Notes under the pieces: generated by a model
What the model was told of the DNA's origin: nothing
What the model saw: the letters and a program-made list of their open reading frames with translations, nothing else
The model's database searches: none
Shown here: one piece after another, positions 1 to 64,000 of the stretch
How positions within the stretch are numbered: the first letter of the stretch is position 1
How the letters are laid out: every line of letters starts with the position of its first letter
Source: Vicinamibacteria bacterium
GTDB lineage: Bacteria > Acidobacteriota > Vicinamibacteria > Fen-336
Length of the DNA: 64,000 bases
Assembly (NCBI GenBank): GCA_035570235.1
Contig: DATMML010000097.1
Span: 1 to 64,000, forward strand
Reading direction: 5' to 3'
Program-made: the position numbers and the translations under genes

Positions 1-787
1 CGGGCTTCACCGGTTCCGGGGAGGCCGTCTTCCGCGCCGAAGGCGTGGGCCTAGGGGTGGGAAGGGTGGGGGCGGTGGGGGTCTGCGCGGGCTGCGGGGT
101 GGGGGCGAGAGTCGCGGGGGGGGGCGATGCCGGCGACGCAACCGGCGTTCCCGGCGCCTGGGAGTGGATCCAGAACCAGGCGCCGACCCCGGCCCCCGCT
201 ATTAGCACGACGACCGCGGCCAAGAGAGGCACGTTGCTGCGGGAAGCCGGGCCGGTCGCCCTCCTCGGCTTGACGGTCGGCATTCGCGCGGCCTCGGTGG
301 CGCGGGGGGAGGGACGGGGTGCTTGGCGTCCAGCCGGGGTCCGCAGGCTCCCCACAACTTGCAGGAGATAGGACAGGTCCTTGGGCCGCCAGTCGGGGCC
401 CTTCTCCAGGCAGCCCATGATGGCGTCGGTCAGGTCCCGTGAGACGTCCGGGCGCAGGTCCGAGAGGGGCGTCGGCCTCTCCTCCGAGGGGCTCTTGCCG
501 GACAGCATCTCGTAAAGGATCACGCCCGCGGAGTAGATGTCGGCCTGCGGGGAATGACCGGCGCCCTCCGCGATTTCGGGGGCCCGGTAGCGCGGGGAAG
601 GGGTGCCGCCCATGGCTTCCGTCAGGACGCAGGTGCCGTCGGACTGGACCTCTATCTTGGAGGGCTCGAGGGAACGGTGCACGGTTCCCTTTTTGTGGGC
701 GTCGTTGAGGGCGCTACAGAGGCCCTCTATGACCTTGAGCTGCTCGGCGAGGGAATGGTCCTGCCTGAGCCAGGCATCGAGATTCAT
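1..787 (-). CDS. Truncated, catalytically degenerate Ser/Thr protein kinase-like membrane protein (partial, runs off the left edge)
   Basis: About 262 residues are visible, read leftward from ATG at 787; the 3' end lies outside the window. Residues 1-145 match the C-lobe of bacterial Ser/Thr kinases: a catalytic-loop position HRS (37-39) where HRD is expected, TEA (56-58) in the DFG position, an intact APE (69-71) and DIYSAG (83-88). A Pro/Arg-rich linker follows, then one membrane segment (about 186-207) and a Pro/Thr-rich, presumably periplasmic tail. The N-lobe (Gly-rich loop, ATP-binding Lys) is missing. An in-frame TAG at 848-850 and the next gene's end at 893 leave no room for it. With the catalytic Asp, the loop Lys/Asn and DFG all replaced, it should not phosphorylate; a scaffold or decaying paralogue is likely. 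It follows the hydroxylase gene on the same strand. Confidence 0.7.
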   Translation of the reverse strand, partial: MNLDAWLRQDHSLAEQLKVIEGLCSALNDAHKKGTVHRSLEPSKIEVQSDGTCVLTEAMGGTPSPRYRAPEIAEGAGHSPQADIYSAGVILYEMLSGKSPSEERPTPLSDLRPDVSRDLTDAIMGCLEKGPDWRPKDLSYLLQVVGSLRTPAGRQAPRPSPRATEAARMPTVKPRRATGPASRSNVPLLAAVVVLIAGAGVGAWFWIHSQAPGTPVASPASPPPATLAPTPQPAQTPTAPTLPTPRPTPSARKTASPEPVKP

Positions 788-892
788 GCCCGGGATGGCT
801 CCCGGGAGGGGGGCAAAACGGTGGGGCGAGGCATCCTGGGCTTGAGGCTACCCGCCGAGAGCCCCACGGTCAAGGGGCGAGCCGGACCCCGT

Positions 893-1555
893 TCAGGCCA
901 GGGCCCGCGGGGAGCGCCCCCTCAAGGGGGCGTACAGGGCGCGCCGCATGTCGGGAGAGATCCGGGTGTCGGAGGCCACGTCCCAGAGGCCGTTCGAGAG
1001 TCCGTAGGCCACCGCCGATCCCTTCGGGCTGTGGTGGTAGAGGTGGTGCCGCTTGATGTACCGGAAGTAACGTCCCCGGAACTGGCAGAAGTGGACGGAG
1101 TGGTGGACCCACTCCTCGATGATGTAGGCCTGGAGGAAGCCCGCCAGGAGGGCGGGCAGGGTCGCGAGGGGGAACAAAAAGCTCAGGAGCGCGATGGGGC
1201 CGACGAACGGCAGGGTGTCCTGGATGGTGCCGTTGATGTGGTTGCCGTCCCAGGGGCGCTTGTGGTGTTCCCAGTGGAGGTGATCGAAGTGTCTGTGGAG
1301 GAAGTGCTCGAGGACCCCGGGGCCATCCGGGAACCGCCCATGCAGAATGTAGCGGTGGACGGCGTACTCGACCGCGGTCCAGACGAAGACCCCGAGGGCG
1401 AAGGACCCGAGGGCCAGGCTCGGGCGGGAGGGCACAGCAAGGACCATGACCCCAACCGCGAAGACCGAGTAGAGGATGGAGACGGGGTACAAGCGCCGGC
1501 GGGCCTTGCGGGCCTCGACTTCACGCTGGATCCCTGCCGGAATGGCATCGCCCAT
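893..1555 (-). CDS. Fatty acid hydroxylase / sterol desaturase superfamily membrane protein
   Basis: A 220-aa integral membrane protein of the di-iron fatty acid hydroxylase superfamily, which hydroxylates or desaturates lipid acyl chains, sterols or carotenoids. The His clusters expected of the family are visible: HRYILH, HLHWEHH, a later HHSVHFC region and HHLYHH near the C-terminus, between hydrophobic segments. The ATG at 1555 is preferred; an in-frame TTG at 1606 would add 17 residues of low-complexity sequence, and neither has a good Shine-Dalgarno. The substrate cannot be told from sequence. It is about 180 bp downstream of the VKOR-DsbA gene on the same strand, and the pseudokinase follows it. 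Confidence 0.8.
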   Translation of the reverse strand: MGDAIPAGIQREVEARKARRRLYPVSILYSVFAVGVMVLAVPSRPSLALGSFALGVFVWTAVEYAVHRYILHGRFPDGPGVLEHFLHRHFDHLHWEHHKRPWDGNHINGTIQDTLPFVGPIALLSFLFPLATLPALLAGFLQAYIIEEWVHHSVHFCQFRGRYFRYIKRHHLYHHSPKGSAVAYGLSNGLWDVASDTRISPDMRRALYAPLRGRSPRALA

Positions 1556-1786
1556 GCTTGAGACGGACCTCTTCAGGGGTGCCCGGGGACTCGGATCGGG
1601 CGACAAAGGCCATACAATGCCGCAAGACGCGGGTGCAAATCAAGCCGGGTCTCCGTGTCCCCGCCCCCGCCAACGGATGGCGGGCAATCCACCCGAGGGG
1701 TCAGGGCCCCCGCAGCGTGTCTGCCGCGCGGAATCTACGCGCGGCCGCGGGACGCCCGCCGTCCCAGCTCTCCCCGCCCCCAAGGA

Positions 1787-3172
1787 TCAATGTGAGGGGG
1801 GTGGGGTCAGCGGTGGCAAGCCTTTGCGCTGGGCTTCCTTGTCCAGGACCTGTACGAGGTCATTCAGGCGGGGAAGCTTCTTCCCGTCGATGAAGACGGT
1901 CGGCGTGGCTTGGATGCCCAGCCTTTGCGCCTCCTCGATCTGGGCGGTCAGCCGCTCTTTCGTACGCGGGTCGGCGATACAGCCCTCGAGGGCCGCCCCG
2001 TTCAGGCCCGCCTCTGTCCCCAGCCGTGCGACATCCGCGGGCTGGGGATTGTGGAGCTCGTTGCTGAAGACCCGGTCGTGGTACGGCCAGAAGTGACCCT
2101 GGTACTGGGCGCAGATGGCGCCTAAGGCCAGCCAGCAGGCCCCGGGGTGGGTCGAGGCCTTCAGCTTGGGGTTGCAGGCCTGATCCAGCGGAAAGTTCTT
2201 GTAGTACAGGGCCACCCGGTTCCCTGATTGGGTCATGAAGTTGATGAAAAACCCCGCCAGCGCGCGGCAATAGGGGCACATGAAGTCCGAGTACTCCACG
2301 ACCTGGATGGGCGCTCCCGCCGGTCCCTTGAAGGGCACTTCCGTCAAGTCCAGGCTCTGTACGGGGGCCTGGTCGAACTCGCGGGCCGCCTTGGCCGCGA
2401 AGTACTGTTCGAGCTTCTGCGGATCGTCCAGCGTCTCCTGCAAGCGGCGGGCCTGCTCTTGGTATTTGCGCGCCTCGGGATCTGTGGGAACAGACGCGGG
2501 CGGGCTGGCGGTGACCATGGGGGCGGTAGCTACGGGGGTGAGCGGCGCCGATGCGGCCGGCCGCCCGAACATTGCGGCCGCCCGCTCCGCCTCCCGAGCC
2601 TTGAGCGCGCGGTCGGCCGCGAACGTGCCGCCGGCCGCCACCAGGCTGCCCAGAGCCCAGCCCACCGCGGCCAAGCGGCCCTCCGGCCGACCGAGCGCCG
2701 CTCCCAGCGCGCGCGCCGACCGCCAGGCGGGGAAGAGCGCGGCCAGAGCGCCTGCGTTCAAGACGTAGGTGGCGAGGCAGAGCTTGCAAAATGCCTTGAC
2801 CAGGAAGGCCTGCACGCCGAGTAAGCCGAGGTCGACGAGTAGGGCGAGCGCGAGCAGGGCGAAGGCCAATCCGGCAAAGGGATCGCGGGACTCGGGGGGA
2901 GAGAGCGCGGCGGGGACGAGGAGCAGAGCCAGGGAGAGGTAGAGAAACAGGCCGACCGCGGCCAAGGGGATCCCGGCCAGCGCCGAGTACTGACTGCGGG
3001 CCACGGTCTCGCAGCCGCTCGTGGTCCCGTCGCCGCAGACCTGGTTCACGGCCGCGACCGCCAGATCCTCCCCGTGATGTTGGAAGAGGAGAAGGCTCGA
3101 GAGGATGGCCCCCGCCACGCAGAGCAGCACGGCCACCGCCAGCCTCGTCGTCGCATTCGTTCCCAAGCCCAC
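1787..3172 (-). CDS. Vitamin K epoxide reductase (VKOR)-DsbA fusion, disulfide-forming oxidoreductase
   Basis: A 461-aa fusion combining both halves of a periplasmic disulfide-forming pathway. Residues 1-190 form a VKOR-type membrane domain: several hydrophobic helices, loop cysteines C46 and C54, and the quinone-proximal CKLC pair (129-132). After an Ala/Pro linker and a short helical stretch (about 235-270), a DsbA/thioredoxin_4 domain carries CPYC (299-302) in the context YSDFMCPYC and a cis-Pro ATPT near the C-terminus. By family knowledge the thioredoxin domain oxidises substrate proteins and is re-oxidised by VKOR, which passes electrons to quinone, so a separate DsbB is not needed. A divergent type II NADH dehydrogenase starts 70 bp away. 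Membrane, periplasmic face. Confidence 0.9.
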   Translation of the reverse strand: MGLGTNATTRLAVAVLLCVAGAILSSLLLFQHHGEDLAVAAVNQVCGDGTTSGCETVARSQYSALAGIPLAAVGLFLYLSLALLLVPAALSPPESRDPFAGLAFALLALALLVDLGLLGVQAFLVKAFCKLCLATYVLNAGALAALFPAWRSARALGAALGRPEGRLAAVGWALGSLVAAGGTFAADRALKAREAERAAAMFGRPAASAPLTPVATAPMVTASPPASVPTDPEARKYQEQARRLQETLDDPQKLEQYFAAKAAREFDQAPVQSLDLTEVPFKGPAGAPIQVVEYSDFMCPYCRALAGFFINFMTQSGNRVALYYKNFPLDQACNPKLKASTHPGACWLALGAICAQYQGHFWPYHDRVFSNELHNPQPADVARLGTEAGLNGAALEGCIADPRTKERLTAQIEEAQRLGIQATPTVFIDGKKLPRLNDLVQVLDKEAQRKGLPPLTPPPSH

Positions 3173-3229
3173 CTCCCGCGGCCGAATCTAGCCCACGCTC
3201 GTCCCCGCGCGCAAGCCGCGTCGGTCCGC

Positions 3230-3235
3230 TAAACT
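3230..3235 (+). promoter_or_regulatory. Candidate -10 element (TAAACT) for the NADH dehydrogenase gene
   Basis: TAAACT lies exactly 7 bp upstream of the ATG at 3243, so transcription would begin at or next to the start codon. No Shine-Dalgarno and no convincing -35 are visible. The same geometry recurs at other genes in the window. Confidence 0.35.
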
Positions 3236-3242
3236 CTGGGCC

Positions 3243-4496
3243 ATGAGGAGCGAGGCGCGCCCCCGGGTCCTGATCCTGGGCGGAGGATTCGGCGGCCTGG
3301 CCGCCGCCCGCGCCCTCGCGAGCGCCCCCGTCGATGTCCTGCTCCTGGACCGGACCAACCATCACCTCTTCCAGCCCCTTCTCTACCAGGTGGCGACGGC
3401 CGGGCTCTCCCCGGCCGAGATCGCCTCCCCCATCCGCCGTATCCTCTGGAGACAGGCGAACGCACGGGTGGAGCTGGCGGAAGCCACCGGTATCGACCCC
3501 GTAGCCCGACGCGTGCGCCTCCTCGACGGCGAGGTGTCCTACGACTACTTGGTTCTGGCCACGGGAACCACCCACTCCTACTTCGGTCACGCGGATTGGA
3601 TGCCCCACGCGCCCGGCCTCAAGAGCCTTGACGAGGCCCTCGACATCAGGCGGCGCGTGCTCTTGGCCTTCGAGGAGGCGGAACGCGAGCTCGTGGTGGA
3701 GAGGCGGCGTTCGTGGCTGACTTTCGTGGTGATCGGGGGAGGGCCCACCGGAGTGGAGATGACGGGAGCCCTCGCCGAGGTCGCGCGCCACACGCTGGCC
3801 CGGGACTTCCGGCGCATCGAGCCCGCGTCGGCGCGGGTGATCCTCGTGGAGGGGGGTCCGCGGGTGCTTCCCGCCTACCCCCCTGATCTGTCCGCCAAGG
3901 CGGCCCGGCAGCTGGAGGCGCTGGGGGCGCAGGTCAGGACGGGAACCATGGTGACGGGGGTGGACGCCGAGGGCGTCCAGCTCGGCCCCGAGCGCATTGC
4001 CGCTCGCACCGTGGTGTGGGCGGCGGGGGTCCAGGCCTCGCCCCTGGCCCGCGACCTGGGCGGGCCCCTCGACCGCGCGGGGCGCGTCAAGGTCAGGGGG
4101 GACCTCACCCTCCCGGATCGGCAGGAGGTCTTCGTGATCGGGGACCTGGTGGCGCTCGAACAGGACGGTTTGCCTATCCCGGGCGTCGCCCCCGCCGCCA
4201 TCCAAATGGGGCGCCACGCCGGCCGCAACATCTCTCGCTCCCTGCGCGGGCAGCCCCTCCTGCCCTTCCGCTACGTGGACAAGGGCTCGCTCGCCACCAT
4301 CGGGCGCTGCGCGGCGGTGGCGGCGATTGGCCCGCTCAAGCTCTCTGGGTTCGCGGCTTGGATCGCTTGGCTGGGCATCCATATCTTCTTTCTCATCGGC
4401 TTTAGGAACCGCTTCGTGGTCATGTTCACCTGGGCCTGGGCTTACCTCACCTACCAGCGCAGCGCGCGCCTCATCCTCGGGCGGAGCAAGGGCTAG
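3243..4496 (+). CDS. ndh: Type II NADH:quinone oxidoreductase (NDH-2 family)
   Basis: A 417-aa single-subunit flavoprotein that oxidises NADH and reduces membrane quinone without pumping protons. Two dinucleotide-binding motifs are clear: GGGFGG near residue 10 for FAD, and GGGPTG near residue 165 for NADH. Family signatures include NHHLFQPLLYQVAT near residue 40 and a conserved VIGD segment in the C-terminal FAD-contact region (about 295). The C-terminus has hydrophobic and aromatic segments (around 355-400) typical of NDH-2 membrane attachment. It is divergent from the VKOR-DsbA gene, which also feeds the quinone pool. The window also holds a partial proton-pumping complex I operon. Length is normal for the family. 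Confidence 0.88.
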   Translation: MRSEARPRVLILGGGFGGLAAARALASAPVDVLLLDRTNHHLFQPLLYQVATAGLSPAEIASPIRRILWRQANARVELAEATGIDPVARRVRLLDGEVSYDYLVLATGTTHSYFGHADWMPHAPGLKSLDEALDIRRRVLLAFEEAERELVVERRRSWLTFVVIGGGPTGVEMTGALAEVARHTLARDFRRIEPASARVILVEGGPRVLPAYPPDLSAKAARQLEALGAQVRTGTMVTGVDAEGVQLGPERIAARTVVWAAGVQASPLARDLGGPLDRAGRVKVRGDLTLPDRQEVFVIGDLVALEQDGLPIPGVAPAAIQMGRHAGRNISRSLRGQPLLPFRYVDKGSLATIGRCAAVAAIGPLKLSGFAAWIAWLGIHIFFLIGFRNRFVVMFTWAWAYLTYQRSARLILGRSKG

Positions 4497-4634
4497 CCGA
4501 GATCAGCTAGAATGCGCCGCTGGCAAGCACGCCGCCACCTTCTTGAACGGGGATCCGCGGAAAGCGGGAACTTTGAGCCCTTCCCGGTCGTATCGCTCCC
4601 TCGTATACGTGTCCAACCCCGGTCCCTAGAGAGG

Positions 4635-6686
4635 ATGCTGCCTGTGATCAAGAAGCTCGTGGCCTGGCCGCTTGCCACCCTGACTCTCGCCGTGGCGCCG
4701 ACCGGCTCCGCGGAGCCCGTCTCCACGCCCGCCGGGGCCGCGTCCACGTTCGACCTGACCGCCCTCGACCGAAGCGTGGATGCGTGCACCGATTTCTACC
4801 GGTTCGCCTGTGGCGGCTGGTTGGCCAAGAACCCCGTCCCCGCCGAGGAGTCGCGGTGGGGCCGCTTCAACGAATTGGAGGAGCGCAACCGGGCCACCCT
4901 GCGGGGGATCCTCGAGAAGGCTTCCCCGGACACCCCGGGCCGAGACCCACTGGACCAGAAGATCGGCGACTACTACGCGAGCTGCATGGACGAGGGCGGC
5001 ATCGAGGCCAAGGGTGCTTCTCCCCTGAGGCCGGAGCAAGAGCTGATCGCCGCCGTCACGACCAAGCCCGCCCTCGCGGGAGTGGTGGCGCACCTCCACC
5101 GGCAGGGCGTCAACGTCCTCTTCTCATTCGCCTCGAACCAGGACTTCAAGGACGCCAGCGCGGTCATCGCGGAGGCGGACCAGGGGGGGTTGGGCCTGCC
5201 CGACCGCGACTACTACTTCCGGGAGGACGCCAAGTCCGCTGAGATCCGGACCCAGTATCTTGCCCACGTGAAGAAGATGCTGGGGCTGCTGGGGGACAAA
5301 CCCGAGGCGGCCGAGCGCGGGGCGAAGGCGGTCATGGACATCGAGACCGCCCTCGCCCGGGCTTCCCTGGACGTGGTGTCACGACGCGATCCCGCCAAGA
5401 TTTACCACAAGATGGAGCGGGGAAAGCTGGTGGCCTTATGCCCCGCCTTCGACTGGAGCCGCTATCTCCAAGGCGTCAATGCCCCGCCCCTCCAGAGCCT
5501 GAACGTGGCCGTGCCAGACTTCTTCAAGGGCTTGGACGAGCTTCTGCCAAATGTCCCCCTCGAGGACCTGAAGACCTACCTGCGCTGGCAGCTCGTCCAC
5601 GCCTCCGCCCCCGTCTTGCCCGCCGCCTTCGTGAACGAGAATTTTGCCTTCTTCGGCAAGGTCCTGACCGGCGCCACCGAGCTGCGCCCGCGCTGGAAGC
5701 GCTGCACGGACTTCACGGACAGCGATCTTGGCGAGGCCCTGGGACGGCGCTACGTCGAGCAAACCTTCGGGGCCAAGGGCAAGGAGCGGACGATCGCGAT
5801 GGTGGCGGCCCTCGAAAAGGCCCTCGCCCGCGACATCCAGGAGCTGACCTGGATGACCGAGCCCACGAAGAAAGAGGCCCTGAAGAAGCTGGCCGCGGTT
5901 GCCAACAAGATCGGCTACCCGGACCGCTGGCGAGACTACGGCAGCCTAAAGATCGTAAGGGGCGACGCCCTCGGCAACTCCCTGCGGAGCAACGCCTTCG
6001 AACTTCAGCGGAGGCTGGCCAAGATCGGTCAGCCCGTGGATCGCCAGGAGTGGCTCATGACTCCTCCCACCGTCAACGCCTACTACAACCCCCTGATGAA
6101 CGACATCAATTTCCCCGCCGGCATACTGCAGCCGCCCTTCTTTGACAACGCCGTCGACGACGCCATCAACTTCGGGGCCATCGGAGCCGTCATCGGGCAC
6201 GAGCTGACCCACGGCTTCGACGACCAGGGCCGACAGTTCGGGCCCACCGGGAACCTGCAGGACTGGTGGAAGGAGGAGGACGCGCGGGAGTTCGAGAAGC
6301 GCTCCGGGTGCGTGGCCGACCAATACTCCGGCTACACGGCGGTCGCGGACGTGAAAGTCAACGGCCGGCTCACCCTTGGCGAGAACGTGGCCGACAACGG
6401 CGGCGTGCGCATCGCCTACAAGGCGCTCCACGACGTGCTCGCGGCTCGGGAGCCGGCGCTCACGGACGGGTTCACCGCCGACCAGCGCCTCTTCCTGGGC
6501 TGGGGGCAGATCTGGTGCGCGAACCAGCGGGACGAGATCACCCGCCTCTTGGCCCAGACCGACCCCCATTCCCCGCCCTCAGACCGCGTGAATGGCGTGG
6601 TCTCCAACATGCCCGAGTTCGCCAAGGCCTTCGGCTGCAAGGCGGGGGCGTCCATGGTCCGGGAGAACGCTTGCCGAGTCTGGTGA
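4635..6686 (+). CDS. Secreted M13 (neprilysin/PepO-like) zinc metallopeptidase
   Basis: A 683-aa precursor. ATG 4635 is chosen because it follows a purine-rich AGAGAGG and gives a clean signal peptide; the frame stays open upstream to 4512. M13 enzymes are zinc endopeptidases acting on oligopeptides outside the cytoplasm. The zinc motif HELTH is at 522-526 and the third-ligand motif ENVAD starts at E583. The substrate-binding NAYYNP segment and a C-terminal CRVW, typical of the family, are present. N-terminal family residues (DFYRFACGGW) match M13_N. It is 35 bp upstream of two M16 peptidase genes on the same strand, so the three probably form a secreted peptide-degradation operon. Confidence 0.93.
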   Translation: MLPVIKKLVAWPLATLTLAVAPTGSAEPVSTPAGAASTFDLTALDRSVDACTDFYRFACGGWLAKNPVPAEESRWGRFNELEERNRATLRGILEKASPDTPGRDPLDQKIGDYYASCMDEGGIEAKGASPLRPEQELIAAVTTKPALAGVVAHLHRQGVNVLFSFASNQDFKDASAVIAEADQGGLGLPDRDYYFREDAKSAEIRTQYLAHVKKMLGLLGDKPEAAERGAKAVMDIETALARASLDVVSRRDPAKIYHKMERGKLVALCPAFDWSRYLQGVNAPPLQSLNVAVPDFFKGLDELLPNVPLEDLKTYLRWQLVHASAPVLPAAFVNENFAFFGKVLTGATELRPRWKRCTDFTDSDLGEALGRRYVEQTFGAKGKERTIAMVAALEKALARDIQELTWMTEPTKKEALKKLAAVANKIGYPDRWRDYGSLKIVRGDALGNSLRSNAFELQRRLAKIGQPVDRQEWLMTPPTVNAYYNPLMNDINFPAGILQPPFFDNAVDDAINFGAIGAVIGHELTHGFDDQGRQFGPTGNLQDWWKEEDAREFEKRSGCVADQYSGYTAVADVKVNGRLTLGENVADNGGVRIAYKALHDVLAAREPALTDGFTADQRLFLGWGQIWCANQRDEITRLLAQTDPHSPPSDRVNGVVSNMPEFAKAFGCKAGASMVRENACRVW

Positions 6687-6721
6687 GCGGTCCGGCCCCG
6701 GGAAGAGAGAGGAGGACCTCG

Positions 6722-8101
6722 ATGCGTGGCGGATGGCTCTTGTCCGTGCTCGCCCTTGGTGTGGCGGCCCCGGCCCCCGCGGCCACGAAGGCGGCCGAAT
6801 GGCGGATCCCGGTGGAAGTGAAGAAGCTCGCCAACGGGCTCACGGTGGTGGTCTCGGAAGACCACACGAGCCCGACCTTCGGGCTCTCGATCGTCTACGG
6901 GATCGGGTTCCGTTTGGAGCCGAAAGGCCGGACCGGCTTCGCCCACCTCTTCGAACACTTGATGTTCGAGGGCACGCCCGCGGCCCCCAAAGGAGTGATG
7001 GACAGCGTCATCGAGGGCGGGGGGGGCGTCCTGAACGGATCCACGCGCTACGACTACACCAACTACATCTCCTCCGCGCCCGTCTCCGCCTTAGACCCCA
7101 TCCTGTGGATCGAGGCGGACCGGATGAAGACCCTGGATTTCTCGGAGAAGAACCTCGCCAACCAGCGGGATGTGGTCAAGGAGGAGATCCGGGTCAACGT
7201 CAAGAACCGGCCCTACGGCCTCTTTTTCTGGACCGACGTCGCAGGCAAGGCCTTCGACAAGTGGGAGAACGCCCACGACGGGTACGGCTCCTTCGCGGAC
7301 CTGGACGCGGCCACCCTGGCCGACGTGGAGTCGTTCTTCCACACCTATTACGCCCCCAACAACGCGGTGCTCGCGATCACGGGGGACCTGGTACCGGGGG
7401 AGGTCTTCGCGAAGGCCGAAAAGTACTTCGGCAGCGTCCCCTCCCGCCCCACGCCCAAGCCCCCCGATGTCTCCGAGGGCCTGAACACCGCCGAGCGCAC
7501 CTTGGAGGAGACGGATCCCCTGGCCAAAGTCCCGGCGCTCGCCGTGGGCTGGAAGATGCCGGCCCGGGGCAGCCTCGACCATGTGCCCGCAGCCGTCCTG
7601 GCCCAGATCCTGGTGGGGGGGGAGGCGTCCCGCTTATACCAGGGGCTGGTCAAGGGGAAGGAGCTCCTGCTTCAGGTGCAGGGCGGCCTCAACTGGCCCC
7701 TGGGCACCCCCTGGAACTTCGGGGGCCCCACCCTCACCACCATCTTCGCTCTCTACAAGCCCACCACCACCGCCCGCGCGGTGGTGGATGCTATGGAGGG
7801 CGAGATCCAGAAGCTCGTGACGTTAGGGGTCCCGGCCGAGGAGCTGGCGCGCACAAAAACCAAGATGCGGTCGGATTTCTACGCCGGCCTGGAGCCCCTG
7901 ATCAACCGAGCCGACGCCCTCGCTCTGGCCCAGCTGATCACGGGAAGAGCGGCTTCCCTCAACGAGATCCCCGGGCAGATCCAGGCCGTGACCGCGGCGG
8001 ATGTTCAGCGGGCGGCCGGGACGTACTTCAAGGTCTCCAACCGGACGGTGGTGGACCGCCGGCCTGCGGCCCCCCCCGCTGCTCAGAAAGAGACGAGGTA
8101 G
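6722..8101 (+). CDS. M16 family zinc metallopeptidase, catalytic subunit
   Basis: A 459-aa precursor with a short signal peptide (cleavage near an Ala-Pro-Ala stretch around residue 20). The inverted zinc motif HLFEH is at 75-79 (HxxEH), and the conserved acidic helix NQRDVVKEEIR downstream supplies the third ligand. Two M16 domains (about 35-200 and 215-400) form half of the clam-shell of this family, which degrades unfolded peptides. ATG 6722 follows a GAGAGGAGG Shine-Dalgarno, 35 bp after the M13 gene stop. The companion gene begins 4 bp after this stop and lacks the zinc motif, so the pair should form an active/inactive M16B heterodimer. Confidence 0.9.
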   Translation: MRGGWLLSVLALGVAAPAPAATKAAEWRIPVEVKKLANGLTVVVSEDHTSPTFGLSIVYGIGFRLEPKGRTGFAHLFEHLMFEGTPAAPKGVMDSVIEGGGGVLNGSTRYDYTNYISSAPVSALDPILWIEADRMKTLDFSEKNLANQRDVVKEEIRVNVKNRPYGLFFWTDVAGKAFDKWENAHDGYGSFADLDAATLADVESFFHTYYAPNNAVLAITGDLVPGEVFAKAEKYFGSVPSRPTPKPPDVSEGLNTAERTLEETDPLAKVPALAVGWKMPARGSLDHVPAAVLAQILVGGEASRLYQGLVKGKELLLQVQGGLNWPLGTPWNFGGPTLTTIFALYKPTTTARAVVDAMEGEIQKLVTLGVPAEELARTKTKMRSDFYAGLEPLINRADALALAQLITGRAASLNEIPGQIQAVTAADVQRAAGTYFKVSNRTVVDRRPAAPPAAQKETR

Positions 8102-8105
8102 GACC

Positions 8106-9518
8106 ATGGCAAGACGCCTCGCCGTCCTGTTCACTCTCCTGGCCGCGCCCGCGGCTCTCAGGGCGGCCGAGAAACCGCTCTCCCTGCCCAAGGACCTGCC
8201 TCCCTACGGAGAGGACCGGCCCCTGCCCGTGCCCGCCCTCGACCAATCGCGGCTGCCCGGGGGGCTCACCATCTGGCTCGTGAAGCGCCCCGGCATTCCC
8301 CGCCTGACCGCGGTGCTGGTCACGCGGGGCGGCACCGCCGCCGATCCCGCGGGCCGGGAGGGGGTGGCCCAGGTCCTGGCCGACACGATCAAAGAGGGTA
8401 CGACCACCCGCACCTCCAAGCGGATCGCCGAAGAGCTGCAGTCGGTCGGAGGCGAGATCGGGAGCTCGGCCTCGGATGACGCGATCTTCCTCACCGTGGA
8501 CGGCCTGTCCTCGGGCGCCGCGACCCTCCTGGAGATCCTGGCCGACGTGGCCCAGCACGCCTCCTTCCCGGCCGCGGAGGTGGAGCTGGCCAGGAACAAC
8601 GCCATCCAGGGCCTGCTGGCGCGCGAGTCCACCCCCGAGTTCTTGGCCGAGAAGGCCTTCGCCCGGGCCGTCTACGGCGACCATCCCTACCGGGTGGTGG
8701 CGCCCACCCGGGAGACGCTGGGCCTGGTCACCCCCGAGCTCTTGAAAGCGGAGTTTTCCCGCCGCTTCCGTCCCGAGCGCTCGCTTCTGGTCGTGGTCGG
8801 GGACCTGGACCCCGCGGCGGTGTCTGCGCTACTGGCCCGGAGCCTCGCGGGCTGGAAAGGAGCGGGCGAGGCACCACCCGCCACCCCTCCCTCTCCGGGG
8901 GCCGGCGGCCGTCGGATCTATGTCGTGAACCGGCCGGGCTCCGTCCAGTCCCTGATCCTGGCCGGCCGACCAACCGTCACCGCGACCGATCCCCAGTACT
9001 ACCCCCTGCTCGTCGCCAACACCATCTTCTCGGGCTCTTTCAGCAGCCGCCTGGTCAAGAACATCCGCGAGGACAAGGGCTACACCTACTCGCCCCGGGG
9101 GGCGGTGGTGGCCCGGGAGGAGGGCGGCCTCGTGCGGGTGCGCGCCGACGTGCGCAACGAGGTGACCGGCGCCTCCACCCTGGAGATCTTCTACGAGCTC
9201 GATCGCATGGGGGCCACCAGCCCCACCGCGGACGAGCTCAGCCGCGCCAAGCGCTATCAGGCCGGCCTCTACCTGCTGCGCAACCAGATCCAGGGGGCGG
9301 TGGCCCGCACTCTGGCCACGAACTGGGTCAACGGCCTGCCTCCCCAAGCCCTCGGCGAGTTCGTGACCCGGATCAACGCGGTGAGCGCGGATGAGGTGCG
9401 GAAGGCGGGGCAGTCCTTCTACCCCTCCGTCACCCAGACCGTGGTCGTGGTGGGCGACGAGGCGAAGATCAAGGCGGAGATGGCGCAGTTCGGTCCCTTG
9501 ACCACGGTCCAGCCCTAG
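8106..9518 (+). CDS. M16 family peptidase-like protein, non-catalytic subunit
   Basis: A 470-aa precursor with a signal peptide ending near ALRAA. Same M16 fold as its upstream neighbour, but where HxxEH is expected the sequence reads VAQVLAD after GREG, so the zinc ligands and catalytic Glu are absent. The C-terminal half keeps the R/Y substrate-contact region (NIREDKGYTYSPRG) that non-catalytic M16 subunits contribute to the partner's active site. This division of labour is established for M16B heterodimers. It overlaps convergently by 4 bp with the end of the UbiD gene. The ATG at 8106 lies 4 bp after the previous stop, with GACGAGG as a possible Shine-Dalgarno. Confidence 0.88.
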   Translation: MARRLAVLFTLLAAPAALRAAEKPLSLPKDLPPYGEDRPLPVPALDQSRLPGGLTIWLVKRPGIPRLTAVLVTRGGTAADPAGREGVAQVLADTIKEGTTTRTSKRIAEELQSVGGEIGSSASDDAIFLTVDGLSSGAATLLEILADVAQHASFPAAEVELARNNAIQGLLARESTPEFLAEKAFARAVYGDHPYRVVAPTRETLGLVTPELLKAEFSRRFRPERSLLVVVGDLDPAAVSALLARSLAGWKGAGEAPPATPPSPGAGGRRIYVVNRPGSVQSLILAGRPTVTATDPQYYPLLVANTIFSGSFSSRLVKNIREDKGYTYSPRGAVVAREEGGLVRVRADVRNEVTGASTLEIFYELDRMGATSPTADELSRAKRYQAGLYLLRNQIQGAVARTLATNWVNGLPPQALGEFVTRINAVSADEVRKAGQSFYPSVTQTVVVVGDEAKIKAEMAQFGPLTTVQP

Positions 9519-11329
9519 ACGCGGTCGAGGTGGGCCGCTTCCGCGTCCCCCATCTCCACGCCCGTCCGGAAGTACTCGCGCCAGCGGCGGGTCACGGTCC
9601 GCGCCGTCTCGGGGTCGCCGCTGAGCTCCTTCGGAAAGGACGGCTTCCGGCGGGCGTCCAGGAGCACCGGGGCCTCGTAGCCCAGGTGGTGGCGGAGCAC
9701 GCGCACCGAAGCCGCGTGGATGTCGGCCGCGGGCTCGAAGCGGGTGAAGGTGGTCCAGAGGAAATTCATGGGGCTGGCCGCGGCCCGTTTGGGCTCGTCG
9801 GTGAGGACGAGGAGGGGCCAACCCCGGAAGGCGGGATGGGCGGCCAGGCGCTCACCGGCCTTGGGGTCGGTGGCGTGGGGGGGGCCTCCCACGACCAGGC
9901 AGCCTCCACAGAAGACCCGCACGTCCGTCACCTCGGGGGGCGGGGGTGGGGAGGGCCGGAACTCGCGGGGCAGGTCGCGCACGGGATCTCCCAAGCCCAG
10001 CCAGACGCCCTTGGAGCCCTCGTTCACCCGGGGCCCCGTGTAGTCGAGGGTGTCCATGGAGAGGTTGGCAAAGACATAGAGATCGGTGGCGGGGTTCGTG
10101 CGGCAGAGCACGTGCTCGAGCGTCTTCCGGAAGTCCCGGAGGTCCACCGGGCGGTCGGTCACGAAGAGGAATTTCGTGAGGGAGAGCTGGCCCTCGCCCA
10201 GGATGCGGAAGGCGGAAGCCATGGCCTCCCGCGGGTAGCGCTGCTTCACCACCGCCGCGGCCAGGGAGTGGTAGCCGGTCTCGCCGTAGGACCAAAGGTG
10301 GCTGACCGCGGGCATGACCAGGGGGAAGAGCGGGGAGAGCAGGTCCTGCAGGAGGTCGCCGATGTAGAAGTCCTCCTGCCGGGGCTTGCCCACGACCGTG
10401 GCCGGGTAGATCGCGTCCCGGCGACGGGCGAGGTGATCCACGCGGAAGACGGGGTAGTCGTGCCGCAGCGAGTAGTAGCCGTAGTGGTCGCCGAAAGGCC
10501 CCTCGGGCGAGCGTTCCCGAGGGGGAACGTGACCCACGAGCGCGAACTCGGCGTTGGCCACGAGCGGGTGGGGGCCGGGACCTGGGCAGAGCCTCAGCCG
10601 TTCGCCTAGGAGGAGCGAGGCCAGCATCAGCTCGGGCACGTTCTCGGGCAGGGGGGCGACCGCGGCCAGGATGAGGGCCGGCGGCCCCCCCAGAAACACG
10701 GTCACGGGCAACGGCTGGTCCCGCGCCTCCGCGGCCGCGTAGTGGAAGCCCCCGCCCTTGCCGATCTGCCAATGCATGCCCGTGCGGCGGGGGTCGTGGA
10801 CGTGCAAGCGGTAGATGCCGAGGTTGTGCCCCTTTCCCTCCGGGTGCTCGGTGTAGACGAGGGGCAGGGTGACGAACGGCCCCCCGTCCTCCGGCCAGCA
10901 GGTGAGGATGGGAAGACGGTCCAGCCGCACGTCGCTCGTGACCACGTCGAGGACGGGGCCCGAGCGCCCGCGCCCCAGGCCGATGCGCCAGGCCTCGCGG
11001 GCCAGGTCCCGGGCCTCCCAGAGGGCCGCCAAGCGGGGCGGCACCAGCCGCTCGGCCAGCTGGACGAGGCGCTCGATCAACCGCCGCGGCCTGCGGCCGA
11101 AGGCCATTTCCGCCCGGCGCGCGGTGCCGAAGAGGTTGGTGGTGAGCGGGAAGTCCGCCCCCTTGACGTTCGTGAAGAGAAGCGCCGGACCGCCGGCCGC
11201 GATCACCCGGCGATGGATCTCGGCCGCCTCCAGCCTCGCGTCGACCGGCGCCTCCACCACCGCGAGGTCGCCCTCCCGCCGGAGCTGGTCCAGAAACGCG
11301 CGCAGATCGGGGAAGTGGGGCTCGTTCAC
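9515..11329 (-). CDS. UbiD family prenylated-FMN-dependent decarboxylase
   Basis: A 604-aa protein of the UbiD family, which uses prenylated FMN for reversible decarboxylation of aromatic or alpha,beta-unsaturated acids (3-octaprenyl-4-hydroxybenzoate in ubiquinone synthesis, or menaquinone-pathway and catabolic substrates). Family features in order: an N-terminal FLDQLRREGDLAVV segment, ALLFTNVKG (about 50), the central region with HWQIGKGGGFHY, GPFGDHYGYYS, and the E(x)PR-like stretch around YPATVVGKPRQEDFYIGD. Start is GTG at 11329 without an obvious Shine-Dalgarno. No ubiX is visible nearby. At about 600 residues it resembles the longer menaquinone-type and uncharacterised UbiD branch; substrate is not assignable. 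Confidence 0.87.
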   Translation of the reverse strand: MNEPHFPDLRAFLDQLRREGDLAVVEAPVDARLEAAEIHRRVIAAGGPALLFTNVKGADFPLTTNLFGTARRAEMAFGRRPRRLIERLVQLAERLVPPRLAALWEARDLAREAWRIGLGRGRSGPVLDVVTSDVRLDRLPILTCWPEDGGPFVTLPLVYTEHPEGKGHNLGIYRLHVHDPRRTGMHWQIGKGGGFHYAAAEARDQPLPVTVFLGGPPALILAAVAPLPENVPELMLASLLLGERLRLCPGPGPHPLVANAEFALVGHVPPRERSPEGPFGDHYGYYSLRHDYPVFRVDHLARRRDAIYPATVVGKPRQEDFYIGDLLQDLLSPLFPLVMPAVSHLWSYGETGYHSLAAAVVKQRYPREAMASAFRILGEGQLSLTKFLFVTDRPVDLRDFRKTLEHVLCRTNPATDLYVFANLSMDTLDYTGPRVNEGSKGVWLGLGDPVRDLPREFRPSPPPPPEVTDVRVFCGGCLVVGGPPHATDPKAGERLAAHPAFRGWPLLVLTDEPKRAAASPMNFLWTTFTRFEPAADIHAASVRVLRHHLGYEAPVLLDARRKPSFPKELSGDPETARTVTRRWREYFRTGVEMGDAEAAHLDRV

Positions 11330-11658
11330 GATCGGGGGCTCATCGGAGCGCTTGACCCGAACGGGACCCCCGGCAGCCGGTTGCGACCGAGCCGAGGCTG
11401 CCCAGGGCTATTGGACCCGACTCGGCGTCGGTCGGTGGTAGGGTGAGATCCTGACTCGCCCACATGACGGGCGCTACGGCCAGGAGGGCCGAAGGTAAAG
11501 CACGTGGAGCGTCGAGACCCCCGCCGACGTTTGGCGGACGCCGCGGGAAGCGTGAATGGCAAGTTCAGGACGCCGACTCCGAGACGAAGCGAGTGACCTC
11601 GGGCAGACTACGGGCGGGGACCGGCTCCCGTCAAATCGTTCGGACCCCAGGAAGCGAG
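11330..11658. other. Intergenic region between divergent ubiD-like and fpg-like genes
   Basis: 329 bp with no supported gene. ORFs through it carry no recognisable sequence and there is no tRNA fold. It presumably contains the promoters for both divergent genes, but no hexamer pair is convincing. Confidence 0.5.
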
Positions 11659-12456
11659 ATGCCGGAGCTGCCGGAAGTCGAGAATGCCCGCCGCCGGGCG
11701 TCGCGGGTACTCCGCGGACGTCGCATCGCGCGGGTGGCCGTCGTCGAAGACCCGATTGTCTACGCGGGCGTCCGCCCCCGCGACTTCGCGGCCGCGCTCT
11801 CCGGCCGCCGCGTGGAAGCGGTGGGGCGCAAGGGCAAGCACCTCTGGCTGGAGCTGGACCGACGCCCATGGCCACTCTTCCACTTCGGCATGACGGGTTC
11901 CTTCGAGATCTACGCCCTGGGGCGCGAGCGGCCCCGCTTCTGGAAGGTCGAGCTCACCACCGAGGAGGGCGTCTGCCTAGCCATGCCCGACGCTCGCCGC
12001 TTCGGGCGGATCCGCCTGCAGCAGGAGCCCGAGCGGGACTCCCCCCTTCGCGACCTGGGTTTCGACCCCCTCCTGGGCCTGCCCGAGGCCGTGGCACTGG
12101 GAGCGTTGCTGGCCCGGCGCCGGGCTCCGATCAAGGCCGTGCTCCTGGACCAAGGGGTGTTCGCGGGGGTCGGGAACTGGATCGCGGACGAGGTCCTGTT
12201 CCAGGCCCGCATCCGGCCTCACCGTCCGGCCGCCGATCTCCGCCCCCCGGAGGTGCGTCGGCTCCGCTCGCGGCTGCTTGCGATCGTCACCCGGGCGGTG
12301 GCGGTGGGGGCCGACTCCGACCGCTTCCCCCGCACCTGGCTCTTCCACTACCGCTGGGGGAAGGAGGAGGGGGCCCGCACTGCACACGCGGAGAGAATCG
12401 TCCACGAGACCATTGGCGGTCGCACCACGGCCTGGGTTCCCGCCCGTCAGCGCTGA
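11659..12456 (+). CDS. mutM: Formamidopyrimidine-DNA glycosylase (Fpg/MutM) lacking the zinc finger
   Basis: A 265-aa base-excision repair enzyme that removes oxidised purines. ATG 11659 gives the mature N-terminus PELPEVE, whose Pro is the Schiff-base nucleophile and Glu3 is catalytic; Lys in GRKGKHLWLEL is the conserved beta-strand Lys. The helix-two-turn-helix region is GVGNWIADEVLFQARIRP. Bacterial Fpg normally ends in a CxxC...CxxC zinc finger. This one has no cysteines there and instead ends FHYRWGKEEG...GGRTTAWVP, the zincless-finger arrangement of plant and fungal Fpg. Its stop overlaps by 10 bp with the convergent HIT gene. Confidence 0.88.
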   Translation: MPELPEVENARRRASRVLRGRRIARVAVVEDPIVYAGVRPRDFAAALSGRRVEAVGRKGKHLWLELDRRPWPLFHFGMTGSFEIYALGRERPRFWKVELTTEEGVCLAMPDARRFGRIRLQQEPERDSPLRDLGFDPLLGLPEAVALGALLARRRAPIKAVLLDQGVFAGVGNWIADEVLFQARIRPHRPAADLRPPEVRRLRSRLLAIVTRAVAVGADSDRFPRTWLFHYRWGKEEGARTAHAERIVHETIGGRTTAWVPARQR

Positions 12457-13223
12457 GGCCGCGGCCCGCTCCGGTACGCGTCCACGATCCCGTAGACCCA
12501 AAGGGCGGTCAGGAGGAGGGTGAAGCCGACGAAGAAGCCCCCGTTCCGCCGCTGGACTTCCTCCACCATCGCCAAGACGGAGAGGGGATCGAAGGTGGCC
12601 ATGTCCTCGGGCAGGCCGCCCAGGACCTCCCTCACGAGGCGCACGATTAGCCAGATGGCCGAGATCAACGTGGCCCCTATCAGGAGGACGCCCTTCCCGT
12701 ACTCGCGGTTGTGGATTTGGCCCGCTCCCGGGCAGACGAGCCCGGAGAGCAAGGCCGCGCGGAGCGGCCGGCTCCGGGCCGGTAGCTTCGCCGCGGCCGG
12801 TGCGGCCAGGCGGGCCAGGACCCGTCGGGTCAGGGCCTCTGCCCCCTCGGCCCGGCCCCCGGCCAGGAACAACCGGGGTCCGGTCTCGGCGGGGGCCCAC
12901 CCGGGAGGCCGGGCGACTACGTGCACGTGCAGGTGGGGGAGGACTTCGGCGAAGAGCGAGACGTAGACCTTTTCGCAGGACGTCTCCGCCCTGAGCGCCG
13001 CCGCCACCTGGGCCAGGAGCGGCCCGAGCAAGGAGAGCTCTTCCGCCCGGAGAGCGTCGATCTGTTCCACGTGCCGGGCGGGGGCCACCACCAGCCAGCC
13101 GGGCACCGGTCCCCCCTCCGGAATCGCGTGGACCACGAACGGCCCCCGCCGGAGCATCCCACCCGGCGCGGGGGCTCCCCTGACGATCCGGCACTCCGAA
13201 CAGTCGCGTACGGGCTCGCTCAA
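12447..13223 (-). CDS. HIT-domain protein fused to a C-terminal membrane domain
   Basis: A 258-aa protein. The start is TTG at 13223, overlapping the dioxygenase stop as TTGA; no ATG fits and the N-terminal CSEC (8-11) is a typical HIT-family feature. Residues 1-115 form a HIT domain with the nucleotide-binding triad PHLHVHVVAR (H97, H99, H101), which usually hydrolyses or transfers nucleoside phosphates (Ap4A, AMP conjugates). Residues about 165-258 contain two or three membrane segments starting LLSGLVCPGAGQIHNREYGKG, resembling TM2/DUF5683 proteins. This fusion would tether the HIT domain to the membrane. Role unknown. Confidence 0.78.
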   Translation of the reverse strand: MSEPVRDCSECRIVRGAPAPGGMLRRGPFVVHAIPEGGPVPGWLVVAPARHVEQIDALRAEELSLLGPLLAQVAAALRAETSCEKVYVSLFAEVLPHLHVHVVARPPGWAPAETGPRLFLAGGRAEGAEALTRRVLARLAAPAAAKLPARSRPLRAALLSGLVCPGAGQIHNREYGKGVLLIGATLISAIWLIVRLVREVLGGLPEDMATFDPLSVLAMVEEVQRRNGGFFVGFTLLLTALWVYGIVDAYRSGPRPQR

Positions 13224-14011
13224 GGGGAGACCAGAGCGAAGGTCCGCATCGAGAGGCTGCCGTAGTGCCAGCCCTCGTAGACCGTGGCCACGCCGTCGCC
13301 CTTGGCGCGGCTCCCCAGCACGAAGAAGGTCGGGTCGAAATGCTCGCTGGTGGGGACGGCGAGGGCTGCCTGGGGGGCCATCTGGCGATAGGCCTTGATG
13401 GCCTCGATGTCCATGCCGAGGAGACGTTCCCGCATCCACTCGTCGAAGGCCCGGGCCCACTCCTCGGCGGGGGCGGCCTTGTCGTCGAGGCGCATGCGGC
13501 CGAGGTTGTGGACGATGCCCCCGCTGCCGAGGAGGAGGACGCTCCGCTCGCGGAGGGGGGCCAGGGCCTGCCCGACGGCCAAAAGCGCCTCCGGCTCTCT
13601 GAGCCGCGGAAGGGAGACCTCCACCACGGGCGTCCGCGCCTCGGGGAAGGCGATGCGGAGGGGGACCCAGAGCCCGTGGTCCCAGCCCCGCGAAGGCTCG
13701 AGGGCCGGGCTGAGACCCGCCCCGGTGAGCAGGCCCGCGACCTCGCGCCCGAGCGCCGGTGCGCCCGGAGCGGGGTAGGTCAGGCGGTAGAGCGCGTCCG
13801 GGAAGCCGGAGAAGTCATAGATGAGCGGCGGCCGGGGGTTCACGTTGACGCGGACGGGCCCGGAATCCTCCCAGTGGGCGGACACCACCACGATTGCGGT
13901 GGGGGAAGGGAGGCCGGTGGCGAAGCCGCGCAGGGCGCGGGTGTAGTCGTCCTCCTCCAGAGCAATGCTGGGGGCGCCGTGGGAAATGAAGAGGGCGGGG
14001 AAGCGCGCCAA
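13220..14011 (-). CDS. ygiD: Class III extradiol dioxygenase, 4,5-DOPA dioxygenase-like (LigB/DODA family)
   Basis: A 263-aa protein of the LigB superfamily, DODA branch (E. coli YgiD, plant DOPA dioxygenase), which opens catechol rings with non-haem metal. Visible signatures: LFISHGAPSIA at the N-terminus (metal His), VVVSAHWE around 45, GWDHGLWVPL near 120, and GSGGIVHNLG near 170. Length is typical. Its 3' end overlaps the TTG start of the HIT gene, and the aldo/keto reductase ends 3 bp upstream of its start, so these minus-strand genes are probably cotranscribed. The natural substrate is unknown. Confidence 0.9.
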   Translation of the reverse strand: MARFPALFISHGAPSIALEEDDYTRALRGFATGLPSPTAIVVVSAHWEDSGPVRVNVNPRPPLIYDFSGFPDALYRLTYPAPGAPALGREVAGLLTGAGLSPALEPSRGWDHGLWVPLRIAFPEARTPVVEVSLPRLREPEALLAVGQALAPLRERSVLLLGSGGIVHNLGRMRLDDKAAPAEEWARAFDEWMRERLLGMDIEAIKAYRQMAPQAALAVPTSEHFDPTFFVLGSRAKGDGVATVYEGWHYGSLSMRTFALVSP

Positions 14012-14014
14012 TTC

Positions 14015-15031
14015 TCAGACCCTCCGGCCCGCCACGTCCTGGGGTGTTGGCTGCTTGTGGCCGAGCACGGGGTGCGGCTTGTAGGGGGCCTCCAGCCGCG
14101 CGATCTCCTCCTCGCTGAGGCTCACCGCCACCGCGGCCGCGGCCTCGTCCAGATGCTCGATCCGGGTGGCCCCGATGATCGGCGCCGCCACCCCCGGCCT
14201 CGAGAGCAGCCAGGCCAGGGCGACCTGGGCGGGCTTGAGGCCCCGCGCACGGGCTACTTCCTGCACCGCGTCCAGCACGTCGAAGTCCTCGCTGCGGAAG
14301 TAAAGCTTGTCCGCGAAGTCGTCGGAGCGGGCGCGGGCAGTGTCCTTCTGTCCATCGCGAGTGCGATTGCCGGTCAGGAATCCGCGGGCGAGAGGGCTCC
14401 AGGGCATAAGGCCCACCCCCTGGTCCAGGCAGAGGGGGATCATCTCCCGCTCCTCCTCCCGGTAGACCAGGTTGTAGTGGTTCTGCATGGAGACAAACCG
14501 GTGGCCGAGGTTGCGGGCGGCGGCGTGGAGGGCCCCCGCGAACTGCCAGGCGGCCATGCTGCTCGCCCCCAGATACCGCACCTTGCCCGCGCGCACGAGC
14601 GCGTCCAGGGCCTCCATGGTCTCCTCCGTGGGCGTGGCGGGGTCCCAGCGGTGGGTCTGGTAGAGGTCGATGAAATCTACCCCCAGCCGGCGCAGGGACG
14701 CGTCGCAGGCTTCCAGAATGTGCTTCCGAGAGAGCCCGCTTCGGTTTGCACCCTTCTCTACGGGGAAGAAGACCTTGGTGGCCAGCACGTAGTCGTGGCG
14801 GGAGGCCAGCGCCTTGAGCATCCGGCCCGTGACCTCCTCGCTCCGACCAAGGGAGTACATATCGGCGGTGTCGAAGAAGTTGATGCCGAGGTCGAAAGCC
14901 TTGCGGAAGTGGGGGCGCGAAGACTCCTCGTCCAGGACCCAGGGCCGCCAGCCGGGATCGCCGTAGCTCATGCAGCCCAGGCAGAGCCGCGAGACCTCGA
15001 GACCGCTACGACCGAGCCGAATGGTGTCCAT
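14015..15031 (-). CDS. Aldo/keto reductase
   Basis: A 338-aa NADPH-dependent oxidoreductase of the AKR superfamily (YajO/YhdN-type (beta/alpha)8 barrel). The catalytic tetrad context is visible: the Asp-Tyr region INFFDTADMYSLGRSEE (about 50-66), Lys in VLATKVFFPV, and His in IDLYQTHRWDP. NADPH contacts in GATRIEHLDE near the C-terminus are typical. The N-terminal RLGRSGLEVSRLCLGCMSYG is the usual family start. It sits between the DUF349 gene (42 bp upstream) and the dioxygenase (3 bp downstream) in one minus-strand group. Substrate is not predictable; carbonyl detoxification is common for the family. Confidence 0.92.
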   Translation of the reverse strand: MDTIRLGRSGLEVSRLCLGCMSYGDPGWRPWVLDEESSRPHFRKAFDLGINFFDTADMYSLGRSEEVTGRMLKALASRHDYVLATKVFFPVEKGANRSGLSRKHILEACDASLRRLGVDFIDLYQTHRWDPATPTEETMEALDALVRAGKVRYLGASSMAAWQFAGALHAAARNLGHRFVSMQNHYNLVYREEEREMIPLCLDQGVGLMPWSPLARGFLTGNRTRDGQKDTARARSDDFADKLYFRSEDFDVLDAVQEVARARGLKPAQVALAWLLSRPGVAAPIIGATRIEHLDEAAAAVAVSLSEEEIARLEAPYKPHPVLGHKQPTPQDVAGRRV

Positions 15032-15073
15032 GGGCCCTCACTTCTTCAGCTTGGCGCGCCGGCCGCTGGGGCC

Positions 15074-17755
15074 TCAGGAACGGGGCCGCGAGCGGGCCGG
15101 CTCGGGGGGCGTCCGCCGGGTCGCGGGGGGCGGCCGCTGCGCGAAGAAGCGGCGGCAAGTGTCTTCGAACCGCCCCCGAAGGGTGAGCCCGGCCTCTCCC
15201 GGGAGGGGGCCCAAGCGGCGCCAGGCCGCCTGCGCCGACTCCACCTCTTGCTGGGCGGCCTGCCATCTGGCCTCCACGGCGGCGTGGCCGCCGATCGTGT
15301 TGGAGGCGAGGGCGTTGCGCAACCGCTGGGCGAGGTCGGCCCCCGAAGGGTCCCCCCCTGCGGGTTGAAGCTCTTCCAGGAGGCGCTCCACGCGCGCGCA
15401 GAGCTTCTCCATCTTCCGGCGGTTGGCTTCCGGATCCAGGTCGGTCCCCGCGAAGCTCTGGGGGTGGGCGAGCACTACGCGGTCCCGGGCCTCCGCGAAG
15501 CGAGCGGAGAGGGGGGCCAGGGCCTCGGGCGTGGCGGGGGCCGCCTGCCGCCAAGCGACCTGCACCGCTTGCACGCGCACCCCGAGGTCCTCGGGAGCCT
15601 CCGCCGCGGCCAGCGCCTCGAGCTCCGCGCAAAGGGCCTCGCGCGCGGTCAGCCCGGCCGCCTGCTCCAGCTCCTCCCGGTGTTTGTAGCGTTCGAAGAA
15701 GCGGTCGGCGGCCCCGCGGAACCGCGCCCAGACGGCCTCGGACTTGTTCTTTCGCACCGGTCCGATCGCCTTCCACTGCGCCTGCAGCTGCCGGACCTCC
15801 GCCGCCGTCTTCTCCCATTCCGTGGACTCGGCCAGGGCCTCCGCCCGCGTGCAGAGCTCCTCCTTCTTCTCGAGATTGGCCCCCCATTCGCGGGTCCGCT
15901 GCTCCCGGTTCTCCTGGCGGCGGGTGAAGAATCGATCGCAGGGCTTGCGGAAGCGCTCCCAGAGCGCCTTGGCCCGGGTGCGGGAGGCGGGGCCGATGGC
16001 CTTCCATTCCGCCTGCAAGGCCTTGATCTCCTCCGCCGTCTTCAGCCAGTCCGTGGACTCGGCCAGGGCCTCCGCGCGCGCGCAGAGCGCCTCCTTCTTG
16101 GCTAGGTTCTCCGCTTGCTCCTCGGCCAGCCGGGCGAAATAGGCGTCGCAACGGGCCTTCACCTCATCGCGTGCGGCCTTGAAGCGGGCCCAGAGGGCCT
16201 CCCCTTGCTCCTTGGGGGCTTGCGCGGCCTGCTTCCAGCGGGCGTCCAGCTCGTGCAGCGCGCGCGCCGCTGCCTCCAGGTCCGCCTCCGCTCGCAGCGC
16301 CTCCGCGCGTACGGTCAGCTCCTCCTGGACCCCTACGTTGGCCCAGCGCTTCCACTCCTCGTCCTCGCGGAGCTCCTGGAGCCGCCGGTAGAGGGCCTTG
16401 CGCACCAATCCCAATCGGGCGCTCAGCGTCTCGCGATCGCGGCGGGAGGGAAGGGGCCCGGGGTCCTCCAGGGCTTGCTTGGCCTCGCGGGAGGCGCGGT
16501 CCGCCTCTTTCAGGGTGAGGCGCTCGCTCTGGGCCAGGCCTTCGCAACGCGCGCAGAGGGCCTCCAGCCGGGCCAAGTTTTCTTTCTCCCGTCCCTCCCG
16601 TTCCGCCCTTACCTCCGCTTCCCGCGCGCGGAGCCGCGCGGCGGCCCGGTCGAAGCGCGTTTGGAGAGCCTCCCCGCCCGCAGGCGGCGGCAGGGCATGC
16701 CATTTCTGCTGCAGCGCGGCCAGGCCGCTCCTGGCCCCGGCGAGGTCGGCCGACTCGGCGAGGCCCTCCGCCTCCGCGACGAGCTCCCCTCCGCGGACGA
16801 GGAGGGTCTGGGCCTCCGTCCAGGCCCGGTGCCGCTCCCGGCACGCCTCTGCGGCCTCCTCGAAACGGCGGTCGAGGGCCTCCTTTTCCGCCCCCGCCGC
16901 GGGGGGGAGGGCGGCCCACGCCGCGCGGGCCTCCTCCAGGATGCGCAGAGCATCGGGACCTTTCGAGGATTCCAGGGACGCGCAGAGGGCACTGCGCGCT
17001 CCCCGCTCTCCCGCCCGCTCCTGCTGCCGGCGCTCCTCGCGCAGGCGCGCCTCCTCGAACCGCTCCCGCTGCCGCTGTTCCTCCTCCTCGTTGACGGCCT
17101 CCGGCGGAGGGAGGGGGGGCGGGGGAGCGAGGGACTCGAGCCGGGCGCGGGCGCGGCGGGCGACCGCGCCCACCTTGGCCCGGGCCGCGATTGCGGTCAG
17201 GGCCTCCCCGTCCGCCACCCGCTCGACCGCGGCCAGGGCCGAGGCTTTGTGTTCACCGTTCAGGGCAATCGCCGCGAGCACAGCCGGGTCCTGGATCCGG
17301 GCCACCGCCTCCAGGCGGATGGCGGGATCCTGGGCCTCGCGCACCACCCCCCCCAGGGCCTTGGCGTCCCCCAGCCGGCCAAGCGCGGCCCTCCGGGTGG
17401 ACTCGAGGACGGCGGACTTGGCCACGGCGGCCAAGTGCCGGGGATCGTCGAGGGAGGCCACCGCTTCCGCACTCGCCGCTGCGTCCCTTTCGTGGATGGC
17501 AAGGCCGGCCAAGACCTCGGCCGCCTCCTCGCGGACGCCCTCGTCCCGGTCCCCGCGGGCGATGGCTCCCAGCACCGAAGCCGGGCCCAGCTTCTTAACG
17601 GCCGCGCGGCGCACGCGCGCATCCACGTCCTCGCGGGCGATGGCCTCCAGGGTGTCCCGCTCCCGGGAATCCATCCGCCGCACCGCATCCGCGCGGATCA
17701 GCGCGTCGGGGTGCTGCCATTCGGGCTTCGGCCGGAACCGATCGAGAAGGGTCAT
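15074..17755 (-). CDS. Large HEAT-repeat/coiled-coil DUF349 protein
   Basis: An 893-aa cytoplasmic protein with no signal peptide or membrane segment. Residues about 1-205 are short HEAT-like helical repeats (RRAAVKKLG, REEAAEVLAGLA and similar). A highly charged coiled coil follows (about 215-250, runs of E, R and Q). The remainder is built of DUF349 units of about 75-90 residues with the recurring core ALQxxWKAIGP...ALWxRFR. The two best-conserved units, around 520-690, are near-copies: both contain ALCARAEALAEST or ELCTRAEALAEST and then WKAIGP. DUF349 has no established biochemical activity. The HEAT-DUF349 combination suggests a long alpha-helical scaffold. It heads the minus-strand group with AKR, dioxygenase and HIT genes. 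Confidence 0.82.
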   Translation of the reverse strand: MTLLDRFRPKPEWQHPDALIRADAVRRMDSRERDTLEAIAREDVDARVRRAAVKKLGPASVLGAIARGDRDEGVREEAAEVLAGLAIHERDAAASAEAVASLDDPRHLAAVAKSAVLESTRRAALGRLGDAKALGGVVREAQDPAIRLEAVARIQDPAVLAAIALNGEHKASALAAVERVADGEALTAIAARAKVGAVARRARARLESLAPPPPLPPPEAVNEEEEQRQRERFEEARLREERRQQERAGERGARSALCASLESSKGPDALRILEEARAAWAALPPAAGAEKEALDRRFEEAAEACRERHRAWTEAQTLLVRGGELVAEAEGLAESADLAGARSGLAALQQKWHALPPPAGGEALQTRFDRAAARLRAREAEVRAEREGREKENLARLEALCARCEGLAQSERLTLKEADRASREAKQALEDPGPLPSRRDRETLSARLGLVRKALYRRLQELREDEEWKRWANVGVQEELTVRAEALRAEADLEAAARALHELDARWKQAAQAPKEQGEALWARFKAARDEVKARCDAYFARLAEEQAENLAKKEALCARAEALAESTDWLKTAEEIKALQAEWKAIGPASRTRAKALWERFRKPCDRFFTRRQENREQRTREWGANLEKKEELCTRAEALAESTEWEKTAAEVRQLQAQWKAIGPVRKNKSEAVWARFRGAADRFFERYKHREELEQAAGLTAREALCAELEALAAAEAPEDLGVRVQAVQVAWRQAAPATPEALAPLSARFAEARDRVVLAHPQSFAGTDLDPEANRRKMEKLCARVERLLEELQPAGGDPSGADLAQRLRNALASNTIGGHAAVEARWQAAQQEVESAQAAWRRLGPLPGEAGLTLRGRFEDTCRRFFAQRPPPATRRTPPEPARSRPRS

Positions 17756-17764
17756 CCCTCCCGC

Positions 17765-17770
17765 AATATA
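17765..17770 (-). promoter_or_regulatory. Candidate -10 element (TATATT) for the DUF349 gene
   Basis: TATATT on the minus strand ends 9 bp before the ATG at 17755; the intervening bases are GCGGGAGGG, which could serve as a Shine-Dalgarno. The transcript would have almost no leader. No -35 is evident. Confidence 0.3.
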
Positions 17771-17840
17771 ACCCAGGCAAACTCGTCCGCGTAGCGGAGC
17801 CTCCGGGGCAGGGAGAGCGCGGGGCGGGCCCTCTTACCGG

Positions 17841-18857
17841 TCAGGCCCCCGCCCCCGGGGGGACTACGAGCACGATCTTCCCTATGTGGGCGCTCGACTC
17901 CATGAGCCGATGGGCGGCGGCCGCCTCGGCCAGGGGAAAGGTGGCGTGGACCACGGGAGCCACCCGCCCCGCCTCGAGAAGGGGCCAGACATGCTCTTCG
18001 AGCGCCCGCGCGATGGCCCCCTTCTGCTCGACCGTGCGCACGCGCAGGCTGCCGCCGGTCAGGGTCAGGCGTCGATGAAGGACCGCCCGCAGGTCGACCT
18101 CGGCGCGGGCCCCCCCGGGGATCGCGATTACGACCAGCCGGCCATCGAGGGCCAGGGCCTCGATGTTGCGGGGCACGTAGCCGCCGGCCACCATGTCCAG
18201 GATGACGTCCACGCCCCGCCCACCCGTCCTCTCCGCCACCACGGCCACGAAGTCCTCGGTCCTATAGTTGATGGCGCGCTCCGCGCCCAGCCGCTCGCAG
18301 GCCGCGCACTTCTCGGCCGAGCCGGCGGTCACGAGAACGCGGGCGCCGAAGGCCCGGGCCAAAGAGATGGCGGCGGTGCCGACCCCGCTGGACCCGCCGT
18401 GCACGAGCAGGGTCTCGCCCGCGGCCAGGCGCCCGCGTTCGAAGACGCTGGTCCAAACCGTGAAGAATGTCTCGGGCAGCGCCGCCGCTTGCACCATGTT
18501 GAGCCTGCGGGGCACGGGCAGGCACTGCGGGCCGGGGGCCAGGCAATACTCGGCGTAGCCACCGCCGGCCACGAGCGCGCACACCTCATCGCCGACCTGC
18601 CATTCGCCCACCCCGCTGCCCACGGCCACGATCCTGCCCGCCACCTCGAGACCGGGAAGATCGGAGGCCCCGGGCGGCGGTGGGTATTTGCCCTGGCGCT
18701 GCATGACGTCCGCCCGGTTCACGCCCGCCGCCGCCACCCGGATCAACACCTCGCCGGGTCCGGGTTGGGGCACCGGGCGCTGGCCGGGCCGCAGCGCCTC
18801 GGGGGGGCCAGGCTGGGCGATTTCGACCACGGCCATGGTGGCCCTGCCGTCGGTCAC
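17841..18857 (-). CDS. NAD(P)H:quinone oxidoreductase, zeta-crystallin/PIG3 type (MDR family)
   Basis: A 338-aa zinc-free medium-chain dehydrogenase/reductase that reduces quinones with NADPH. Features: GroES-like domain with NRADVMQRQGKYPPPPG (about 47-62), characteristic of the PIG3/TIGR02824 group, and a Rossmann domain with HGGSSGVGTAAISLA near 150. Zinc ligands of alcohol dehydrogenases are absent. The GTG at 18857 overlaps the dipeptidase stop (GTGA), supporting translational coupling; an ATG seven codons in (18836) also begins a plausible N-terminus MAVVEIAQPG. Cytoplasmic. Confidence 0.9.
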   Translation of the reverse strand: MTDGRATMAVVEIAQPGPPEALRPGQRPVPQPGPGEVLIRVAAAGVNRADVMQRQGKYPPPPGASDLPGLEVAGRIVAVGSGVGEWQVGDEVCALVAGGGYAEYCLAPGPQCLPVPRRLNMVQAAALPETFFTVWTSVFERGRLAAGETLLVHGGSSGVGTAAISLARAFGARVLVTAGSAEKCAACERLGAERAINYRTEDFVAVVAERTGGRGVDVILDMVAGGYVPRNIEALALDGRLVVIAIPGGARAEVDLRAVLHRRLTLTGGSLRVRTVEQKGAIARALEEHVWPLLEAGRVAPVVHATFPLAEAAAAHRLMESSAHIGKIVLVVPPGAGA

Positions 18858-20125
18858 GGCTGCTTGCCGTCGAGCGCCTCGATGGTGGCCAGGGAGGGCG
18901 GCCGCTGAGCCCGCAAGCGCCGGGCCGTGGCCTCCGCCCCCCGCAGCACGCGCAGCACATTCCCCTGGGCCAACTTCTCGAGGTCCTTATCGCTCCAGCC
19001 GCGGCGGATCAGCTCCGCGAAGAGGTACGGATAGCGAGATGTGTCCTCCAGACCCTCCGGCCAGAGGTCGTTGCCGTCGTAGTCCGCTCCCAGCCCCACG
19101 TGGTCCACCCCCGCCACCTTGCGTACGTATTCGATGTGGTCGGCCACCTGGGCGATGGTCGCCGTGGGGACAACGACCGCGGCGCGCATCTCCTTGAGCA
19201 GGCGCTCGCGCTCTCCTTCGTCGGCCATGCCCTCGCTCCGCCGCTTGTACTCGGCGAAGAGCGGGGTCATGACGCGGGCCACATCTGCAGACGCGAAGGC
19301 CGCCACGAAGGCGACCATGACCACCCCCCCGTTCTCGGGCAGCCTCTGCAGGATGGGGTCGGGAACGTTGCGCGGGGTGTCGGCGAGGGCGCGGGCCGAA
19401 GAGTGGGAGAAGATGACGGGGGCCTCGGACACCCGGAGGGCGGCCGCCATCACCTCCGGGCTGACGTGGGAGAGATCCACGAGCATGCCCAGCCGGTTCA
19501 TCTCCCGCACCACCTCCTCCCCGAACCTCGTGAGACCGCCGTGGCGCGGCGTGTCCTGCGCGGCATCGGCCCAGTCCAGGGTCGCGTTGTGGGTGAGGGT
19601 CATGTAGCGCACGCCCAGGTCGTAGTAGGCGCGGAGCGCACCCAGCGAGTTCTCGATCGCGTGCCCGCCCTCGATGCCCAGGAGGGAGGCCACCCGGTGG
19701 CGCTTCATGGCCTTCTCCACCTCGTCCGCGGTGAGGGCCAAGGACAGATGCTCGGGGTAGCGCGCGATGACGCGGCGAGCGATATCGATTTGCTCGAGCT
19801 GCACGCGTGCGAAGCCCCCGGCCTTGTCCTCTCCCGGGATGTAGACGGACCAGAACTGCCCGCCCACTCCGCCCGCGCGCAGGCGGGCAAGGTCTGTCTG
19901 CCCCGGGGTGGGCCGGCGGAGATCGTAGGCCTCGACGTCCCGCGGAGCGTGCTTGTCGATACGGATCGCCCAGGGAAGATCGTTGTGACCATCGATCAGC
20001 GGATGCTTCTCGAGCAGCTTGCGCGCCCGTCGGAGCGCCCCGTCCTCCTGGGCGGAAAGGAGGGTGGGGGCCAGGACCAGGAGGGCGATGGCCCGCGATA
20101 GCCTCAGGAAGCCGGCGCTGCTCAC
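18854..20125 (-). CDS. Membrane dipeptidase (renal dipeptidase-like, peptidase family M19)
   Basis: A 423-aa secreted binuclear zinc dipeptidase. GTG 20125 is chosen: it overlaps the zinc-ribbon gene stop (GTGA) and starts directly with a signal peptide (LRLSRAIALLVLAPTLLSAQ). The frame is open further upstream only because that region encodes the neighbour in another frame. Metal-site motifs of M19: DGHNDLPW (HxD), the bridging Glu in IEGGHAIENSLGAL, His in VDLSHVSPEVM, and FSHSSARAL. The family cleaves dipeptides, often with D-residues at P1', and some members hydrolyse beta-lactams. It is downstream of the zinc-ribbon gene and upstream of the quinone oxidoreductase in one operon. Confidence 0.92.
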   Translation of the reverse strand: MSSAGFLRLSRAIALLVLAPTLLSAQEDGALRRARKLLEKHPLIDGHNDLPWAIRIDKHAPRDVEAYDLRRPTPGQTDLARLRAGGVGGQFWSVYIPGEDKAGGFARVQLEQIDIARRVIARYPEHLSLALTADEVEKAMKRHRVASLLGIEGGHAIENSLGALRAYYDLGVRYMTLTHNATLDWADAAQDTPRHGGLTRFGEEVVREMNRLGMLVDLSHVSPEVMAAALRVSEAPVIFSHSSARALADTPRNVPDPILQRLPENGGVVMVAFVAAFASADVARVMTPLFAEYKRRSEGMADEGERERLLKEMRAAVVVPTATIAQVADHIEYVRKVAGVDHVGLGADYDGNDLWPEGLEDTSRYPYLFAELIRRGWSDKDLEKLAQGNVLRVLRGAEATARRLRAQRPPSLATIEALDGKQP

Positions 20126-20520
20126 CGGGACCAGGGGAGCTTCCAGTGCTTCGGGGAGGGCGCGGGCGAAGGGGACGAGCGGGGCAGGGGCGAAGGCGAC
20201 GCGGGGGGCGGGGGCGTGGGGTCGGTCCAACCGAGGACGGGCCGAATTTGCTGGGGCCGGGAGGGCAGGAAGAGAACCACCACGGCCAGGACCACGACCA
20301 GCCCGAAGGCGATGGCCAGGGCCTTTAGGTCCCAGGGAAGGCTCGACCAGGCGGGCAGCTCGGACAGCAACCCCCGGCGGGCCCGTGCGGGAGGCGCGGC
20401 CGGCGGCGGGGGGAGCTCGCCGCGGTCGGCCTGCTCCCGGGTGGTGCCGCAATGGCACACCGACACCCGGTTCGGAACCCGACGCTTGCAGCTGGGGCAC
20501 GTCCAGGTCGCGGACGTCAT
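20122..20520 (-). CDS. Small zinc-ribbon protein with one membrane segment
   Basis: A 132-aa protein starting at ATG 20520 (an ATG at 20529 would add three residues). The N-terminus carries a zinc ribbon, CPSC at about 8-11 and CHC around 22-24 after RRVPNRV. A basic/Pro linker leads to one hydrophobic helix (ALAIAFGLVVVLAVVVLFL, about 68-86) and a Pro/Ser-rich C-terminal tail likely outside the cytoplasm. No enzymatic domain is recognised. The 20520 start is favoured because a TTGACA-18-CAGGAT promoter places its -10 exactly 7 bp before it. First gene of a three-gene operon with the dipeptidase and quinone oxidoreductase; function unknown. Confidence 0.7.
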   Translation of the reverse strand: MTSATWTCPSCKRRVPNRVSVCHCGTTREQADRGELPPPPAAPPARARRGLLSELPAWSSLPWDLKALAIAFGLVVVLAVVVLFLPSRPQQIRPVLGWTDPTPPPPASPSPLPRSSPSPAPSPKHWKLPWSR

Positions 20521-20527
20521 GATAACC

Positions 20528-20557
20528 ATCCTGTTTTGCCCGGCGGCGGCGTGTCAA
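20528..20557 (-). promoter_or_regulatory. Candidate sigma70-type promoter TTGACA-18-CAGGAT
   Basis: On the minus strand TTGACA (20557-20552) is followed after 18 bp by CAGGAT (20533-20528). The -35 is a consensus match, the -10 weak. The predicted start site coincides with ATG 20520, so a leaderless mRNA is implied. Confidence 0.4.
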
Positions 20558-20573
20558 GTCCGCCCCCCCCCTC

Positions 20574-21827
20574 ATGTACCATGGCCGGGTGGCTCGTCCC
20601 CTCCCTCCCCTCCGGCAAGACCTGGATGTCATGCCGTCGCCGGTGCGGGACCGACCGGGGTTGCTCATGCGCGACCCCCTCCGCTACACCGAGGACGCGC
20701 TCATCATCCCCCCCCCTCTCGTTCCCTTCCTGAGGCTCTTCGACGGCGAGCACGACGAGTTGGACCTGGCGGAGGCCCTGGTCCGCGCCACGGGGGAGAT
20801 CCAGGTCCAACGGGCCGTGCGCCACCTGGTGGACACGCTGGGAGGGGGCGGGTTTCTCGCCAACGAGACCCTAGAGCGCCTGCAGGAGGAGCGGCAGCGC
20901 GCCTTCACGGGGGCGTCGCGGAGGGAGCCGGTGCACGCGGGCACCGCCTACCCGGCGGAGCCGGCCGCGCTGGCCACCACCCTGGGCGGCTACCTGGCGG
21001 CGGGGCCGGGCCGGGGAGCGCCCGCCGACCTGCGCGGCATCGCCGCCCCCCACGTCAGCCCCGAGGGGGGATGGCGGTCGTACGGGGCCGCGTACGGGCT
21101 GCTCGGGCCCGACCTCGCGGACCGCACGTTCGTGATCCTCGGCACATCCCACTACGGCGAGCCGGGCCGTTTCGGTCTCACCCGCAAGCCCTTCGCCACG
21201 CCCCTCGGCGAGTCCCTCTCCGACCTCGAGCTGGTGGAGCGGCTGGAACGGGAGGGCGGCCGGGTCGTGCGCAGCGAGGACTACTGCCACGCGGTCGAGC
21301 ACTCGATCGAGTTCCAGGTCATTTTCCTGCAGCACGTCCTCGGGCCGGAGATCCGTGTCCTCCCCATCCTGTGCGGCCCCTTCCTCCCCCGCGCCCGGCC
21401 GGAGGACGATGAGGGCGTGCGCCGCTTCCTGGACGTCCTTTCCGAGCTGGCCGTCCGTGAGGAGGACCGTCTCTTCTGGGTGCTGGGCGTGGACATGGCC
21501 CACATGGGGCGGCGCTACGGGGACGGGTTCGTGGCGAGGGCCGACGGTGGCGAGATGGCGGCGGTGGCGGAGCGGGATCGGGAGCGGATCACCCGGATCG
21601 CCAGGGGAGACGCCGGGGGCTTCTGGGACCTCGTGGAAGGGAAGGGAGACGATGACCTCAAGTGGTGCGGGGCTTCGCCCTTCTACACCTTCCTGCACGC
21701 CGCGGGACCCCTGCGCGGGGAGCTGCTTCGCTACGAGCAATGGAACATCGACCCCGAGAGCGTGGTGACGTTTGCCGGCATGGCCTTCGCGGCGCCCGGG
21801 GCCACCCTCAGCAAAGGAGCCTCATGA
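20574..21827 (+). CDS. MEMO1-family protein (AmmeMemoRadiSam system protein B type)
   Basis: A 417-aa protein. Residues about 125-410 form the MEMO domain, related to LigB dioxygenases: AGTAYPAEPAAL, GIAAPHVSPEGGWRSYGAAY, ILGTSHYGEPG and the EHSIEFQVIFLQH segment. The N-terminal ~110 residues (DPLRYTEDALIIPPPLVPFL...FDGEHDELDLAEALV) look like a small winged-helix-type extension seen in some bacterial MEMO proteins. In many genomes MEMO sits with AMMECR1 and a radical-SAM protein; neither is here. Start options are ATG 20574 or ATG 20622 (MPSPVRDRPG). Its stop overlaps the next gene by 4 bp (ATGA). The biochemical role is unsettled. Confidence 0.8.
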   Translation: MYHGRVARPLPPLRQDLDVMPSPVRDRPGLLMRDPLRYTEDALIIPPPLVPFLRLFDGEHDELDLAEALVRATGEIQVQRAVRHLVDTLGGGGFLANETLERLQEERQRAFTGASRREPVHAGTAYPAEPAALATTLGGYLAAGPGRGAPADLRGIAAPHVSPEGGWRSYGAAYGLLGPDLADRTFVILGTSHYGEPGRFGLTRKPFATPLGESLSDLELVERLEREGGRVVRSEDYCHAVEHSIEFQVIFLQHVLGPEIRVLPILCGPFLPRARPEDDEGVRRFLDVLSELAVREEDRLFWVLGVDMAHMGRRYGDGFVARADGGEMAAVAERDRERITRIARGDAGGFWDLVEGKGDDDLKWCGASPFYTFLHAAGPLRGELLRYEQWNIDPESVVTFAGMAFAAPGATLSKGAS

Positions 21828-22870
21828 CCAACCGAATCGCAATCCCCGCCTGGGGCCTTTGCCTGCTGGCTCTGGGCCCGGCTGGGCCCGCGCCCGCGGG
21901 CGAGGACGCGCCCCCGCCGCCCCGCCCGGTGGCGGTGGTGGGCGGCGTCCCCATCACCGCCCTCCAGCTGGAGGAGGCGATCAAGGGCCCGCTCCTGGAG
22001 CTCCGCCTTCGGGAGGACAGCCTCCGAAGCCAGGCCCTGGACGAGCTCATCACCCAAGCCCTCCTGGAACGGGAGGCGGCCGCACGGGGGATCACCCTGA
22101 CCACCCTCCTCAAGACGGAGGTCGAGGAGAAGGCCACCGTGACGCCCTCTGAGGTAAAGGCCTTCTACGAGAGCAACAAAGAGCGCTTCCGGGATGAGGG
22201 AGAATCGGCGGCGCTGAAGCTGATCGATGCCGGGCTGGCGCAGCAGCGCCAGCGGGAGCGGCGGGAGGCCTTCGTTCGCGAGCTCCGCGCCAAGGCCGGC
22301 GTGCGCGTGCTTCGGGAGCCGTTGCGGCTGGCGGTGGAGCCGGGAGCGGGTGCCAGCCGCGGACCCCGAGGGGCGCGCGTGACCATCGTGGAGTTCTCGG
22401 ACTTCCAATGCCCCTACTGCGCCCGCGCCCGTCTCACCCTCGATCGCCTGCGCGCTACCTACGGCGATCGGGTCCGGATGGTCTACCGCGACTTCCCCCT
22501 GCCGATGCATCCCCAAGCCGCAAAGGCGGCGGAAGCCGGAGCCTGCGCCGGGGAGCAGGGGAAGTTCTGGGAGATGCACGACCGCATTTTCGAGAACCAG
22601 GCCCGGCTCCAGCTGTCGGACCTGAAGCGCTACGCGGGGGAGCTGGGCCTGGAGGCGCAGGGTTTCGAGCAGTGCCTGGACTCGGGCCGACACGCGGCCG
22701 ACTGGACGCGGGATCTGGAGGAGGGGGCGCGCTACGGGGTGTCCGCCACTCCCGCCTTCTTTATCAACGGACGGCCGCTCGTGGGAGCCATGCCCTTCGA
22801 GAGCTTCGCCCAAGTCATCGACGACGAGCTGGAGGCGACCGCGCTCAAGCCTCCAGCGAAAACGGAGTGA
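21824..22870 (+). CDS. Secreted SurA-like/DsbA-like fusion: periplasmic thiol oxidoreductase with a chaperone-type N-domain
   Basis: A 348-aa precursor with a signal peptide (about 1-26). Residues about 36-125 resemble the N-terminal domain of SurA/PpiC chaperones (AVVGGVPITALQLEEAIK, then a helical segment rich in Glu, ending VKAFYESNKERF). No rotamase domain follows; instead residues 185-340 form a DsbA/thioredoxin_4 domain with CPYC at 196-199 (FSDFQCPYC) and cis-Pro in VSATPAFFING. It could combine binding of unfolded outer-membrane or secreted proteins with disulfide formation or isomerisation. Coupled to the MEMO gene by a 4-bp overlap; its end overlaps convergently with the yhhQ-like gene by 26 bp. 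Confidence 0.85.
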   Translation: MTNRIAIPAWGLCLLALGPAGPAPAGEDAPPPPRPVAVVGGVPITALQLEEAIKGPLLELRLREDSLRSQALDELITQALLEREAAARGITLTTLLKTEVEEKATVTPSEVKAFYESNKERFRDEGESAALKLIDAGLAQQRQRERREAFVRELRAKAGVRVLREPLRLAVEPGAGASRGPRGARVTIVEFSDFQCPYCARARLTLDRLRATYGDRVRMVYRDFPLPMHPQAAKAAEAGACAGEQGKFWEMHDRIFENQARLQLSDLKRYAGELGLEAQGFEQCLDSGRHAADWTRDLEEGARYGVSATPAFFINGRPLVGAMPFESFAQVIDDELEATALKPPAKTE

Positions 22871-23543
22871 AGTTCGTGTCGCGGTCGAAATAGTCCTCGC
22901 TCTCTGCCCGCTTGAGGAAGTTCACGACTTTGTAGGTCAGGGGTGTCATGACGACCTCCCAGGCGACCTTCAACAGATAGTTGTCCACCAGCACGCGGAG
23001 CACGAGCTCGTTGGGCCACACGCCAAGGAAGGCAAGGGGGTAGAAGATCAGCGAGTCGACCGCCTCCCCCACGATGGTGGAGCCGATGGTTCGGCTCCAG
23101 AGCAGGCGCCCCTCGGTCCAGAGCTTCATCTTTGCGAGTACGTAGGAGTTGCAAAACTCCCCGCAGAAGTAGGCGGTGAGCGAGGCGAGCACGATCCGCC
23201 AGGTGTTGCCGAAGACGGTCTCGAAGGCGGCTTGGTGCTCCCATCCGGGTGCGGGGGGGAAGGCCAGGATGGCCCAGCTCATGAACGACGCGAAGATCAG
23301 AGCGCTGAACCCCGCCCACACCACCTTGCGCGCCCGCGCATAGCCGTAGACCTCGGTCAGCACATCCCCGAAGACGTAGCTGATGGGGAAGAAGAGCACA
23401 CCCGCGCCGAAGGTGAAGCCCCAGAGGCTGGCCACCTTCGAGGCCCCGATGAGATTGGCGCAAAGCAATACGGTCACGAAGGCCGCCATGACCAGGTCGT
23501 AGTATCGATAGGCGCGGGCCGGCGGGGAGGCGTCCTGGGGCAT
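22845..23543 (-). CDS. yhhQ: Queuosine precursor transporter (YhhQ/VUT family)
   Basis: A 232-aa integral membrane protein with about six hydrophobic helices. Signatures of the YhhQ family: FPISYVFGDVLTEVYGY (about 52-68), AYFCGEFCNSYVLAKMK (about 125) and RTIGSTIVGEAVDSLIF (about 150). The family imports preQ0/preQ1-type queuosine precursors for tRNA modification at GUN anticodons. ATG 23543 has a good CTAAGGAG Shine-Dalgarno. I saw no convincing preQ1 riboswitch in the 188 bp upstream. Convergent with the SurA/DsbA-like gene. Confidence 0.92.
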   Translation of the reverse strand: MPQDASPPARAYRYYDLVMAAFVTVLLCANLIGASKVASLWGFTFGAGVLFFPISYVFGDVLTEVYGYARARKVVWAGFSALIFASFMSWAILAFPPAPGWEHQAAFETVFGNTWRIVLASLTAYFCGEFCNSYVLAKMKLWTEGRLLWSRTIGSTIVGEAVDSLIFYPLAFLGVWPNELVLRVLVDNYLLKVAWEVVMTPLTYKVVNFLKRAESEDYFDRDTNFTPFSLEA

Positions 23544-23731
23544 CGCTCGACTCCTTAGGCGATCCGGAGATTGGGGGTGGCCGGTGCAGCAGCTGAACCT
23601 ACGACTCCAGCGCGGGCTTCAGCCACCCGGTCACGCGGTGAGCCTGGCGTCGGTATACCGCCGCCCTCAGCTGCATCGCCCCAAGCAGACCTCGGGCGCG
23701 GTCAGCCTCAGCGCTTTGATTGCGCCACCCT

Positions 23732-24178
23732 TCATATTAGCGCCGCCAACTGGTCCGCGGAGAACTCCAGGATCGCCGCCGGCGTCTGGTTGAAGTCGCT
23801 ATAGCGGAGCCAAGTCGGCTTGACACGCACATGGATCAGGCCTGGCCAAGCCAGTCGCTCACGGCCGTCCGGGTAAACCTCAAAATACAGCTGCCGGATG
23901 CGCTCTAGGTCCGCTCCCCTCGGTTCGTCTGCTACGCCCTCGTACTGAACCGTTTGCTCCTCCCCGGGCGTCCAGCCACCGAGGACCAGCGCGATGCGCG
24001 GATTGCGCCGCAGGTTCTGAGCCTTGCGGCTGGTTTGCAGCGTATCGAAGACCACTTCAAAGGTGTCCCCGATCGCAATGCCCACGATCGCGGCCTGCGG
24101 TGCGCCGCTCGCGGTTACCGAGGTCTGCACGGCCACGCGATGCCGCCGCAGCAACGCTAACAGCTCCACCCTGTTCAT
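23732..24178 (-). CDS. Pyridoxamine 5'-phosphate oxidase-like flavin-binding family protein
   Basis: A 148-aa split-barrel protein of the PNPOx-like superfamily, which binds FMN or F420. Features: N-terminal LLRRHRVAVQTSVTASGAPQAA strand pair, central TSRKAQNLRRNPRIALVLGG, which matches the FMN-contact region, and the C-terminal ALI. Not a true PdxH (too short, no PLP-site C-terminus). Members of this group reduce diverse substrates or act as general nitro/flavin reductases; substrate unknown. ATG 24178 is preceded by AGAGGAGTAG. It lies in the lower-GC segment with no operon partner. Confidence 0.8.
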   Translation of the reverse strand: MNRVELLALLRRHRVAVQTSVTASGAPQAAIVGIAIGDTFEVVFDTLQTSRKAQNLRRNPRIALVLGGWTPGEEQTVQYEGVADEPRGADLERIRQLYFEVYPDGRERLAWPGLIHVRVKPTWLRYSDFNQTPAAILEFSADQLAALI

Positions 24179-24397
24179 CTACTCCTCTATTCTTCATCTG
24201 CCACCCACTGGGCTTCGCGACGGATGTCAAACTACGGTCATCAATCTGGCCCGAAACGACCTCGGGCCGAGCATCGTCACTTGTCCTGGACGGCGAGGAA
24301 CGGCGCGGCCTTCGTCTTCCGAACCGTTTTCAGCTTCGTTCGGCTAGCGATGTAGAGGCGTTGGCACACTGTCGGTCGCGTTTAGGTCCGTAGCGGC

Positions 24398-24450
24398 AGG
24401 GTTGAGCGGCGAGACTGCTACGCTTTGGCCGGCTTCGTCCGCCCAACCCT
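24398..24450. other. Imperfect 12-bp inverted repeat just downstream of the carbonic anhydrase gene
   Basis: AGGGTTGAGCGG (24398-24409) pairs with CCGCCCAACCCT (24439-24450) with one mismatch across a 29-nt loop. It starts 3 bp past the carbonic anhydrase stop on the minus strand. It could be a transcript-end stem-loop. There is no U-tract, so it is not a classical intrinsic terminator. Confidence 0.4.
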
Positions 24451-24453
24451 TAG

Positions 24454-25086
24454 TTAGCCGGCTTCTAACGCACCATCGAACACGTCCACCGTACCGCTCT
24501 CAAGAGAGTATTCTGCGCCCACGACGAGCAAGCCATCTTGTTCGATCAGCCGCTCGAGAGTCTCGGAACCATGCCGCAGCTGATTCGCCGAGGCGCGGAC
24601 GTTGGCGCGGACGGCCTCCCGCGCGAGAGTGTCGAGGTCCCGCGCGAATGGTGTCGCCAAGAGGCCCTCCACGGACGGGCGAATGCGGTCGACAATGGAG
24701 CGCAGATTCCTCGATTGACCTTCGTTGGGCCGCCGGAGCTCTTCCAGGGTGGCGAGAACGGCGCCACACTGGGAATGGCCGAGGACTACGACCAACCTCG
24801 TGCCGAACCGCTCCGCAGCAAACTCCACACTGCCGATCTGTGAGGGAGCAACGATGTTCCCGGCAACGCGGATGACGAACAGGTCTCCCAGGCCTTGGTC
24901 GAACACGAGTTCTGCGGGGACGCGCGAATCGGAACATCCAAGGACGATCGCAAACGGCTGCTGGCCCGTCAGCAATTCGAGGCGCCGAGTGCGACTGGAC
25001 AGACCGTCCACGCTCCCCGTGCAAGAGGCAAACCGGGTGTTTCCTTCCATCAGGCGCCCCAGTGCTTCGAGTGCCGCGGCCTTCAA
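24454..25086 (-). CDS. Beta-class carbonic anhydrase
   Basis: A 210-aa zinc enzyme interconverting CO2 and bicarbonate. The beta-class zinc site is complete: CSDSR (Cys, catalytic Asp-Arg dyad) near residue 50 and HSQCGA (His and Cys ligands) near residue 103. The N-terminal LEALGRLMEGNTRFA is the usual helix. The assigned start is TTG 25086; the first in-frame ATG would begin at MEGNTRF. Its base composition is lower in GC than the core genes, in keeping with the possibly inserted segment. A 275-bp spacer without genes separates it from the PNPOx-like gene. Cytoplasmic. Confidence 0.92.
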   Translation of the reverse strand: MKAAALEALGRLMEGNTRFASCTGSVDGLSSRTRRLELLTGQQPFAIVLGCSDSRVPAELVFDQGLGDLFVIRVAGNIVAPSQIGSVEFAAERFGTRLVVVLGHSQCGAVLATLEELRRPNEGQSRNLRSIVDRIRPSVEGLLATPFARDLDTLAREAVRANVRASANQLRHGSETLERLIEQDGLLVVGAEYSLESGTVDVFDGALEAG

Positions 25087-25220
25087 GTTCGATCACCCCC
25101 GTTGCCCCGAGTAACCCCCCGATGTCACCTGCCGGGGCCACGGGTCCTTTGGTCAGTGCATCTCGTCGCTAACCGGCACCACACGCCCTTGCCCTCCTTG
25201 AGTCCGTGGCGGGAGGGGGA

Positions 25221-25239
25221 GGGGTCCATTCCGGACCCC
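25221..25239. other. Perfect 7-bp hairpin (extragenic palindrome) between carbonic anhydrase and tRNA-Val
   Basis: GGGGTCC (25221-25227), a 5-nt loop, then GGACCCC (25233-25239). It lies downstream of tRNA-Val on the tRNA's strand and could help end that transcript, but there is no T-run. Confidence 0.4.
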
Positions 25240-25295
25240 AGAGAGGGACCCAATTGGACCCGACTCGTCAGCTCTACGGCGATAACTCTTGAGAT

Positions 25296-25370
25296 TGGTG
25301 GGCGCTGTAGGATTCGAACCTACGACTTCCACCGTGTGAAGGTGGCACTCTACCGCTGAGTTAAGCGCCC
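25296..25370 (-). tRNA. tRNA-Val (anticodon CAC)
   Basis: 75 nt including an encoded CCA. On the minus strand the acceptor GGGCGCT (25370 leftward) pairs with AGCGCCC; the D-arm region is CAGCGGTAGAG. The anticodon stem CCACC/GGTGG encloses the loop TTCACAC (anticodon CAC, reading GUG), and the T-arm is CGTAGGTTCGAATCCTACA. All stems pair and the discriminator base is A. GUG is expected to be a heavily used codon at this GC content. It is monocistronic, with its own promoter. Confidence 0.96.
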
Positions 25371-25383
25371 ATCTGCGTAGGGC

Positions 25384-25413
25384 AGCATAGACCCGGGCCG
25401 GACGGGAAATCAA
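25384..25413 (-). promoter_or_regulatory. Candidate promoter TTGATT-18-TATGCT for tRNA-Val
   Basis: On the minus strand TTGATT (25413-25408), an 18-bp spacer and TATGCT (25389-25384) place the start about 7 nt before the mature tRNA 5' end at 25370. Confidence 0.5.
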
Positions 25414-25448
25414 GGGGCCGGCGCCAGAGCGGGAATCGCAACCGCCTT

Positions 25449-27740
25449 TCAGTGGTGGCGGCAGCGTTCCATGGGCTCGGTGCCCGCGATGAAAGCTTCT
25501 GACACCACCGTGGGACAGTACGGCGTGGCCAAGAGCCCCGTGTCCTTGTCGATGTCCACGAAGACCACGTTCTCCGAAGGCACCGGGAAGGGGCGAGGTT
25601 TGGTCCCGGCCAGGGCCCCCTTCATGAAATCCACCCAGATGGGTAGGGCGGCGCGAGCGCCGGAGAGGCCGATGGGGGTGTTGTCGTCGAAGCCCACCCA
25701 GACCACGCAGAGCAGGTCGGGCGTGTAGCCGGCAAACCAGGCGTCACGGAGGTCGTTGGTGGTGCCGGTCTTGCCCGCGGCGTCCGCGCTGAAGCCCCAA
25801 GCCCGGGCAGCGGCGGCCGTTCCCTCGTTCAGCACGGCGCGCAGCATGTTCGTCACCAGGAAGGCCGACTCCTCGTGCACCACGCGCTGCGGCGGGGGCG
25901 GCCGGTGCTGCTCTAGGGTGCGGTTCTTCTCGTCCGTCACCCGGAGCACGGTCACGGGCTCGACCTTCAGGCCGCCGTTGGCGAGGATGTTGTAGGCGGT
26001 GGCCATCTCATAAGGGGTGGCCTCGAACGAGCCCAGGGCCACCGCCGGGTAAGGCTTGATGGGGGCGCCGATGCCCAGCTTGTTCGACCAGAGATCCGCG
26101 ACCCGCCCGTAGCCCACCATCTCCGCCACCTTCACCGTAGCCACATTAAGGCTCTTAGCGAGCGCCTTTCGGAGCGTGACGTTGCCGAAGTACTTATCCT
26201 CGTAGTTCTGGGGGATGTACTCCTTGTCCTCGAAGAAGAAAACCTGGGGCGCGTCCTCGACCACCGTGGCCGGGGTGATGGGGGGCAAGGCGGGATCCTC
26301 GAACGTGGCCTCGAAGGCGGTCAGGTACACGAATGGCTTGAACGTGCTGCCCGGCTGGCGGCGGGCCTGGATCACACGGTTGTACTGGCTGGCGCCATAA
26401 GAGCGCCCGCCGACGAGGGCCACCACGTGGCCGCTGGCGGGCTCGAGCGCGATCAGGCAGCCCTGAACGGGTCCGTGGTTCTTGGCCTTGACCAGTTTCT
26501 GGACGGCTTGGAGGCCGTTCTCGAGCGCATCCTGGCCCACCGCCTGGAGCTGCAGGTCCAGGGTGGTGAGGATGGAGAGGTTCTGGGTGGTCAGGTCCTT
26601 GGCGTCGTAGCGCTGGGCTATCTGGGAGCGCACGAGGTCCACGAAGTAGGGGGCCTCCGTGCTGTCAAAGGCCGTGGACTCGACCTTGAGGGTCTGGGCG
26701 AGGGCCTCCTCCATCTTGGCGGCGTCGATGAAGCCCGCCTCATTCATGGCCCGGATGACCTGGTTGCGGCGCTCGCCGGCCCGCTGGGGATGCCGATAGG
26801 GGTTGTAGGGGTTGGGGGACTGGATCATCCCCGCGATCAGCGCCGCCTCTGGGAGGGTGAGGTTCGCCACGTCCTTGTGGAAGTACATCCGGGCCGCCTC
26901 TCCCACGCCGTTGATGCTGAAAGATCCCGCCTGGCCCAGATAGACCTCGTTCAAGTAGAGCTCCAGGATGTCCTTCTTCTCCGCCCGCCGCTCGAGCACA
27001 AAGGCGAGGATGGCCTCCTGCACCTTGCGGCGCACGGTCCTTTCGGGGGTGAGGAAGAAGTTCTTGCAGAGCTGCTGGGTGATGGTGCTGCCCCCCTGGA
27101 TGTAGCTCTCCGCCCGCACGTTTCGGAGGGCGGCGCCCACGATGCGAAAAGGGTCCAGGCCGGGGTGGCTGAAGAACCGGCGGTCCTCGATGGCGAGCAC
27201 GGCCTTGATCAGGGGATCGGGCAGCTCTTCGTAGCGTACGAGCCGGCGCTTCTCCCGGCTCTCGTCGAAGAGATAGGTGATGAGCTCGGGCTCCAGTCCC
27301 TGCTCCGGATAACGCTTCTTCGTGCCCAGGCCTTTCATGTCCTTCAACCGGTCTTTCTCGAAGGCCACGATCAAGGGCTCGCGGGCCGCCCCCGGGATGG
27401 GGCGGGGATTGAAGGTGACGGTTTTCTCCCCCGCCACGAACTCCCCGGGGCCGGGTGCCCCCCCCGCCTTCTGCTCGTACTTGAGGCCGTTCAGGGACTT
27501 GACCAGCCCGCGCGCAGAGAGGGGCAGGCCCTCGCGAAGGACGAGGGGGCGCGCGTAGAGGCGGGAGGGCACCATCCAGCGTTCGCCCCGGAGCCGACGC
27601 TCCACGAGCACGCTGAAGCGCAAGTAGTAGTAAATGAGGGTGGAGCAGCCCACCACCACCGGCAAGGTGACCAAGGAGAGGAGGATCAGGACCAGCCGCA
27701 GCCGCTGAGGGGAGTAGACGTTCCGTGTGGGGTCGGTCAT
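25449..27740 (-). CDS. Class A penicillin-binding protein (PBP1b-like transglycosylase/transpeptidase)
   Basis: A 763-aa bifunctional peptidoglycan synthase. Short cytoplasmic tail, one membrane helix (about 15-40), then a small UB2H-like domain (about 55-145). The GT51 glycosyltransferase follows, with EDRRFFSHPG (catalytic Glu, about 190), GGSTITQQL and ELYLNEVYLG. The transpeptidase has SxxK in GSTFKPF (about 445), SLN in AKSLNVATV and KTGTTN near the C-terminus. The presence of a UB2H-like segment suggests the PBP1b rather than the PBP1a subtype. It polymerises and cross-links septal or side-wall glycan at the periplasmic face. No operon partner is apparent. Confidence 0.93.
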   Translation of the reverse strand: MTDPTRNVYSPQRLRLVLILLSLVTLPVVVGCSTLIYYYLRFSVLVERRLRGERWMVPSRLYARPLVLREGLPLSARGLVKSLNGLKYEQKAGGAPGPGEFVAGEKTVTFNPRPIPGAAREPLIVAFEKDRLKDMKGLGTKKRYPEQGLEPELITYLFDESREKRRLVRYEELPDPLIKAVLAIEDRRFFSHPGLDPFRIVGAALRNVRAESYIQGGSTITQQLCKNFFLTPERTVRRKVQEAILAFVLERRAEKKDILELYLNEVYLGQAGSFSINGVGEAARMYFHKDVANLTLPEAALIAGMIQSPNPYNPYRHPQRAGERRNQVIRAMNEAGFIDAAKMEEALAQTLKVESTAFDSTEAPYFVDLVRSQIAQRYDAKDLTTQNLSILTTLDLQLQAVGQDALENGLQAVQKLVKAKNHGPVQGCLIALEPASGHVVALVGGRSYGASQYNRVIQARRQPGSTFKPFVYLTAFEATFEDPALPPITPATVVEDAPQVFFFEDKEYIPQNYEDKYFGNVTLRKALAKSLNVATVKVAEMVGYGRVADLWSNKLGIGAPIKPYPAVALGSFEATPYEMATAYNILANGGLKVEPVTVLRVTDEKNRTLEQHRPPPPQRVVHEESAFLVTNMLRAVLNEGTAAAARAWGFSADAAGKTGTTNDLRDAWFAGYTPDLLCVVWVGFDDNTPIGLSGARAALPIWVDFMKGALAGTKPRPFPVPSENVVFVDIDKDTGLLATPYCPTVVSEAFIAGTEPMERCRHH

Positions 27741-27757
27741 GAAGGGGCCGCGGTCCC

Positions 27758-27763
27758 AGTATA
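27758..27763 (-). promoter_or_regulatory. Candidate -10 element (TATACT) for the class A PBP gene
   Basis: TATACT on the minus strand lies 17 bp before ATG 27740, giving a leader of about ten nucleotides. No clear -35 was found. Confidence 0.35.
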
Positions 27764-27797
27764 TGACGGGAGGGTCGCGACCCGGGTGCCGCGCCCG

Positions 27798-28736
27798 CTA
27801 CCGGCGGCGGACGGCTAGGAACACGATACCGCCGCTCTCCTCCGCGAAGGTGCGACGGTCGGCGATCTGGTCCTCGGGCAGGGAAGAGCTGAGAGCGAAC
27901 ATGTCGCTTGCGTTACGGTGGTTCAGATGCCAGTCCATGAAGGCTTCCATGTAACCGACGTCCTTGATTCCGTGCACGAAATTCGTCACCAGCAGGAGGC
28001 CCCCCGGGCGCGTGGTCTTGAACAGGGCCTCCGTCAACCGGGTGGCCATGAGCCGGTGCAGGTGGTCGTAGGGACCGGCGGCGTAAACGAGGTCGAAGGT
28101 TCCCAGCCGATCCGCGCTCTCGATCAGCTCGTTGACCGTGCTCTCCGCCGTCTCCACTCCCAAAGGCCCGAACTTCTCCCGCACCACACGCAAGCTGTCC
28201 GGGTCGCGGTCCACAGCCAGGAACCGGTCCACCCGTCGTTGCTTGACCGCAGAAGAGAGCTCGGCCTCCCGCAGATGGCCGCAGCCCAGGGTCATGATGC
28301 GAGAGGCGGAGATGGAGTCCGAGACCTGGTCGATCATGGTGGCCAGGATTTCCCTGCGGCGGCGGAGGGCACGGGCGGCGGGAGCGTTGCTCGTATAGTG
28401 GTAAATCTGCCGTCCCAGCGGGGTGGCATCGTCCACGTAAACGTTGACCCCCTCCGCGCCGTAAAAGAGGTCGAGAAGCACGGCGTCCCCCGGATATCCG
28501 CGGGGCTTGAAGAAAGCCCTCTCCGTGAGTGGGTCCTGGTGGACCAGGAAGCGAACGGGGTGGCCCACGCACTCGGTGCGGCAGAAGGCTTCCCAGGCCC
28601 GCGCGGGCGAGCTCTGCCGGAGGGCCCTGAGCCCGACCACCAGGCGGTCCATCCCGTCATCGACCGAATCTCCGCGCTCGATCTGCTCGTAAGCCTGATC
28701 GAGAAGGGCGCGTCCCCCGGCCAGGGCCGTCTCCAT
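27798..28736 (-). CDS. Class I SAM-dependent methyltransferase, PhcB-like (3-OH-PAME synthase-like family)
   Basis: A 312-aa protein. The C-terminal half is a Rossmann methyltransferase: motif I MTLGCGHLRE (about 150), an acidic VDRDPDS at the end of strand 2, FDLVYAAGPYDHL (motif IV region) and RPGGLLLVTNF. The N-terminal ~120 residues include PRGYPGDAVLLDLFY and the QIYHYTSNAPAARALRRRR segment. I associate these with proteins annotated as extracellular factor 3-hydroxypalmitic acid methyl ester biosynthesis (Ralstonia PhcB family); that assignment is from memory. If right, it could methylate a 3-hydroxy fatty acid for cell-cell signalling; no phcS/phcR-type sensor genes are adjacent. An AGAAAGGA Shine-Dalgarno precedes ATG 28736. 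Confidence 0.7.
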   Translation of the reverse strand: METALAGGRALLDQAYEQIERGDSVDDGMDRLVVGLRALRQSSPARAWEAFCRTECVGHPVRFLVHQDPLTERAFFKPRGYPGDAVLLDLFYGAEGVNVYVDDATPLGRQIYHYTSNAPAARALRRRREILATMIDQVSDSISASRIMTLGCGHLREAELSSAVKQRRVDRFLAVDRDPDSLRVVREKFGPLGVETAESTVNELIESADRLGTFDLVYAAGPYDHLHRLMATRLTEALFKTTRPGGLLLVTNFVHGIKDVGYMEAFMDWHLNHRNASDMFALSSSLPEDQIADRRTFAEESGGIVFLAVRRR

Positions 28737-28910
28737 GCGCGGGGTCCTTTCTAGTCCCCGGCCATTCTATTCCCGCTTTCCGCGGCCCGAGCCACGAAAA
28801 TCGCGGCCCGCCGGGCACGCCTGCCGCCGGGCGCAGTCAACCGTCTGCAAGGGGTCGACTTAGTCTGGCTCCGACGGGAAAGAAGGTCGGTCCGGGGAGT
28901 GGCTCTCCGG

Positions 28911-29354
28911 TTATCGCTTATTGGATAAGCCCGAGGAATCGCTGGTGGGCGTGTCCACGACTTCCAACCGCACCCGCCCCGTGCCGGGGCCGATGAGGCC
29001 GATCCGCCGGGCCGCTCCTCTCGAGACGTCGACTAGCCGCCCCTTGTGGTTGGCGAAGCGGTCGTTGACCCTCACCACCACGCTCCGGCCGGTGGAGAGC
29101 AGAGTGACCCTGACCCGGGTTCCGAAGGCCCAGTCGGAGTGGGCGACGGTCAGATCGTCCTGGTCGAAGACCTCACCGCTGGAGGTCCGCCGGCCGTGGT
29201 AGCCGGGTCCGTACCATGAGGCCGTGCCTTCGACCACCGTTCCCACGGGCGGCGTGACCGCCGTTCGCCGGGGGCTTAGGGGGGGTCGGTGATCCCCGCA
29301 GGCCGCGAGGACCAAGACCGTGACCAGGGGCAGCGCCGCCCGGCACGCCCTCAC
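28911..29354 (-). CDS. rlpA: RlpA-like septal lytic transglycosylase, lipoprotein
   Basis: A 147-aa lipoprotein starting at GTG 29354, which overlaps the pyruvate kinase stop (GTGA). The signal peptide ends in a lipobox LAAC, giving a lipidated Cys at about residue 19. The rest is a single double-psi beta-barrel RlpA domain: GTASWYGPGYHGRRTSSGE, and VVRVNDRF with the catalytic Asp. RlpA cleaves glycan strands lacking stem peptides at the septum. The C-terminal SPOR domain found in E. coli and Pseudomonas RlpA is missing, as in many short homologues. Coupling with pyk appears to be positional rather than functional. Confidence 0.88.
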   Translation of the reverse strand: MRACRAALPLVTVLVLAACGDHRPPLSPRRTAVTPPVGTVVEGTASWYGPGYHGRRTSSGEVFDQDDLTVAHSDWAFGTRVRVTLLSTGRSVVVRVNDRFANHKGRLVDVSRGAARRIGLIGPGTGRVRLEVVDTPTSDSSGLSNKR

Positions 29355-30769
29355 GAGATGGTGTGCACGCGCAACATGTTCGTGGCGCCCGCGCTGTGGC
29401 TCTGGCCGGCCAGCATGAGGATCGTGTCCCCCGCGGCCGCGAGACCCCGGCGCTTGAGCAACGCCTCGCCCTTCACGATCATCTCGTCCGTGGTGGCTGC
29501 GAACTCCGACTTGACGGGCACCACCCCCCACCAGAGGGCGAGGCGGCGGTAGGTCTCCTCGTGGTAGGTGATGGCGGCGATGGGCGGTCGCGGACGGAAC
29601 GACGAGAGCAGGCGGGCGGTGGAACCCGACTCCGTGAAGGCCACCACGAGCTTGCACGCCAGCTCCTCCGCCACCGTGGAAGCCACGCGGGCCAGGCTCC
29701 GGGCCACGAGCGAGCCCGGGCCGCCGCCGCTCATGCGGGCCGGGCTCCCGAAGATGTAGTGCTCCTCGGTGTAGCGCGCGATGCGGGCCATGGTCTCCAC
29801 GGTCTCCACCGGGTAGCGTCCGGAGGCGGTCTCCGCGGAGAGCATGATCCCGTCCGTGCCGTCCAGGATGGCGTTGGCCACGTCGGAAGCCTCGGCTCGG
29901 GTCGGCCGCGGGTTTTCGACCATGCTCTCCAGCATCTGGGTGGCGGTGATGACGACCTTGCCCGCGCCGTTGGCCATCTGGATGATCCGTTTCTGCAGGG
30001 TGGGCACCTCCTCCGTGGAGAGTTCCACCCCCAGATCGCCCCGGGCCACCATCACACCGTCCGTGGCCTCGAGGATCGAGGGCAGGTTGTCCACGGCCTC
30101 CCGCTTCTCGATCTTGGAGATCACCGGCATCGAACCCCCGTGCGAGCGGATGAGGGCTTTCGCCTCCTCGACGTCCGCGGCCTGGCGGACGAAGGAGAGG
30201 GCCACGTAGTCCACGCGGTGCTCCACGCCGAAGGCAAGATCGCGGCGATCCTTCTCCGTGAGGGCGGGGCTGGAGAGCTTGACCCCCGGCAGGTTCATTC
30301 CCTTGTGGGCCTTCAAGAGCCCGCCGTGAACGACCTCGCACTCCACGCTCTCGCCCCCGGTCTTCAAGACCTTGAGCTCGAGATTGCCATCGTCGAGGAG
30401 GATCTTGTCGCCCGGCGAGACGTCGTGGGGGAGGGGCTCGTAAGTGGTGGAGATCCTCTCCTTCGTGCCCTCCACTCTCTCATCGGTGGTGATGACCAGG
30501 CGCGCGCCCTCCCGCAGCTCGACCGCCTCGCCCCCCTTGACGTTGCCGATGCGTATCTTGGGCCCTGCGAGGTCCTGAAGGATCGCCACGGGCTGACCCA
30601 GACGGGCCCCGATCTCCCGCACCGCGTTCAGAACCTGGAGGTGCTGCTCCGGCTCGCCGTGGGAGAAGTTCAGCCGAACCACGTTGACGCCCGCCCGGAC
30701 GAGGCGCTCGAGCACCTGGGGGTCGCGGGAGGCGGGGCCGATGGTGGCCACAATCTTGGTGCGCTGCAT
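29351..30769 (-). CDS. pyk: Pyruvate kinase
   Basis: A 472-aa glycolytic enzyme converting phosphoenolpyruvate and ADP to pyruvate and ATP. ATG 30769 gives the canonical N-terminus QRTKIVATIGPAS; upstream codons to 30943 are not conserved sequence. Family motifs: VRLNFSHG (substrate Arg/Asn, about 30), the KIEKREAVDNL active-site Lys region (about 215), MVARGDLGVE (metal Glu/Asp), and TATQMLESM. The C-terminal regulatory domain is complete (GSTARLLSSFRPRPPI). It is transcribed divergently from the nuo operon, with 280 bp between them. rlpA is translationally coupled downstream. Confidence 0.96.
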   Translation of the reverse strand: MQRTKIVATIGPASRDPQVLERLVRAGVNVVRLNFSHGEPEQHLQVLNAVREIGARLGQPVAILQDLAGPKIRIGNVKGGEAVELREGARLVITTDERVEGTKERISTTYEPLPHDVSPGDKILLDDGNLELKVLKTGGESVECEVVHGGLLKAHKGMNLPGVKLSSPALTEKDRRDLAFGVEHRVDYVALSFVRQAADVEEAKALIRSHGGSMPVISKIEKREAVDNLPSILEATDGVMVARGDLGVELSTEEVPTLQKRIIQMANGAGKVVITATQMLESMVENPRPTRAEASDVANAILDGTDGIMLSAETASGRYPVETVETMARIARYTEEHYIFGSPARMSGGGPGSLVARSLARVASTVAEELACKLVVAFTESGSTARLLSSFRPRPPIAAITYHEETYRRLALWWGVVPVKSEFAATTDEMIVKGEALLKRRGLAAAGDTILMLAGQSHSAGATNMLRVHTIS

Positions 30770-30774
30770 GGCCG

Positions 30775-30780
30775 AGTATA
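30775..30780 (-). promoter_or_regulatory. Candidate -10 element (TATACT) for pyruvate kinase
   Basis: TATACT on the minus strand ends 5 bp before ATG 30769. The start site would fall at the initiation codon (leaderless). No Shine-Dalgarno precedes the ATG, and no good -35 was found. Confidence 0.4.
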
Positions 30781-30936
30781 CCCGACCCTCTCCCGGCGGG
30801 GACGGGGCGGGGCCGTTCAGATGGATCCGTGACACCTCGCTGGAGGCGACCGCAGGCTTCCTGCGATGATCGGCACGGTCGGCGCGGCGTCGGTCAAGCC
30901 CTGGCCGGGCGCGGACCCCTGGGCGCTCCCGGAGGT

Positions 30937-30966
30937 TTGACACTCCGTTCAGGGGAACGCTATAGT
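30937..30966 (+). promoter_or_regulatory. Sigma70-type promoter of the nuo operon (TTGACA-18-TATAGT)
   Basis: TTGACA at 30937-30942, an 18-bp spacer, TATAGT at 30961-30966. It is among the best hexamer pairs in the window and drives toward nuoA (ATG 31050), with a leader of about 77 nt. Confidence 0.7.
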
Positions 30967-31049
30967 CTCCACGCTTTACCGTCGATGCACCCCTCGTCCG
31001 GGGTTCATAGAACTAGGTTTCCCGCGCTTCGAGTTCAGCAGCGAACGCC

Positions 31050-31400
31050 ATGCCCGGCTACGCCCCTATCCTGATTCTCGGCGCGGTCACCCTGGGGTTC
31101 GCGGTCTCCACCGCGATCCTGTCGCGCCTAATCGGTCGCCCGCGTCCGGATCCCGCCAAGAACTCGGTCTACGAGTGCGGGGTGCCCGCCATCGGCACCG
31201 CGCGGGAGCGCTTCCCGATCAAGTTCTACCTGGTTTGCATGCTCTTCATCCTCTTTGACGTGGATGCGGCCTTCCTCTACCCCTGGGCACTGATCTTCCG
31301 GGATCTGGGGCTCTTCGGCCTCCTCGAGATGGGCGTGTTCATCGTCCTCATCGGGGGCGGCTTCGTCTACGCCTGGAAGGTGGGAGCCCTCGACTGGTGA
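31050..31400 (+). CDS. nuoA: NADH-quinone oxidoreductase subunit A
   Basis: A 116-aa membrane subunit of complex I with three helices. The conserved loop between helices 1 and 2 (SVYECGVPAIGTARERF) contains the Cys near the quinone channel, and helix 2 begins KFYLVCMLFILFDVDAAFLYPW. It is the first gene of the nuo operon. In most bacteria nuoB follows; here the next gene, 10 bp on, is a nuoE-nuoF fusion. It contributes to the quinone-site/membrane-arm interface. Confidence 0.95.
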   Translation: MPGYAPILILGAVTLGFAVSTAILSRLIGRPRPDPAKNSVYECGVPAIGTARERFPIKFYLVCMLFILFDVDAAFLYPWALIFRDLGLFGLLEMGVFIVLIGGGFVYAWKVGALDW

Positions 31401-31410
31401 GTCCGGCCTG

Positions 31411-33231
31411 ATGGAATTCACTCCCGAGAACAAGCGGAAGTTCGACGAGATCCTCGAGCGCTATCCGGTGAAGCGTTCCGCGCTCTTGCCCGCCCTCTTC
31501 CTCGCCCAGGAGCAGTTCGGATACCTGAGCCAAGAGGCGATGGAGTACCTGGCAAGGCTGCTCGACCTCACGCCCGCCCAGGTCCACGACACCGCCAGCT
31601 ACTACGCGATGTACCGCTTCCAGCCCGAGGGCCGCACGCTCCTCGAGTTTTGCACCACGCTCTCTTGCTCGCTAGGGGGGGCGGAGGGCCTGCTTCAGTC
31701 GACCTGCCGCAAGCTCGGGATCTCGGAGGGCGGCACCAGCGCGGATGGGAAGTTCACGGTCAAGCGCGTGGAGTGCCTGGCCGCCTGCGGGGGCGCGCCC
31801 GCGGTCCAGGTGGACGGGGCCTGGCTGGAAGGGGCCACGGAAGCCGACATCGACCGTGTGCTCGCGGGGGAGACGGTAAGGCGCCCATTCGTCTGGCCAA
31901 AGAGCCCGGGCGAGCACATCCTCTTCCGCAACGTCTGGAAGAAGAACTCCCAGGCCCTCGCCACCTACCAGGCGGGGGGGGGGTACGCCAACCTGAAGAA
32001 GTTCCTCTCCATGAAGCCCGAAGACATCATCGAGACGGTCAAGCGGTCCAACCTGCGCGGGCGGGGGGGGGCCGGTTTCCCGACCGGACTCAAGTGGAGC
32101 CTCCTGCCCAAGGAGAACCCCAAGCCCCGCTACCTTTGCGTCAATGCGGACGAGAGCGAGCCCGGCACCTACAAGGACCGGGTCATCATCGAGCAGGACC
32201 CCCATCAGCTCATCGAGGGCACGGTGGTCTCGTGCCACGCCATCCGTTCCCGCACCGCCTACATCTACATCCGCGGTGAGTTCCACGAGGGGGCCCGCAA
32301 CCTGGAGACGGCGCTCCAGGAGGCGCGGGCCGCCGGTTACGTGGGCCGGAACATCCTCGGCACGGGGGTGGACGTGGAGGTCCATGTCCACCGGGGCGCG
32401 GGCGCCTACGAATGCGGGGAGGAGACGGCCCTCCTGGAGAGCCTCGAGGGCAAACGCGGCCAGCCCCGGATGAAGCCCCCCTTTCCCGCCAACGTGGGGC
32501 TCTACGGATGCCCCACCATCGTCAACAACGTGGAGACCCTCATCTGCGTCCCTCTCATCCTGGAGAGGGGGGCGGAGTGGTTCGCCGGCTACGGGGTGGA
32601 GAAGAACGGGGGGCCCAAGCTCTACTCCATCAGCGGCCACGTGAAGCGGCCCGGAAGCTACGAGGCGCCCATGGGCCGGATCACGCTGCGGGAGCTGATC
32701 TACGGCGACGGGTACGCGCAGGGGATCCGCGAGGGCCGGAAGCTCAAGGCGGTGGTGCCGGGCGGCTCCTCCACCCCCGTACTCACCGCGGACGAGATCG
32801 ACATCGGGATGGATTTCGAGAGCGTGGCCAAGGCGGGGAGCATGCTGGGCTCCGCGGGCACGATCGTGATGGACGACTCCACGTGCATGGTCTGGGCCGC
32901 GCGCAACCTGACCTATTTCTACAAGCACGAGTCCTGCGGCAAGTGTTCCCCCTGCCGAGAGGGGACGGGCTGGTTGCTGCGGCTCCTGACCCAGATCGAG
33001 GAGGGGCAGGGAGCGGACAAGGACCTGGACACCCTCTGGCGGGTGACGGACGCCATCGCGGGCAAGACCCTCTGCCCCTTCGGGGACGCGGCGGTGGCCC
33101 CTCCCCAGTCCAACCTCAAGAAGTTCCGGGAGGAGTTCGAATACCACGTGCGCGAGAAACAGTGCTGGCGCGCGGTGGCGGGGACGTTCGAGGAGGCGAG
33201 GGCTCGACGCCTGACGGGGGTGGCGCCCTGA
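31411..33231 (+). CDS. nuoF: NADH-quinone oxidoreductase, fused subunits E and F
   Basis: A 606-aa fusion of the two NADH-input subunits of complex I. Residues 1-160 are NuoE, a thioredoxin-like domain with 2Fe-2S (N1a) ligands C81, C86, C122 and C126. Residues about 165-606 are NuoF: NADH/FMN site GRGGAGFPTG (about 215-224), a second Gly-rich GAYECGEETALLESLEG, and 4Fe-4S (N3) ligands C509, C512, C515 and C555. NADH is oxidised at FMN and electrons pass to the Fe-S chain. Fusion fixes 1:1 stoichiometry. NuoG, which would take the electrons onward, is not in this operon. The next gene overlaps by 1 bp (TGATG). Confidence 0.95.
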   Translation: MEFTPENKRKFDEILERYPVKRSALLPALFLAQEQFGYLSQEAMEYLARLLDLTPAQVHDTASYYAMYRFQPEGRTLLEFCTTLSCSLGGAEGLLQSTCRKLGISEGGTSADGKFTVKRVECLAACGGAPAVQVDGAWLEGATEADIDRVLAGETVRRPFVWPKSPGEHILFRNVWKKNSQALATYQAGGGYANLKKFLSMKPEDIIETVKRSNLRGRGGAGFPTGLKWSLLPKENPKPRYLCVNADESEPGTYKDRVIIEQDPHQLIEGTVVSCHAIRSRTAYIYIRGEFHEGARNLETALQEARAAGYVGRNILGTGVDVEVHVHRGAGAYECGEETALLESLEGKRGQPRMKPPFPANVGLYGCPTIVNNVETLICVPLILERGAEWFAGYGVEKNGGPKLYSISGHVKRPGSYEAPMGRITLRELIYGDGYAQGIREGRKLKAVVPGGSSTPVLTADEIDIGMDFESVAKAGSMLGSAGTIVMDDSTCMVWAARNLTYFYKHESCGKCSPCREGTGWLLRLLTQIEEGQGADKDLDTLWRVTDAIAGKTLCPFGDAAVAPPQSNLKKFREEFEYHVREKQCWRAVAGTFEEARARRLTGVAP

Positions 33232-34262
33232 TGGTCCCCCTGCTCTGGTGGCAAGCCCTGCTGGGCGACACGGCCAAGGTCTTCGTCATCTTCAACATCA
33301 ACATGCTGACCTTCGTGCACATGACCTGGTTGGAGCGGCGGGTTCTGGCTTTCATGCAGTTCCGCCTGGGTCCCAACCGCACCGGACCCCTGGGGTTCTT
33401 CCAGCCCTACGCCGACGCCATCAAGCTCTTCTTCAAGGAAGAGACCATGCCCGCGGAGGCCAACCGCAAGGCCTTCGTGGCCGCCCCCTTGATCTCGGTC
33501 GCGGCCGCCTTCATGGCCATTGCCGTGATCCCCTACGGGCCGCCCTTCACGCTCTTCGGCCGGCAGTGGCAGCTCCAGGTGGCGGACCTCGGGGTCGGCG
33601 TGCTCTTCATCTTCGCCATCACCGCCCTGGGAGTGTACGGGGTGGTGGTGGCGGGTTGGTCCGCGAACAACAAGTTCACCCTCCTGGGCAGCCTCCGCTC
33701 CTCGGCCCAGATGTTCTCCTACGAGCTGGCGCTGGGCCTCTCCTGGGTCGGGATCATCATGCTCGCGGGCTCTTTCAAGATCGGCGACATCGTCCAGCAC
33801 CAGGCAGGGTGGCTCGTCCATTGGAACATCGTCAGGCAGCCCCTGGCCTTCCTGGTCTACTTCGTGGCCGCCACTGCCGAGGTCGCCCGCATTCCCTTCG
33901 ACCTCCCTGAAGGCGAGACCGAGCTGGTCGCGGGGTTCCACACCGAGTACTCGTCCATGAGCTTCGGCCTCATGCAGATCGCCGAGTACATCAACATGAT
34001 CACGGTCTCGGTCCTGGCCACCGACCTCTTCCTGGGGGGCTGGTACTCGGGCTTGCCCTTCCTCCCCTCCCACGGGCTCCTGGGCTTCGTGTGGTTCGGG
34101 GCCAAGGTGTTCTTCGTGCTCTTCGTCTTCGTCTGGCTGCGGGGCACCCTTCCCCGCTTCCGCTACGACCAGCTCATGGACTTTGGCTGGAAAGTGCTGA
34201 TCCCTCTCGCCGTCCTCAACATCATGGTCACCGCGGTCATGGTGACGGTCTTCGGATCATGA
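33231..34262 (+). CDS. nuoH: NADH-quinone oxidoreductase subunit H
   Basis: A 343-aa membrane subunit with about eight helices that forms much of the quinone-binding channel and links the peripheral and membrane arms. Family motifs: ERRVLAFMQFRLGPNR (about 36-51), GPLGFFQPYADAIKLF, and the acidic loop EVARIPFDLPEGETELVAGF (about 217-236). ATG 33231 overlaps the nuoEF stop by one base, and the stop overlaps nuoJ by 4 bp (ATGA). nuoG, usually before nuoH, and nuoI, usually after it, are both absent. Confidence 0.96.
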   Translation: MVPLLWWQALLGDTAKVFVIFNINMLTFVHMTWLERRVLAFMQFRLGPNRTGPLGFFQPYADAIKLFFKEETMPAEANRKAFVAAPLISVAAAFMAIAVIPYGPPFTLFGRQWQLQVADLGVGVLFIFAITALGVYGVVVAGWSANNKFTLLGSLRSSAQMFSYELALGLSWVGIIMLAGSFKIGDIVQHQAGWLVHWNIVRQPLAFLVYFVAATAEVARIPFDLPEGETELVAGFHTEYSSMSFGLMQIAEYINMITVSVLATDLFLGGWYSGLPFLPSHGLLGFVWFGAKVFFVLFVFVWLRGTLPRFRYDQLMDFGWKVLIPLAVLNIMVTAVMVTVFGS

Positions 34263-34750
34263 TCGACGCCATCCTTTTTTATATGTTCGCGGGCGCCGCC
34301 CTGGGCTCCGCCCTGGTCGTGGTGGGCCAGCGGAACCCGCTCTACAGCGCCTTTGCCCTCATCCTCAACCTCTGCTCTTTGTCTGCGATCTACGGCCTCC
34401 TGGGCTCCCCCTTCATCGCCGTGCTGCAAGTGGTGGTCTACGCCGGCGCCATCATGGTTCTCTTCCTGTTCGTGCTCATGCTCTTGAACGTCAAGCGCGA
34501 GTCCCAGGAGGAGGGGAGCTGGCGCGCGCTCGCGGGCACCGCCTTCGCCCTGGCCGTGCTGCTCGTCTTCCAGGTGGGGACCGTCCTCCTCCACTGGCAC
34601 CACCCGGCCCCCCCTGACTTCGACGCTTCCACGCGGAAAATGGCGGAGATCCTCTTCTCCCCCCGCTTCCTCTACGTCTTCGAGGCCACCTCGATCCTGA
34701 TCCTGGCCGCGCTGGTGGGCGCGGTGGCCCTGGCCAAGAAGGATCCCTGA
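34259..34750 (+). CDS. nuoJ: NADH-quinone oxidoreductase subunit J
   Basis: A 163-aa membrane subunit with five hydrophobic helices. The conserved helix 3 reads [24 protein letters not shown] (about 52-75), including the Tyr-Ala-Gly pi-bulge region important in coupling. ATG 34259 overlaps the nuoH stop (ATGA); the frame is open upstream but only through nuoH. It contributes to the E-channel linking quinone chemistry to proton pumping. nuoK begins 1 bp after the stop. Confidence 0.94.
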
Positions 34751-34751
34751 A

Positions 34752-35066
34752 ATGCCCCCCGGGCCCGCCTTCTTGAACTACGCCGTCCTCCTCAGCCTGG
34801 GGCTGTTCGCGATCGGGGCGCTCGGCGTCTTCCTGCGCCGCAACGTCATCACCGTCTTCATGTGCGTGGAGCTCATGCTGAACGCGGTGAACCTGGCGTT
34901 CGTGACCTTCAGCCGGGCCTTCGGCACCCTGGACGGGCAGGTCCTGGTCTTCTTCGTGATGGTGGTGGCGGCGGCGGAGGCGGCGGTGGGCCTGGCCATC
35001 GTGATCGCCATCCACCGGCACCGCGACACCCTGGACGTGGACGCCTTCAACCTCATGAAGTGGTAG
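34752..35066 (+). CDS. nuoK: NADH-quinone oxidoreductase subunit K
   Basis: A 104-aa three-helix membrane subunit (MnhC/MrpC-like). Conserved residues: Glu in [16 protein letters not shown] (about 36-51), and a second acidic site in [19 protein letters not shown], both on the proton path. The length is family-normal. It is 1 bp after nuoJ and 2 bp before nuoL. Confidence 0.95.
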
Positions 35067-35068
35067 CG

Positions 35069-37018
35069 ATGTTCGAAGATCACGCGTTGATCGTCGCGAC
35101 CTTCATGATCCCCATGCTCCCCCTCTTCGGGTTCATCACCCTAGCCCTGTTCCCCCTCTTCCGGTCCATCAGCCTGGCCCTGTTCGGGGAGCGGTTCCGG
35201 AGGGACAACGACGAGTGGGGGGCCACCCTCTTGGCCTGCGCTCTCGTGCTCCTGTCCTTCGCCCTCGCGGCCTGGTCCGTGATCCGCCTCCAGGGTCTGG
35301 TGGGAGGGCCCACCGGCCTCCGCTTTGCCCAGCCCTACCTGGGCTACGAGTGGATCGAGGCCGGGGGGTTCCGGGTCTCCCTGAGCCTGCTCCTGGATCC
35401 CCTCTCCTCCGTGATGATCCTGGTCGTGACGGGGGTGGGCTCGCTCATCCACATCTACTCCCTGGGATACATGGCCCACGACGAGGACCGGGTCCGCTAC
35501 TTCTCCTACTTGAACCTCTTTACGTTCTTCATGCTCCTCCTGGTCTTGGGGGGCAACCTGCCCTTGATGTTCGTGGGCTGGGAAGGGGTGGGGCTCTGCT
35601 CGTACCTCCTGATCGGGTTCTGGTTCCGCCGGAAGAGCGCCACCGATGCGGGGATGAAGGCCTTCATCGTGAACCGCATCGGCGACGTGGGCCTGCTGTT
35701 GGGCATGATCCTGGCCTACCACGCCTTCGGCAGCCTGGACCTCGTGACCATCGCCGACAACGCAAGTGCGCTCGCTCCCGAGGCCGGGGGCGAGTTCGGG
35801 GTCGTGACCCTGGTCTGCCTGCTCCTCTTCGTGGGCGCCTGCGGTAAGAGCGCGCAGATTCCCTTGCATGTCTGGCTGCCCGACGCCATGGAGGGCCCCA
35901 CCCCCGTCTCCGCTCTGATCCACGCCGCCACCATGGTCACCGCGGGCGTGTATCTGGTGGCCCGCCTGGCCCCCCTCTACCATCTCTCCGCGGGCGCCCT
36001 CACGGTGGTGGCGGTGGTCGGGGGAGCCACTGCGCTCATGGCCGCCACCATTGCCCTCGTCCAGACCGACATCAAGAAGGTGCTCGCCTATTCCACCGTG
36101 AGCCAGCTCGGCTACATGTTCCTGGCCTGCGGAGTGGGAGCGTTCGGGGTGGCCATCTTCCACCTCTTCACCCACGCCTTCTTCAAAGCCTTGCTCTTCC
36201 TGGGCGCGGGCTCCGTGATCCACGCCCTGAGCGGCGAGCAGGACATGAGAAACATGGGTGGTCTGCGAGCGAAGATCCCCTGGACCTTCTGGACGTTCGT
36301 GGTGGGCACCTTGGCCATCGCCGGCATCCCCCCCTTGGCCGGCTTCTTCAGCAAGGACGAGATCCTCCGGGGGGCGCTGCTGGCGGGCAAGACCGGACTC
36401 TTCGCGCTCGGCTTCCTCACCGCCTTTCTCACCGCCTTCTACATGTCCCGGCTCATGTTCCTGACCTTCTTCGGGAGCTTCCGCGGAGGCCCGGCCGCCG
36501 AGCCCCACGTCCACGAGTCGCCCTGGACGATGCGCGGGCCGCTCGTGCTCCTGGCCGTGGGTTCGGCGGTGGGAGGGTTCGTTGCGGTGCCGGAGCTGAT
36601 CCAGCCCGCCCTTCGACTCGCCCCCGCCGGGCACCACTACATGCCCTGGCTGCCCTTGCTGGCAAGCCTGAACGCCGTGGTCGGGATCGTGGCTGCCTAC
36701 TACGCGTACGTGCTCTACCCCGGCCTGCCCGCGCGGGTGTCCCTGGCCTTGACCCCACTCGCGCGCCTCTTCGAGGCCAAGTACCACTTCGACGACGCCT
36801 ACAACTGGCTGGTGGACCGCCTGGTGAGGGAGAGCGAGACCCTGCTCTGGAAGCGGGTCGACGGGGGGCTGATCGACGGGGCCGTGAACCGAGGAGCCGA
36901 GCTGGTGGGGGCCCTCGGGCAGAGGGTGCGCCTGGCCCAGACCGGCTACGTTCGGTCGTACGCCCTGCTCATCCTAGCGGGAGCGGTGGCCCTGCTCGGC
37001 TACCTGCTGTGGTCATGA
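35069..37018 (+). CDS. nuoL: NADH-quinone oxidoreductase subunit L
   Basis: A 649-aa antiporter-like proton-pumping subunit at the distal end of the membrane arm. Features: N-terminal hydrophobic helices, NLPLMFVGWEGVGLCSYLLIGFW (Glu on helix 5, about 172), IPLHVWLPDAMEGPTPVSALIHAATMV (helix 7-8, Lys region), a discontinuous helix around KKVLAYSTVSQLGYM, and the C-terminal lateral helix plus last TM (about 550-649). ATG 35069 lies 2 bp after nuoK. The stop overlaps nuoM (ATGA). Confidence 0.96.
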   Translation: MFEDHALIVATFMIPMLPLFGFITLALFPLFRSISLALFGERFRRDNDEWGATLLACALVLLSFALAAWSVIRLQGLVGGPTGLRFAQPYLGYEWIEAGGFRVSLSLLLDPLSSVMILVVTGVGSLIHIYSLGYMAHDEDRVRYFSYLNLFTFFMLLLVLGGNLPLMFVGWEGVGLCSYLLIGFWFRRKSATDAGMKAFIVNRIGDVGLLLGMILAYHAFGSLDLVTIADNASALAPEAGGEFGVVTLVCLLLFVGACGKSAQIPLHVWLPDAMEGPTPVSALIHAATMVTAGVYLVARLAPLYHLSAGALTVVAVVGGATALMAATIALVQTDIKKVLAYSTVSQLGYMFLACGVGAFGVAIFHLFTHAFFKALLFLGAGSVIHALSGEQDMRNMGGLRAKIPWTFWTFVVGTLAIAGIPPLAGFFSKDEILRGALLAGKTGLFALGFLTAFLTAFYMSRLMFLTFFGSFRGGPAAEPHVHESPWTMRGPLVLLAVGSAVGGFVAVPELIQPALRLAPAGHHYMPWLPLLASLNAVVGIVAAYYAYVLYPGLPARVSLALTPLARLFEAKYHFDDAYNWLVDRLVRESETLLWKRVDGGLIDGAVNRGAELVGALGQRVRLAQTGYVRSYALLILAGAVALLGYLLWS

Positions 37019-38562
37019 CCTTCCTGAGCCAGCACCTCCTGACCGCGCTCGTTTTCCTGCCCGTGGCGGGGGCGGCCGCCATCGCCTTCACCCGCCGGGA
37101 GGCGGAGAGAGCGCAGAAGCTGCTGGGGCTCGGGGTGTCCACCGCCGTGTTCCTCCTCTCCCTCCTCCTCGTGCGCGGCTTCGAGGCCGTTCCCGCGATG
37201 CAGTTCGTGGAGCAGCGCGCCTGGCTCCCCGCCTACGGCATCTCCTACCACCTGGGCGTGGACGGCCTCAGCCTTTGGCTGGTGGTCCTCACCGCCTTTC
37301 TGACCCCTCTCTGCCTGCTCGGCTCCTGGTCTTCGATCGACCACCGCGTGCGGGAGTTCGGGATCTTCATGCTCCTTCTGGAAGCGGGCATGATGGGCGT
37401 GTTTGTGTCCCTGGACCTCTTCCTCTTCTATGTGTTCTGGGAGGCGATGCTCATCCCCATGTACTTCCTGATCGGGATCTGGGGCCACGAGCGGAGGATT
37501 TACGCGGCGGTGAAGTTCTTCCTGTTCACGTTCGCGGGCAGCGTGCTCATGCTGGTGGCCTTCCTGGTCCTCTACCGGGCGAGCCACACCCAGACCTTCG
37601 ACATCGCCACCTTGGCGCGGTTTCCCGTGGACGCGGGTCTGCAGGTTTGGCTCTTCGCGGCCTGCGCGCTGGCTTTTGCCATCAAGGTTCCCATGTGGCC
37701 GTTCCATACCTGGTTGCCCGACGCCCACGTGGAGGCCCCCACCGCGGGCTCCGTGATCCTGGCCGGGGTCCTGCTCAAGATGGGCGGGTATGGCTTCCTG
37801 CGCGTGGCCTTCCCCCTATTCCCGGCCGCCGCCCTGCGCTTTGCCCCCCTCCTCGGGGTCTTGGCCGTGATCGGGATCATCTACGGAGCGCTCGTTTCCC
37901 TGGTGCAGCCCGATCTCAAGAAGCTCGTCGCCTACTCCTCGGTTGCCCATCTTGGCTTCGTCATGCTCGGGATCGCTTCCCTCACCACCACCGCCATGGT
38001 GGGCTCGGTCTACCAGATGCTGAACCACGGCGTTTCCACGGGGGCGCTCTTCTTCCTGGTGGGCATGCTCTACGATCGGCGCCACACCCGGGTCATCGCC
38101 CAGTTCGGGGGCTTGAAGAACGTCATGCCCTGGTACGCGGCGATCTTTCTCCTCGTCTGCCTCTCCTCCATGGGCGTGCCCGGCTTCAACGGCTTCGTGG
38201 GTGAGTTCCTCATCCTCATCGGCTCCTGGCCCTTCAGCCAGCCCCTGACCGTGGTGGCCAGCTTGGGCGTGGTCCTGGCCGCGGCTTACATCCTCTGGAT
38301 GGTGCAGCGGGTCCTTTACGGCGAGGTCACGAACGAGAGGAACCGCGCCCTGGCCGACCTCTCGGCCCGGGAGGCGGCGATCCTCCTTCCCCTGGTCGCC
38401 CTGGCCCTCTTCATGGGGGTGGCGAGCCCGCTTTTCACCCGGAGCATCGAGCCCTCGGTGGACAGCCTCGTTCGGCAGGTGAGACAGCATGCCGGGCCGG
38501 CCCCCCTCGCGAGCTCGGCCCTGGCCCCCGCGCCCGGCCCTCCGGGGGCGACCCGGCCGTGA
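37015..38562 (+). CDS. nuoM: NADH-quinone oxidoreductase subunit M
   Basis: A 515-aa antiporter-like proton-pumping subunit. Family motifs: YVFWEAMLIPMYFLIGIWG (Glu on helix 5, about 142), FAIKVPMWPFHTWLPDAHVEAPTAGSV (about 221), and LKKLVAYSSVAHLGFVMLG. ATG 37015 overlaps the nuoL stop; a GTG six bases earlier is also in frame. The C-terminus is Pro/Ala-rich and slightly longer than usual. The stop overlaps the GTG of nuoN. Confidence 0.96.
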   Translation: MTFLSQHLLTALVFLPVAGAAAIAFTRREAERAQKLLGLGVSTAVFLLSLLLVRGFEAVPAMQFVEQRAWLPAYGISYHLGVDGLSLWLVVLTAFLTPLCLLGSWSSIDHRVREFGIFMLLLEAGMMGVFVSLDLFLFYVFWEAMLIPMYFLIGIWGHERRIYAAVKFFLFTFAGSVLMLVAFLVLYRASHTQTFDIATLARFPVDAGLQVWLFAACALAFAIKVPMWPFHTWLPDAHVEAPTAGSVILAGVLLKMGGYGFLRVAFPLFPAAALRFAPLLGVLAVIGIIYGALVSLVQPDLKKLVAYSSVAHLGFVMLGIASLTTTAMVGSVYQMLNHGVSTGALFFLVGMLYDRRHTRVIAQFGGLKNVMPWYAAIFLLVCLSSMGVPGFNGFVGEFLILIGSWPFSQPLTVVASLGVVLAAAYILWMVQRVLYGEVTNERNRALADLSAREAAILLPLVALALFMGVASPLFTRSIEPSVDSLVRQVRQHAGPAPLASSALAPAPGPPGATRP

Positions 38563-40010
38563 TGGGCACCCTGGACCTGCGGCCGCTCTTCCCGGCCTTC
38601 ATCGTGGCCGTCACGGGCCTGGCCGTGCTCCTGCTCCGAGCGTTCACCCCCCCCGGTCGGCGGGCCCCCGCCGCCGAGATCTCGCTCGTCGGCCTCGGAG
38701 GGGGCTTGCTCGCGGTCATCATCGTCGCCCAGGGCGGGGGTGGGGTGGCGGTGACGGGGGGCAGCGTCACCGCGGACGACTTCGCTCTGTTCACGCAAGG
38801 GCTGATCCTGGGCATCGGCGTCCTGACCGTCCTCCTCTCGCCCTCCTATCTCAAAGCGACGGGCATGGACCGCGTCGAGTACTACGCGCTCGTCCTCTTC
38901 GCGATCGTGGGCATGCTGGGCCTCGTCTCCTGTCTGGAGCTCGTCTCGCTCTTCGTGGCCCTCGAGATCATGTCCATCGCCCTCTACGGCCTGGCCGGTT
39001 TGCAGCGCCTGCGCCCGGAGAGCCAGGAGGCGGCGCTGAAGTACTTCCTGACCGGGGCCTTCTCCTCCGCCTTTTTCCTCTACGGCGTGGCCCTCCTCTA
39101 CGGCGTCGCCGGCAGCACCACCCTCGGGCAGATCGCCTCCGCGCTGAACAGGCTGCCCGCGGGAGGGGCTTCCCTTGCGGTGCTCGGAGCCGGTCTTCTG
39201 CTCGTGGGCTTCGGATTCAAGGTGGGGAGCGTGCCCTTCCATATGTGGGTCCCCGATGTCTACGAAGGAGCGCCCACCACCGTGACCGCCCTCATGTCGG
39301 CGGGGGTAAAGACGGCCGCCTTCGGCGCCCTCCTCCGGGTGTTCGCCTCCGGACTGGCCGGGCTCGCGGGAGGGTGGAAGCCGGCGGTGGCGGTGCTCGC
39401 CATCGTGACCATGGTCTTCGGCAACTTGGGGGCGCTGGCCCAGAGCAACCTGAAGCGGATGCTCGCCTACTCCTCGGTGGCCCACGCCGGCTACATGCTC
39501 ACCGCCCTGGTGGCGGTCCCCGCGGTGGGGGCGGAGGCGGTGCTGTTCTACCTGGTGGCCTACGCGGCGGTGAACCTCGGGGCCTTCGGCGCCCTCGCCG
39601 CTCTGGCCGGCCAGGGGCGCGAGCCGCTCTCGCTCTCCGACGTGGCCGGCCTGGCCACCCGCCGCCCCGCCATGGCCGCCGCCCTCACCGTGTTCCTGGT
39701 CTCCCTGACCGGGGTCCCAGTCTCGGCCGGCTTCGTGGGCAAGTTCTACCTGTTCGGGGCGGCGGTGAGCGCCGGGCGCACGATTCTGGCCGTGGTGGGA
39801 GTGCTGATGAGCGTGGTCTCCGCCTACTACTACCTGCGCGTGGTCGTGGCCATGTACATGCGGGAGCCTGCGGGTGAGGACGCCTGGGGCCCCGTGAGCG
39901 CGGGCTCCGCGCTGGCCCTGGCCGTGTCGGTGGCGGTGGTCCTCGGCCTCGGCGTCTACCCGGGGCCGGTACTGGCCCTCGCCCGCCAGGCCGCGCGGTC
40001 GCTGCAGTAG
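38559..40010 (+). CDS. nuoN: NADH-quinone oxidoreductase subunit N
   Basis: A 483-aa antiporter-like subunit, the third proton-pumping channel of complex I. Motifs: LVSLFVALEIMSIALYGLAG (helix 5 Glu, about 135), FKVGSVPFHMWVPDVYEGAPTTV (about 220), NLKRMLAYSSVAHAGYML. It starts at GTG 38559 (GTGA overlap with nuoM) or the adjacent ATG 38562. It ends the operon; the next gene is an unrelated GNAT acetyltransferase, confirming that nuoB, C, D, G and I are not downstream. Confidence 0.96.
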   Translation: MMGTLDLRPLFPAFIVAVTGLAVLLLRAFTPPGRRAPAAEISLVGLGGGLLAVIIVAQGGGGVAVTGGSVTADDFALFTQGLILGIGVLTVLLSPSYLKATGMDRVEYYALVLFAIVGMLGLVSCLELVSLFVALEIMSIALYGLAGLQRLRPESQEAALKYFLTGAFSSAFFLYGVALLYGVAGSTTLGQIASALNRLPAGGASLAVLGAGLLLVGFGFKVGSVPFHMWVPDVYEGAPTTVTALMSAGVKTAAFGALLRVFASGLAGLAGGWKPAVAVLAIVTMVFGNLGALAQSNLKRMLAYSSVAHAGYMLTALVAVPAVGAEAVLFYLVAYAAVNLGAFGALAALAGQGREPLSLSDVAGLATRRPAMAAALTVFLVSLTGVPVSAGFVGKFYLFGAAVSAGRTILAVVGVLMSVVSAYYYLRVVVAMYMREPAGEDAWGPVSAGSALALAVSVAVVLGLGVYPGPVLALARQAARSLQ

Positions 40011-40042
40011 AAGCGAGCCCGACACTTCCGCGGTCGGCGGGG

Positions 40043-40588
40043 ATGCGGCCCCAGTTCGTCCCGCTCTTCACGGACGCTAAGGGGAGCCTTCCCCCGGGGG
40101 AGGCGTTGGCGGCAATGGGGGTCGAGCCCAGAGTAGAGGTTGTCCGGGAGGACATCCTCTCCGCGGTCGCGCAGCAGCTCATCCGCTCCCTGAACGCGGA
40201 GCTCTCCGACCGCTACCCCGAGGAAGGGGCCACGCATTTTCGTCTCCACGCGGAGGAGGTGGCGGAGGGACGGGGCGCCTTCCTCGTCGCTTACCTGGCG
40301 TCGACCCCCGTCGGTTGTGGCGCCGTCCGGGTCATAGGAGAGGCGGTCGGAGAGATCAAGCGGATGTACGTCTCTCCGGCCGTCCGCGGCCGGGGCGTCG
40401 GGCTCGCCGTTCTGGACGCCCTCGAGGCCGAGGCCCGCCGCCTGGGTATCCGGCGGCTGGTTCTCGAGACCGGTGTTCGCCAGCAAGAGGCGCTCGCGCT
40501 CTATGGGAGGGTCGGTTACTCGCCCATCCCCGCCTTCGGCGAGTACGTCGACTCCCCCCTGAGCGTCTGCCTGGGGAAGGATCTCTGA
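40043..40588 (+). CDS. GNAT family N-acetyltransferase
   Basis: A 181-aa acetyl-CoA-dependent acyltransferase. The GNAT fold is clear: strand IGEAVGEIKRMYVSPAVRG, then the acetyl-CoA pyrophosphate loop VRGRGVGLAVLDALE (about 112-126), and LETGVRQQEALALYGRVGY toward the C-terminus. The first ~30 residues from ATG 40043 are not typical of the fold; ATG 40115 (MGVEPRVEVV) may be the real start. It resembles small-molecule acetyltransferases annotated near YjgM/ElaA, but the substrate is unknown. It lies 32 bp after nuoN on the same strand. Confidence 0.85.
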   Translation: MRPQFVPLFTDAKGSLPPGEALAAMGVEPRVEVVREDILSAVAQQLIRSLNAELSDRYPEEGATHFRLHAEEVAEGRGAFLVAYLASTPVGCGAVRVIGEAVGEIKRMYVSPAVRGRGVGLAVLDALEAEARRLGIRRLVLETGVRQQEALALYGRVGYSPIPAFGEYVDSPLSVCLGKDL

Positions 40589-40691
40589 CCTCAGACTAAG
40601 GGCAGCGCCTTCTCCGGGGGGAAGGGGAGCCGCGGGGCGCCAAACGCCACGCGAGGGCTCACGGAACGGCGCGGGGGAGCGGGGGCCGACC

Positions 40692-41585
40692 CTAATCCAG
40701 CCGGTCCAGGCTGCGCGGGTCCACCGCTACCCCGTGCAGATAGGTCCGCCACTCCACCTGGGGCGACACGGCCAGACCCGTCTCCCCCGAGTAGCCGACG
40801 GCGGCCCTCGCCTCCACGTGGCCGTCGGGGGCGACGTCGATCCGGGAGAGGTGGAAGAGCACGCTCAGGATCCCTTGGCCGTGGTCGAGCACGAGCGTCT
40901 GTCCCCCCAGGGCCATGGGGCCGGCGAAGAGGACGGTTCCGGAGGCGGGGGCCATGACCACCGTGCCGGGAGGAACCTCGTAGTCCAGGCCGCGGTGCTC
41001 TTCTCCGTACATCCCATCCAGCATCGACTCCACCGGGGAGCCCCCCAGCCACGTTTGGACGCCCCCGAATCCGTGGCCGTCCACCACCGTGATCGGAGGC
41101 TTGAGGGGCCCAGGCGCGTCGGGGGACTCCGTCCGCAGCAAGAGCAGGAGCTGCCGCGCGTCGTGGGTGACCGACGGCTGCTTGAGGAGCGGGCGTTTGG
41201 TCTCGGGAATCGTCACCGTGCGCGCGGGGTAGTCGCGCCGGGCGATGGTGACGGAGAGGGGAATACGCTGCCGCCCCCGTCGGGCCATGAGTTCGACGCC
41301 CAGCGTGGTCGGCCCGGGCACGGCGGTGAGGGGGATGGGCACGAGGGCCCGGGGGCCCTTGGCGGCCATGAAGAATGGGGCGCGCTGTCCGTCCACGACC
41401 GCATACGCTGCGCCCAGGGCGCCCCGCGCCTGGAGGCGGACGACGAAGAGACCCCCCGGGAAGGCCTGGCTGGAGTCGACCAGGAACGTCACCAAACCCA
41501 CCCGCTTCACAATGTCCTGCGGGGAACCGGGGACGGCGAGAGCGAGGAGGGAGGGGACGACCAGGGGGAGAAGGGCGCGTCTCAT
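40692..41585 (-). CDS. Secreted LytM/M23-domain protein with a degenerate zinc site
   Basis: A 297-aa precursor with a signal peptide (about 1-22), a beta-rich N-terminal region (about 25-130) and a C-terminal LytM fold. M23 endopeptidases need HxxxD, a middle His and HxH. Here the first motif is intact (H197, D201 in EHRGLDYEVP) and the middle His is present (H245 in LFHLS). Where HLH is expected before VAVDP the sequence has Q276-V-E278. Two of the expected histidines, one of them a zinc ligand, are thus lost, though Glu278 could conceivably bind metal. Non-catalytic LytM proteins such as EnvC and NlpD activate amidases; a similar role is possible. Convergent with the GNAT gene. Confidence 0.85.
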   Translation of the reverse strand: MRRALLPLVVPSLLALAVPGSPQDIVKRVGLVTFLVDSSQAFPGGLFVVRLQARGALGAAYAVVDGQRAPFFMAAKGPRALVPIPLTAVPGPTTLGVELMARRGRQRIPLSVTIARRDYPARTVTIPETKRPLLKQPSVTHDARQLLLLLRTESPDAPGPLKPPITVVDGHGFGGVQTWLGGSPVESMLDGMYGEEHRGLDYEVPPGTVVMAPASGTVLFAGPMALGGQTLVLDHGQGILSVLFHLSRIDVAPDGHVEARAAVGYSGETGLAVSPQVEWRTYLHGVAVDPRSLDRLD

Positions 41586-41623
41586 CTAATCGCGTGCGAT
41601 CATGCCATTCCCGCCTGACCGGT

Positions 41624-43039
41624 TCAACCGGTCTCGTCTGATTCGGCGGCCGCGCGCACGAGCACGGCCCGAAGCACCGGCTCGTCCTGCGGTCGTACGG
41701 TTCGCAAGTCGAGGACCAGGCGGTCGTCGGCCACCCGTGCCACGACCGGTGGCCGCCCCGCGCGCAGGGCCGCGGCCAGCCGGGCCGGCCCCAGAGCGGG
41801 ATGGGCCACGGTCACGAGGGCGGTAGGGACGGCGACGGCGGGCGCGGCCCCCCCGCCCACCTTGGAACTGCCCTCCTCCACCGCGACCCCGAGGCCCGGG
41901 CTCTCCGAGCGGAGGGCGCGCGCGAAGGCCTCCGCGCGCGCCCGCACCTCGCCCGCGGTGGCGGTGAGCATGCGCAGAACGGGCACGCTCTCCCGCGCCC
42001 GGCCCGCGGCGTGGTCGAGGAGGACAGCGTCCAGGGCGGCGAGCGTCATCTTGTCCACGCGCAGGGCGCGGTAGAGCGGGTTCCGCCGCATGGCCAGAAG
42101 GGGGGCCCGGCGCCCCGCGGCCAGTCCCGCCTGGGGCCCCCCGAGCAGCTTGTCGCCGCTGAAGGTCACGACGTCGGCCCCCGCCAAAAGGCTTTGGGCG
42201 ACGGTGGGTTCGCCATCAAGAGGGGGGGGCAGCGGTGCGAGAAGGCCGCTCCCCTGGTCCTCAACGAGGGGGACGCCCGCCTCCCGAGCGAGGCCAGCCA
42301 GGTCCTTGAGGGAGGGCGACTCCGTGAAGCCTACGATCCTGAAGTTGCTGGGGTGAACGCGGAGGATCATCCCCGTCTCCGGCCCCAGGGCGGCCGCGTA
42401 GTCGGCCAGGCGCGTGCGGTTGGTGGTGCCCACTTCGCGCAGGCGAGCCCCCCCCTTGCCCAAGATCTCGGGGATCCGGAAGGAGCCGCCGATCTCCACC
42501 AGCTCCCCCCGGCTCACCAGCGCCTCCCGGCCCTCGGCAAAGGTGTTGACGGCGAGGAGCACGGCGGCCGCGCAGTTGTTGACCACCAGGGTGGCTTCGA
42601 CCCCCAGTAGGTCGCTGAGGCGGCCCTCGGCGTGGACCTCGCGGTCACCACGGTCCCCGCGCTCGAGGTCGAACTCCAGGTTGGAGCAGGAGGATGCGAT
42701 CTCCGCCACGCGGGCCGCGGCCTCGGGGGAGAGGGGCGCCCGGCCCAGGTTCGTGTGGACGACCACGCCCGTCGCGTTGATGACGGGAATGAGGGAGGGC
42801 GCAGCGGCGGCGAGGAGGCGGTCGGCCAGGAGCCTGGGCAGATCGCGGAGCGAGGCCTCGAGGCCGGGCCCGTCCCCCGCGTTGGCCCGGGCGCGGGCTT
42901 CCTCGAGGAGCTCCCGCAGCTCCCGCAGGACGGGCGCGCGCCCGTGGCGCTCGAGGAGCGCGGCCACCCCGGGCGCTTGAAGCGCCTGGTCCACCGAGGG
43001 CAGCCGCCGACGCAGGTCGGTTTCGGTGGGATTCGGCAC
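41624..43039 (-). CDS. selA: L-seryl-tRNA(Sec) selenium transferase
   Basis: A 471-aa PLP enzyme that converts seryl-tRNA(Sec) to selenocysteyl-tRNA(Sec) using selenophosphate. GTG 43039 gives the family-typical N-terminus (LRRLPSVD) and sits 7 bp after a -10-like TATAGT. Motifs: NATGVVVHTNLGRAPLS (about 97-113), NNCAAAVLL (about 155), and the PLP-lysine motif FSGDKLLGGPQAG (about 290). The N-terminal tRNA-binding domain is present, so this is true SelA rather than an archaeal-type short homologue. No selB, selC or selD is visible in the window. An internal selenocysteine (TGA) gene was not recognised here. Confidence 0.93.
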   Translation of the reverse strand: MPNPTETDLRRRLPSVDQALQAPGVAALLERHGRAPVLRELRELLEEARARANAGDGPGLEASLRDLPRLLADRLLAAAAPSLIPVINATGVVVHTNLGRAPLSPEAAARVAEIASSCSNLEFDLERGDRGDREVHAEGRLSDLLGVEATLVVNNCAAAVLLAVNTFAEGREALVSRGELVEIGGSFRIPEILGKGGARLREVGTTNRTRLADYAAALGPETGMILRVHPSNFRIVGFTESPSLKDLAGLAREAGVPLVEDQGSGLLAPLPPPLDGEPTVAQSLLAGADVVTFSGDKLLGGPQAGLAAGRRAPLLAMRRNPLYRALRVDKMTLAALDAVLLDHAAGRARESVPVLRMLTATAGEVRARAEAFARALRSESPGLGVAVEEGSSKVGGGAAPAVAVPTALVTVAHPALGPARLAAALRAGRPPVVARVADDRLVLDLRTVRPQDEPVLRAVLVRAAAESDETG

Positions 43040-43046
43040 CTCGAAA

Positions 43047-43052
43047 ACTATA
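43047..43052 (-). promoter_or_regulatory. Candidate -10 element (TATAGT) for selA
   Basis: TATAGT on the minus strand ends 7 bp before the GTG at 43039. No Shine-Dalgarno of note and no good -35. The start site would coincide with the GTG. Confidence 0.4.
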
Positions 43053-43058
43053 CACGCG

Positions 43059-43087
43059 TTGACTGTTCCCGGCGCGTGACCTATCCT
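43059..43087 (+). promoter_or_regulatory. Sigma70-type promoter TTGACT-17-TATCCT for the 43095 gene
   Basis: TTGACT (43059-43064), a 17-bp spacer and TATCCT (43082-43087). The -10 ends 7 bp before ATG 43095, so the mRNA should start at the ATG. It overlaps the divergent selA control region. Confidence 0.6.
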
Positions 43088-43094
43088 CGCCGGC

Positions 43095-43502
43095 ATGGGT
43101 CGGGAGCGCGCGAAGGATTTTGCCGAGAGGCTGCCCCGGCTCATCCCCCAGGAGGAGGCGGACATCTCCCATCTCTCCGACGAGATGGCGGACATCCTCT
43201 ATCCTCGCTGGCGAACCCGTCCCTACCGAATGGGGATCTCCTTCGAGGCCTTCGCGGGGGAGGACTACGCGCGGGCGTTGGAGCTGGCCCGGCGTTCTCC
43301 CGCCTACCGCGAGGTGCCCGGCCCGGACGGCCCCACCCACCACGCCGCCTTCGAGGCCCACTCCGCCCGCGTGCTCCGCGATCTCTACGACCTCGTGGGC
43401 CAGCGCCCGGGTACGGAGGTGCTGGTCGACGGGAAGAGAGCTCCCTACGCCCACGAGCTCTGGCTGCCCCTCTTCTGGATCTTCGTGGGCGGCGAGGCCT
43501 AG
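43095..43502 (+). CDS. Conserved-looking small soluble protein of unknown function
   Basis: A 135-aa protein without signal peptide or membrane helices. It is acidic to neutral, with helical segments such as LIPQEEADISHLSDEMADI and DYARALELARRSPAYREV. No catalytic motif or known domain is recognised. Support for it being real: strong promoter immediately upstream, regular codon bias, and a tight junction with the next gene (GTG two bases after its stop). It heads a plus-strand group that leads to purH. Function not assigned. Confidence 0.65.
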   Translation: MGRERAKDFAERLPRLIPQEEADISHLSDEMADILYPRWRTRPYRMGISFEAFAGEDYARALELARRSPAYREVPGPDGPTHHAAFEAHSARVLRDLYDLVGQRPGTEVLVDGKRAPYAHELWLPLFWIFVGGEA

Positions 43503-43504
43503 AG

Positions 43505-44107
43505 GTGCCCATCGAGGAGGACGTCGAGGTCATCGAGAGGTCGATCCGGCAGCTCCAGATCGAGTGGGACAAGTTCTTCGGGGGGCTGGAGAGGAAGCCC
43601 CCCACCGATCTTAAGACGAAGGTGGAGGCGCTCATACGCCGGCACGCGAACGCGGAGATCCGCAACAACACCGAACGCTTCCGGTATCAGAGCCTGACCG
43701 CGAAATACAACACCCTGAACGAGCTGTGGTCCAAGCGACTGCGGGCCAAGGAAGAAGGGCGACCCCTGGGCGTCCACGGCCTCAAGGCGGACATTCTGCC
43801 TCCTCCGCCTCCCCCCTCCGCGGCCGTGAAGAGCCCCGCGGGACCCGCCGCGCGGCGGGCCGAGAACGCAGAAGTCCGGGTGCAGAGCCTCGACCGCGAC
43901 GCGAAAGCGGTGCGCTCCCTCTACGAGCGCTTCCTGGCCGCGCGCCAGGCGGCGGGGGAGAGCGCGCCCGTGAAGTTTGACAGCTTCCAGAAGCTGATCG
44001 GCCAGCAGACCACGCGCCTCATCAGCGAGAAGGGGGGGCAGGCGGTGGACTTCCGCCTGGAGACCCGGGACGGCAAGGTCAGCCTCAAGGCCAAGGTCGT
44101 CAAGTAG
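43505..44107 (+). CDS. MXAN_5187 C-terminal domain-like protein
   Basis: A 200-aa cytoplasmic protein starting at GTG 43505, two bases after the previous stop. Residues about 1-85 form a helical domain (EDVEVIERSIRQLQIEWDKF, then RFRYQSLTAKYNTLNELWSKRL) that resembles the MXAN_5187 C-terminal domain of Myxococcus; this assignment is from memory. A Pro-rich linker follows (PPPPPP, about 98-104). A second helical/beta region (about 120-200) contains SFQKLIGQQTTRLISEKGG and ends in Lys-rich strands. The molecular role is unknown; in myxobacteria such domains occur next to signalling modules. Confidence 0.6.
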   Translation: MPIEEDVEVIERSIRQLQIEWDKFFGGLERKPPTDLKTKVEALIRRHANAEIRNNTERFRYQSLTAKYNTLNELWSKRLRAKEEGRPLGVHGLKADILPPPPPPSAAVKSPAGPAARRAENAEVRVQSLDRDAKAVRSLYERFLAARQAAGESAPVKFDSFQKLIGQQTTRLISEKGGQAVDFRLETRDGKVSLKAKVVK

Positions 44108-44111
44108 CAAC

Positions 44112-44897
44112 GTGCGACGCCCCCTCCTCCTCACCTGCCTAATGGCCCTGGGGGCGGCGAGCGCGGGGGCTTGGCCCTTCTCGCTCATGGAAGCCTTGGG
44201 TCGCGACGCCCGCCGGGTCGTTCCCCGCTCCCTGGGCCGGCTCCTGGCCTCGCGGGAGGCCCTGATCGGGGAGGAGCTGAAGCGCTTCCCCCCCGCCCTG
44301 AGCCAGGCTCTGGCCGTGGACTTCCAGACCGGACACCTCCAGCCCGAGACCCTGGCCGCCCTGGAAGCGGAGCTCCAAGCGGTCGTGGAGTTGCTCCGCA
44401 CCCAGCGCCTGGGCGAGGGGCTGGTGCGCCTGGGCGCGCTCCTGCGCATCCCCGCTGACCTCGCGGACCCGGTGCTGACCGCGGGGCCCGAGGGCTTCCC
44501 CCCCGGGGTGGTGCGCGAGTACTACGACTTCACGCAGGGCAGCCTGGGCTTGATCCCGGTCGTCCTGGAGGACCCCCCGGCCCTGAAGCTGGACCACCGT
44601 GACCTGGCCGCCTACTGGCAGGGGCTGCTGGACCGCAGCCGGGTCCAGTCGCCCGTCATAAGAACCGAACTGTTCCGCAACGGGAGGCTGGTGGATCACC
44701 GGACCGTCGACTATCGCTCACCCGTTTTCGGCGTCGCCTCCATATCCTATTCACGCGCGGTCACCGGCATCGCCGCCACCTGGCTGGTGGTGTGGCGCGA
44801 GGCCCACGGCGACCTGACGCGGATGCCCCCGCCGCGGGAGGTCCGGCCGCGAGACGAGCCCCCCTCCACCCTCGAGACCCGCTCCCCTCCGCTCTGA
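44112..44897 (+). CDS. Predicted secreted protein of unknown function
   Basis: A 261-aa precursor starting at GTG 44112, 4 bp after the previous stop. Signal peptide LLLTCLMALGAASAGAW (cleavage near residue 20). The mature part is helical at first (SLGRLLASREALIGEELKRF, LAALEAELQAVVELL) and has a GLIPVVLEDPP...LDHRDLAAYWQGLL region. Sequences like PGVVREYYDFTQG suggest a folded domain, but nothing familiar is recognised. A zinc-dependent phospholipase C-like fold is a possibility I cannot support. It is followed 10 bp later by purH. Confidence 0.6.
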   Translation: MRRPLLLTCLMALGAASAGAWPFSLMEALGRDARRVVPRSLGRLLASREALIGEELKRFPPALSQALAVDFQTGHLQPETLAALEAELQAVVELLRTQRLGEGLVRLGALLRIPADLADPVLTAGPEGFPPGVVREYYDFTQGSLGLIPVVLEDPPALKLDHRDLAAYWQGLLDRSRVQSPVIRTELFRNGRLVDHRTVDYRSPVFGVASISYSRAVTGIAATWLVVWREAHGDLTRMPPPREVRPRDEPPSTLETRSPPL

Positions 44898-44907
44898 AGG
44901 AACCCAC

Positions 44908-46479
44908 ATGGCACGAAAGAGAGCGCTCATCTCCGTCTTTCGCAAAGAAGGGATCGTCGATCTGGCCCGGGGCCTGGACTCCCGCGGCTACGAGATCGTG
45001 TCCAGCGGCGGCACCGCTTCTGAGCTGACGAAGGCGAAGGTGCCGGTGGTGCCGGTGTCCACCGCCACCGGCTTCCCCGAGATCCTGGACGGCCGGGTGA
45101 AGACGCTGCACCCCCTGATCCACGGCGGAATCCTCGCCCGGCGCGACCGCCCCGAGCACCAAAAGGCCCTGGCCGAGCACGGCATCCCGCCCGTGGACAT
45201 CGTGGTCGTGAACCTCTACCCCTTCGAGGACAAGGTGGCCAAGGGCGCTCCCTTCGAAGAGGCGGTCGAGAACATAGACGTGGGCGGGCCCACGATGCTG
45301 CGGGCGGCGGCCAAGAACTTCCAGCAGGTGGCGGTGGTCGTGGACCCCGCCGACTACCCCCTGCTCCTCGAGCAACTCGACCGGGCGGGGGGCATCGACG
45401 GCCCCACCCGGCTCTTCTTGGCCCAGAAGGCCTTCCGCCACACCGCCCGCTACGAGGCCGCGATTGCCGGCTACTTCGCCCAGGTCGAGGTCCGCGAGGG
45501 CGGCTATGCGGTGGCCGAATCTGAGGACGTGTTCCCCTACCGCCTCACCCTGAACTACGAGAAAGTCCAGGACCTGCGCTACGGCGAGAACCCCCACCAA
45601 CGGGCGGCCTTTTACAGCGACCTCGGCTCCACGCTTTACTCGGTGGCCGCGGCCCGCAAAATCCAGGGGAAGGAGCTCTCCTTCAACAACATCCTCGATC
45701 TGGACGCGGCCTGGCGTCTGGCCACGGAGCTGCGCGAGCCCGCGTGCGTGATCGTCAAGCACACCAACCCCTGCGGCACCGGTCTCGGCAACGATCCCCT
45801 CGAGGCCTACGAGCGGGCCTGGGCGGGGGATCCCGTCTCCGCCTTCGGGGGGATCCTGGCCTTCAACCGGCGGGTGGACGGGTCGACCGCCCGCAAGATC
45901 GCGGGGGTCTTCGTGGAGGCCGTGATCGCACCCGGCTTCGAATCGGAGGCCAAGAAGACGCTGGCCGCCAAGCCCAACCTGCGGGTCATGGACATGGACA
46001 CCACCGGCATCCATCGAGTCACCGGATTCGACCTGCGCCGGGTGATGGGCGGGCTCCTGGCCCAGGAATGGGACCTCCATCAGCTCGATAAGGACAAGTG
46101 CGAGATCATGACTCGGCGCAAGCCCAGTGCCGAGGAGTGGAAGGCGCTCCTCCTCGCCTGGACCGTGTGCAAGCACGTGAAGTCCAACTCCATCGTCTTC
46201 GCGAACGCCCAGCAGACGCTCGGGGTCGGGGCCGGCCAGATGAGCCGGGTGGACGCGGCCCGGTTCGCGGCCCTGAAGGCGGCGCTGCCCCTGGCCGGCT
46301 CCGCCGCCGCCTCCGACGCCTTCTTCCCCTTCCGCGACGGCCTCGACGAGGTCGCCAAGGCGGGGGCCACGGCCGTCATCCAGCCCGGAGGCTCGGTCAA
46401 GGACGAAGAGGTCATCGCCGCCGCGGACGAGCAGAACCTGACCATGGTCTTCACGGGGGTCCGCCACTTCCGCCACTGA
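44908..46479 (+). CDS. purH: Bifunctional AICAR formyltransferase/IMP cyclohydrolase
   Basis: A 523-aa enzyme for the last two steps of IMP synthesis. The N-terminal cyclohydrolase (MGS-like) domain has [40 protein letters not shown]. The C-terminal AICAR transformylase has [11 protein letters not shown] (catalytic Lys-His, about 283) and SVKDEEVI near the end. Length is normal. ATG 44908 has a good GAAGGAA Shine-Dalgarno. It is the last gene of the group starting at 43095; the three preceding unknown genes have no evident purine role. A 36-bp GC-rich spacer separates it from a convergent gene. Confidence 0.97.
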
Positions 46480-46515
46480 CCAAGCGCCGGGGCCCGGCGG
46501 CGGCGCGCCGGAGGG

Positions 46516-47649
46516 CTAGATGGTGGCGCGGAGGGCGAAGAGCCCGCCCTGGAGCAGGAAGCGCGGCCCCTCAAGCAGGAGCCTCCGCTTGAGCGCGAGG
46601 TAGCCGAGCTCACCCAGCACCAGCTCCGTCATGACCCTTTGGATAGCCCGGCTGCGGCCGGCGCAGGAGATCATGCGGCGCGCGAAGCCGGGGGCGTAGA
46701 AGCGGGCGCGGATCGCGGCCGCCTTCAAGAGCTCCCGCCCGAAAGCGGCGAGCACGCGCTCCGGGTAGCGCAGGGGGGAGCCGTCCATCCGCAGGGTCTC
46801 CGCGAGGGTCACGGCGGAGCGCAGCGCATTCGGGATGCCCTCGCCGGTTATGGGATCGGCCAGGGCCGCGGCGTCGCCCACCAGCGCCCAGCGGGGGCCC
46901 GCGATTTCCAGGATCGAAGCGGGATCGGTGGAGGGGGAGGGGATGGTGTGGGCGTAGCGGTCGCCCTCGTCCTCGACCAGGGCCGGGAATGCGCGGGCCA
47001 CCTCGGCCTCGAGCCGCGCCACCAGCTGCCGGGTGGGAAGGGCGGCCAGAGGCGCGCAGATGCCGACGCCGACGTGGTCGGGGCGGGGGAAGAGCCACAG
47101 GTAGCCGGACAGACCGGGTGTGAAGCGGACGAGCATGGGCGAGGTGCCGCGGGCGAACCAGCCCACGGCCATGCACAGGCGGGAGGGGGGGGTGGGGGAC
47201 AGGAACGTCCGCCGCACCAAGCTACCCGCTCCATCCGCCCCCACCACGCAGTCGAAGTGTTCGTCCCCGCCCGCCGTGCGGACGCGGCCCTGCGTGTCTA
47301 CCTCGACCACCCGCTGGGGGGCGTGGACCGCGCCCGCCTCCGTGGCCCGCCTCAGCAACCAGGCGTCCAGGTCGCGGCGGGCGGCCACGGCCAGGGGGCG
47401 GTCAAGCTGGAGGTCCACCCACTCGCCGTGACCGGACTCGAACCGACAGGCGTCGACCCAGCGGGCGGGCAGGGGGTCGGCGGCGGGTGCCGGAGGCAGC
47501 AGGGCCAGGGCCTTGCCCGTGACCCCGCCGCCGCAGGGTTTCTCGCGCGGATGGGAGGGGTCGAAGACGGTGACGGAGGCGCCGTCCCTGGCCAGGTGGT
47601 AGGAGAGCAGCGAGCCGGCGGGGCCGGCGCCGACGACCGCGACCCTCAA
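46516..47649 (-). CDS. Geranylgeranyl reductase family FAD-dependent oxidoreductase
   Basis: A 377-aa flavoprotein of the GGR family (also called NAD(P)/FAD-dependent oxidoreductase), which saturates isoprenoid chains in lipids, quinones or chlorophyll precursors. TTG 47649 overlaps the heptose kinase stop (TTGA) and begins right at the FAD motif [18 protein letters not shown]. Other family features: [14 protein letters not shown] (about 45), [14 protein letters not shown] (about 145) and [15 protein letters not shown] (about 275). It could act on menaquinone or polyprenyl carriers; the LPS-gene context hints at undecaprenyl-type lipids but this is inference. Confidence 0.82.
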
Positions 47650-48629
47650 GCGCCGTCCTCGACCGCGGCGAGCAGCTCGTCGGGGGTGGCCGCGGCCGTG
47701 CCCAGCTTGCCCACGACGACGCCGGCCGCGTAGTTGGCGAGGGCGGCGGCTTCGGGGAGGGTGGCCCCCGCGCACAGGGCCAGGCCCAGGGTGGCGATCA
47801 CGCTGTCCCCGGCCCCCGTCACGTCGAAGACGTCGCGGGCGGCGGTGGGAATGTGCAGGGGCCGCCGGCTGCGCTCGAAGAGGCTCATGCCGTGCTCCCC
47901 GCGGGTGATGAGGGCGGCCCGGCAGCCCAGCATGGCCACGATGCGCCTGCCGGCCGCGGCCAGGTCGGCCGCGTTCCGGATGCGGATGCCCGTGGCCTGC
48001 TCGGCCTCCGTCTGGTTGGGGGTGACGACGGCCGCGTGCCGGTACAGCGAGAAGTGCGGCACCTTGGGGTCCACGAGGAGGGGGATCCGGCGGCGGCGGG
48101 CCAAGGGAGAGATGGCCTTCATGAGCCGGGGGGTGACGACGCCCTTCTGGTAGTCGGAGAGGATGAGGGCTTGGCACGAGGGCAGGGCCCTCTGCACCCG
48201 CTTCAGGAGGGCCTGCTCCAGGGCCTCCGGGATGTCGTCGGCCAGCTCGCGGTCGGCCCGGACCACCTGCTGGTGGTGGGCGATGATCCGGGTCTTGACG
48301 GTGGTGGGCCGCCCGCTGTCGGCCACGGTCAGGCCGGCCTCGACCCCGGCCGCGGCCAAGGCCGCCTCGACCCTCTCCCCCGCTGCGTCCGCACCCACCA
48401 CCCCCACCAGCACCGCTTCCCCCCCCAGGGAGCGGATATTGCCGGCCACGTTCCCCGCACCCCCAAGGTGGAAGCTCTGGTCGGTGACTTCGACCACGGG
48501 CACGGGGGCTTCGGGGGAGATGCGCACCACCTTGCCCCAGATGAATTCGTCGAGCATGACGTCCCCGAGGACAAGGACCCGCCGGCCGCTCATGGCCTTG
48601 AGCAGGGCCCGGGCCCGGGCGGGCTTCAT
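47646..48629 (-). CDS. rfaE1: D-glycero-beta-D-manno-heptose-7-phosphate kinase (RfaE1/HldE N-domain type)
   Basis: A 327-aa PfkB/ribokinase-family sugar kinase phosphorylating heptose-7-phosphate at C1 for ADP-heptose and LPS inner core synthesis. Motifs: VLVLGDVMLDEFIWG (about 18), RISPEAPVPVV (heptose kinase signature), GGAGNVAGNI, and the catalytic DVTGAGDSVIA (about 268). Only the kinase domain is present; the cytidylyl/adenylyltransferase half (RfaE2) fused in E. coli HldE must be elsewhere. Start ATG 48629. It lies between the O-antigen ligase gene (upstream, 7-bp gap) and the GGR gene. Confidence 0.92.
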   Translation of the reverse strand: MKPARARALLKAMSGRRVLVLGDVMLDEFIWGKVVRISPEAPVPVVEVTDQSFHLGGAGNVAGNIRSLGGEAVLVGVVGADAAGERVEAALAAAGVEAGLTVADSGRPTTVKTRIIAHHQQVVRADRELADDIPEALEQALLKRVQRALPSCQALILSDYQKGVVTPRLMKAISPLARRRRIPLLVDPKVPHFSLYRHAAVVTPNQTEAEQATGIRIRNAADLAAAGRRIVAMLGCRAALITRGEHGMSLFERSRRPLHIPTAARDVFDVTGAGDSVIATLGLALCAGATLPEAAALANYAAGVVVGKLGTAAATPDELLAAVEDGA

Positions 48630-48636
48630 GCCTCCC

Positions 48637-49965
48637 TCAAACCGCGGCCACCGCCCGTTGCCGCCGCAAGGCGTAGGGGAAAGCAGAGAAGATCAGCGTG
48701 AACATGAGGACCTCAGAATCCCCGAAAGTGTACTCGAAGAGCCCGGAGATCATCACCGCGGTCAGGAGGGCGAGGGCGCCGGGGGCGACCCAGCCCCGCC
48801 CGTAGAGGCCGCGGCGGCACTCGCGCCAGGCGTCGCCCATGGCCGCGGCCACCAGCCACAGCCAGAAGACTAGGCAGGGAAGGCCCCGCTCGGCCGTGAT
48901 CTGCAGCGCGTTGTCGTGGAGGTGGGGGGCCAGGGGGTTGGGGGCTTCCGGCCAGCGGTAGCGGGGGTAGGTCTGGAGGATCATCCCCGGCCCCTGGCCG
49001 AACACGGGCTTGTCCAAGATCATGTCGATGCCGGCCTGCCACATGTAGTAGCGATCGACGCTGCTGGGGTCGCTGAGGGTCAAGCGGTCGATCACGGTGG
49101 CGGGGCGCAGCACGAGCACGGCGAGCAGGCCGGTGGGGAGCAACCAGAGGGCGCGGGGTGCGCGCAAGGCCGCCACCACGGCCAGGCCGGCGATGGCCCC
49201 GAGCCAAGCGTTGCGGGTCATGGAGATGATGAGCGACCAGGCGCAGATCGGCAGGGCCAGGGCGGCGAGGGTGGTGCCCGTGGAAGGCGAGGGCCAGGGC
49301 CCCCGGGCCAGGGCCGTCGCCGCCGCCGTTGCCGCCAGCCCGGCCACGAAGAGGCGCGTGGTCTCGACCGCGAAGATCCCCGCCGCGTCGGCCAGGGAGA
49401 CGACGAGGAGGGCGGCTCCCAAACCGGCCAAGAGCTTCACGTCCCCCCGGGAGGGACGGAACGGCTCCCGGCGGAAGGCGAGCCGCGCCGCGGCCACCAC
49501 CGCCACGCCCATGGAGAGGCCGGCCGCGGTCATGTAGTGGCCGATGAAGCCGTGGGGCCGCCGGTTCAGGGTGTCGAAGCCCAGGAAATGGAACTGCAGG
49601 ATGGTGCCCACGCCGAGCGCGATCCCGCCCAGAAGCGCGGCGTCCACGATCCGCTCGCGCTCCCGCTCCCCCCCCGCGGAGTCCAGGGCCAGGTAGACGA
49701 GGGCGAAGAGGAGCAGCTTCTTGGCGTTCTCGTGGGAGGCCAAGGGATCGGCGGAAAAGGAGGCGGCGAGCAGGGTCCACACGGAGAAGGCCAGAATGGG
49801 CCCATCGAGCGGTGTGCGGGGCAGCGGGGCGCGCCCGCTGAGGAGCCGGACCAGGAAGACGACGACGGCCAGGGCCAGCGCGAGCTGGGCAGCGAATATA
49901 GAGACCAGGCACGTGGCCGCGGTGATGGCCACCAGGCCGAGCTGCGCGCGTTCGAGGTTCACCAC
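48637..49965 (-). CDS. O-antigen ligase family membrane protein (Wzy/WaaL-like)
   Basis: A 442-aa protein with about ten to twelve hydrophobic helices. The periplasmic-loop signature of the Wzy_C/WaaL family is visible: FGQGPGMILQTYPRYRW followed by PHLHDNALQITAERG, and an Arg-rich NAWLGAIAG helix region. The family attaches O-antigen or other glycans to lipid A core, or polymerises them; some members act on other polymers. Start is GTG 49965 or the neighbouring GTG at 49962. In the same minus-strand run as the heptose kinase, consistent with LPS assembly. Confidence 0.85.
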   Translation of the reverse strand: MVNLERAQLGLVAITAATCLVSIFAAQLALALAVVVFLVRLLSGRAPLPRTPLDGPILAFSVWTLLAASFSADPLASHENAKKLLLFALVYLALDSAGGERERERIVDAALLGGIALGVGTILQFHFLGFDTLNRRPHGFIGHYMTAAGLSMGVAVVAAARLAFRREPFRPSRGDVKLLAGLGAALLVVSLADAAGIFAVETTRLFVAGLAATAAATALARGPWPSPSTGTTLAALALPICAWSLIISMTRNAWLGAIAGLAVVAALRAPRALWLLPTGLLAVLVLRPATVIDRLTLSDPSSVDRYYMWQAGIDMILDKPVFGQGPGMILQTYPRYRWPEAPNPLAPHLHDNALQITAERGLPCLVFWLWLVAAAMGDAWRECRRGLYGRGWVAPGALALLTAVMISGLFEYTFGDSEVLMFTLIFSAFPYALRRQRAVAAV

Positions 49966-49996
49966 CGGCCCTTCCCGCCTGCCTCCGGCCTTGGCC

Positions 49997-50167
49997 TCAG
50001 TCCTCGACCGTGGCCTCTTCCGGGAGCATGATCGGGATATCGTCGCGAACCGGGTAGACGCGCTTGCACTGCCCGCACCGCAGCCCCGCCCCCTCCTTCA
50101 CCACCTCCACCGGGGTCTTGCAGACGGGGCAGGCCAGGATCTCGAGCAGTTCCGGATGGATCGCCAT
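49997..50167 (-). CDS. Trm112 family zinc-ribbon protein
   Basis: A 56-aa protein. ATG 50167 gives a zinc ribbon: [13 protein letters not shown] (CxxC at 13-16) and [13 protein letters not shown] (CxxC at 32-35), ending [15 protein letters not shown]. These match bacterial Trm112/YcaR-type proteins, which act as small activators of methyltransferases or accompany LPS and cell-envelope genes (E. coli ycaR lies near lpxK/kdsB). It is the first gene of the run with waaL-like, heptose kinase and GGR genes, 32 bp upstream of the O-antigen ligase. Confidence 0.85.
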
Positions 50168-50222
50168 GGGCCGAGTCTAACGCAGGCTCCCGCCCGGCGG
50201 GTAGCCAACCCCAAAACCGTCT

Positions 50223-50252
50223 TTGACTCCCACGGGAAGGGCGTGTGAGAAT
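50223..50252 (+). promoter_or_regulatory. Candidate promoter TTGACT-18-GAGAAT with TG extension
   Basis: TTGACT at 50223-50228 and GAGAAT at 50247-50252, preceded by TGT (extended -10 type). It would start transcription about 20 nt before ATG 50278 of the TPR gene. Confidence 0.4.
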
Positions 50253-50277
50253 CGAGCTTGGGGGGTCCGAGCACTAA

Positions 50278-52254
50278 ATGATGAACCCGGCCTTGATCGT
50301 GTTGGCGGCCCAGATCGCGTCGCCACCCCCGGCCAGGGCTTCCCTGGAAGCCCGCCGGGCCGAGGCCTACTATCACTTCAGCCTGGGGCTCCAGGCCCGG
50401 CTGACCGGCGATACGGAGACCTCGCTCGAGGAGTACCGGAGGGCGCAGAAGCTCGACGGGGGCTCGTCCGCGATCCGAGTGGAGACGGCGCGTCTGCTCC
50501 GCGAGTCGGGCCGCCTGGACGAGGCCCTGGCCGAGGCCAAGGAGGCGGTGCGCCTGGAGGAGGACAACGCCGACGCCCACCTGATCCTGGGCCAGCTCTA
50601 CCAGCTGCGCACCGAGGGTGCGGGCGCAGAGCAGGCCCTGCGGCGCGCGGCCGCGGAGTACGAGGTGGTCGTGCGCCTCCAGCCCACGGACGGCAACACC
50701 ATTCATGCCCTGGCCAACGTGTACGGCCAGCTTCAGGAGCACAAGGACGCGGCCCGGGTATGGCAGCTCTTCTTGGCCCTCGACGCCAGCAGCTTCGACC
50801 CCCAGATCCGCTTCGACGCCCAAGTCCAGTTCGGCACCCAGCTCTTGGCGGCCGGAGACAGCGAGGCGGCGGCGGCTGCCCTCAAGAAGGCCGTCGAGAT
50901 GCAGCCCTCCGTGCGGGCATACCAGGCCCTGGGCGAGATCTACGCGCACGCCCAGCAAACTGACCAGGCCATCCTCCACTATCGCAAGGCTCTCGAGATC
51001 GAGCCCGGCAACCTGCGGGTGCACCTGGGCCTGGGTGACATCCTGCAGCGGGCCCGGCGGTACCCGGAGGCCCTGGCCGAGGCGGAGGCGGTTCTTCTCG
51101 CCGATCCCAAGAACCGTTACGCCCTCGACCTGAAGGGCCGCATCCTCCGCGACCTGAAAGAATTCGACAAAGCGGACGAGGCGGCGGAAGAGGTACTGGT
51201 CCAGGATGCGAGCGACCTCAAGGCGGCCTACCTCAAGGTCACGATCGCGGAGGCTCGGCGAGACTTCCCCGCCGCCGCCACCCAGCTCGAGGCGATCCTG
51301 GCCCGGAGCCGGAGCGGGGAGGACCCTCAGGAGAGCGCGAGCAACGACCGGGTCTTCTTGATCCACCTCGGCTTCGCCTACCAGCAGCAGAACCGGCACG
51401 CGGACGCGGCCGCGGCCTTCGGACGGGCCAAGCGGGTCGGAGGAGATCCCGACGCGACCCTCCTCGGCTACCACGCGGAGGCCCTCCTCCTGGCCAAGGA
51501 CCTGGAACGGGCCCTGACCGAGACCCGGGCCGCCCGCGCGCGCTTCCCCGACGATCCCGATCTCGCGAGCCTGGAAGCCACGGTCCTGCGCGAGAAGGGG
51601 GATCTCAAGGGGGCCCTCACCGTGGTGGAGGCGCTGCGCCAGAAGTCGCCCGAGGACCCCAAGGTGCTGCTGCAGGTGGCGGACTTCTACCGGAAGGCGC
51701 GCAAGTTCTCGGAGGCGGAGGCCGCCCTCCGGAAGGCGCATGAGCTCGAGCCCAAGAGCCTGCCCGTGCTCTTCCAGCTCGGGGCCGTGCTCGAGCGGCA
51801 GAAGCGCCTCGACGAGGCGGAGCGTTTCTTCCGCGAGGCCCTGAAGCTGGAGCCCGACTCCGCGGCCATCCTCAACTACCTGGGCTACATGAACGCGGAC
51901 CGCAACGTGCGGGTGGAGGAGGCGATGGGCCTGCTCGAGAAGGCCCTGGCCCTCGACCCCGGCAGCGGAGCCTACCTCGACAGCCTGGGTTGGGCCCAGT
52001 ACCGCCTGAACCGCCTGGAGCTGGCGGAGGAGAACGTGCGCAAGGCCCTTGAGCAGCAAGGGAGCAGTGCGGTCATCCTCGACCACCTGGGCGACATCCT
52101 CGGGCGTCGCGGCCACGTGGCCGAGGCCATGACCCTCTGGCAAAAGGCCCTCCAGGGTGAGGACGAGGAGGGAGAGCTCGATCGGGCCGGCGTCGAGCGC
52201 AAGATCCGTGAGGCCCAGACCCTCCTGCACGCCCACGACCAGAAGAGTCCGTAG
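50278..52254 (+). CDS. Large tetratricopeptide-repeat protein
   Basis: A 658-aa protein made almost entirely of TPR motifs, about 34 residues each, with at least a dozen recognisable (for example YHFSLGLQARLTGDTETSLEEYRRA, DEALAEAKEAVRLEEDNADAH, AILHYRKALEIEPGN, AERFFREALKLEPDSA). A short hydrophobic N-terminus (about 4-12) is too weak for a confident signal peptide. TPR arrays mediate protein-protein contacts, here possibly in envelope biogenesis. It is followed by a lipoprotein and ispE on the same strand; the next start overlaps its 3' end. An ATG pair at 50278/50281 begins the frame. Confidence 0.85.
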   Translation: MMNPALIVLAAQIASPPPARASLEARRAEAYYHFSLGLQARLTGDTETSLEEYRRAQKLDGGSSAIRVETARLLRESGRLDEALAEAKEAVRLEEDNADAHLILGQLYQLRTEGAGAEQALRRAAAEYEVVVRLQPTDGNTIHALANVYGQLQEHKDAARVWQLFLALDASSFDPQIRFDAQVQFGTQLLAAGDSEAAAAALKKAVEMQPSVRAYQALGEIYAHAQQTDQAILHYRKALEIEPGNLRVHLGLGDILQRARRYPEALAEAEAVLLADPKNRYALDLKGRILRDLKEFDKADEAAEEVLVQDASDLKAAYLKVTIAEARRDFPAAATQLEAILARSRSGEDPQESASNDRVFLIHLGFAYQQQNRHADAAAAFGRAKRVGGDPDATLLGYHAEALLLAKDLERALTETRAARARFPDDPDLASLEATVLREKGDLKGALTVVEALRQKSPEDPKVLLQVADFYRKARKFSEAEAALRKAHELEPKSLPVLFQLGAVLERQKRLDEAERFFREALKLEPDSAAILNYLGYMNADRNVRVEEAMGLLEKALALDPGSGAYLDSLGWAQYRLNRLELAEENVRKALEQQGSSAVILDHLGDILGRRGHVAEAMTLWQKALQGEDEEGELDRAGVERKIREAQTLLHAHDQKSP

Positions 52255-52834
52255 CCCCGTCGCCCTGGCCCTCTTGGCCGGGGGCTGTGCCACCGCCGCC
52301 CTGCCGCCGCCCGCGGTCAGAGAGAAGGCGCGGGCCACTCCCACTTACAGCGGCCGCTTGCGGATCTCCTTGCAGGGCCCCGCCCTCCGCGCCCGCACGC
52401 GCGCGCTCGTGGCCTTCCGGCGGCCGGACGCCCTCCGCATCGAGATCCCGGGGCCGACGGGGGCGCGCCTGGTGGCGGTGGCGAGGGAGGGTGCCTTGGC
52501 CGCGGTGTTTCCCGGGGACCGAGCGGTGTTCCTGGGCGCGGCCACTCCCGCGGAGTTCGAGGCCCTGCTCGGCGTGGGCCTGGCCCCGGAGGAGGTGATC
52601 GACCTCCTGGTGGGAGTGGGCTCGCCGCGCCTGCGTGCCTACCGGGTGCGCTGGGGCCCCGTCTTGCCCGCCCAGATCGAGGCCACCCTGCCCGACGGCA
52701 GCCGGCTAGAGGCCAAGGTCGAGGACGCCGAAACCGGCGTCGAGCTGCCCCCGGCCGCCTTCGCGGAGCCCCCCCACGCGGGCTACCGCCGGGTGAGCGC
52801 GGAGGAGGCCCGGCGGTTGTGGGGGGGCCGTTGA
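52208..52834 (+). CDS. Predicted outer-membrane lipoprotein (LolB/DUF4292-like)
   Basis: A 208-aa protein starting at GTG 52208 inside the end of the TPR gene (an upstream GTG at 52157 is possible). A basic N-terminus and hydrophobic PVALALLAGGC end in a lipobox-like Cys at about residue 27. The rest is beta-rich with alternating strands (YSGRLRISLQGPALRARTRALVAFRRPDALRIEIPG), resembling LolB or the DUF4292 lipoproteins that share the LolA/LolB fold. This suggests lipid or lipoprotein binding between membranes; not proven. Its stop overlaps ispE (TTGA). LolB near ispE and prs is a known conserved neighbourhood, which supports the call. Confidence 0.7.
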   Translation: MRPRPSCTPTTRRVRSPVALALLAGGCATAALPPPAVREKARATPTYSGRLRISLQGPALRARTRALVAFRRPDALRIEIPGPTGARLVAVAREGALAAVFPGDRAVFLGAATPAEFEALLGVGLAPEEVIDLLVGVGSPRLRAYRVRWGPVLPAQIEATLPDGSRLEAKVEDAETGVELPPAAFAEPPHAGYRRVSAEEARRLWGGR

Positions 52835-53739
52835 GGGCGCTCCGCGTGCCGTCGTTCGCGAAGCTGAACCTCGGCCTGGAGGTGCTCGGCTCTCGCGCGG
52901 ACGGCTACCACGAGCTCAGGACGCTGTTCCAGACCATCGACCTCCATGACGACATCGTGCTGCGGCCGCTCCCGCGCGAGATCCGGGTCCGCTGCGACCA
53001 CCCGCAGGTGCCCGCGGACGAGAGCAACCTGGCGGTGCGGGCCGCCCTCGAGCTGCGGCGCCACGCGCGGCTCGGCCACGGGGTCGAGATCGTGATCACC
53101 AAGCGGATCCCGGTGGCGGGTGGCCTCGGGGGTGGCAGCAGCAACGCCGCCGCCGTGCTCATGGGCCTGGATCGGCTCTGGAAGCTGGGCCTGGGGCCGG
53201 CCGGACTCCACCCCCTGGCCCGCCGCCTGGGGGCGGACGTGCCCTTCTTCCTCCTGGGGGGCACGGCGCTCGGGCTGGCCCGGGGAGACGAGGTCTACCC
53301 CCTCAAGCGACAGGTGCAGGCCCACGTGGTGGTCGTGGACCCCGGGGTGCCGGTCTCGACGGCCGCGGTGTTCCGGCGTTTGGACGCAAGTTTGACACCC
53401 CGCGAAAACAGTACTACGATTTTTCGCTTTGTATCGAGCGACTTGGAGGGGGATGGGGGATGGAGGCTCCTCTCCAACGACCTCGAGGAGGCGGCCCTGG
53501 AGGAAGCCCCCGTCCTGGTGCAGCAGGGGAGGCGGATCCGGGGCGTGCTGGTCCAGAACGGCGCCCTTTGGGCGGCCCTCTCCGGGAGCGGGTCGTCCTT
53601 CTTTGGTCTCTTCGACGACGCCCGCCGGGCCCGCCAGGCCCAGGCGGCGCTAGCCAAGGAAGGCTTCACCGTCTCTCGCGCGCGGACGCTGTCTCTGGAC
53701 CAGTATCGAAGACGTTGGTCGCGGGTACGATGTCGTTAG
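52831..53739 (+). CDS. ispE: 4-diphosphocytidyl-2-C-methyl-D-erythritol kinase
   Basis: A 302-aa GHMP kinase of the MEP isoprenoid pathway that phosphorylates CDP-ME. TTG 52831 overlaps the previous stop as TTGA and yields the conserved N-terminus PSFAKLNLGLEVLG with the Lys-Asn pair. The Gly-rich ATP loop is PVAGGLGGGSSNAAAVL (about 93-109). Motif 3 is LSGSGSSFFGLF. Around codons 188-205 codon use turns unusually AT-rich; that stretch holds a TTGACA-17-TACGAT promoter-like element. Gene order ispE - tRNA-Gln - prs is widely conserved; spoVG is inserted here. Confidence 0.93.
   Translation: MRALRVPSFAKLNLGLEVLGSRADGYHELRTLFQTIDLHDDIVLRPLPREIRVRCDHPQVPADESNLAVRAALELRRHARLGHGVEIVITKRIPVAGGLGGGSSNAAAVLMGLDRLWKLGLGPAGLHPLARRLGADVPFFLLGGTALGLARGDEVYPLKRQVQAHVVVVDPGVPVSTAAVFRRLDASLTPRENSTTIFRFVSSDLEGDGGWRLLSNDLEEAALEEAPVLVQQGRRIRGVLVQNGALWAALSGSGSSFFGLFDDARRARQAQAALAKEGFTVSRARTLSLDQYRRRWSRVRCR
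53392..53420 (+). promoter_or_regulatory. Promoter-like element inside ispE (TTGACA-17-TACGAT)
   Basis: TTGACA at 53392-53397, 17 bp, TACGAT at 53415-53420. Perfect -35 and strong -10 with ideal spacing, in a local AT-rich patch of the coding sequence. It points to spoVG, about 350 bp downstream. Confidence 0.6.
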
Positions 53740-53772
53740 GGGGTTCTGGAGGGGCGGAGAGGAGCGGACATC

Positions 53773-54114
53773 ATGGAGATCACGGACGTCAAGGTCATCC
53801 CCGTGGATGATGAGAAGCTCAAGGCTTTCGTATCGATTGTCTTCGACGCGTGCTTCGTCGTCACCGATATCAAGATCATCCATGGTCCTAAGGGCCTGTT
53901 CGTGTCCATGCCGAGCAAGAAGCGGAAGGACGGCACGTTCAAGGACATCGCCCATCCGCTGAACAACCAGATGCGGCAGTACCTCGAGGAGAAGGTCCTC
54001 TCGGTCTACAAGCAGCAGGTGGCCGCGGCCCCCGCCGCGCCCGGGGGGTCTCCGGGCGGCGAGACCCCTCCCGGCTCCGACCAGACTTCGACGCGGGACG
54101 CCTCTCAAGCGTAG
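53773..54114 (+). CDS. spoVG: SpoVG family RNA/DNA-binding regulator
   Basis: A 113-aa protein. The conserved SpoVG core is clear: MEITDVKVIPVDDEKLKAF, then FVVTDIKIIHGPKGLFVSMPSKK (about 29-51) and FKDIAHPLNNQMRQYLEEKVL. SpoVG proteins bind nucleic acid and regulate gene expression in many non-sporulating bacteria too; here the sporulation name is historical. The C-terminal tail (Ala/Pro/Ser-rich) is not conserved. GGAGAGGAG precedes the ATG. It lies between ispE and tRNA-Gln. Confidence 0.95.
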   Translation: MEITDVKVIPVDDEKLKAFVSIVFDACFVVTDIKIIHGPKGLFVSMPSKKRKDGTFKDIAHPLNNQMRQYLEEKVLSVYKQQVAAAPAAPGGSPGGETPPGSDQTSTRDASQA

Positions 54115-54128
54115 AGCAGTACCCCTAC

Positions 54129-54203
54129 TGGGGCGTGGCCAAGTGGTAAGGCGCGGGGCTTTGGACCCCGTATTCGAAGGTTCGAATCCTTCCGCCCCAG
54201 CCA
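54129..54203 (+). tRNA. tRNA-Gln (anticodon UUG)
   Basis: 75 nt with an encoded CCA. Acceptor TGGGGCG pairs with CGCCCCA, discriminator G. The anticodon stem CGGGG/CCCCG encloses CTTTGGA (anticodon TTG, reading CAA, and CAG by wobble). T-arm GAAGGTTCGAATCCTTC. It sits between spoVG and prs, in the same orientation and at the position where many bacteria carry tRNA-Gln next to ispE and prs. Confidence 0.96.
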
Positions 54204-54279
54204 ACCCGGGCCCGCGGCGAGGAGCAGCATGCCCAGGGCCGAGGGGCACGGGTAGCGCATGAACGATCGAGCGGATGGC

Positions 54280-55221
54280 ATGAGCCAAGAGCTGAAGGTA
54301 TTCACGGGAAGCGCTCACCCCCGGCTGGGCGAGGGCATCGCCCGCTCGCTGGGGATCCCTCTGGGCCGCGCCCACCTTTCACGATTCAGCGACGGCGAGG
54401 TCTGGTTCCAGATCCAGGACAACGTGCGGGGGGCGGACGTCTTCGTGGTTCAACCCACCGCCCCCCCCGTGAACGAGAACCTGATGGAGCTTTTGGTCAT
54501 GCTCGATGCCTTCAAACGCTCGAGCGCCTCCCGCTTGACGGCGGTGATCCCCTACTACGGCTACGCTCGCCAGGACCGCAAGGACAAGCCCCGGGTGCCC
54601 ATCTCCGCCAAGCTCGTGGCGGACCTGATCTCCACCGCCGGCACCGACCGCATCCTGACCATGGACCTGCACGCTTCCCAGATCCAGGGCTTCTTCGACG
54701 TGCCCGTGGATCACCTCTTCGCCGCCCCCGTGATCATGGACTACGTTTCCCGGCTCAAGCTGCCCCGGCTGACCGTGGTCTCGCCCGACGCGGGAGGAGT
54801 GGAGCGGGCCCGGGCCTACGCCAAGAGGCTGGAGGCCGCCCTGGCCATCGTTGACAAGCGGCGCGAGACTCCCAACGTGGCCGAGATCCACCACGTGATC
54901 GGGGACGTGGAGGGACGCACGGCCCTCATCGTGGACGACATCGTGGATACGGCGGGGACTCTGGCCAAGGTGGCGGAGGCCATCAAGGAAGCGGGGGCGA
55001 GCGAGGTGCTCGCGTCCTCCTCCCACGCGGTCCTCTCCGGCAACGCCATGGAGAAGATCGAGCGGAGCCCCCTCTCCAAGCTCATCGTTACCGACTCCAT
55101 CCCCGTCTCCCTGGAGAAGCGCCGTTCGGAGAAGATCGTGGTCCTCTCCGTGGCCGAGCTGCTGGGGAAGGCCATCAAGAACATCCACGAGGAGACCTCG
55201 GTCACGAGCCTATTCGTCTAG
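54280..55221 (+). CDS. prs: Ribose-phosphate pyrophosphokinase
   Basis: A 313-aa enzyme making PRPP from ribose-5-phosphate and ATP, for nucleotide, His and Trp synthesis. ATG 54280 gives MSQELKVFTGSAHPRLG, aligning with the family N-terminus; ATG 54259 would add seven residues. Motifs: RFSDGEVWFQI, the flexible-loop YGYARQDRK (about 98-106), TMDLHASQIQGFF (metal His), and the PRPP-binding VDDIVDTAGTL (about 217). Class I, length normal. Followed 30 bp later by rplY. Confidence 0.97.
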   Translation: MSQELKVFTGSAHPRLGEGIARSLGIPLGRAHLSRFSDGEVWFQIQDNVRGADVFVVQPTAPPVNENLMELLVMLDAFKRSSASRLTAVIPYYGYARQDRKDKPRVPISAKLVADLISTAGTDRILTMDLHASQIQGFFDVPVDHLFAAPVIMDYVSRLKLPRLTVVSPDAGGVERARAYAKRLEAALAIVDKRRETPNVAEIHHVIGDVEGRTALIVDDIVDTAGTLAKVAEAIKEAGASEVLASSSHAVLSGNAMEKIERSPLSKLIVTDSIPVSLEKRRSEKIVVLSVAELLGKAIKNIHEETSVTSLFV

Positions 55222-55251
55222 CCCTCATATCTGCCAAGGAGTTCGAAAGCC

Positions 55252-55998
55252 ATGCCTGAGATTGTGGTCGCGGCCGAGAGCCGCACCGATACCGGAAAGA
55301 ACGCCAACCGGCGCCTGCGCACCCGGGGCCTCATGCCCGGCGTGCTCTACGCGCCGAGCAAGAAGGCGGTGCCCGTGGCCGTCTCCCCCAAGGAGATCGG
55401 GTCCATCCTGCGCAGCGCCAAGGGCGAGAACACCCTCTTCGAGCTGGACCTGGAGGGCAAGCGCCGCAAGGTCATCCTCAAGGAGTTCCAGCGCGAGCCC
55501 GTTAAGGGCCGCCTCCTGCACGCCGACTTCTACGAAGTGGCCCTGGACCAGGTCCTGGCGGTCAAGGTCCACGTGGAGCTCCAGGGCGTGCCGGTGGGGG
55601 TCAAGGCCCAGGGCGGAATCGTGGATTTCGTGACCCGCGAGCTGGAGATCGAGTGCCTGCCCGCGGACATCCCGGAGAAGATCGAGGTGGATGTGTCCCA
55701 CCTCGAGCTGGGCAAGCACGTGCGGGTCTCGGAGCTCAAGCTCTCCGACAAGATCAAGGTCCGGACCGATCCCGAGCTCGTGATCGCGCACGTGGTGGCG
55801 CCGCGGGCGGAGGAGGCTCCGACGGCGGTGGCGGAGGCAGCGGTGGCGGAGGCGGAGGCCGCGACCGCGGAGCCGGAGGTCATCAAGAAGGGCAAGCCGG
55901 CGGCGGAGGGCGAGGTCACGGAGGAGAAGCCGGACAAGGGCGAGAAGAAGGAGAGGCCGGACAAGAAGGAAAAGGCCGAGAAGAAGGAGAAGAAGTAG
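55252..55998 (+). CDS. rplY: 50S ribosomal protein L25, long Ctc-type
   Basis: A 248-aa 5S rRNA-binding protein. Residues 1-95 are the L25 domain (SRTDTGKNANRRLRTRGLMPGVLY, then LKEFQREPVKGRLLHADFYEV). Residues about 96-190 are the TL5/Ctc beta domain (VKVHVELQGVPVGVK, IECLPADIPEKIEVDVSHLELG). The last ~60 residues are a low-complexity Ala/Glu then Lys/Glu tail, probably disordered, longer than in most homologues. An AAGGAG Shine-Dalgarno precedes ATG 55252. The pth frame begins immediately after its stop. Confidence 0.96.
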   Translation: MPEIVVAAESRTDTGKNANRRLRTRGLMPGVLYAPSKKAVPVAVSPKEIGSILRSAKGENTLFELDLEGKRRKVILKEFQREPVKGRLLHADFYEVALDQVLAVKVHVELQGVPVGVKAQGGIVDFVTRELEIECLPADIPEKIEVDVSHLELGKHVRVSELKLSDKIKVRTDPELVIAHVVAPRAEEAPTAVAEAAVAEAEAATAEPEVIKKGKPAAEGEVTEEKPDKGEKKERPDKKEKAEKKEKK

Positions 55999-55999
55999 A

Positions 56000-56572
56000 C
56001 TGCGGCTGGTCGTCGGTCTCGGCAATCCCGGAGAGCGCTACCGGCGCACGCGGCACAACGTGGGCTTCATGGCCGTGGACGCCCTCGCCGCCCGCGGCCG
56101 CGGGCCCCGCGGCCGCGAGGAGCAGGGGGCGTGGGTGGTGGAGGCCGAGCTGGGAGACGAGGGGGTGTTGCTCGTCAAGCCCCTCTCCTTCATGAACCGG
56201 AGCGGGGAACCGGTGAACGCCCTCCTCGCCTCCCGGGACGCTGGCCCCCAGGACCTGGTGGTGGTCGTGGACGACGCCGCCCTGGACCTAGGGGTGCTCC
56301 GCGTTCGGGAGCGGGGGAGCCACGGTGGCCACAACGGCCTCCGCTCCCTCATCGACGTTCTGGGGACCGACGAGTTCGCCCGGGTGCGGGTGGGGATCAA
56401 GAAGGGCGAGTTGCCGCCGGACCTGGCCGATTATGTGCTGTCGGACTTCCCCCCGGACGACGTGCTGGTCGTGCAGGAGGCGGTCGGCTGGGCCGCGGAC
56501 GCGGCGGAATGCGTGATCCGGGAGGGCGTGGTGGCGGCCATGAACCGCTTCAACGGCCCCCGCAAGGCGTGA
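56000..56572 (+). CDS. pth: Peptidyl-tRNA hydrolase, apparently with a CTG start
   Basis: A 190-aa enzyme that releases peptides from prematurely dissociated peptidyl-tRNA. The catalytic N-terminus is present in frame, LVVGLGNPGERYRRTRHNVGF (Asn and His), but it is preceded by no ATG, GTG or TTG; the only plausible start before it is CTG 56000, one base after the rplY stop. ATG 56060 would delete the active-site Asn and His. Other motifs: KPLSFMNRSGEPV, VVVDDAALDLG and the SHGGHNGLRSL segment. Coupling with rplY may compensate for weak initiation. Confidence 0.85.
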   Translation: MRLVVGLGNPGERYRRTRHNVGFMAVDALAARGRGPRGREEQGAWVVEAELGDEGVLLVKPLSFMNRSGEPVNALLASRDAGPQDLVVVVDDAALDLGVLRVRERGSHGGHNGLRSLIDVLGTDEFARVRVGIKKGELPPDLADYVLSDFPPDDVLVVQEAVGWAADAAECVIREGVVAAMNRFNGPRKA

Positions 56573-56576
56573 GGGC

Positions 56577-56605
56577 AAGACAAGAAGCCCGGGAAGCCTT
56601 ACAAT
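56577..56605 (+). promoter_or_regulatory. Candidate promoter of the rpsF operon (AAGACA-17-TACAAT)
   Basis: AAGACA at 56577-56582 and TACAAT at 56600-56605 with a 17-bp spacer, just after the pth stop. It gives a leader of about 110 nt before the rpsF GTG. Confidence 0.5.
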
Positions 56606-56628
56606 GGCGGAGACGTAGAGCGAACCAC

Positions 56629-56646
56629 GCGCGGCAGAAGCCGCGC
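56629..56646 (+). promoter_or_regulatory. Perfect hairpin in the rpsF leader
   Basis: GCGCGGC (56629-56635), AGAA loop, GCCGCGC (56640-56646). It lies in the predicted 5' leader of rpsF-rpsR. Ribosomal S6:S18 autoregulatory RNAs occur in this position in other bacteria, but I cannot match the published consensus by eye. Confidence 0.4.
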
Positions 56647-56722
56647 ACTCCTTGCTCCCGGTAGGGCTCGTCGAGCTCGAAAGGGGCTGTGCGGACGATC
56701 CAAAAGGAGGATCAAGAATACC

Positions 56723-57130
56723 GTGAGCGACCGTGTTTACGAGATCCTGTTCATTGCCGACCCCAACCTCGGAGAGCCGGAGGTGGATACCCTGACCGCC
56801 CTCATCCAGGGCTACATCGAGAAGGAGGGGGGGCGCATCCAGAAGGTCGAGAAGTGGGGGAAGAAGCGCCTGGCCTACGTCATCGGCCGGCACCGCGAGG
56901 GCTCCTACGTGCTCATCGTGACGGAGGGCCAGGCGAGCCTGATCAAGGAAGTCGAGCGACGCATCCGAGTGACGGACGGTGTGGTCAAGTTCATGACCGT
57001 GCGCGTCGACGAGGAGCTGCGCAAGGCGGAGCGACGCCGGGCCCGACGGGCAGCGGGAGACGAGAAGAGGAGGGGGCGGACCACGGAACGCCCAGCGGCG
57101 GCCCCCGTGGAGGGTGAGGTGCCACTGTGA
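56723..57130 (+). CDS. rpsF: 30S ribosomal protein S6
   Basis: A 135-aa small-subunit protein that pairs with S18. GTG 56723 follows AAAGGAGG. Core fold: [51 protein letters not shown]. The C-terminal ~35 residues are Arg/Ala/Pro-rich and extend beyond the E. coli core. Stop overlaps rpsR (GTGA). Confidence 0.96.
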
Positions 57131-57453
57131 GCTTCTCGGGAGGCGGATTTCGGGGCGGGGGCGGCCGCGGGGGGGCGAAGCCCGCGGGGGACAGGGGCGG
57201 TCGCGGGGGCGCGGCCGCCAAGGACGCGGGCAAGCGGTACTTCTTTCGTCGCCGCAAGGTCTGCAAGTTCTGCGCGGACAAGATCGACTACGTGGACTAC
57301 AAGGACGTCAAGCTGCTGTCGTCCTTCGTCCCCGAAAGGGGGAAGATCCTACCCCGCCGGATGTTCGGGACCTGCGCGGAGCACCAGCGGAAGCTCACCC
57401 TCGCCATCAAGCGGGCCCGCAACATCGCCCTCTTGCCCTTCGCCGCGGAGTAG
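57127..57453 (+). CDS. rpsR: 30S ribosomal protein S18 with a Gly/Arg-rich N-terminal extension
   Basis: A 108-aa protein. The conserved S18 core begins at about residue 37: [13 protein letters not shown] (zinc-type CxxC), IDYKD-like [12 protein letters not shown], and the C-terminal [29 protein letters not shown]. The first ~35 residues are Gly-, Arg- and Ala-rich with several RGG-like triplets ([10 protein letters not shown]), an extension absent from E. coli S18. GTG 57127 overlaps the rpsF stop. The zinc ligands make this a C+ paralogue. Confidence 0.95.
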
Positions 57454-57474
57454 GCGGGGGTGGTCGAGGCGCAG

Positions 57475-58422
57475 ATGAGCGAGCCGGAACGCCTGTCGGC
57501 GCTGGCGGAGAGGGGCGACCCGCGGCCGGTCGGCCTCTGGGCGGCGGGCGTCTCCGCCGCCCTGCTCTACTCGGTGTCCCTGTTCTCGCCTTACCTCTCT
57601 CCCCTCGCCTTCGTTTCCGCCTTCCCCCTCATCGTGCAGCGCCTGCGCGGGGGACTGGGCGGCGCCCTGCTCGCCACCCTGGGCGCGGCCTCGGTCGTGG
57701 CCTTCGTCTTCTCTCCCAGCCAGGCCGGGGTCTTCTGCTGTTTTCTGGCCGCTCCCGGCCTGCTCATGGGCGAGGCCATGGCCCGGGGCCGCGGAATGGT
57801 GCGGGGCTGCGGCTGGGCCTTCGCCCTCCTGAGCCTGGAGATCTCGGCCGTCCTCATCTTCGCGAGCGGATGGATGGAGGCGCACGCCTTGGAGCCGCTG
57901 GAGCAGCTGCGCTCGACCGCCTTCGTTAAGGACTTGACCCCGGAGAGGCTGGCGGAGTGGACGGAACAGGTGACGACCCTGCACGACGCGATGGCCGTCG
58001 TCTATCCCGCCTTCTACATCATCCTGGGGGCCTTCGTGGTCTTGGCCAACGCGGCCCTCCTTCGCTTCTACTTGGCCCGACGCGACCCCGGCTGGCTGGA
58101 TGGGGACGAGTTCGAGGGGATCCGGTGGCCGCTGGGCCTGGCCGTGGCCTTCGTGGTCTCCGGGGCCTCGGTGGCGCTTCCCCTCCTGCGTCCGGCGGCC
58201 TACAACGTGCTGCTCGTCCTGGCCTTCTTCTTCGCCCTCGAGGGCCTGGCCGTGGTGGCCTTCTATTCGCGTCGGCTCGCGGGTCCGCCCCTCCTGCGGG
58301 TGGCGGTGGTGATCCTCGTGCTCGCGAACCCCTGGGCCTCCCAGATCCTGGCCCTGTTGGGTCTCTTCGACATCTGGATCGATTTTCGCAAGTGGGCGGA
58401 GCCCCCCGCCACCGGGGCCTGA
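57475..58422 (+). CDS. DUF2232 multi-pass membrane protein
   Basis: A 315-aa membrane protein from ATG 57475 (an upstream GTG at 57460 would add five residues). About eight hydrophobic segments, with the central PAFYIILGAFVVLANAALLRFYLARR and the C-terminal LALLGLFDIWIDFRKW, typical of DUF2232 (B. subtilis YybS). Between rpsR and rplI this gene is found in many Gram-positive and delta-like genomes. Function unknown. Confidence 0.8.
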   Translation: MSEPERLSALAERGDPRPVGLWAAGVSAALLYSVSLFSPYLSPLAFVSAFPLIVQRLRGGLGGALLATLGAASVVAFVFSPSQAGVFCCFLAAPGLLMGEAMARGRGMVRGCGWAFALLSLEISAVLIFASGWMEAHALEPLEQLRSTAFVKDLTPERLAEWTEQVTTLHDAMAVVYPAFYIILGAFVVLANAALLRFYLARRDPGWLDGDEFEGIRWPLGLAVAFVVSGASVALPLLRPAAYNVLLVLAFFFALEGLAVVAFYSRRLAGPPLLRVAVVILVLANPWASQILALLGLFDIWIDFRKWAEPPATGA

Positions 58423-58463
58423 TCGACGGTCCGGGTGGAGGGCATTCCTTCGAGGGAGAAGCC

Positions 58464-58910
58464 ATGGAAGTGATCCTGAGGCAAGACGTGGAGAAGCTGG
58501 GCCAGCGGGGGCAGGTGGTGAAGGTTGCGGAGGGGTACGGCCGGAACTTCCTTCTGCCCCGCGGCCTGGCCATGGCCGTGACGGAAGCCAACCAGGCCAT
58601 GATCGCCAAGGAGCGCAAGGCCCACGAGGCCCGCCAGGCCAAGGAGAAGGCGCAGTGCGAGTCCGTGGCCGCCCGCATCGGTTCCTTGCGCTTCATCGCC
58701 CCCCGCAAGGTGGGCGAGAATGACGCGCTCTACGGCTCCGTGACCTCGGGCGACATCGGCGAGTTCCTGAAGGCCAAAGGCATCGAGATCGACAAGCGAA
58801 AGGTGCTGCTCGACGAGCCCATCAAGGTCCTGGGCGAGCACGACGTGCGCATCAAGCTCCATCCCGAGGTGATTGCGGGCTTGAAGGTCCTGGTGACGAA
58901 GGAAGGATAG
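58464..58910 (+). CDS. rplI: 50S ribosomal protein L9
   Basis: A 148-aa protein with the two-lobed L9 fold. N-terminal rRNA-binding domain MEVILRQDVEKLGQRGQVV...GYGRNFLLPRGLA (PROSITE-type signature), a long connecting helix (ANQAMIAKERKAHEARQAKE), and a C-terminal domain with ALYGSVTSGDI and IKVLGEHDVRIKLHPEV. ATG 58464 with GAGGGAG upstream. The dnaB TTG lies 14 bp beyond the stop. Confidence 0.97.
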   Translation: MEVILRQDVEKLGQRGQVVKVAEGYGRNFLLPRGLAMAVTEANQAMIAKERKAHEARQAKEKAQCESVAARIGSLRFIAPRKVGENDALYGSVTSGDIGEFLKAKGIEIDKRKVLLDEPIKVLGEHDVRIKLHPEVIAGLKVLVTKEG

Positions 58911-58924
58911 CCGGGCAGAAGGAC

Positions 58925-60715
<1,791 letters not shown>

Positions 60716-60803
60716 GCCCGCCCTCGCGGCCCGGCCCCCCCTCGGGTCCCCCCGCTCGCTGGGGGCGGGACGCCCCCGCCCCCGCGCGGCGCCCCTGTTC
60801 CCG

Positions 60804-61967
60804 GTGCCGGTGGTGACGTCCGAAGCACAGCTCTCTCGCCTGCGGTCGGCGTGGGCGCGGGTGGACCTTCAGCGTCTGCGCGCGAACTACCGCGCGGTGG
60901 CGGGTTTCTCTTCGGTCCCCCTCATGCCCGTGGTCAAGGCGGACGCCTACGGGCACGGGGCGGTGGCCATGGCCCGCGCCTTCGAGGCCCTTGGCCCGCC
61001 CATGCTCGCGGTGGCTTATCCCGAGGAGGGCGCGGTCCTCCGGGCCGCGGGCGTGCGCCTGCCCATCGTCCTCCTCTCGCCCTTCGGCCGTGGCCAGGGG
61101 CCGATGGTGGTGGAGCAGAACCTCACCCCCGCCATCACCACCCCCGGGAATCTGGAGGAGATCCTGGCCGTCGCCAAAACCGCGGGGCGCCGGCTGCCCG
61201 TCCACGTGAAGATCGACACCGGCATGAACCGACTCGGGTTCGACGACGCCGGGTTCCTGGCCGCCGCCCGGCGCCTCGCCGATTCCGGCCGCATCGAGGT
61301 GGAAGGAGCCATGACCCACCTCGCATCCGCGGACGAAGACCCCGAGGTCACGGCGGCCCAGCTCGATCGTTTCGACGCCGCCCTCGAGGCCCTGGCCGCG
61401 GCCGGCATCCGCCCCCCGTGGGTCCACGCCGTGAACAGCGCCGGCCTCCTCGAGCTCCGCCCCACCCACACCGTTGCCCGCTGCGGGCTGCTCCTCTTCG
61501 GCCTCCGCCCCCGGCCGATTGCGCCCGAGCTCATGGTGAGGCCGGTGATGACGGTATCGGCGTCCCTGGCCCGGGTGGTCGAGGTGCCGGCGGGGACGCC
61601 GGTGTCCTACGGGGGCCGGTGGGTCGCGGGGCGGGCCTCCCGGATCGGAACCTTGCCCATCGGGTACGCGGACGGGGTCCCCCGTACGGAGGCCATGCGG
61701 GAGCGGGGCTACTTGGCTGTCCGGGGCCGCCCTGCGCCCGTGGCCGGGAGCGTGTGCATGGACCTGACCATGGTGGACCTCACCGATCACCCCGAGGTGG
61801 GAGACTCGGAGGAGGCGGTGCTGTTCGGCGACTCGCCCACCGCCTGGGACGTGGCGGACTGGGCGGGCACGACCGCCTGGCAGGTCCTGACCGCGGTTGG
61901 GGGGCGCGTGCCCCGCGTCTATGTGGAGGACGGCCGCGTGGTGGAGCTGGACTCGCCCTACTTGTGA
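60804..61967 (+). CDS. alr: Alanine racemase
   Basis: A 387-aa PLP enzyme supplying D-Ala for peptidoglycan. PLP-lysine motif VVKADAYGHGAV (about 43-54), HVKIDTGMNRLGF (about 133), and the second catalytic Tyr in IGTLPIGYADGVPR (about 280); SVCMDLTMVDLT near 315 is typical. Start GTG 60804 has no clear Shine-Dalgarno; a second GTG lies two codons later. It is 88 bp after dnaB, a common neighbour. Confidence 0.95.
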   Translation: MPVVTSEAQLSRLRSAWARVDLQRLRANYRAVAGFSSVPLMPVVKADAYGHGAVAMARAFEALGPPMLAVAYPEEGAVLRAAGVRLPIVLLSPFGRGQGPMVVEQNLTPAITTPGNLEEILAVAKTAGRRLPVHVKIDTGMNRLGFDDAGFLAAARRLADSGRIEVEGAMTHLASADEDPEVTAAQLDRFDAALEALAAAGIRPPWVHAVNSAGLLELRPTHTVARCGLLLFGLRPRPIAPELMVRPVMTVSASLARVVEVPAGTPVSYGGRWVAGRASRIGTLPIGYADGVPRTEAMRERGYLAVRGRPAPVAGSVCMDLTMVDLTDHPEVGDSEEAVLFGDSPTAWDVADWAGTTAWQVLTAVGGRVPRVYVEDGRVVELDSPYL

Positions 61968-62028
61968 CCCAGGAAGCGCCGAGGGATCGCCCGCGGGGAG
62001 AACGTCCCGCGCGTGCTCGAGAGCGTCC

Positions 62029-63414
62029 TTGACGAAGCTCCGGCTCGTCTTCGCCTGCCAGGCCTGCGGCTTCGAGAGCTCGAAGTGGCTGGGGCGCTGC
62101 CCGGAGTGCGGGGAGTGGAACAGCTTCCTGGAGGAGCGGCAGGAAACCACGCCCGCGGCCAAGGGCCGCCCGGCCTCCCCGGGGATCGCGGGGCGGCCCA
62201 AGCCCTACGCGACCGTGGACGGGAGCGACGCCGACCGCATCCCCTCCGGCCTCGACGAGTTCGACCGCGTGCTCGGGGGCGGGCTCGTGCCCGGCTCTCT
62301 GGTCCTCATCGGGGGCGAGCCCGGCATCGGCAAGAGCACGCTCCTGCTTCAAGTGGCCCACCTGCTGGGCCGCTCCCACGGCTCCGTGCTCTACGTCTCC
62401 GGCGAGGAGTCCGAGCGTCAGATCAAGCTAAGGGGGGAGCGCCTGGGGATCGCGGGGAGCGGGCTCTTCCTGATGGGCGAGACCGCCCTCGAGCGCATCC
62501 TGGAGGAGGTGGACGCGCTCAAGCCCGCCTTCCTGATCGTGGACTCGGTACAGACCGTCTACTCCGCCAAGTTTCCCTCCGCCCCCGGCAGCATCAGCCA
62601 GGTGCGGGAGGTGGCGACCCAGCTCCTTTTCCTGGCCAAGGGGCGCGGAATCACCAGTTTCCTCATCGGCCATGTGACCAAGGACGGCAGCCTCGCTGGG
62701 CCCAAATCCCTCGAACACATCGTGGACACCGTCCTCTACTTCGAGGGGGAGAAGAGGCAGCACCACCGGATCGTGCGGGCGGTCAAGAACCGCTTCGGCG
62801 CGGTCTCGGAGATGGGCGTCTTCGAGATGACGGGAACAGGCCTGCAGCCGGTCGCCAACCCCTCCGCCCTCTTCCTGGCCGAGCGCCTCGCGGGATCCCC
62901 GGGCTCGGCGGTGGTGGCGACCATGGAGGGGTCCCGGCCCTTGCTGGTGGAGGTCCAGGCCCTCGTCTCGCCCACCTCCTTCGGCACCCCGCGCCGGATG
63001 TCCCTGGGCATCGACCCCAACCGCACCTCGCTCTTGCTGGCCGTCCTCGAGAAGCGCGTCGGGCTCGAACTGCTGAGCGATGACGTGTTCGTGAGCGTGG
63101 CGGGGGGCCTGGAAGTGGGGGAGCCCGCGGCCGATCTGGGGGTGGCGGCGGCGGTGGCCTCCTCCTTTCGGAACCGGCCCCTGCCCGCCCGCACCGCGGT
63201 CTTCGGCGAGGTCGGCCTGGCCGGCGAAGTGCGGAGCGCGGGCCAGGCCAACCTGAGGATCCGCGAGGCGGCCCAGATGGGTTTCACGCGTTGCCTCCTT
63301 CCCGCCCGCAACCTTCCCCTGGGAAGCTCCCCCGGCGAGGACTCGATCGAGCTCGTGGGCGTGGAGACGCTCTCCCAGGCCCTGTCGCGCCTCCTCGACG
63401 AGCCCGGGGGGTGA
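62029..63414 (+). CDS. radA: DNA repair protein RadA
   Basis: A 461-aa branch-migration helicase acting with RecA. TTG 62029 is the only suitable start before the zinc finger (FACQACG...GRCPECGEW). Walker A GEPGIGKST (about 97), the RadA signature KNRFG (about 253), and the C-terminal Lon-like domain (DDVFVSVAGGLEVGEPAADLG). Length and order are canonical. 61 bp after alr on the same strand. Confidence 0.95.
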   Translation: MTKLRLVFACQACGFESSKWLGRCPECGEWNSFLEERQETTPAAKGRPASPGIAGRPKPYATVDGSDADRIPSGLDEFDRVLGGGLVPGSLVLIGGEPGIGKSTLLLQVAHLLGRSHGSVLYVSGEESERQIKLRGERLGIAGSGLFLMGETALERILEEVDALKPAFLIVDSVQTVYSAKFPSAPGSISQVREVATQLLFLAKGRGITSFLIGHVTKDGSLAGPKSLEHIVDTVLYFEGEKRQHHRIVRAVKNRFGAVSEMGVFEMTGTGLQPVANPSALFLAERLAGSPGSAVVATMEGSRPLLVEVQALVSPTSFGTPRRMSLGIDPNRTSLLLAVLEKRVGLELLSDDVFVSVAGGLEVGEPAADLGVAAAVASSFRNRPLPARTAVFGEVGLAGEVRSAGQANLRIREAAQMGFTRCLLPARNLPLGSSPGEDSIELVGVETLSQALSRLLDEPGG

Positions 63415-63540
63415 GCCCCCCGCGCCGACCCGTTTCGTCCTGGGCGGCAAAGGTCTATCATGGGCATCGATCGGGACGCTTCATATGATCGGCGTCTATC
63501 ATTCCGGGGGTTTTCGGACGGGATCCCCAGAGGTTCGTCC

Positions 63541-64000
63541 ATGTGGCTCATCCTCTTTAGGCTGTTCGTGGTGGCCCTCCTGGCCCACGCCGGTTGGTTC
63601 TACACCCCCATCCCCGGCCAGCCCCTAGCCGGCGTCACCCTCGGACTCATCGCGGCCGTGGGTCTCATCACCCTCGAGGTGAAGCTGCGCAACGTCCCCG
63701 CCCATCGCCTGGTGGGCTCCTTGGTGGGAGGGGTGACCGGTCTCTTCGGAGCCCGGCTCGTATGGGGGGCGATGGAGGGCCTGGACCTGGTAGCCGAGCA
63801 CTTCATCCACGCCCTCCTCATCGTGTTCCTCGTCTACATGGGGATCGTCATCGGGGGGCGCAAGGGGGAGTGGTTCGAGCCCGCCCGCATCATCGCCGCT
63901 TTCAAGGACTCCTCTCGCCTCCACCAATACAAGGTCCTCGACACCTCCGTGATCATCGACGGTCGTATCGCTGACATCTGTGAGACCGGCTTCCTGGAAG
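63541..64000 (+). CDS. PIN/TRAM-domain protein (YacL-like), truncated by the window end
   Basis: The first 153 residues are visible. Four hydrophobic segments form a membrane anchor (about 3-115: LILFRLFVVALLAHAGW, GVTLGLIAAVGLITLEV, LVGSLVGGVTGLFGA, ALLIVFLVYMGIVIGG). The PIN nuclease-type domain then starts at YKVLDTSVIIDGRIADI, with the first metal Asp. This matches YacL-type proteins, which carry PIN plus a C-terminal TRAM domain. They usually lie between radA and ispD, consistent with radA being upstream here. Exact RNase function unproven. Confidence 0.88.
   Translation, partial: MWLILFRLFVVALLAHAGWFYTPIPGQPLAGVTLGLIAAVGLITLEVKLRNVPAHRLVGSLVGGVTGLFGARLVWGAMEGLDLVAEHFIHALLIVFLVYMGIVIGGRKGEWFEPARIIAAFKDSSRLHQYKVLDTSVIIDGRIADICETGFLE

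Follow-up and report, generated by a model that had tools for sequence, protein, structure and literature searches.

A putative sigma-70 promoter embedded in ispE ahead of spoVG, tRNA-Gln and prs, with the same codons kept across bacterial phyla

Introduction

Bacterial promoters are generally regarded as fast to turn over. Sigma-70 promoters placed towards the 3' end of one gene in an operon uncouple the genes that follow it, and such intragenic promoters are not known to be shared beyond single species or genera. In Escherichia coli, the P2 promoter of prs lies inside ispE and gives a leader of approximately 300 nt. In Bacillus subtilis, spoVG is transcribed from a sigma-H promoter situated between genes. 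No report of a conserved promoter inside ispE or of the gene cluster considered here was found in the open-licence PMC literature. The 'internal promoter' described for ispE in Mycobacterium (PMC6009663) is located upstream of ispE.

We analysed a 64-kb stretch of DNA (the window), in which ispE contains a sigma-70 type promoter sequence. Similar to E. coli P2, this element is a candidate promoter for prs that is contained in the coding sequence of ispE. E. coli K-12 (L204) has the gene order lolB-ispE-prs, with neither spoVG nor tRNA-Gln between ispE and prs, and its ispE carries TTGATG-18-TAGAAT, the -10 of which ends 308 nt before the prs start and thus fits a leader of that length. However, 188 nt separate the E. 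coli site from the ispE stop, whereas this distance is 279-459 nt (median 321) for the sites described here, so that the positions are not homologous, and E. coli IspE reads Pro-Glu-Leu-Pro in that stretch, where the present sites encode Leu-Thr. E. coli thus represents the same solution at a different site. The B. subtilis promoter likewise drives spoVG in the neighbourhood of ispE and prs, but it is intergenic and of the sigma-H type, while the present element is of the sigma-70 type and lies inside ispE. As in intragenic sigma-70 promoters generally, the element is placed inside an upstream coding sequence with co-oriented genes downstream; different from them, its location, reading frame and spacer length are retained across many phyla.

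Materials and Methods

A search for SpoVG in 100 relative genomes yielded 14 with SpoVG, the genome of the window included. This set comprises 11 members of the window's family together with one other family of its class, and one locus (L191) belongs to a different class within the phylum; L006, with a partial ispE, belongs to this comparison and stands outside the 364-gene set described below.

For the wider survey, 368 ispE loci, 364 of them unique in ispE, were gathered from 80 named contigs, the relatives, the window's own phylum, Pseudomonadota, Nitrospirae and Omnitrophota. The last three are the phyla of the named carriers L092 (Polynucleobacter), L034 and L044, respectively, and the sample of at most 30 loci from each search, together with 140 selected stretches, represents part of all matches. 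Loci were grouped by what follows ispE: spoVG (A), tRNA-Gln (B), prs only (C), none of these (D) or too little DNA (E; eight loci, excluded from contrasts). In-frame sites were counted up to a limit of 470 nt, widened from 430 nt to take in L115 and L119, whose ispE ORFs end later; counts made at the narrower limit are marked. The test on the first -10 base was conditional on TTGAC alone, and the TTGAC of the full site was used where a gene had one. Independent-pairs tests were run on a FastTree tree of 358 related rows.

Results and Discussion

The element in the window consists of TTGACA, a 17-nt spacer and TACGAT (Table 1). Its hexamers match the sigma-70 type consensus at 10 of 12 positions, the spacer falls within the 16-18 nt range, and TTGACA is read in frame as Leu-Thr codons. 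According to Pfam, the gene order is TPR protein, an ORF without a Pfam match, ispE, spoVG, prs, L25 (rplY), pth, S6 and S18; ispE, spoVG, tRNA-Gln, prs, rplY and pth all lie on the + strand, and the element is directed at the downstream genes. The ORF at 52157-52834, between the TPR gene and ispE, had earlier been called a lipoprotein. Having the position of lolB in the E. coli lolB-ispE-prs order, it might, as a guess by analogy, encode a LolB-like outer-membrane lipoprotein.

Table 1. Features of the candidate promoter and the genes around it (window coordinates)
Feature	Position	Strand	Basis
-35 element TTGACA	53392..53397	+	sequence; TTG in 14/14 related loci
-10 element TACGAT	53415..53420	+	sequence; TANNNT-type -10 in 14/14 related loci
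predicted transcription start	53426..53428	+	predicted from spacing rule, 6-8 nt past -10
family-specific kept stretch TTT GTA TCG AGN GAN TTG G	53428..53446	+	11 family members
ispE, host of the candidate promoter	52819..53739	+	Pfam GHMP kinase N + C; solved IspE relatives
spoVG, first downstream gene	53773..54114	+	Pfam SpoVG 1.3e-32
tRNA-Gln(UUG), second downstream gene, between spoVG and prs	54129..54203	+	ARAGORN; Rfam tRNA
prs, ribose-phosphate pyrophosphokinase	54259..55221	+	Pfam
rplY/ctc-type ribosomal protein L25	55252..55998	+	Pfam
pth, peptidyl-tRNA hydrolase	56060..56572	+	Pfam

Positions 46000-60000 hold three promoter-like sites on both strands, the ispE element being the only one at 10/12; the shuffle mean is 0.4. 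Across the 64 kb, TTGACN-16..18-TANNNT was seen five times against 0.31 expected, and TTGACA-17-TANNAT occurs 16 times in the whole 5.7-Mb own genome versus 0 for the reversed pattern. Flanks were inspected for 14 of these 16 sites (L018 and L024 left out), and two of the 14 have a tRNA-Leu or a tRNA-Val gene directly downstream, within ~25 nt, which indicates that the genome employs such a promoter type.

Among close relatives, ispE and spoVG are syntenic in all 14 SpoVG-bearing genomes, and the tRNA-Gln gene is at the same place in 13/13 of the relatives' spoVG loci scanned. Each of the 14 ispE-spoVG loci contains a TTGAC[AT]-17-TA-type promoter sequence at the identical ispE codons, 357-406 nt upstream of the spoVG start, while the aligned IspE rows share 39-75% identity with that of the window; an element at the same codons in 14 of 14 loci is not due to chance. 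All 11 family members use TTG for the Leu of the -35, compared with 5.2% of the 420 Leu codons elsewhere in these genes, and the -35 Thr codon is ACA in eight and ACT in three, ACA making up 2.6% of the 115 Thr codons elsewhere. The letters, spacing and coordinates of TTGACA-17-TACGAT are as the sequence-only reading had given them, and the AT-rich codon patch that it pointed out is the third-position GC minimum of ispE in the 11 family members (0.39 in the 9-codon window 53407-53433 versus 0.84 gene-wide). Its view that the coding sequence has been shaped to keep a promoter agrees with the invariant TTG in the family, with this drop in GC and with the excess over codon shuffles reported below. 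It had also stated that its reading would fall if the hexamers were conserved no further than the codons demand; the comparison was made, and the conservation exceeds that level.

The survey extended this pattern to distantly related groups. Among the 364 unique ispE genes, the in-frame site is present in 71/80 loci of group A, 83/203 of B, 8/21 of C, 0/52 of D and 2/8 of E, that is, in 162/304 loci with the downstream unit (A-C) versus 0/52 without it. Codon shuffles within each gene (430-nt limit) predict 6.0, 8.3, 0.8, 0.2 and 0.1 sites for A to E, compared with 69, 83, 8, 0 and 2 observed. Nine of the 80 spoVG loci do not have the site. Several loci scored as site-less (L060, L097 and L103) do contain TTGACA at the column, followed by a poorer -10, and the counts are therefore conservative. 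At the 430-nt limit, the site was found in 13/13 A, 7/8 B and 0/6 C loci of the Nitrospirae sample, in 21/24 A and 5/5 B loci of Omnitrophota, in 14/17 A, 31/39 B, 3/4 C and 0/5 D loci of the window's own phylum, and in 21/50 B, 1/5 C and 0/13 D loci of Pseudomonadota; the relatives set gave 12/14 A (14/14 with L115 and L119), 0/70 B and 0/4 D. Carriers among the named loci (32/80) belong to Nitrospirae, Nitrospinae, Omnitrophota, KSB1, FCPU426, Zixibacteria, Acidobacteria (Terriglobia, Bryobacteraceae, Pyrinomonadaceae and Saccharicenans), Geobacteraceae, Desulfuromonas, Desulfobacterales, Syntrophaceae (Deltaproteobacteria are named too) and Polynucleobacter.

Judged from the sequence comparisons, the element is very probably an old housekeeping promoter of the sigma-70 type, lying within ispE, from which (spoVG)-tRNA-Gln-prs and further genes are transcribed. 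RNA polymerase would initiate near 53427, and the last third of ispE would serve as an untranslated leader. The predicted transcript would run from its start within ispE through spoVG, tRNA-Gln(UUG) and prs, and probably through rplY-pth beyond. Its role would be to uncouple the expression of an essential tRNA and of PRPP synthesis from isoprenoid synthesis, as well as from whatever drives the upstream TPR-lipoprotein-ispE genes.

A narrower possibility, and the one that the sequence-only reading had put forward, is that the promoter is for spoVG alone and that tRNA-Gln and prs are transcribed from other promoters. In the window's own taxonomic class, the site is indeed present in 13/13 spoVG loci versus 0/70 spoVG-less loci with tRNA-Gln next, which indicates that tRNA-Gln and prs do not require the site. 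Outside this class, however, it is kept without spoVG, in group B loci with tRNA-Gln and prs from the own phylum (30/38), from Pseudomonadota (20/32) and among the named loci (18/28), and 60/62 site-bearing A loci have no TTG-type site of at least 9/12 in the 110 nt before tRNA-Gln. We thus regard a promoter serving spoVG alone as rather unlikely. The earlier assignment is supported with regard to a promoter inside ispE and to its direction towards spoVG; it was too narrow in its target, which would also take in tRNA-Gln-prs-rplY-pth. Because the site is retained in lineages without spoVG, its conserved target is, from sequence, most likely the unit of tRNA-Gln and prs, preceded by spoVG in the loci that have it. 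The median distance from the predicted start to the next gene is 320 nt for spoVG (71 loci), 308 nt for tRNA-Gln (83) and 354 nt for prs (8).

How far the presence of the site follows gene context was also considered. Among B loci, a promoter-like site (8/12) within 110 nt of tRNA-Gln occurs in 33/120 site-less versus 7/83 site-bearing loci (p 0.0006), while at 9/12 the corresponding numbers are 13/120 and 4/83 and the difference is not significant (p 0.20). The commoner tRNA-Gln-proximal promoter-like sites of site-less loci fit a relocation of the promoter, but the comparison is confounded by phylogeny. The independent-pairs test for gene context was underpowered, with seven supported pairs in which the site changed the same way in a mean of 1.3 and the opposite way in 0.0 (median p 1), so that the 0/52 of group D may partly reflect phylogeny; for spoVG, eight supported pairs gave 2.6 versus 0.4 (median p 0.5). 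The correlation of site and context is therefore not established apart from phylogeny, on which the conservation of position and spacing does not depend.

The spacing and codon comparisons bear on whether the promoter-like sequence is a by-product of the protein, IspE requiring Leu-Thr at this place and codon bias turning it into TTGACA. Leu-Thr is frequent at the column (67 A, 89 B and 12 C loci) and its in-frame position is fixed. Against this, group D IspE proteins with Leu-Thr there are rare, with two loci, both using CTC codons; the Leu codon of the column's Leu-Thr is TTG in 164/168 A-C loci compared with a background of 14%; and codon shuffles yield approximately a tenth of the sites. 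The -10 is also found at exactly 17 nt: TANNNT follows in-frame TTGAC at this distance in 158/198 cases (A-C), the next best distance (20 nt) giving 10 and all others at most 9. Given TTGAC, the base that opens the -10 falls on a synonymous third codon position; it is T in 84% of the 111 genes above 55% GC (background 15%) and in 93% of the remaining 83 (background 31%). The Leu codon of the site falls on a single alignment column in 150/162 cases. The combination of TTGAC with TANNNT at +17 in Leu-Thr pairs occurs in 1/432 cases elsewhere in the same genes and in 160/289 near the site. By the codon, spacing and shuffle tests, the hexamers are under constraint beyond the codons, as in a sigma-70 type promoter, and it is very improbable that protein constraint accounts for them.

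Directly after the predicted start, synonymous sites of the family-specific stretch (TTTGTATCGAGNGANTTGG in the window) are kept as well, GTA and TCG in 11/11 and TTG in 10/11 family members, while outside this stretch the same genes write 3% of their Val residues as GTA. It may act as an initially transcribed sequence, as an operator or as a leader structure; the own genome has a single copy of TTTGTATCGAG, which indicates no shared operator there. There is very little likelihood that the whole element is instead a site for another DNA-binding protein or a leader RNA element resembling a promoter by chance: family conservation does continue past the -10 through GTATCGAGNGA, but what is kept across phyla is the pair of hexamers 17 nt apart, as in sigma-70 promoters, the leader has no Rfam match at the gathering score, and its hairpin does not exceed shuffles in most loci. 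That hairpin, pairing TCGAG with CTCGA of the NDLE codons (RNAalifold), was not supported, its duplex being no better than shuffles for most of the 14 loci. At the gathering score, Rfam gave tRNA only and no leader RNA family in 50000-58000. A further candidate, the 7-mer GTATCGA repeated at three places near spoVG, was dropped: the leader copy alone is kept (11/11 family loci), unlike the other two, one near the end of ispE and one within spoVG.

As to the origin of the promoter, its age is suggested by its position on one and the same in-frame Leu-Thr pair throughout many phyla, where both codons and amino acids of IspE would be constrained. We slightly favour a single ancestral promoter, fixed in the ispE frame before many phyla split, whose requirements dictate Leu-Thr and the following residues and which was lost repeatedly. 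Losses would have occurred where the promoter shifted beside tRNA-Gln or the gene cluster broke up. The FastTree tree requires at least 40 changes of the site, which indicates that gain and loss were frequent or that the tree is poor.

If the promoter is indeed ancestral, it would rank among the oldest bacterial promoters that can be traced. Position, frame and spacing kept across phyla inside a coding sequence would mean that regulatory DNA can match a gene in stability and that regulation dictates part of a protein sequence. The comparisons suggest that one stretch of DNA has long been both code and control signal in distantly related groups, and they carry the warning that conserved IspE residues at the site need not reflect enzyme function. 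In many uncultured lineages, the element would also offer a concrete, testable point of control that ties an essential tRNA to PRPP synthesis.

Other promoter-like sequences were identified on the + strand of the window. TTGACT-18-GAGAAT at 50223-50252 (9/12), with TG preceding the -10, is upstream of the TPR gene, and AAGACA-17-TACAAT at 56577-56605 (9/12) is between pth and the S6 gene; these two could mark the limits of the units transcribed on both sides. A further sequence, TTGACA-18-TATAGT at 30937-30966, is likewise a strong sigma-70 word.
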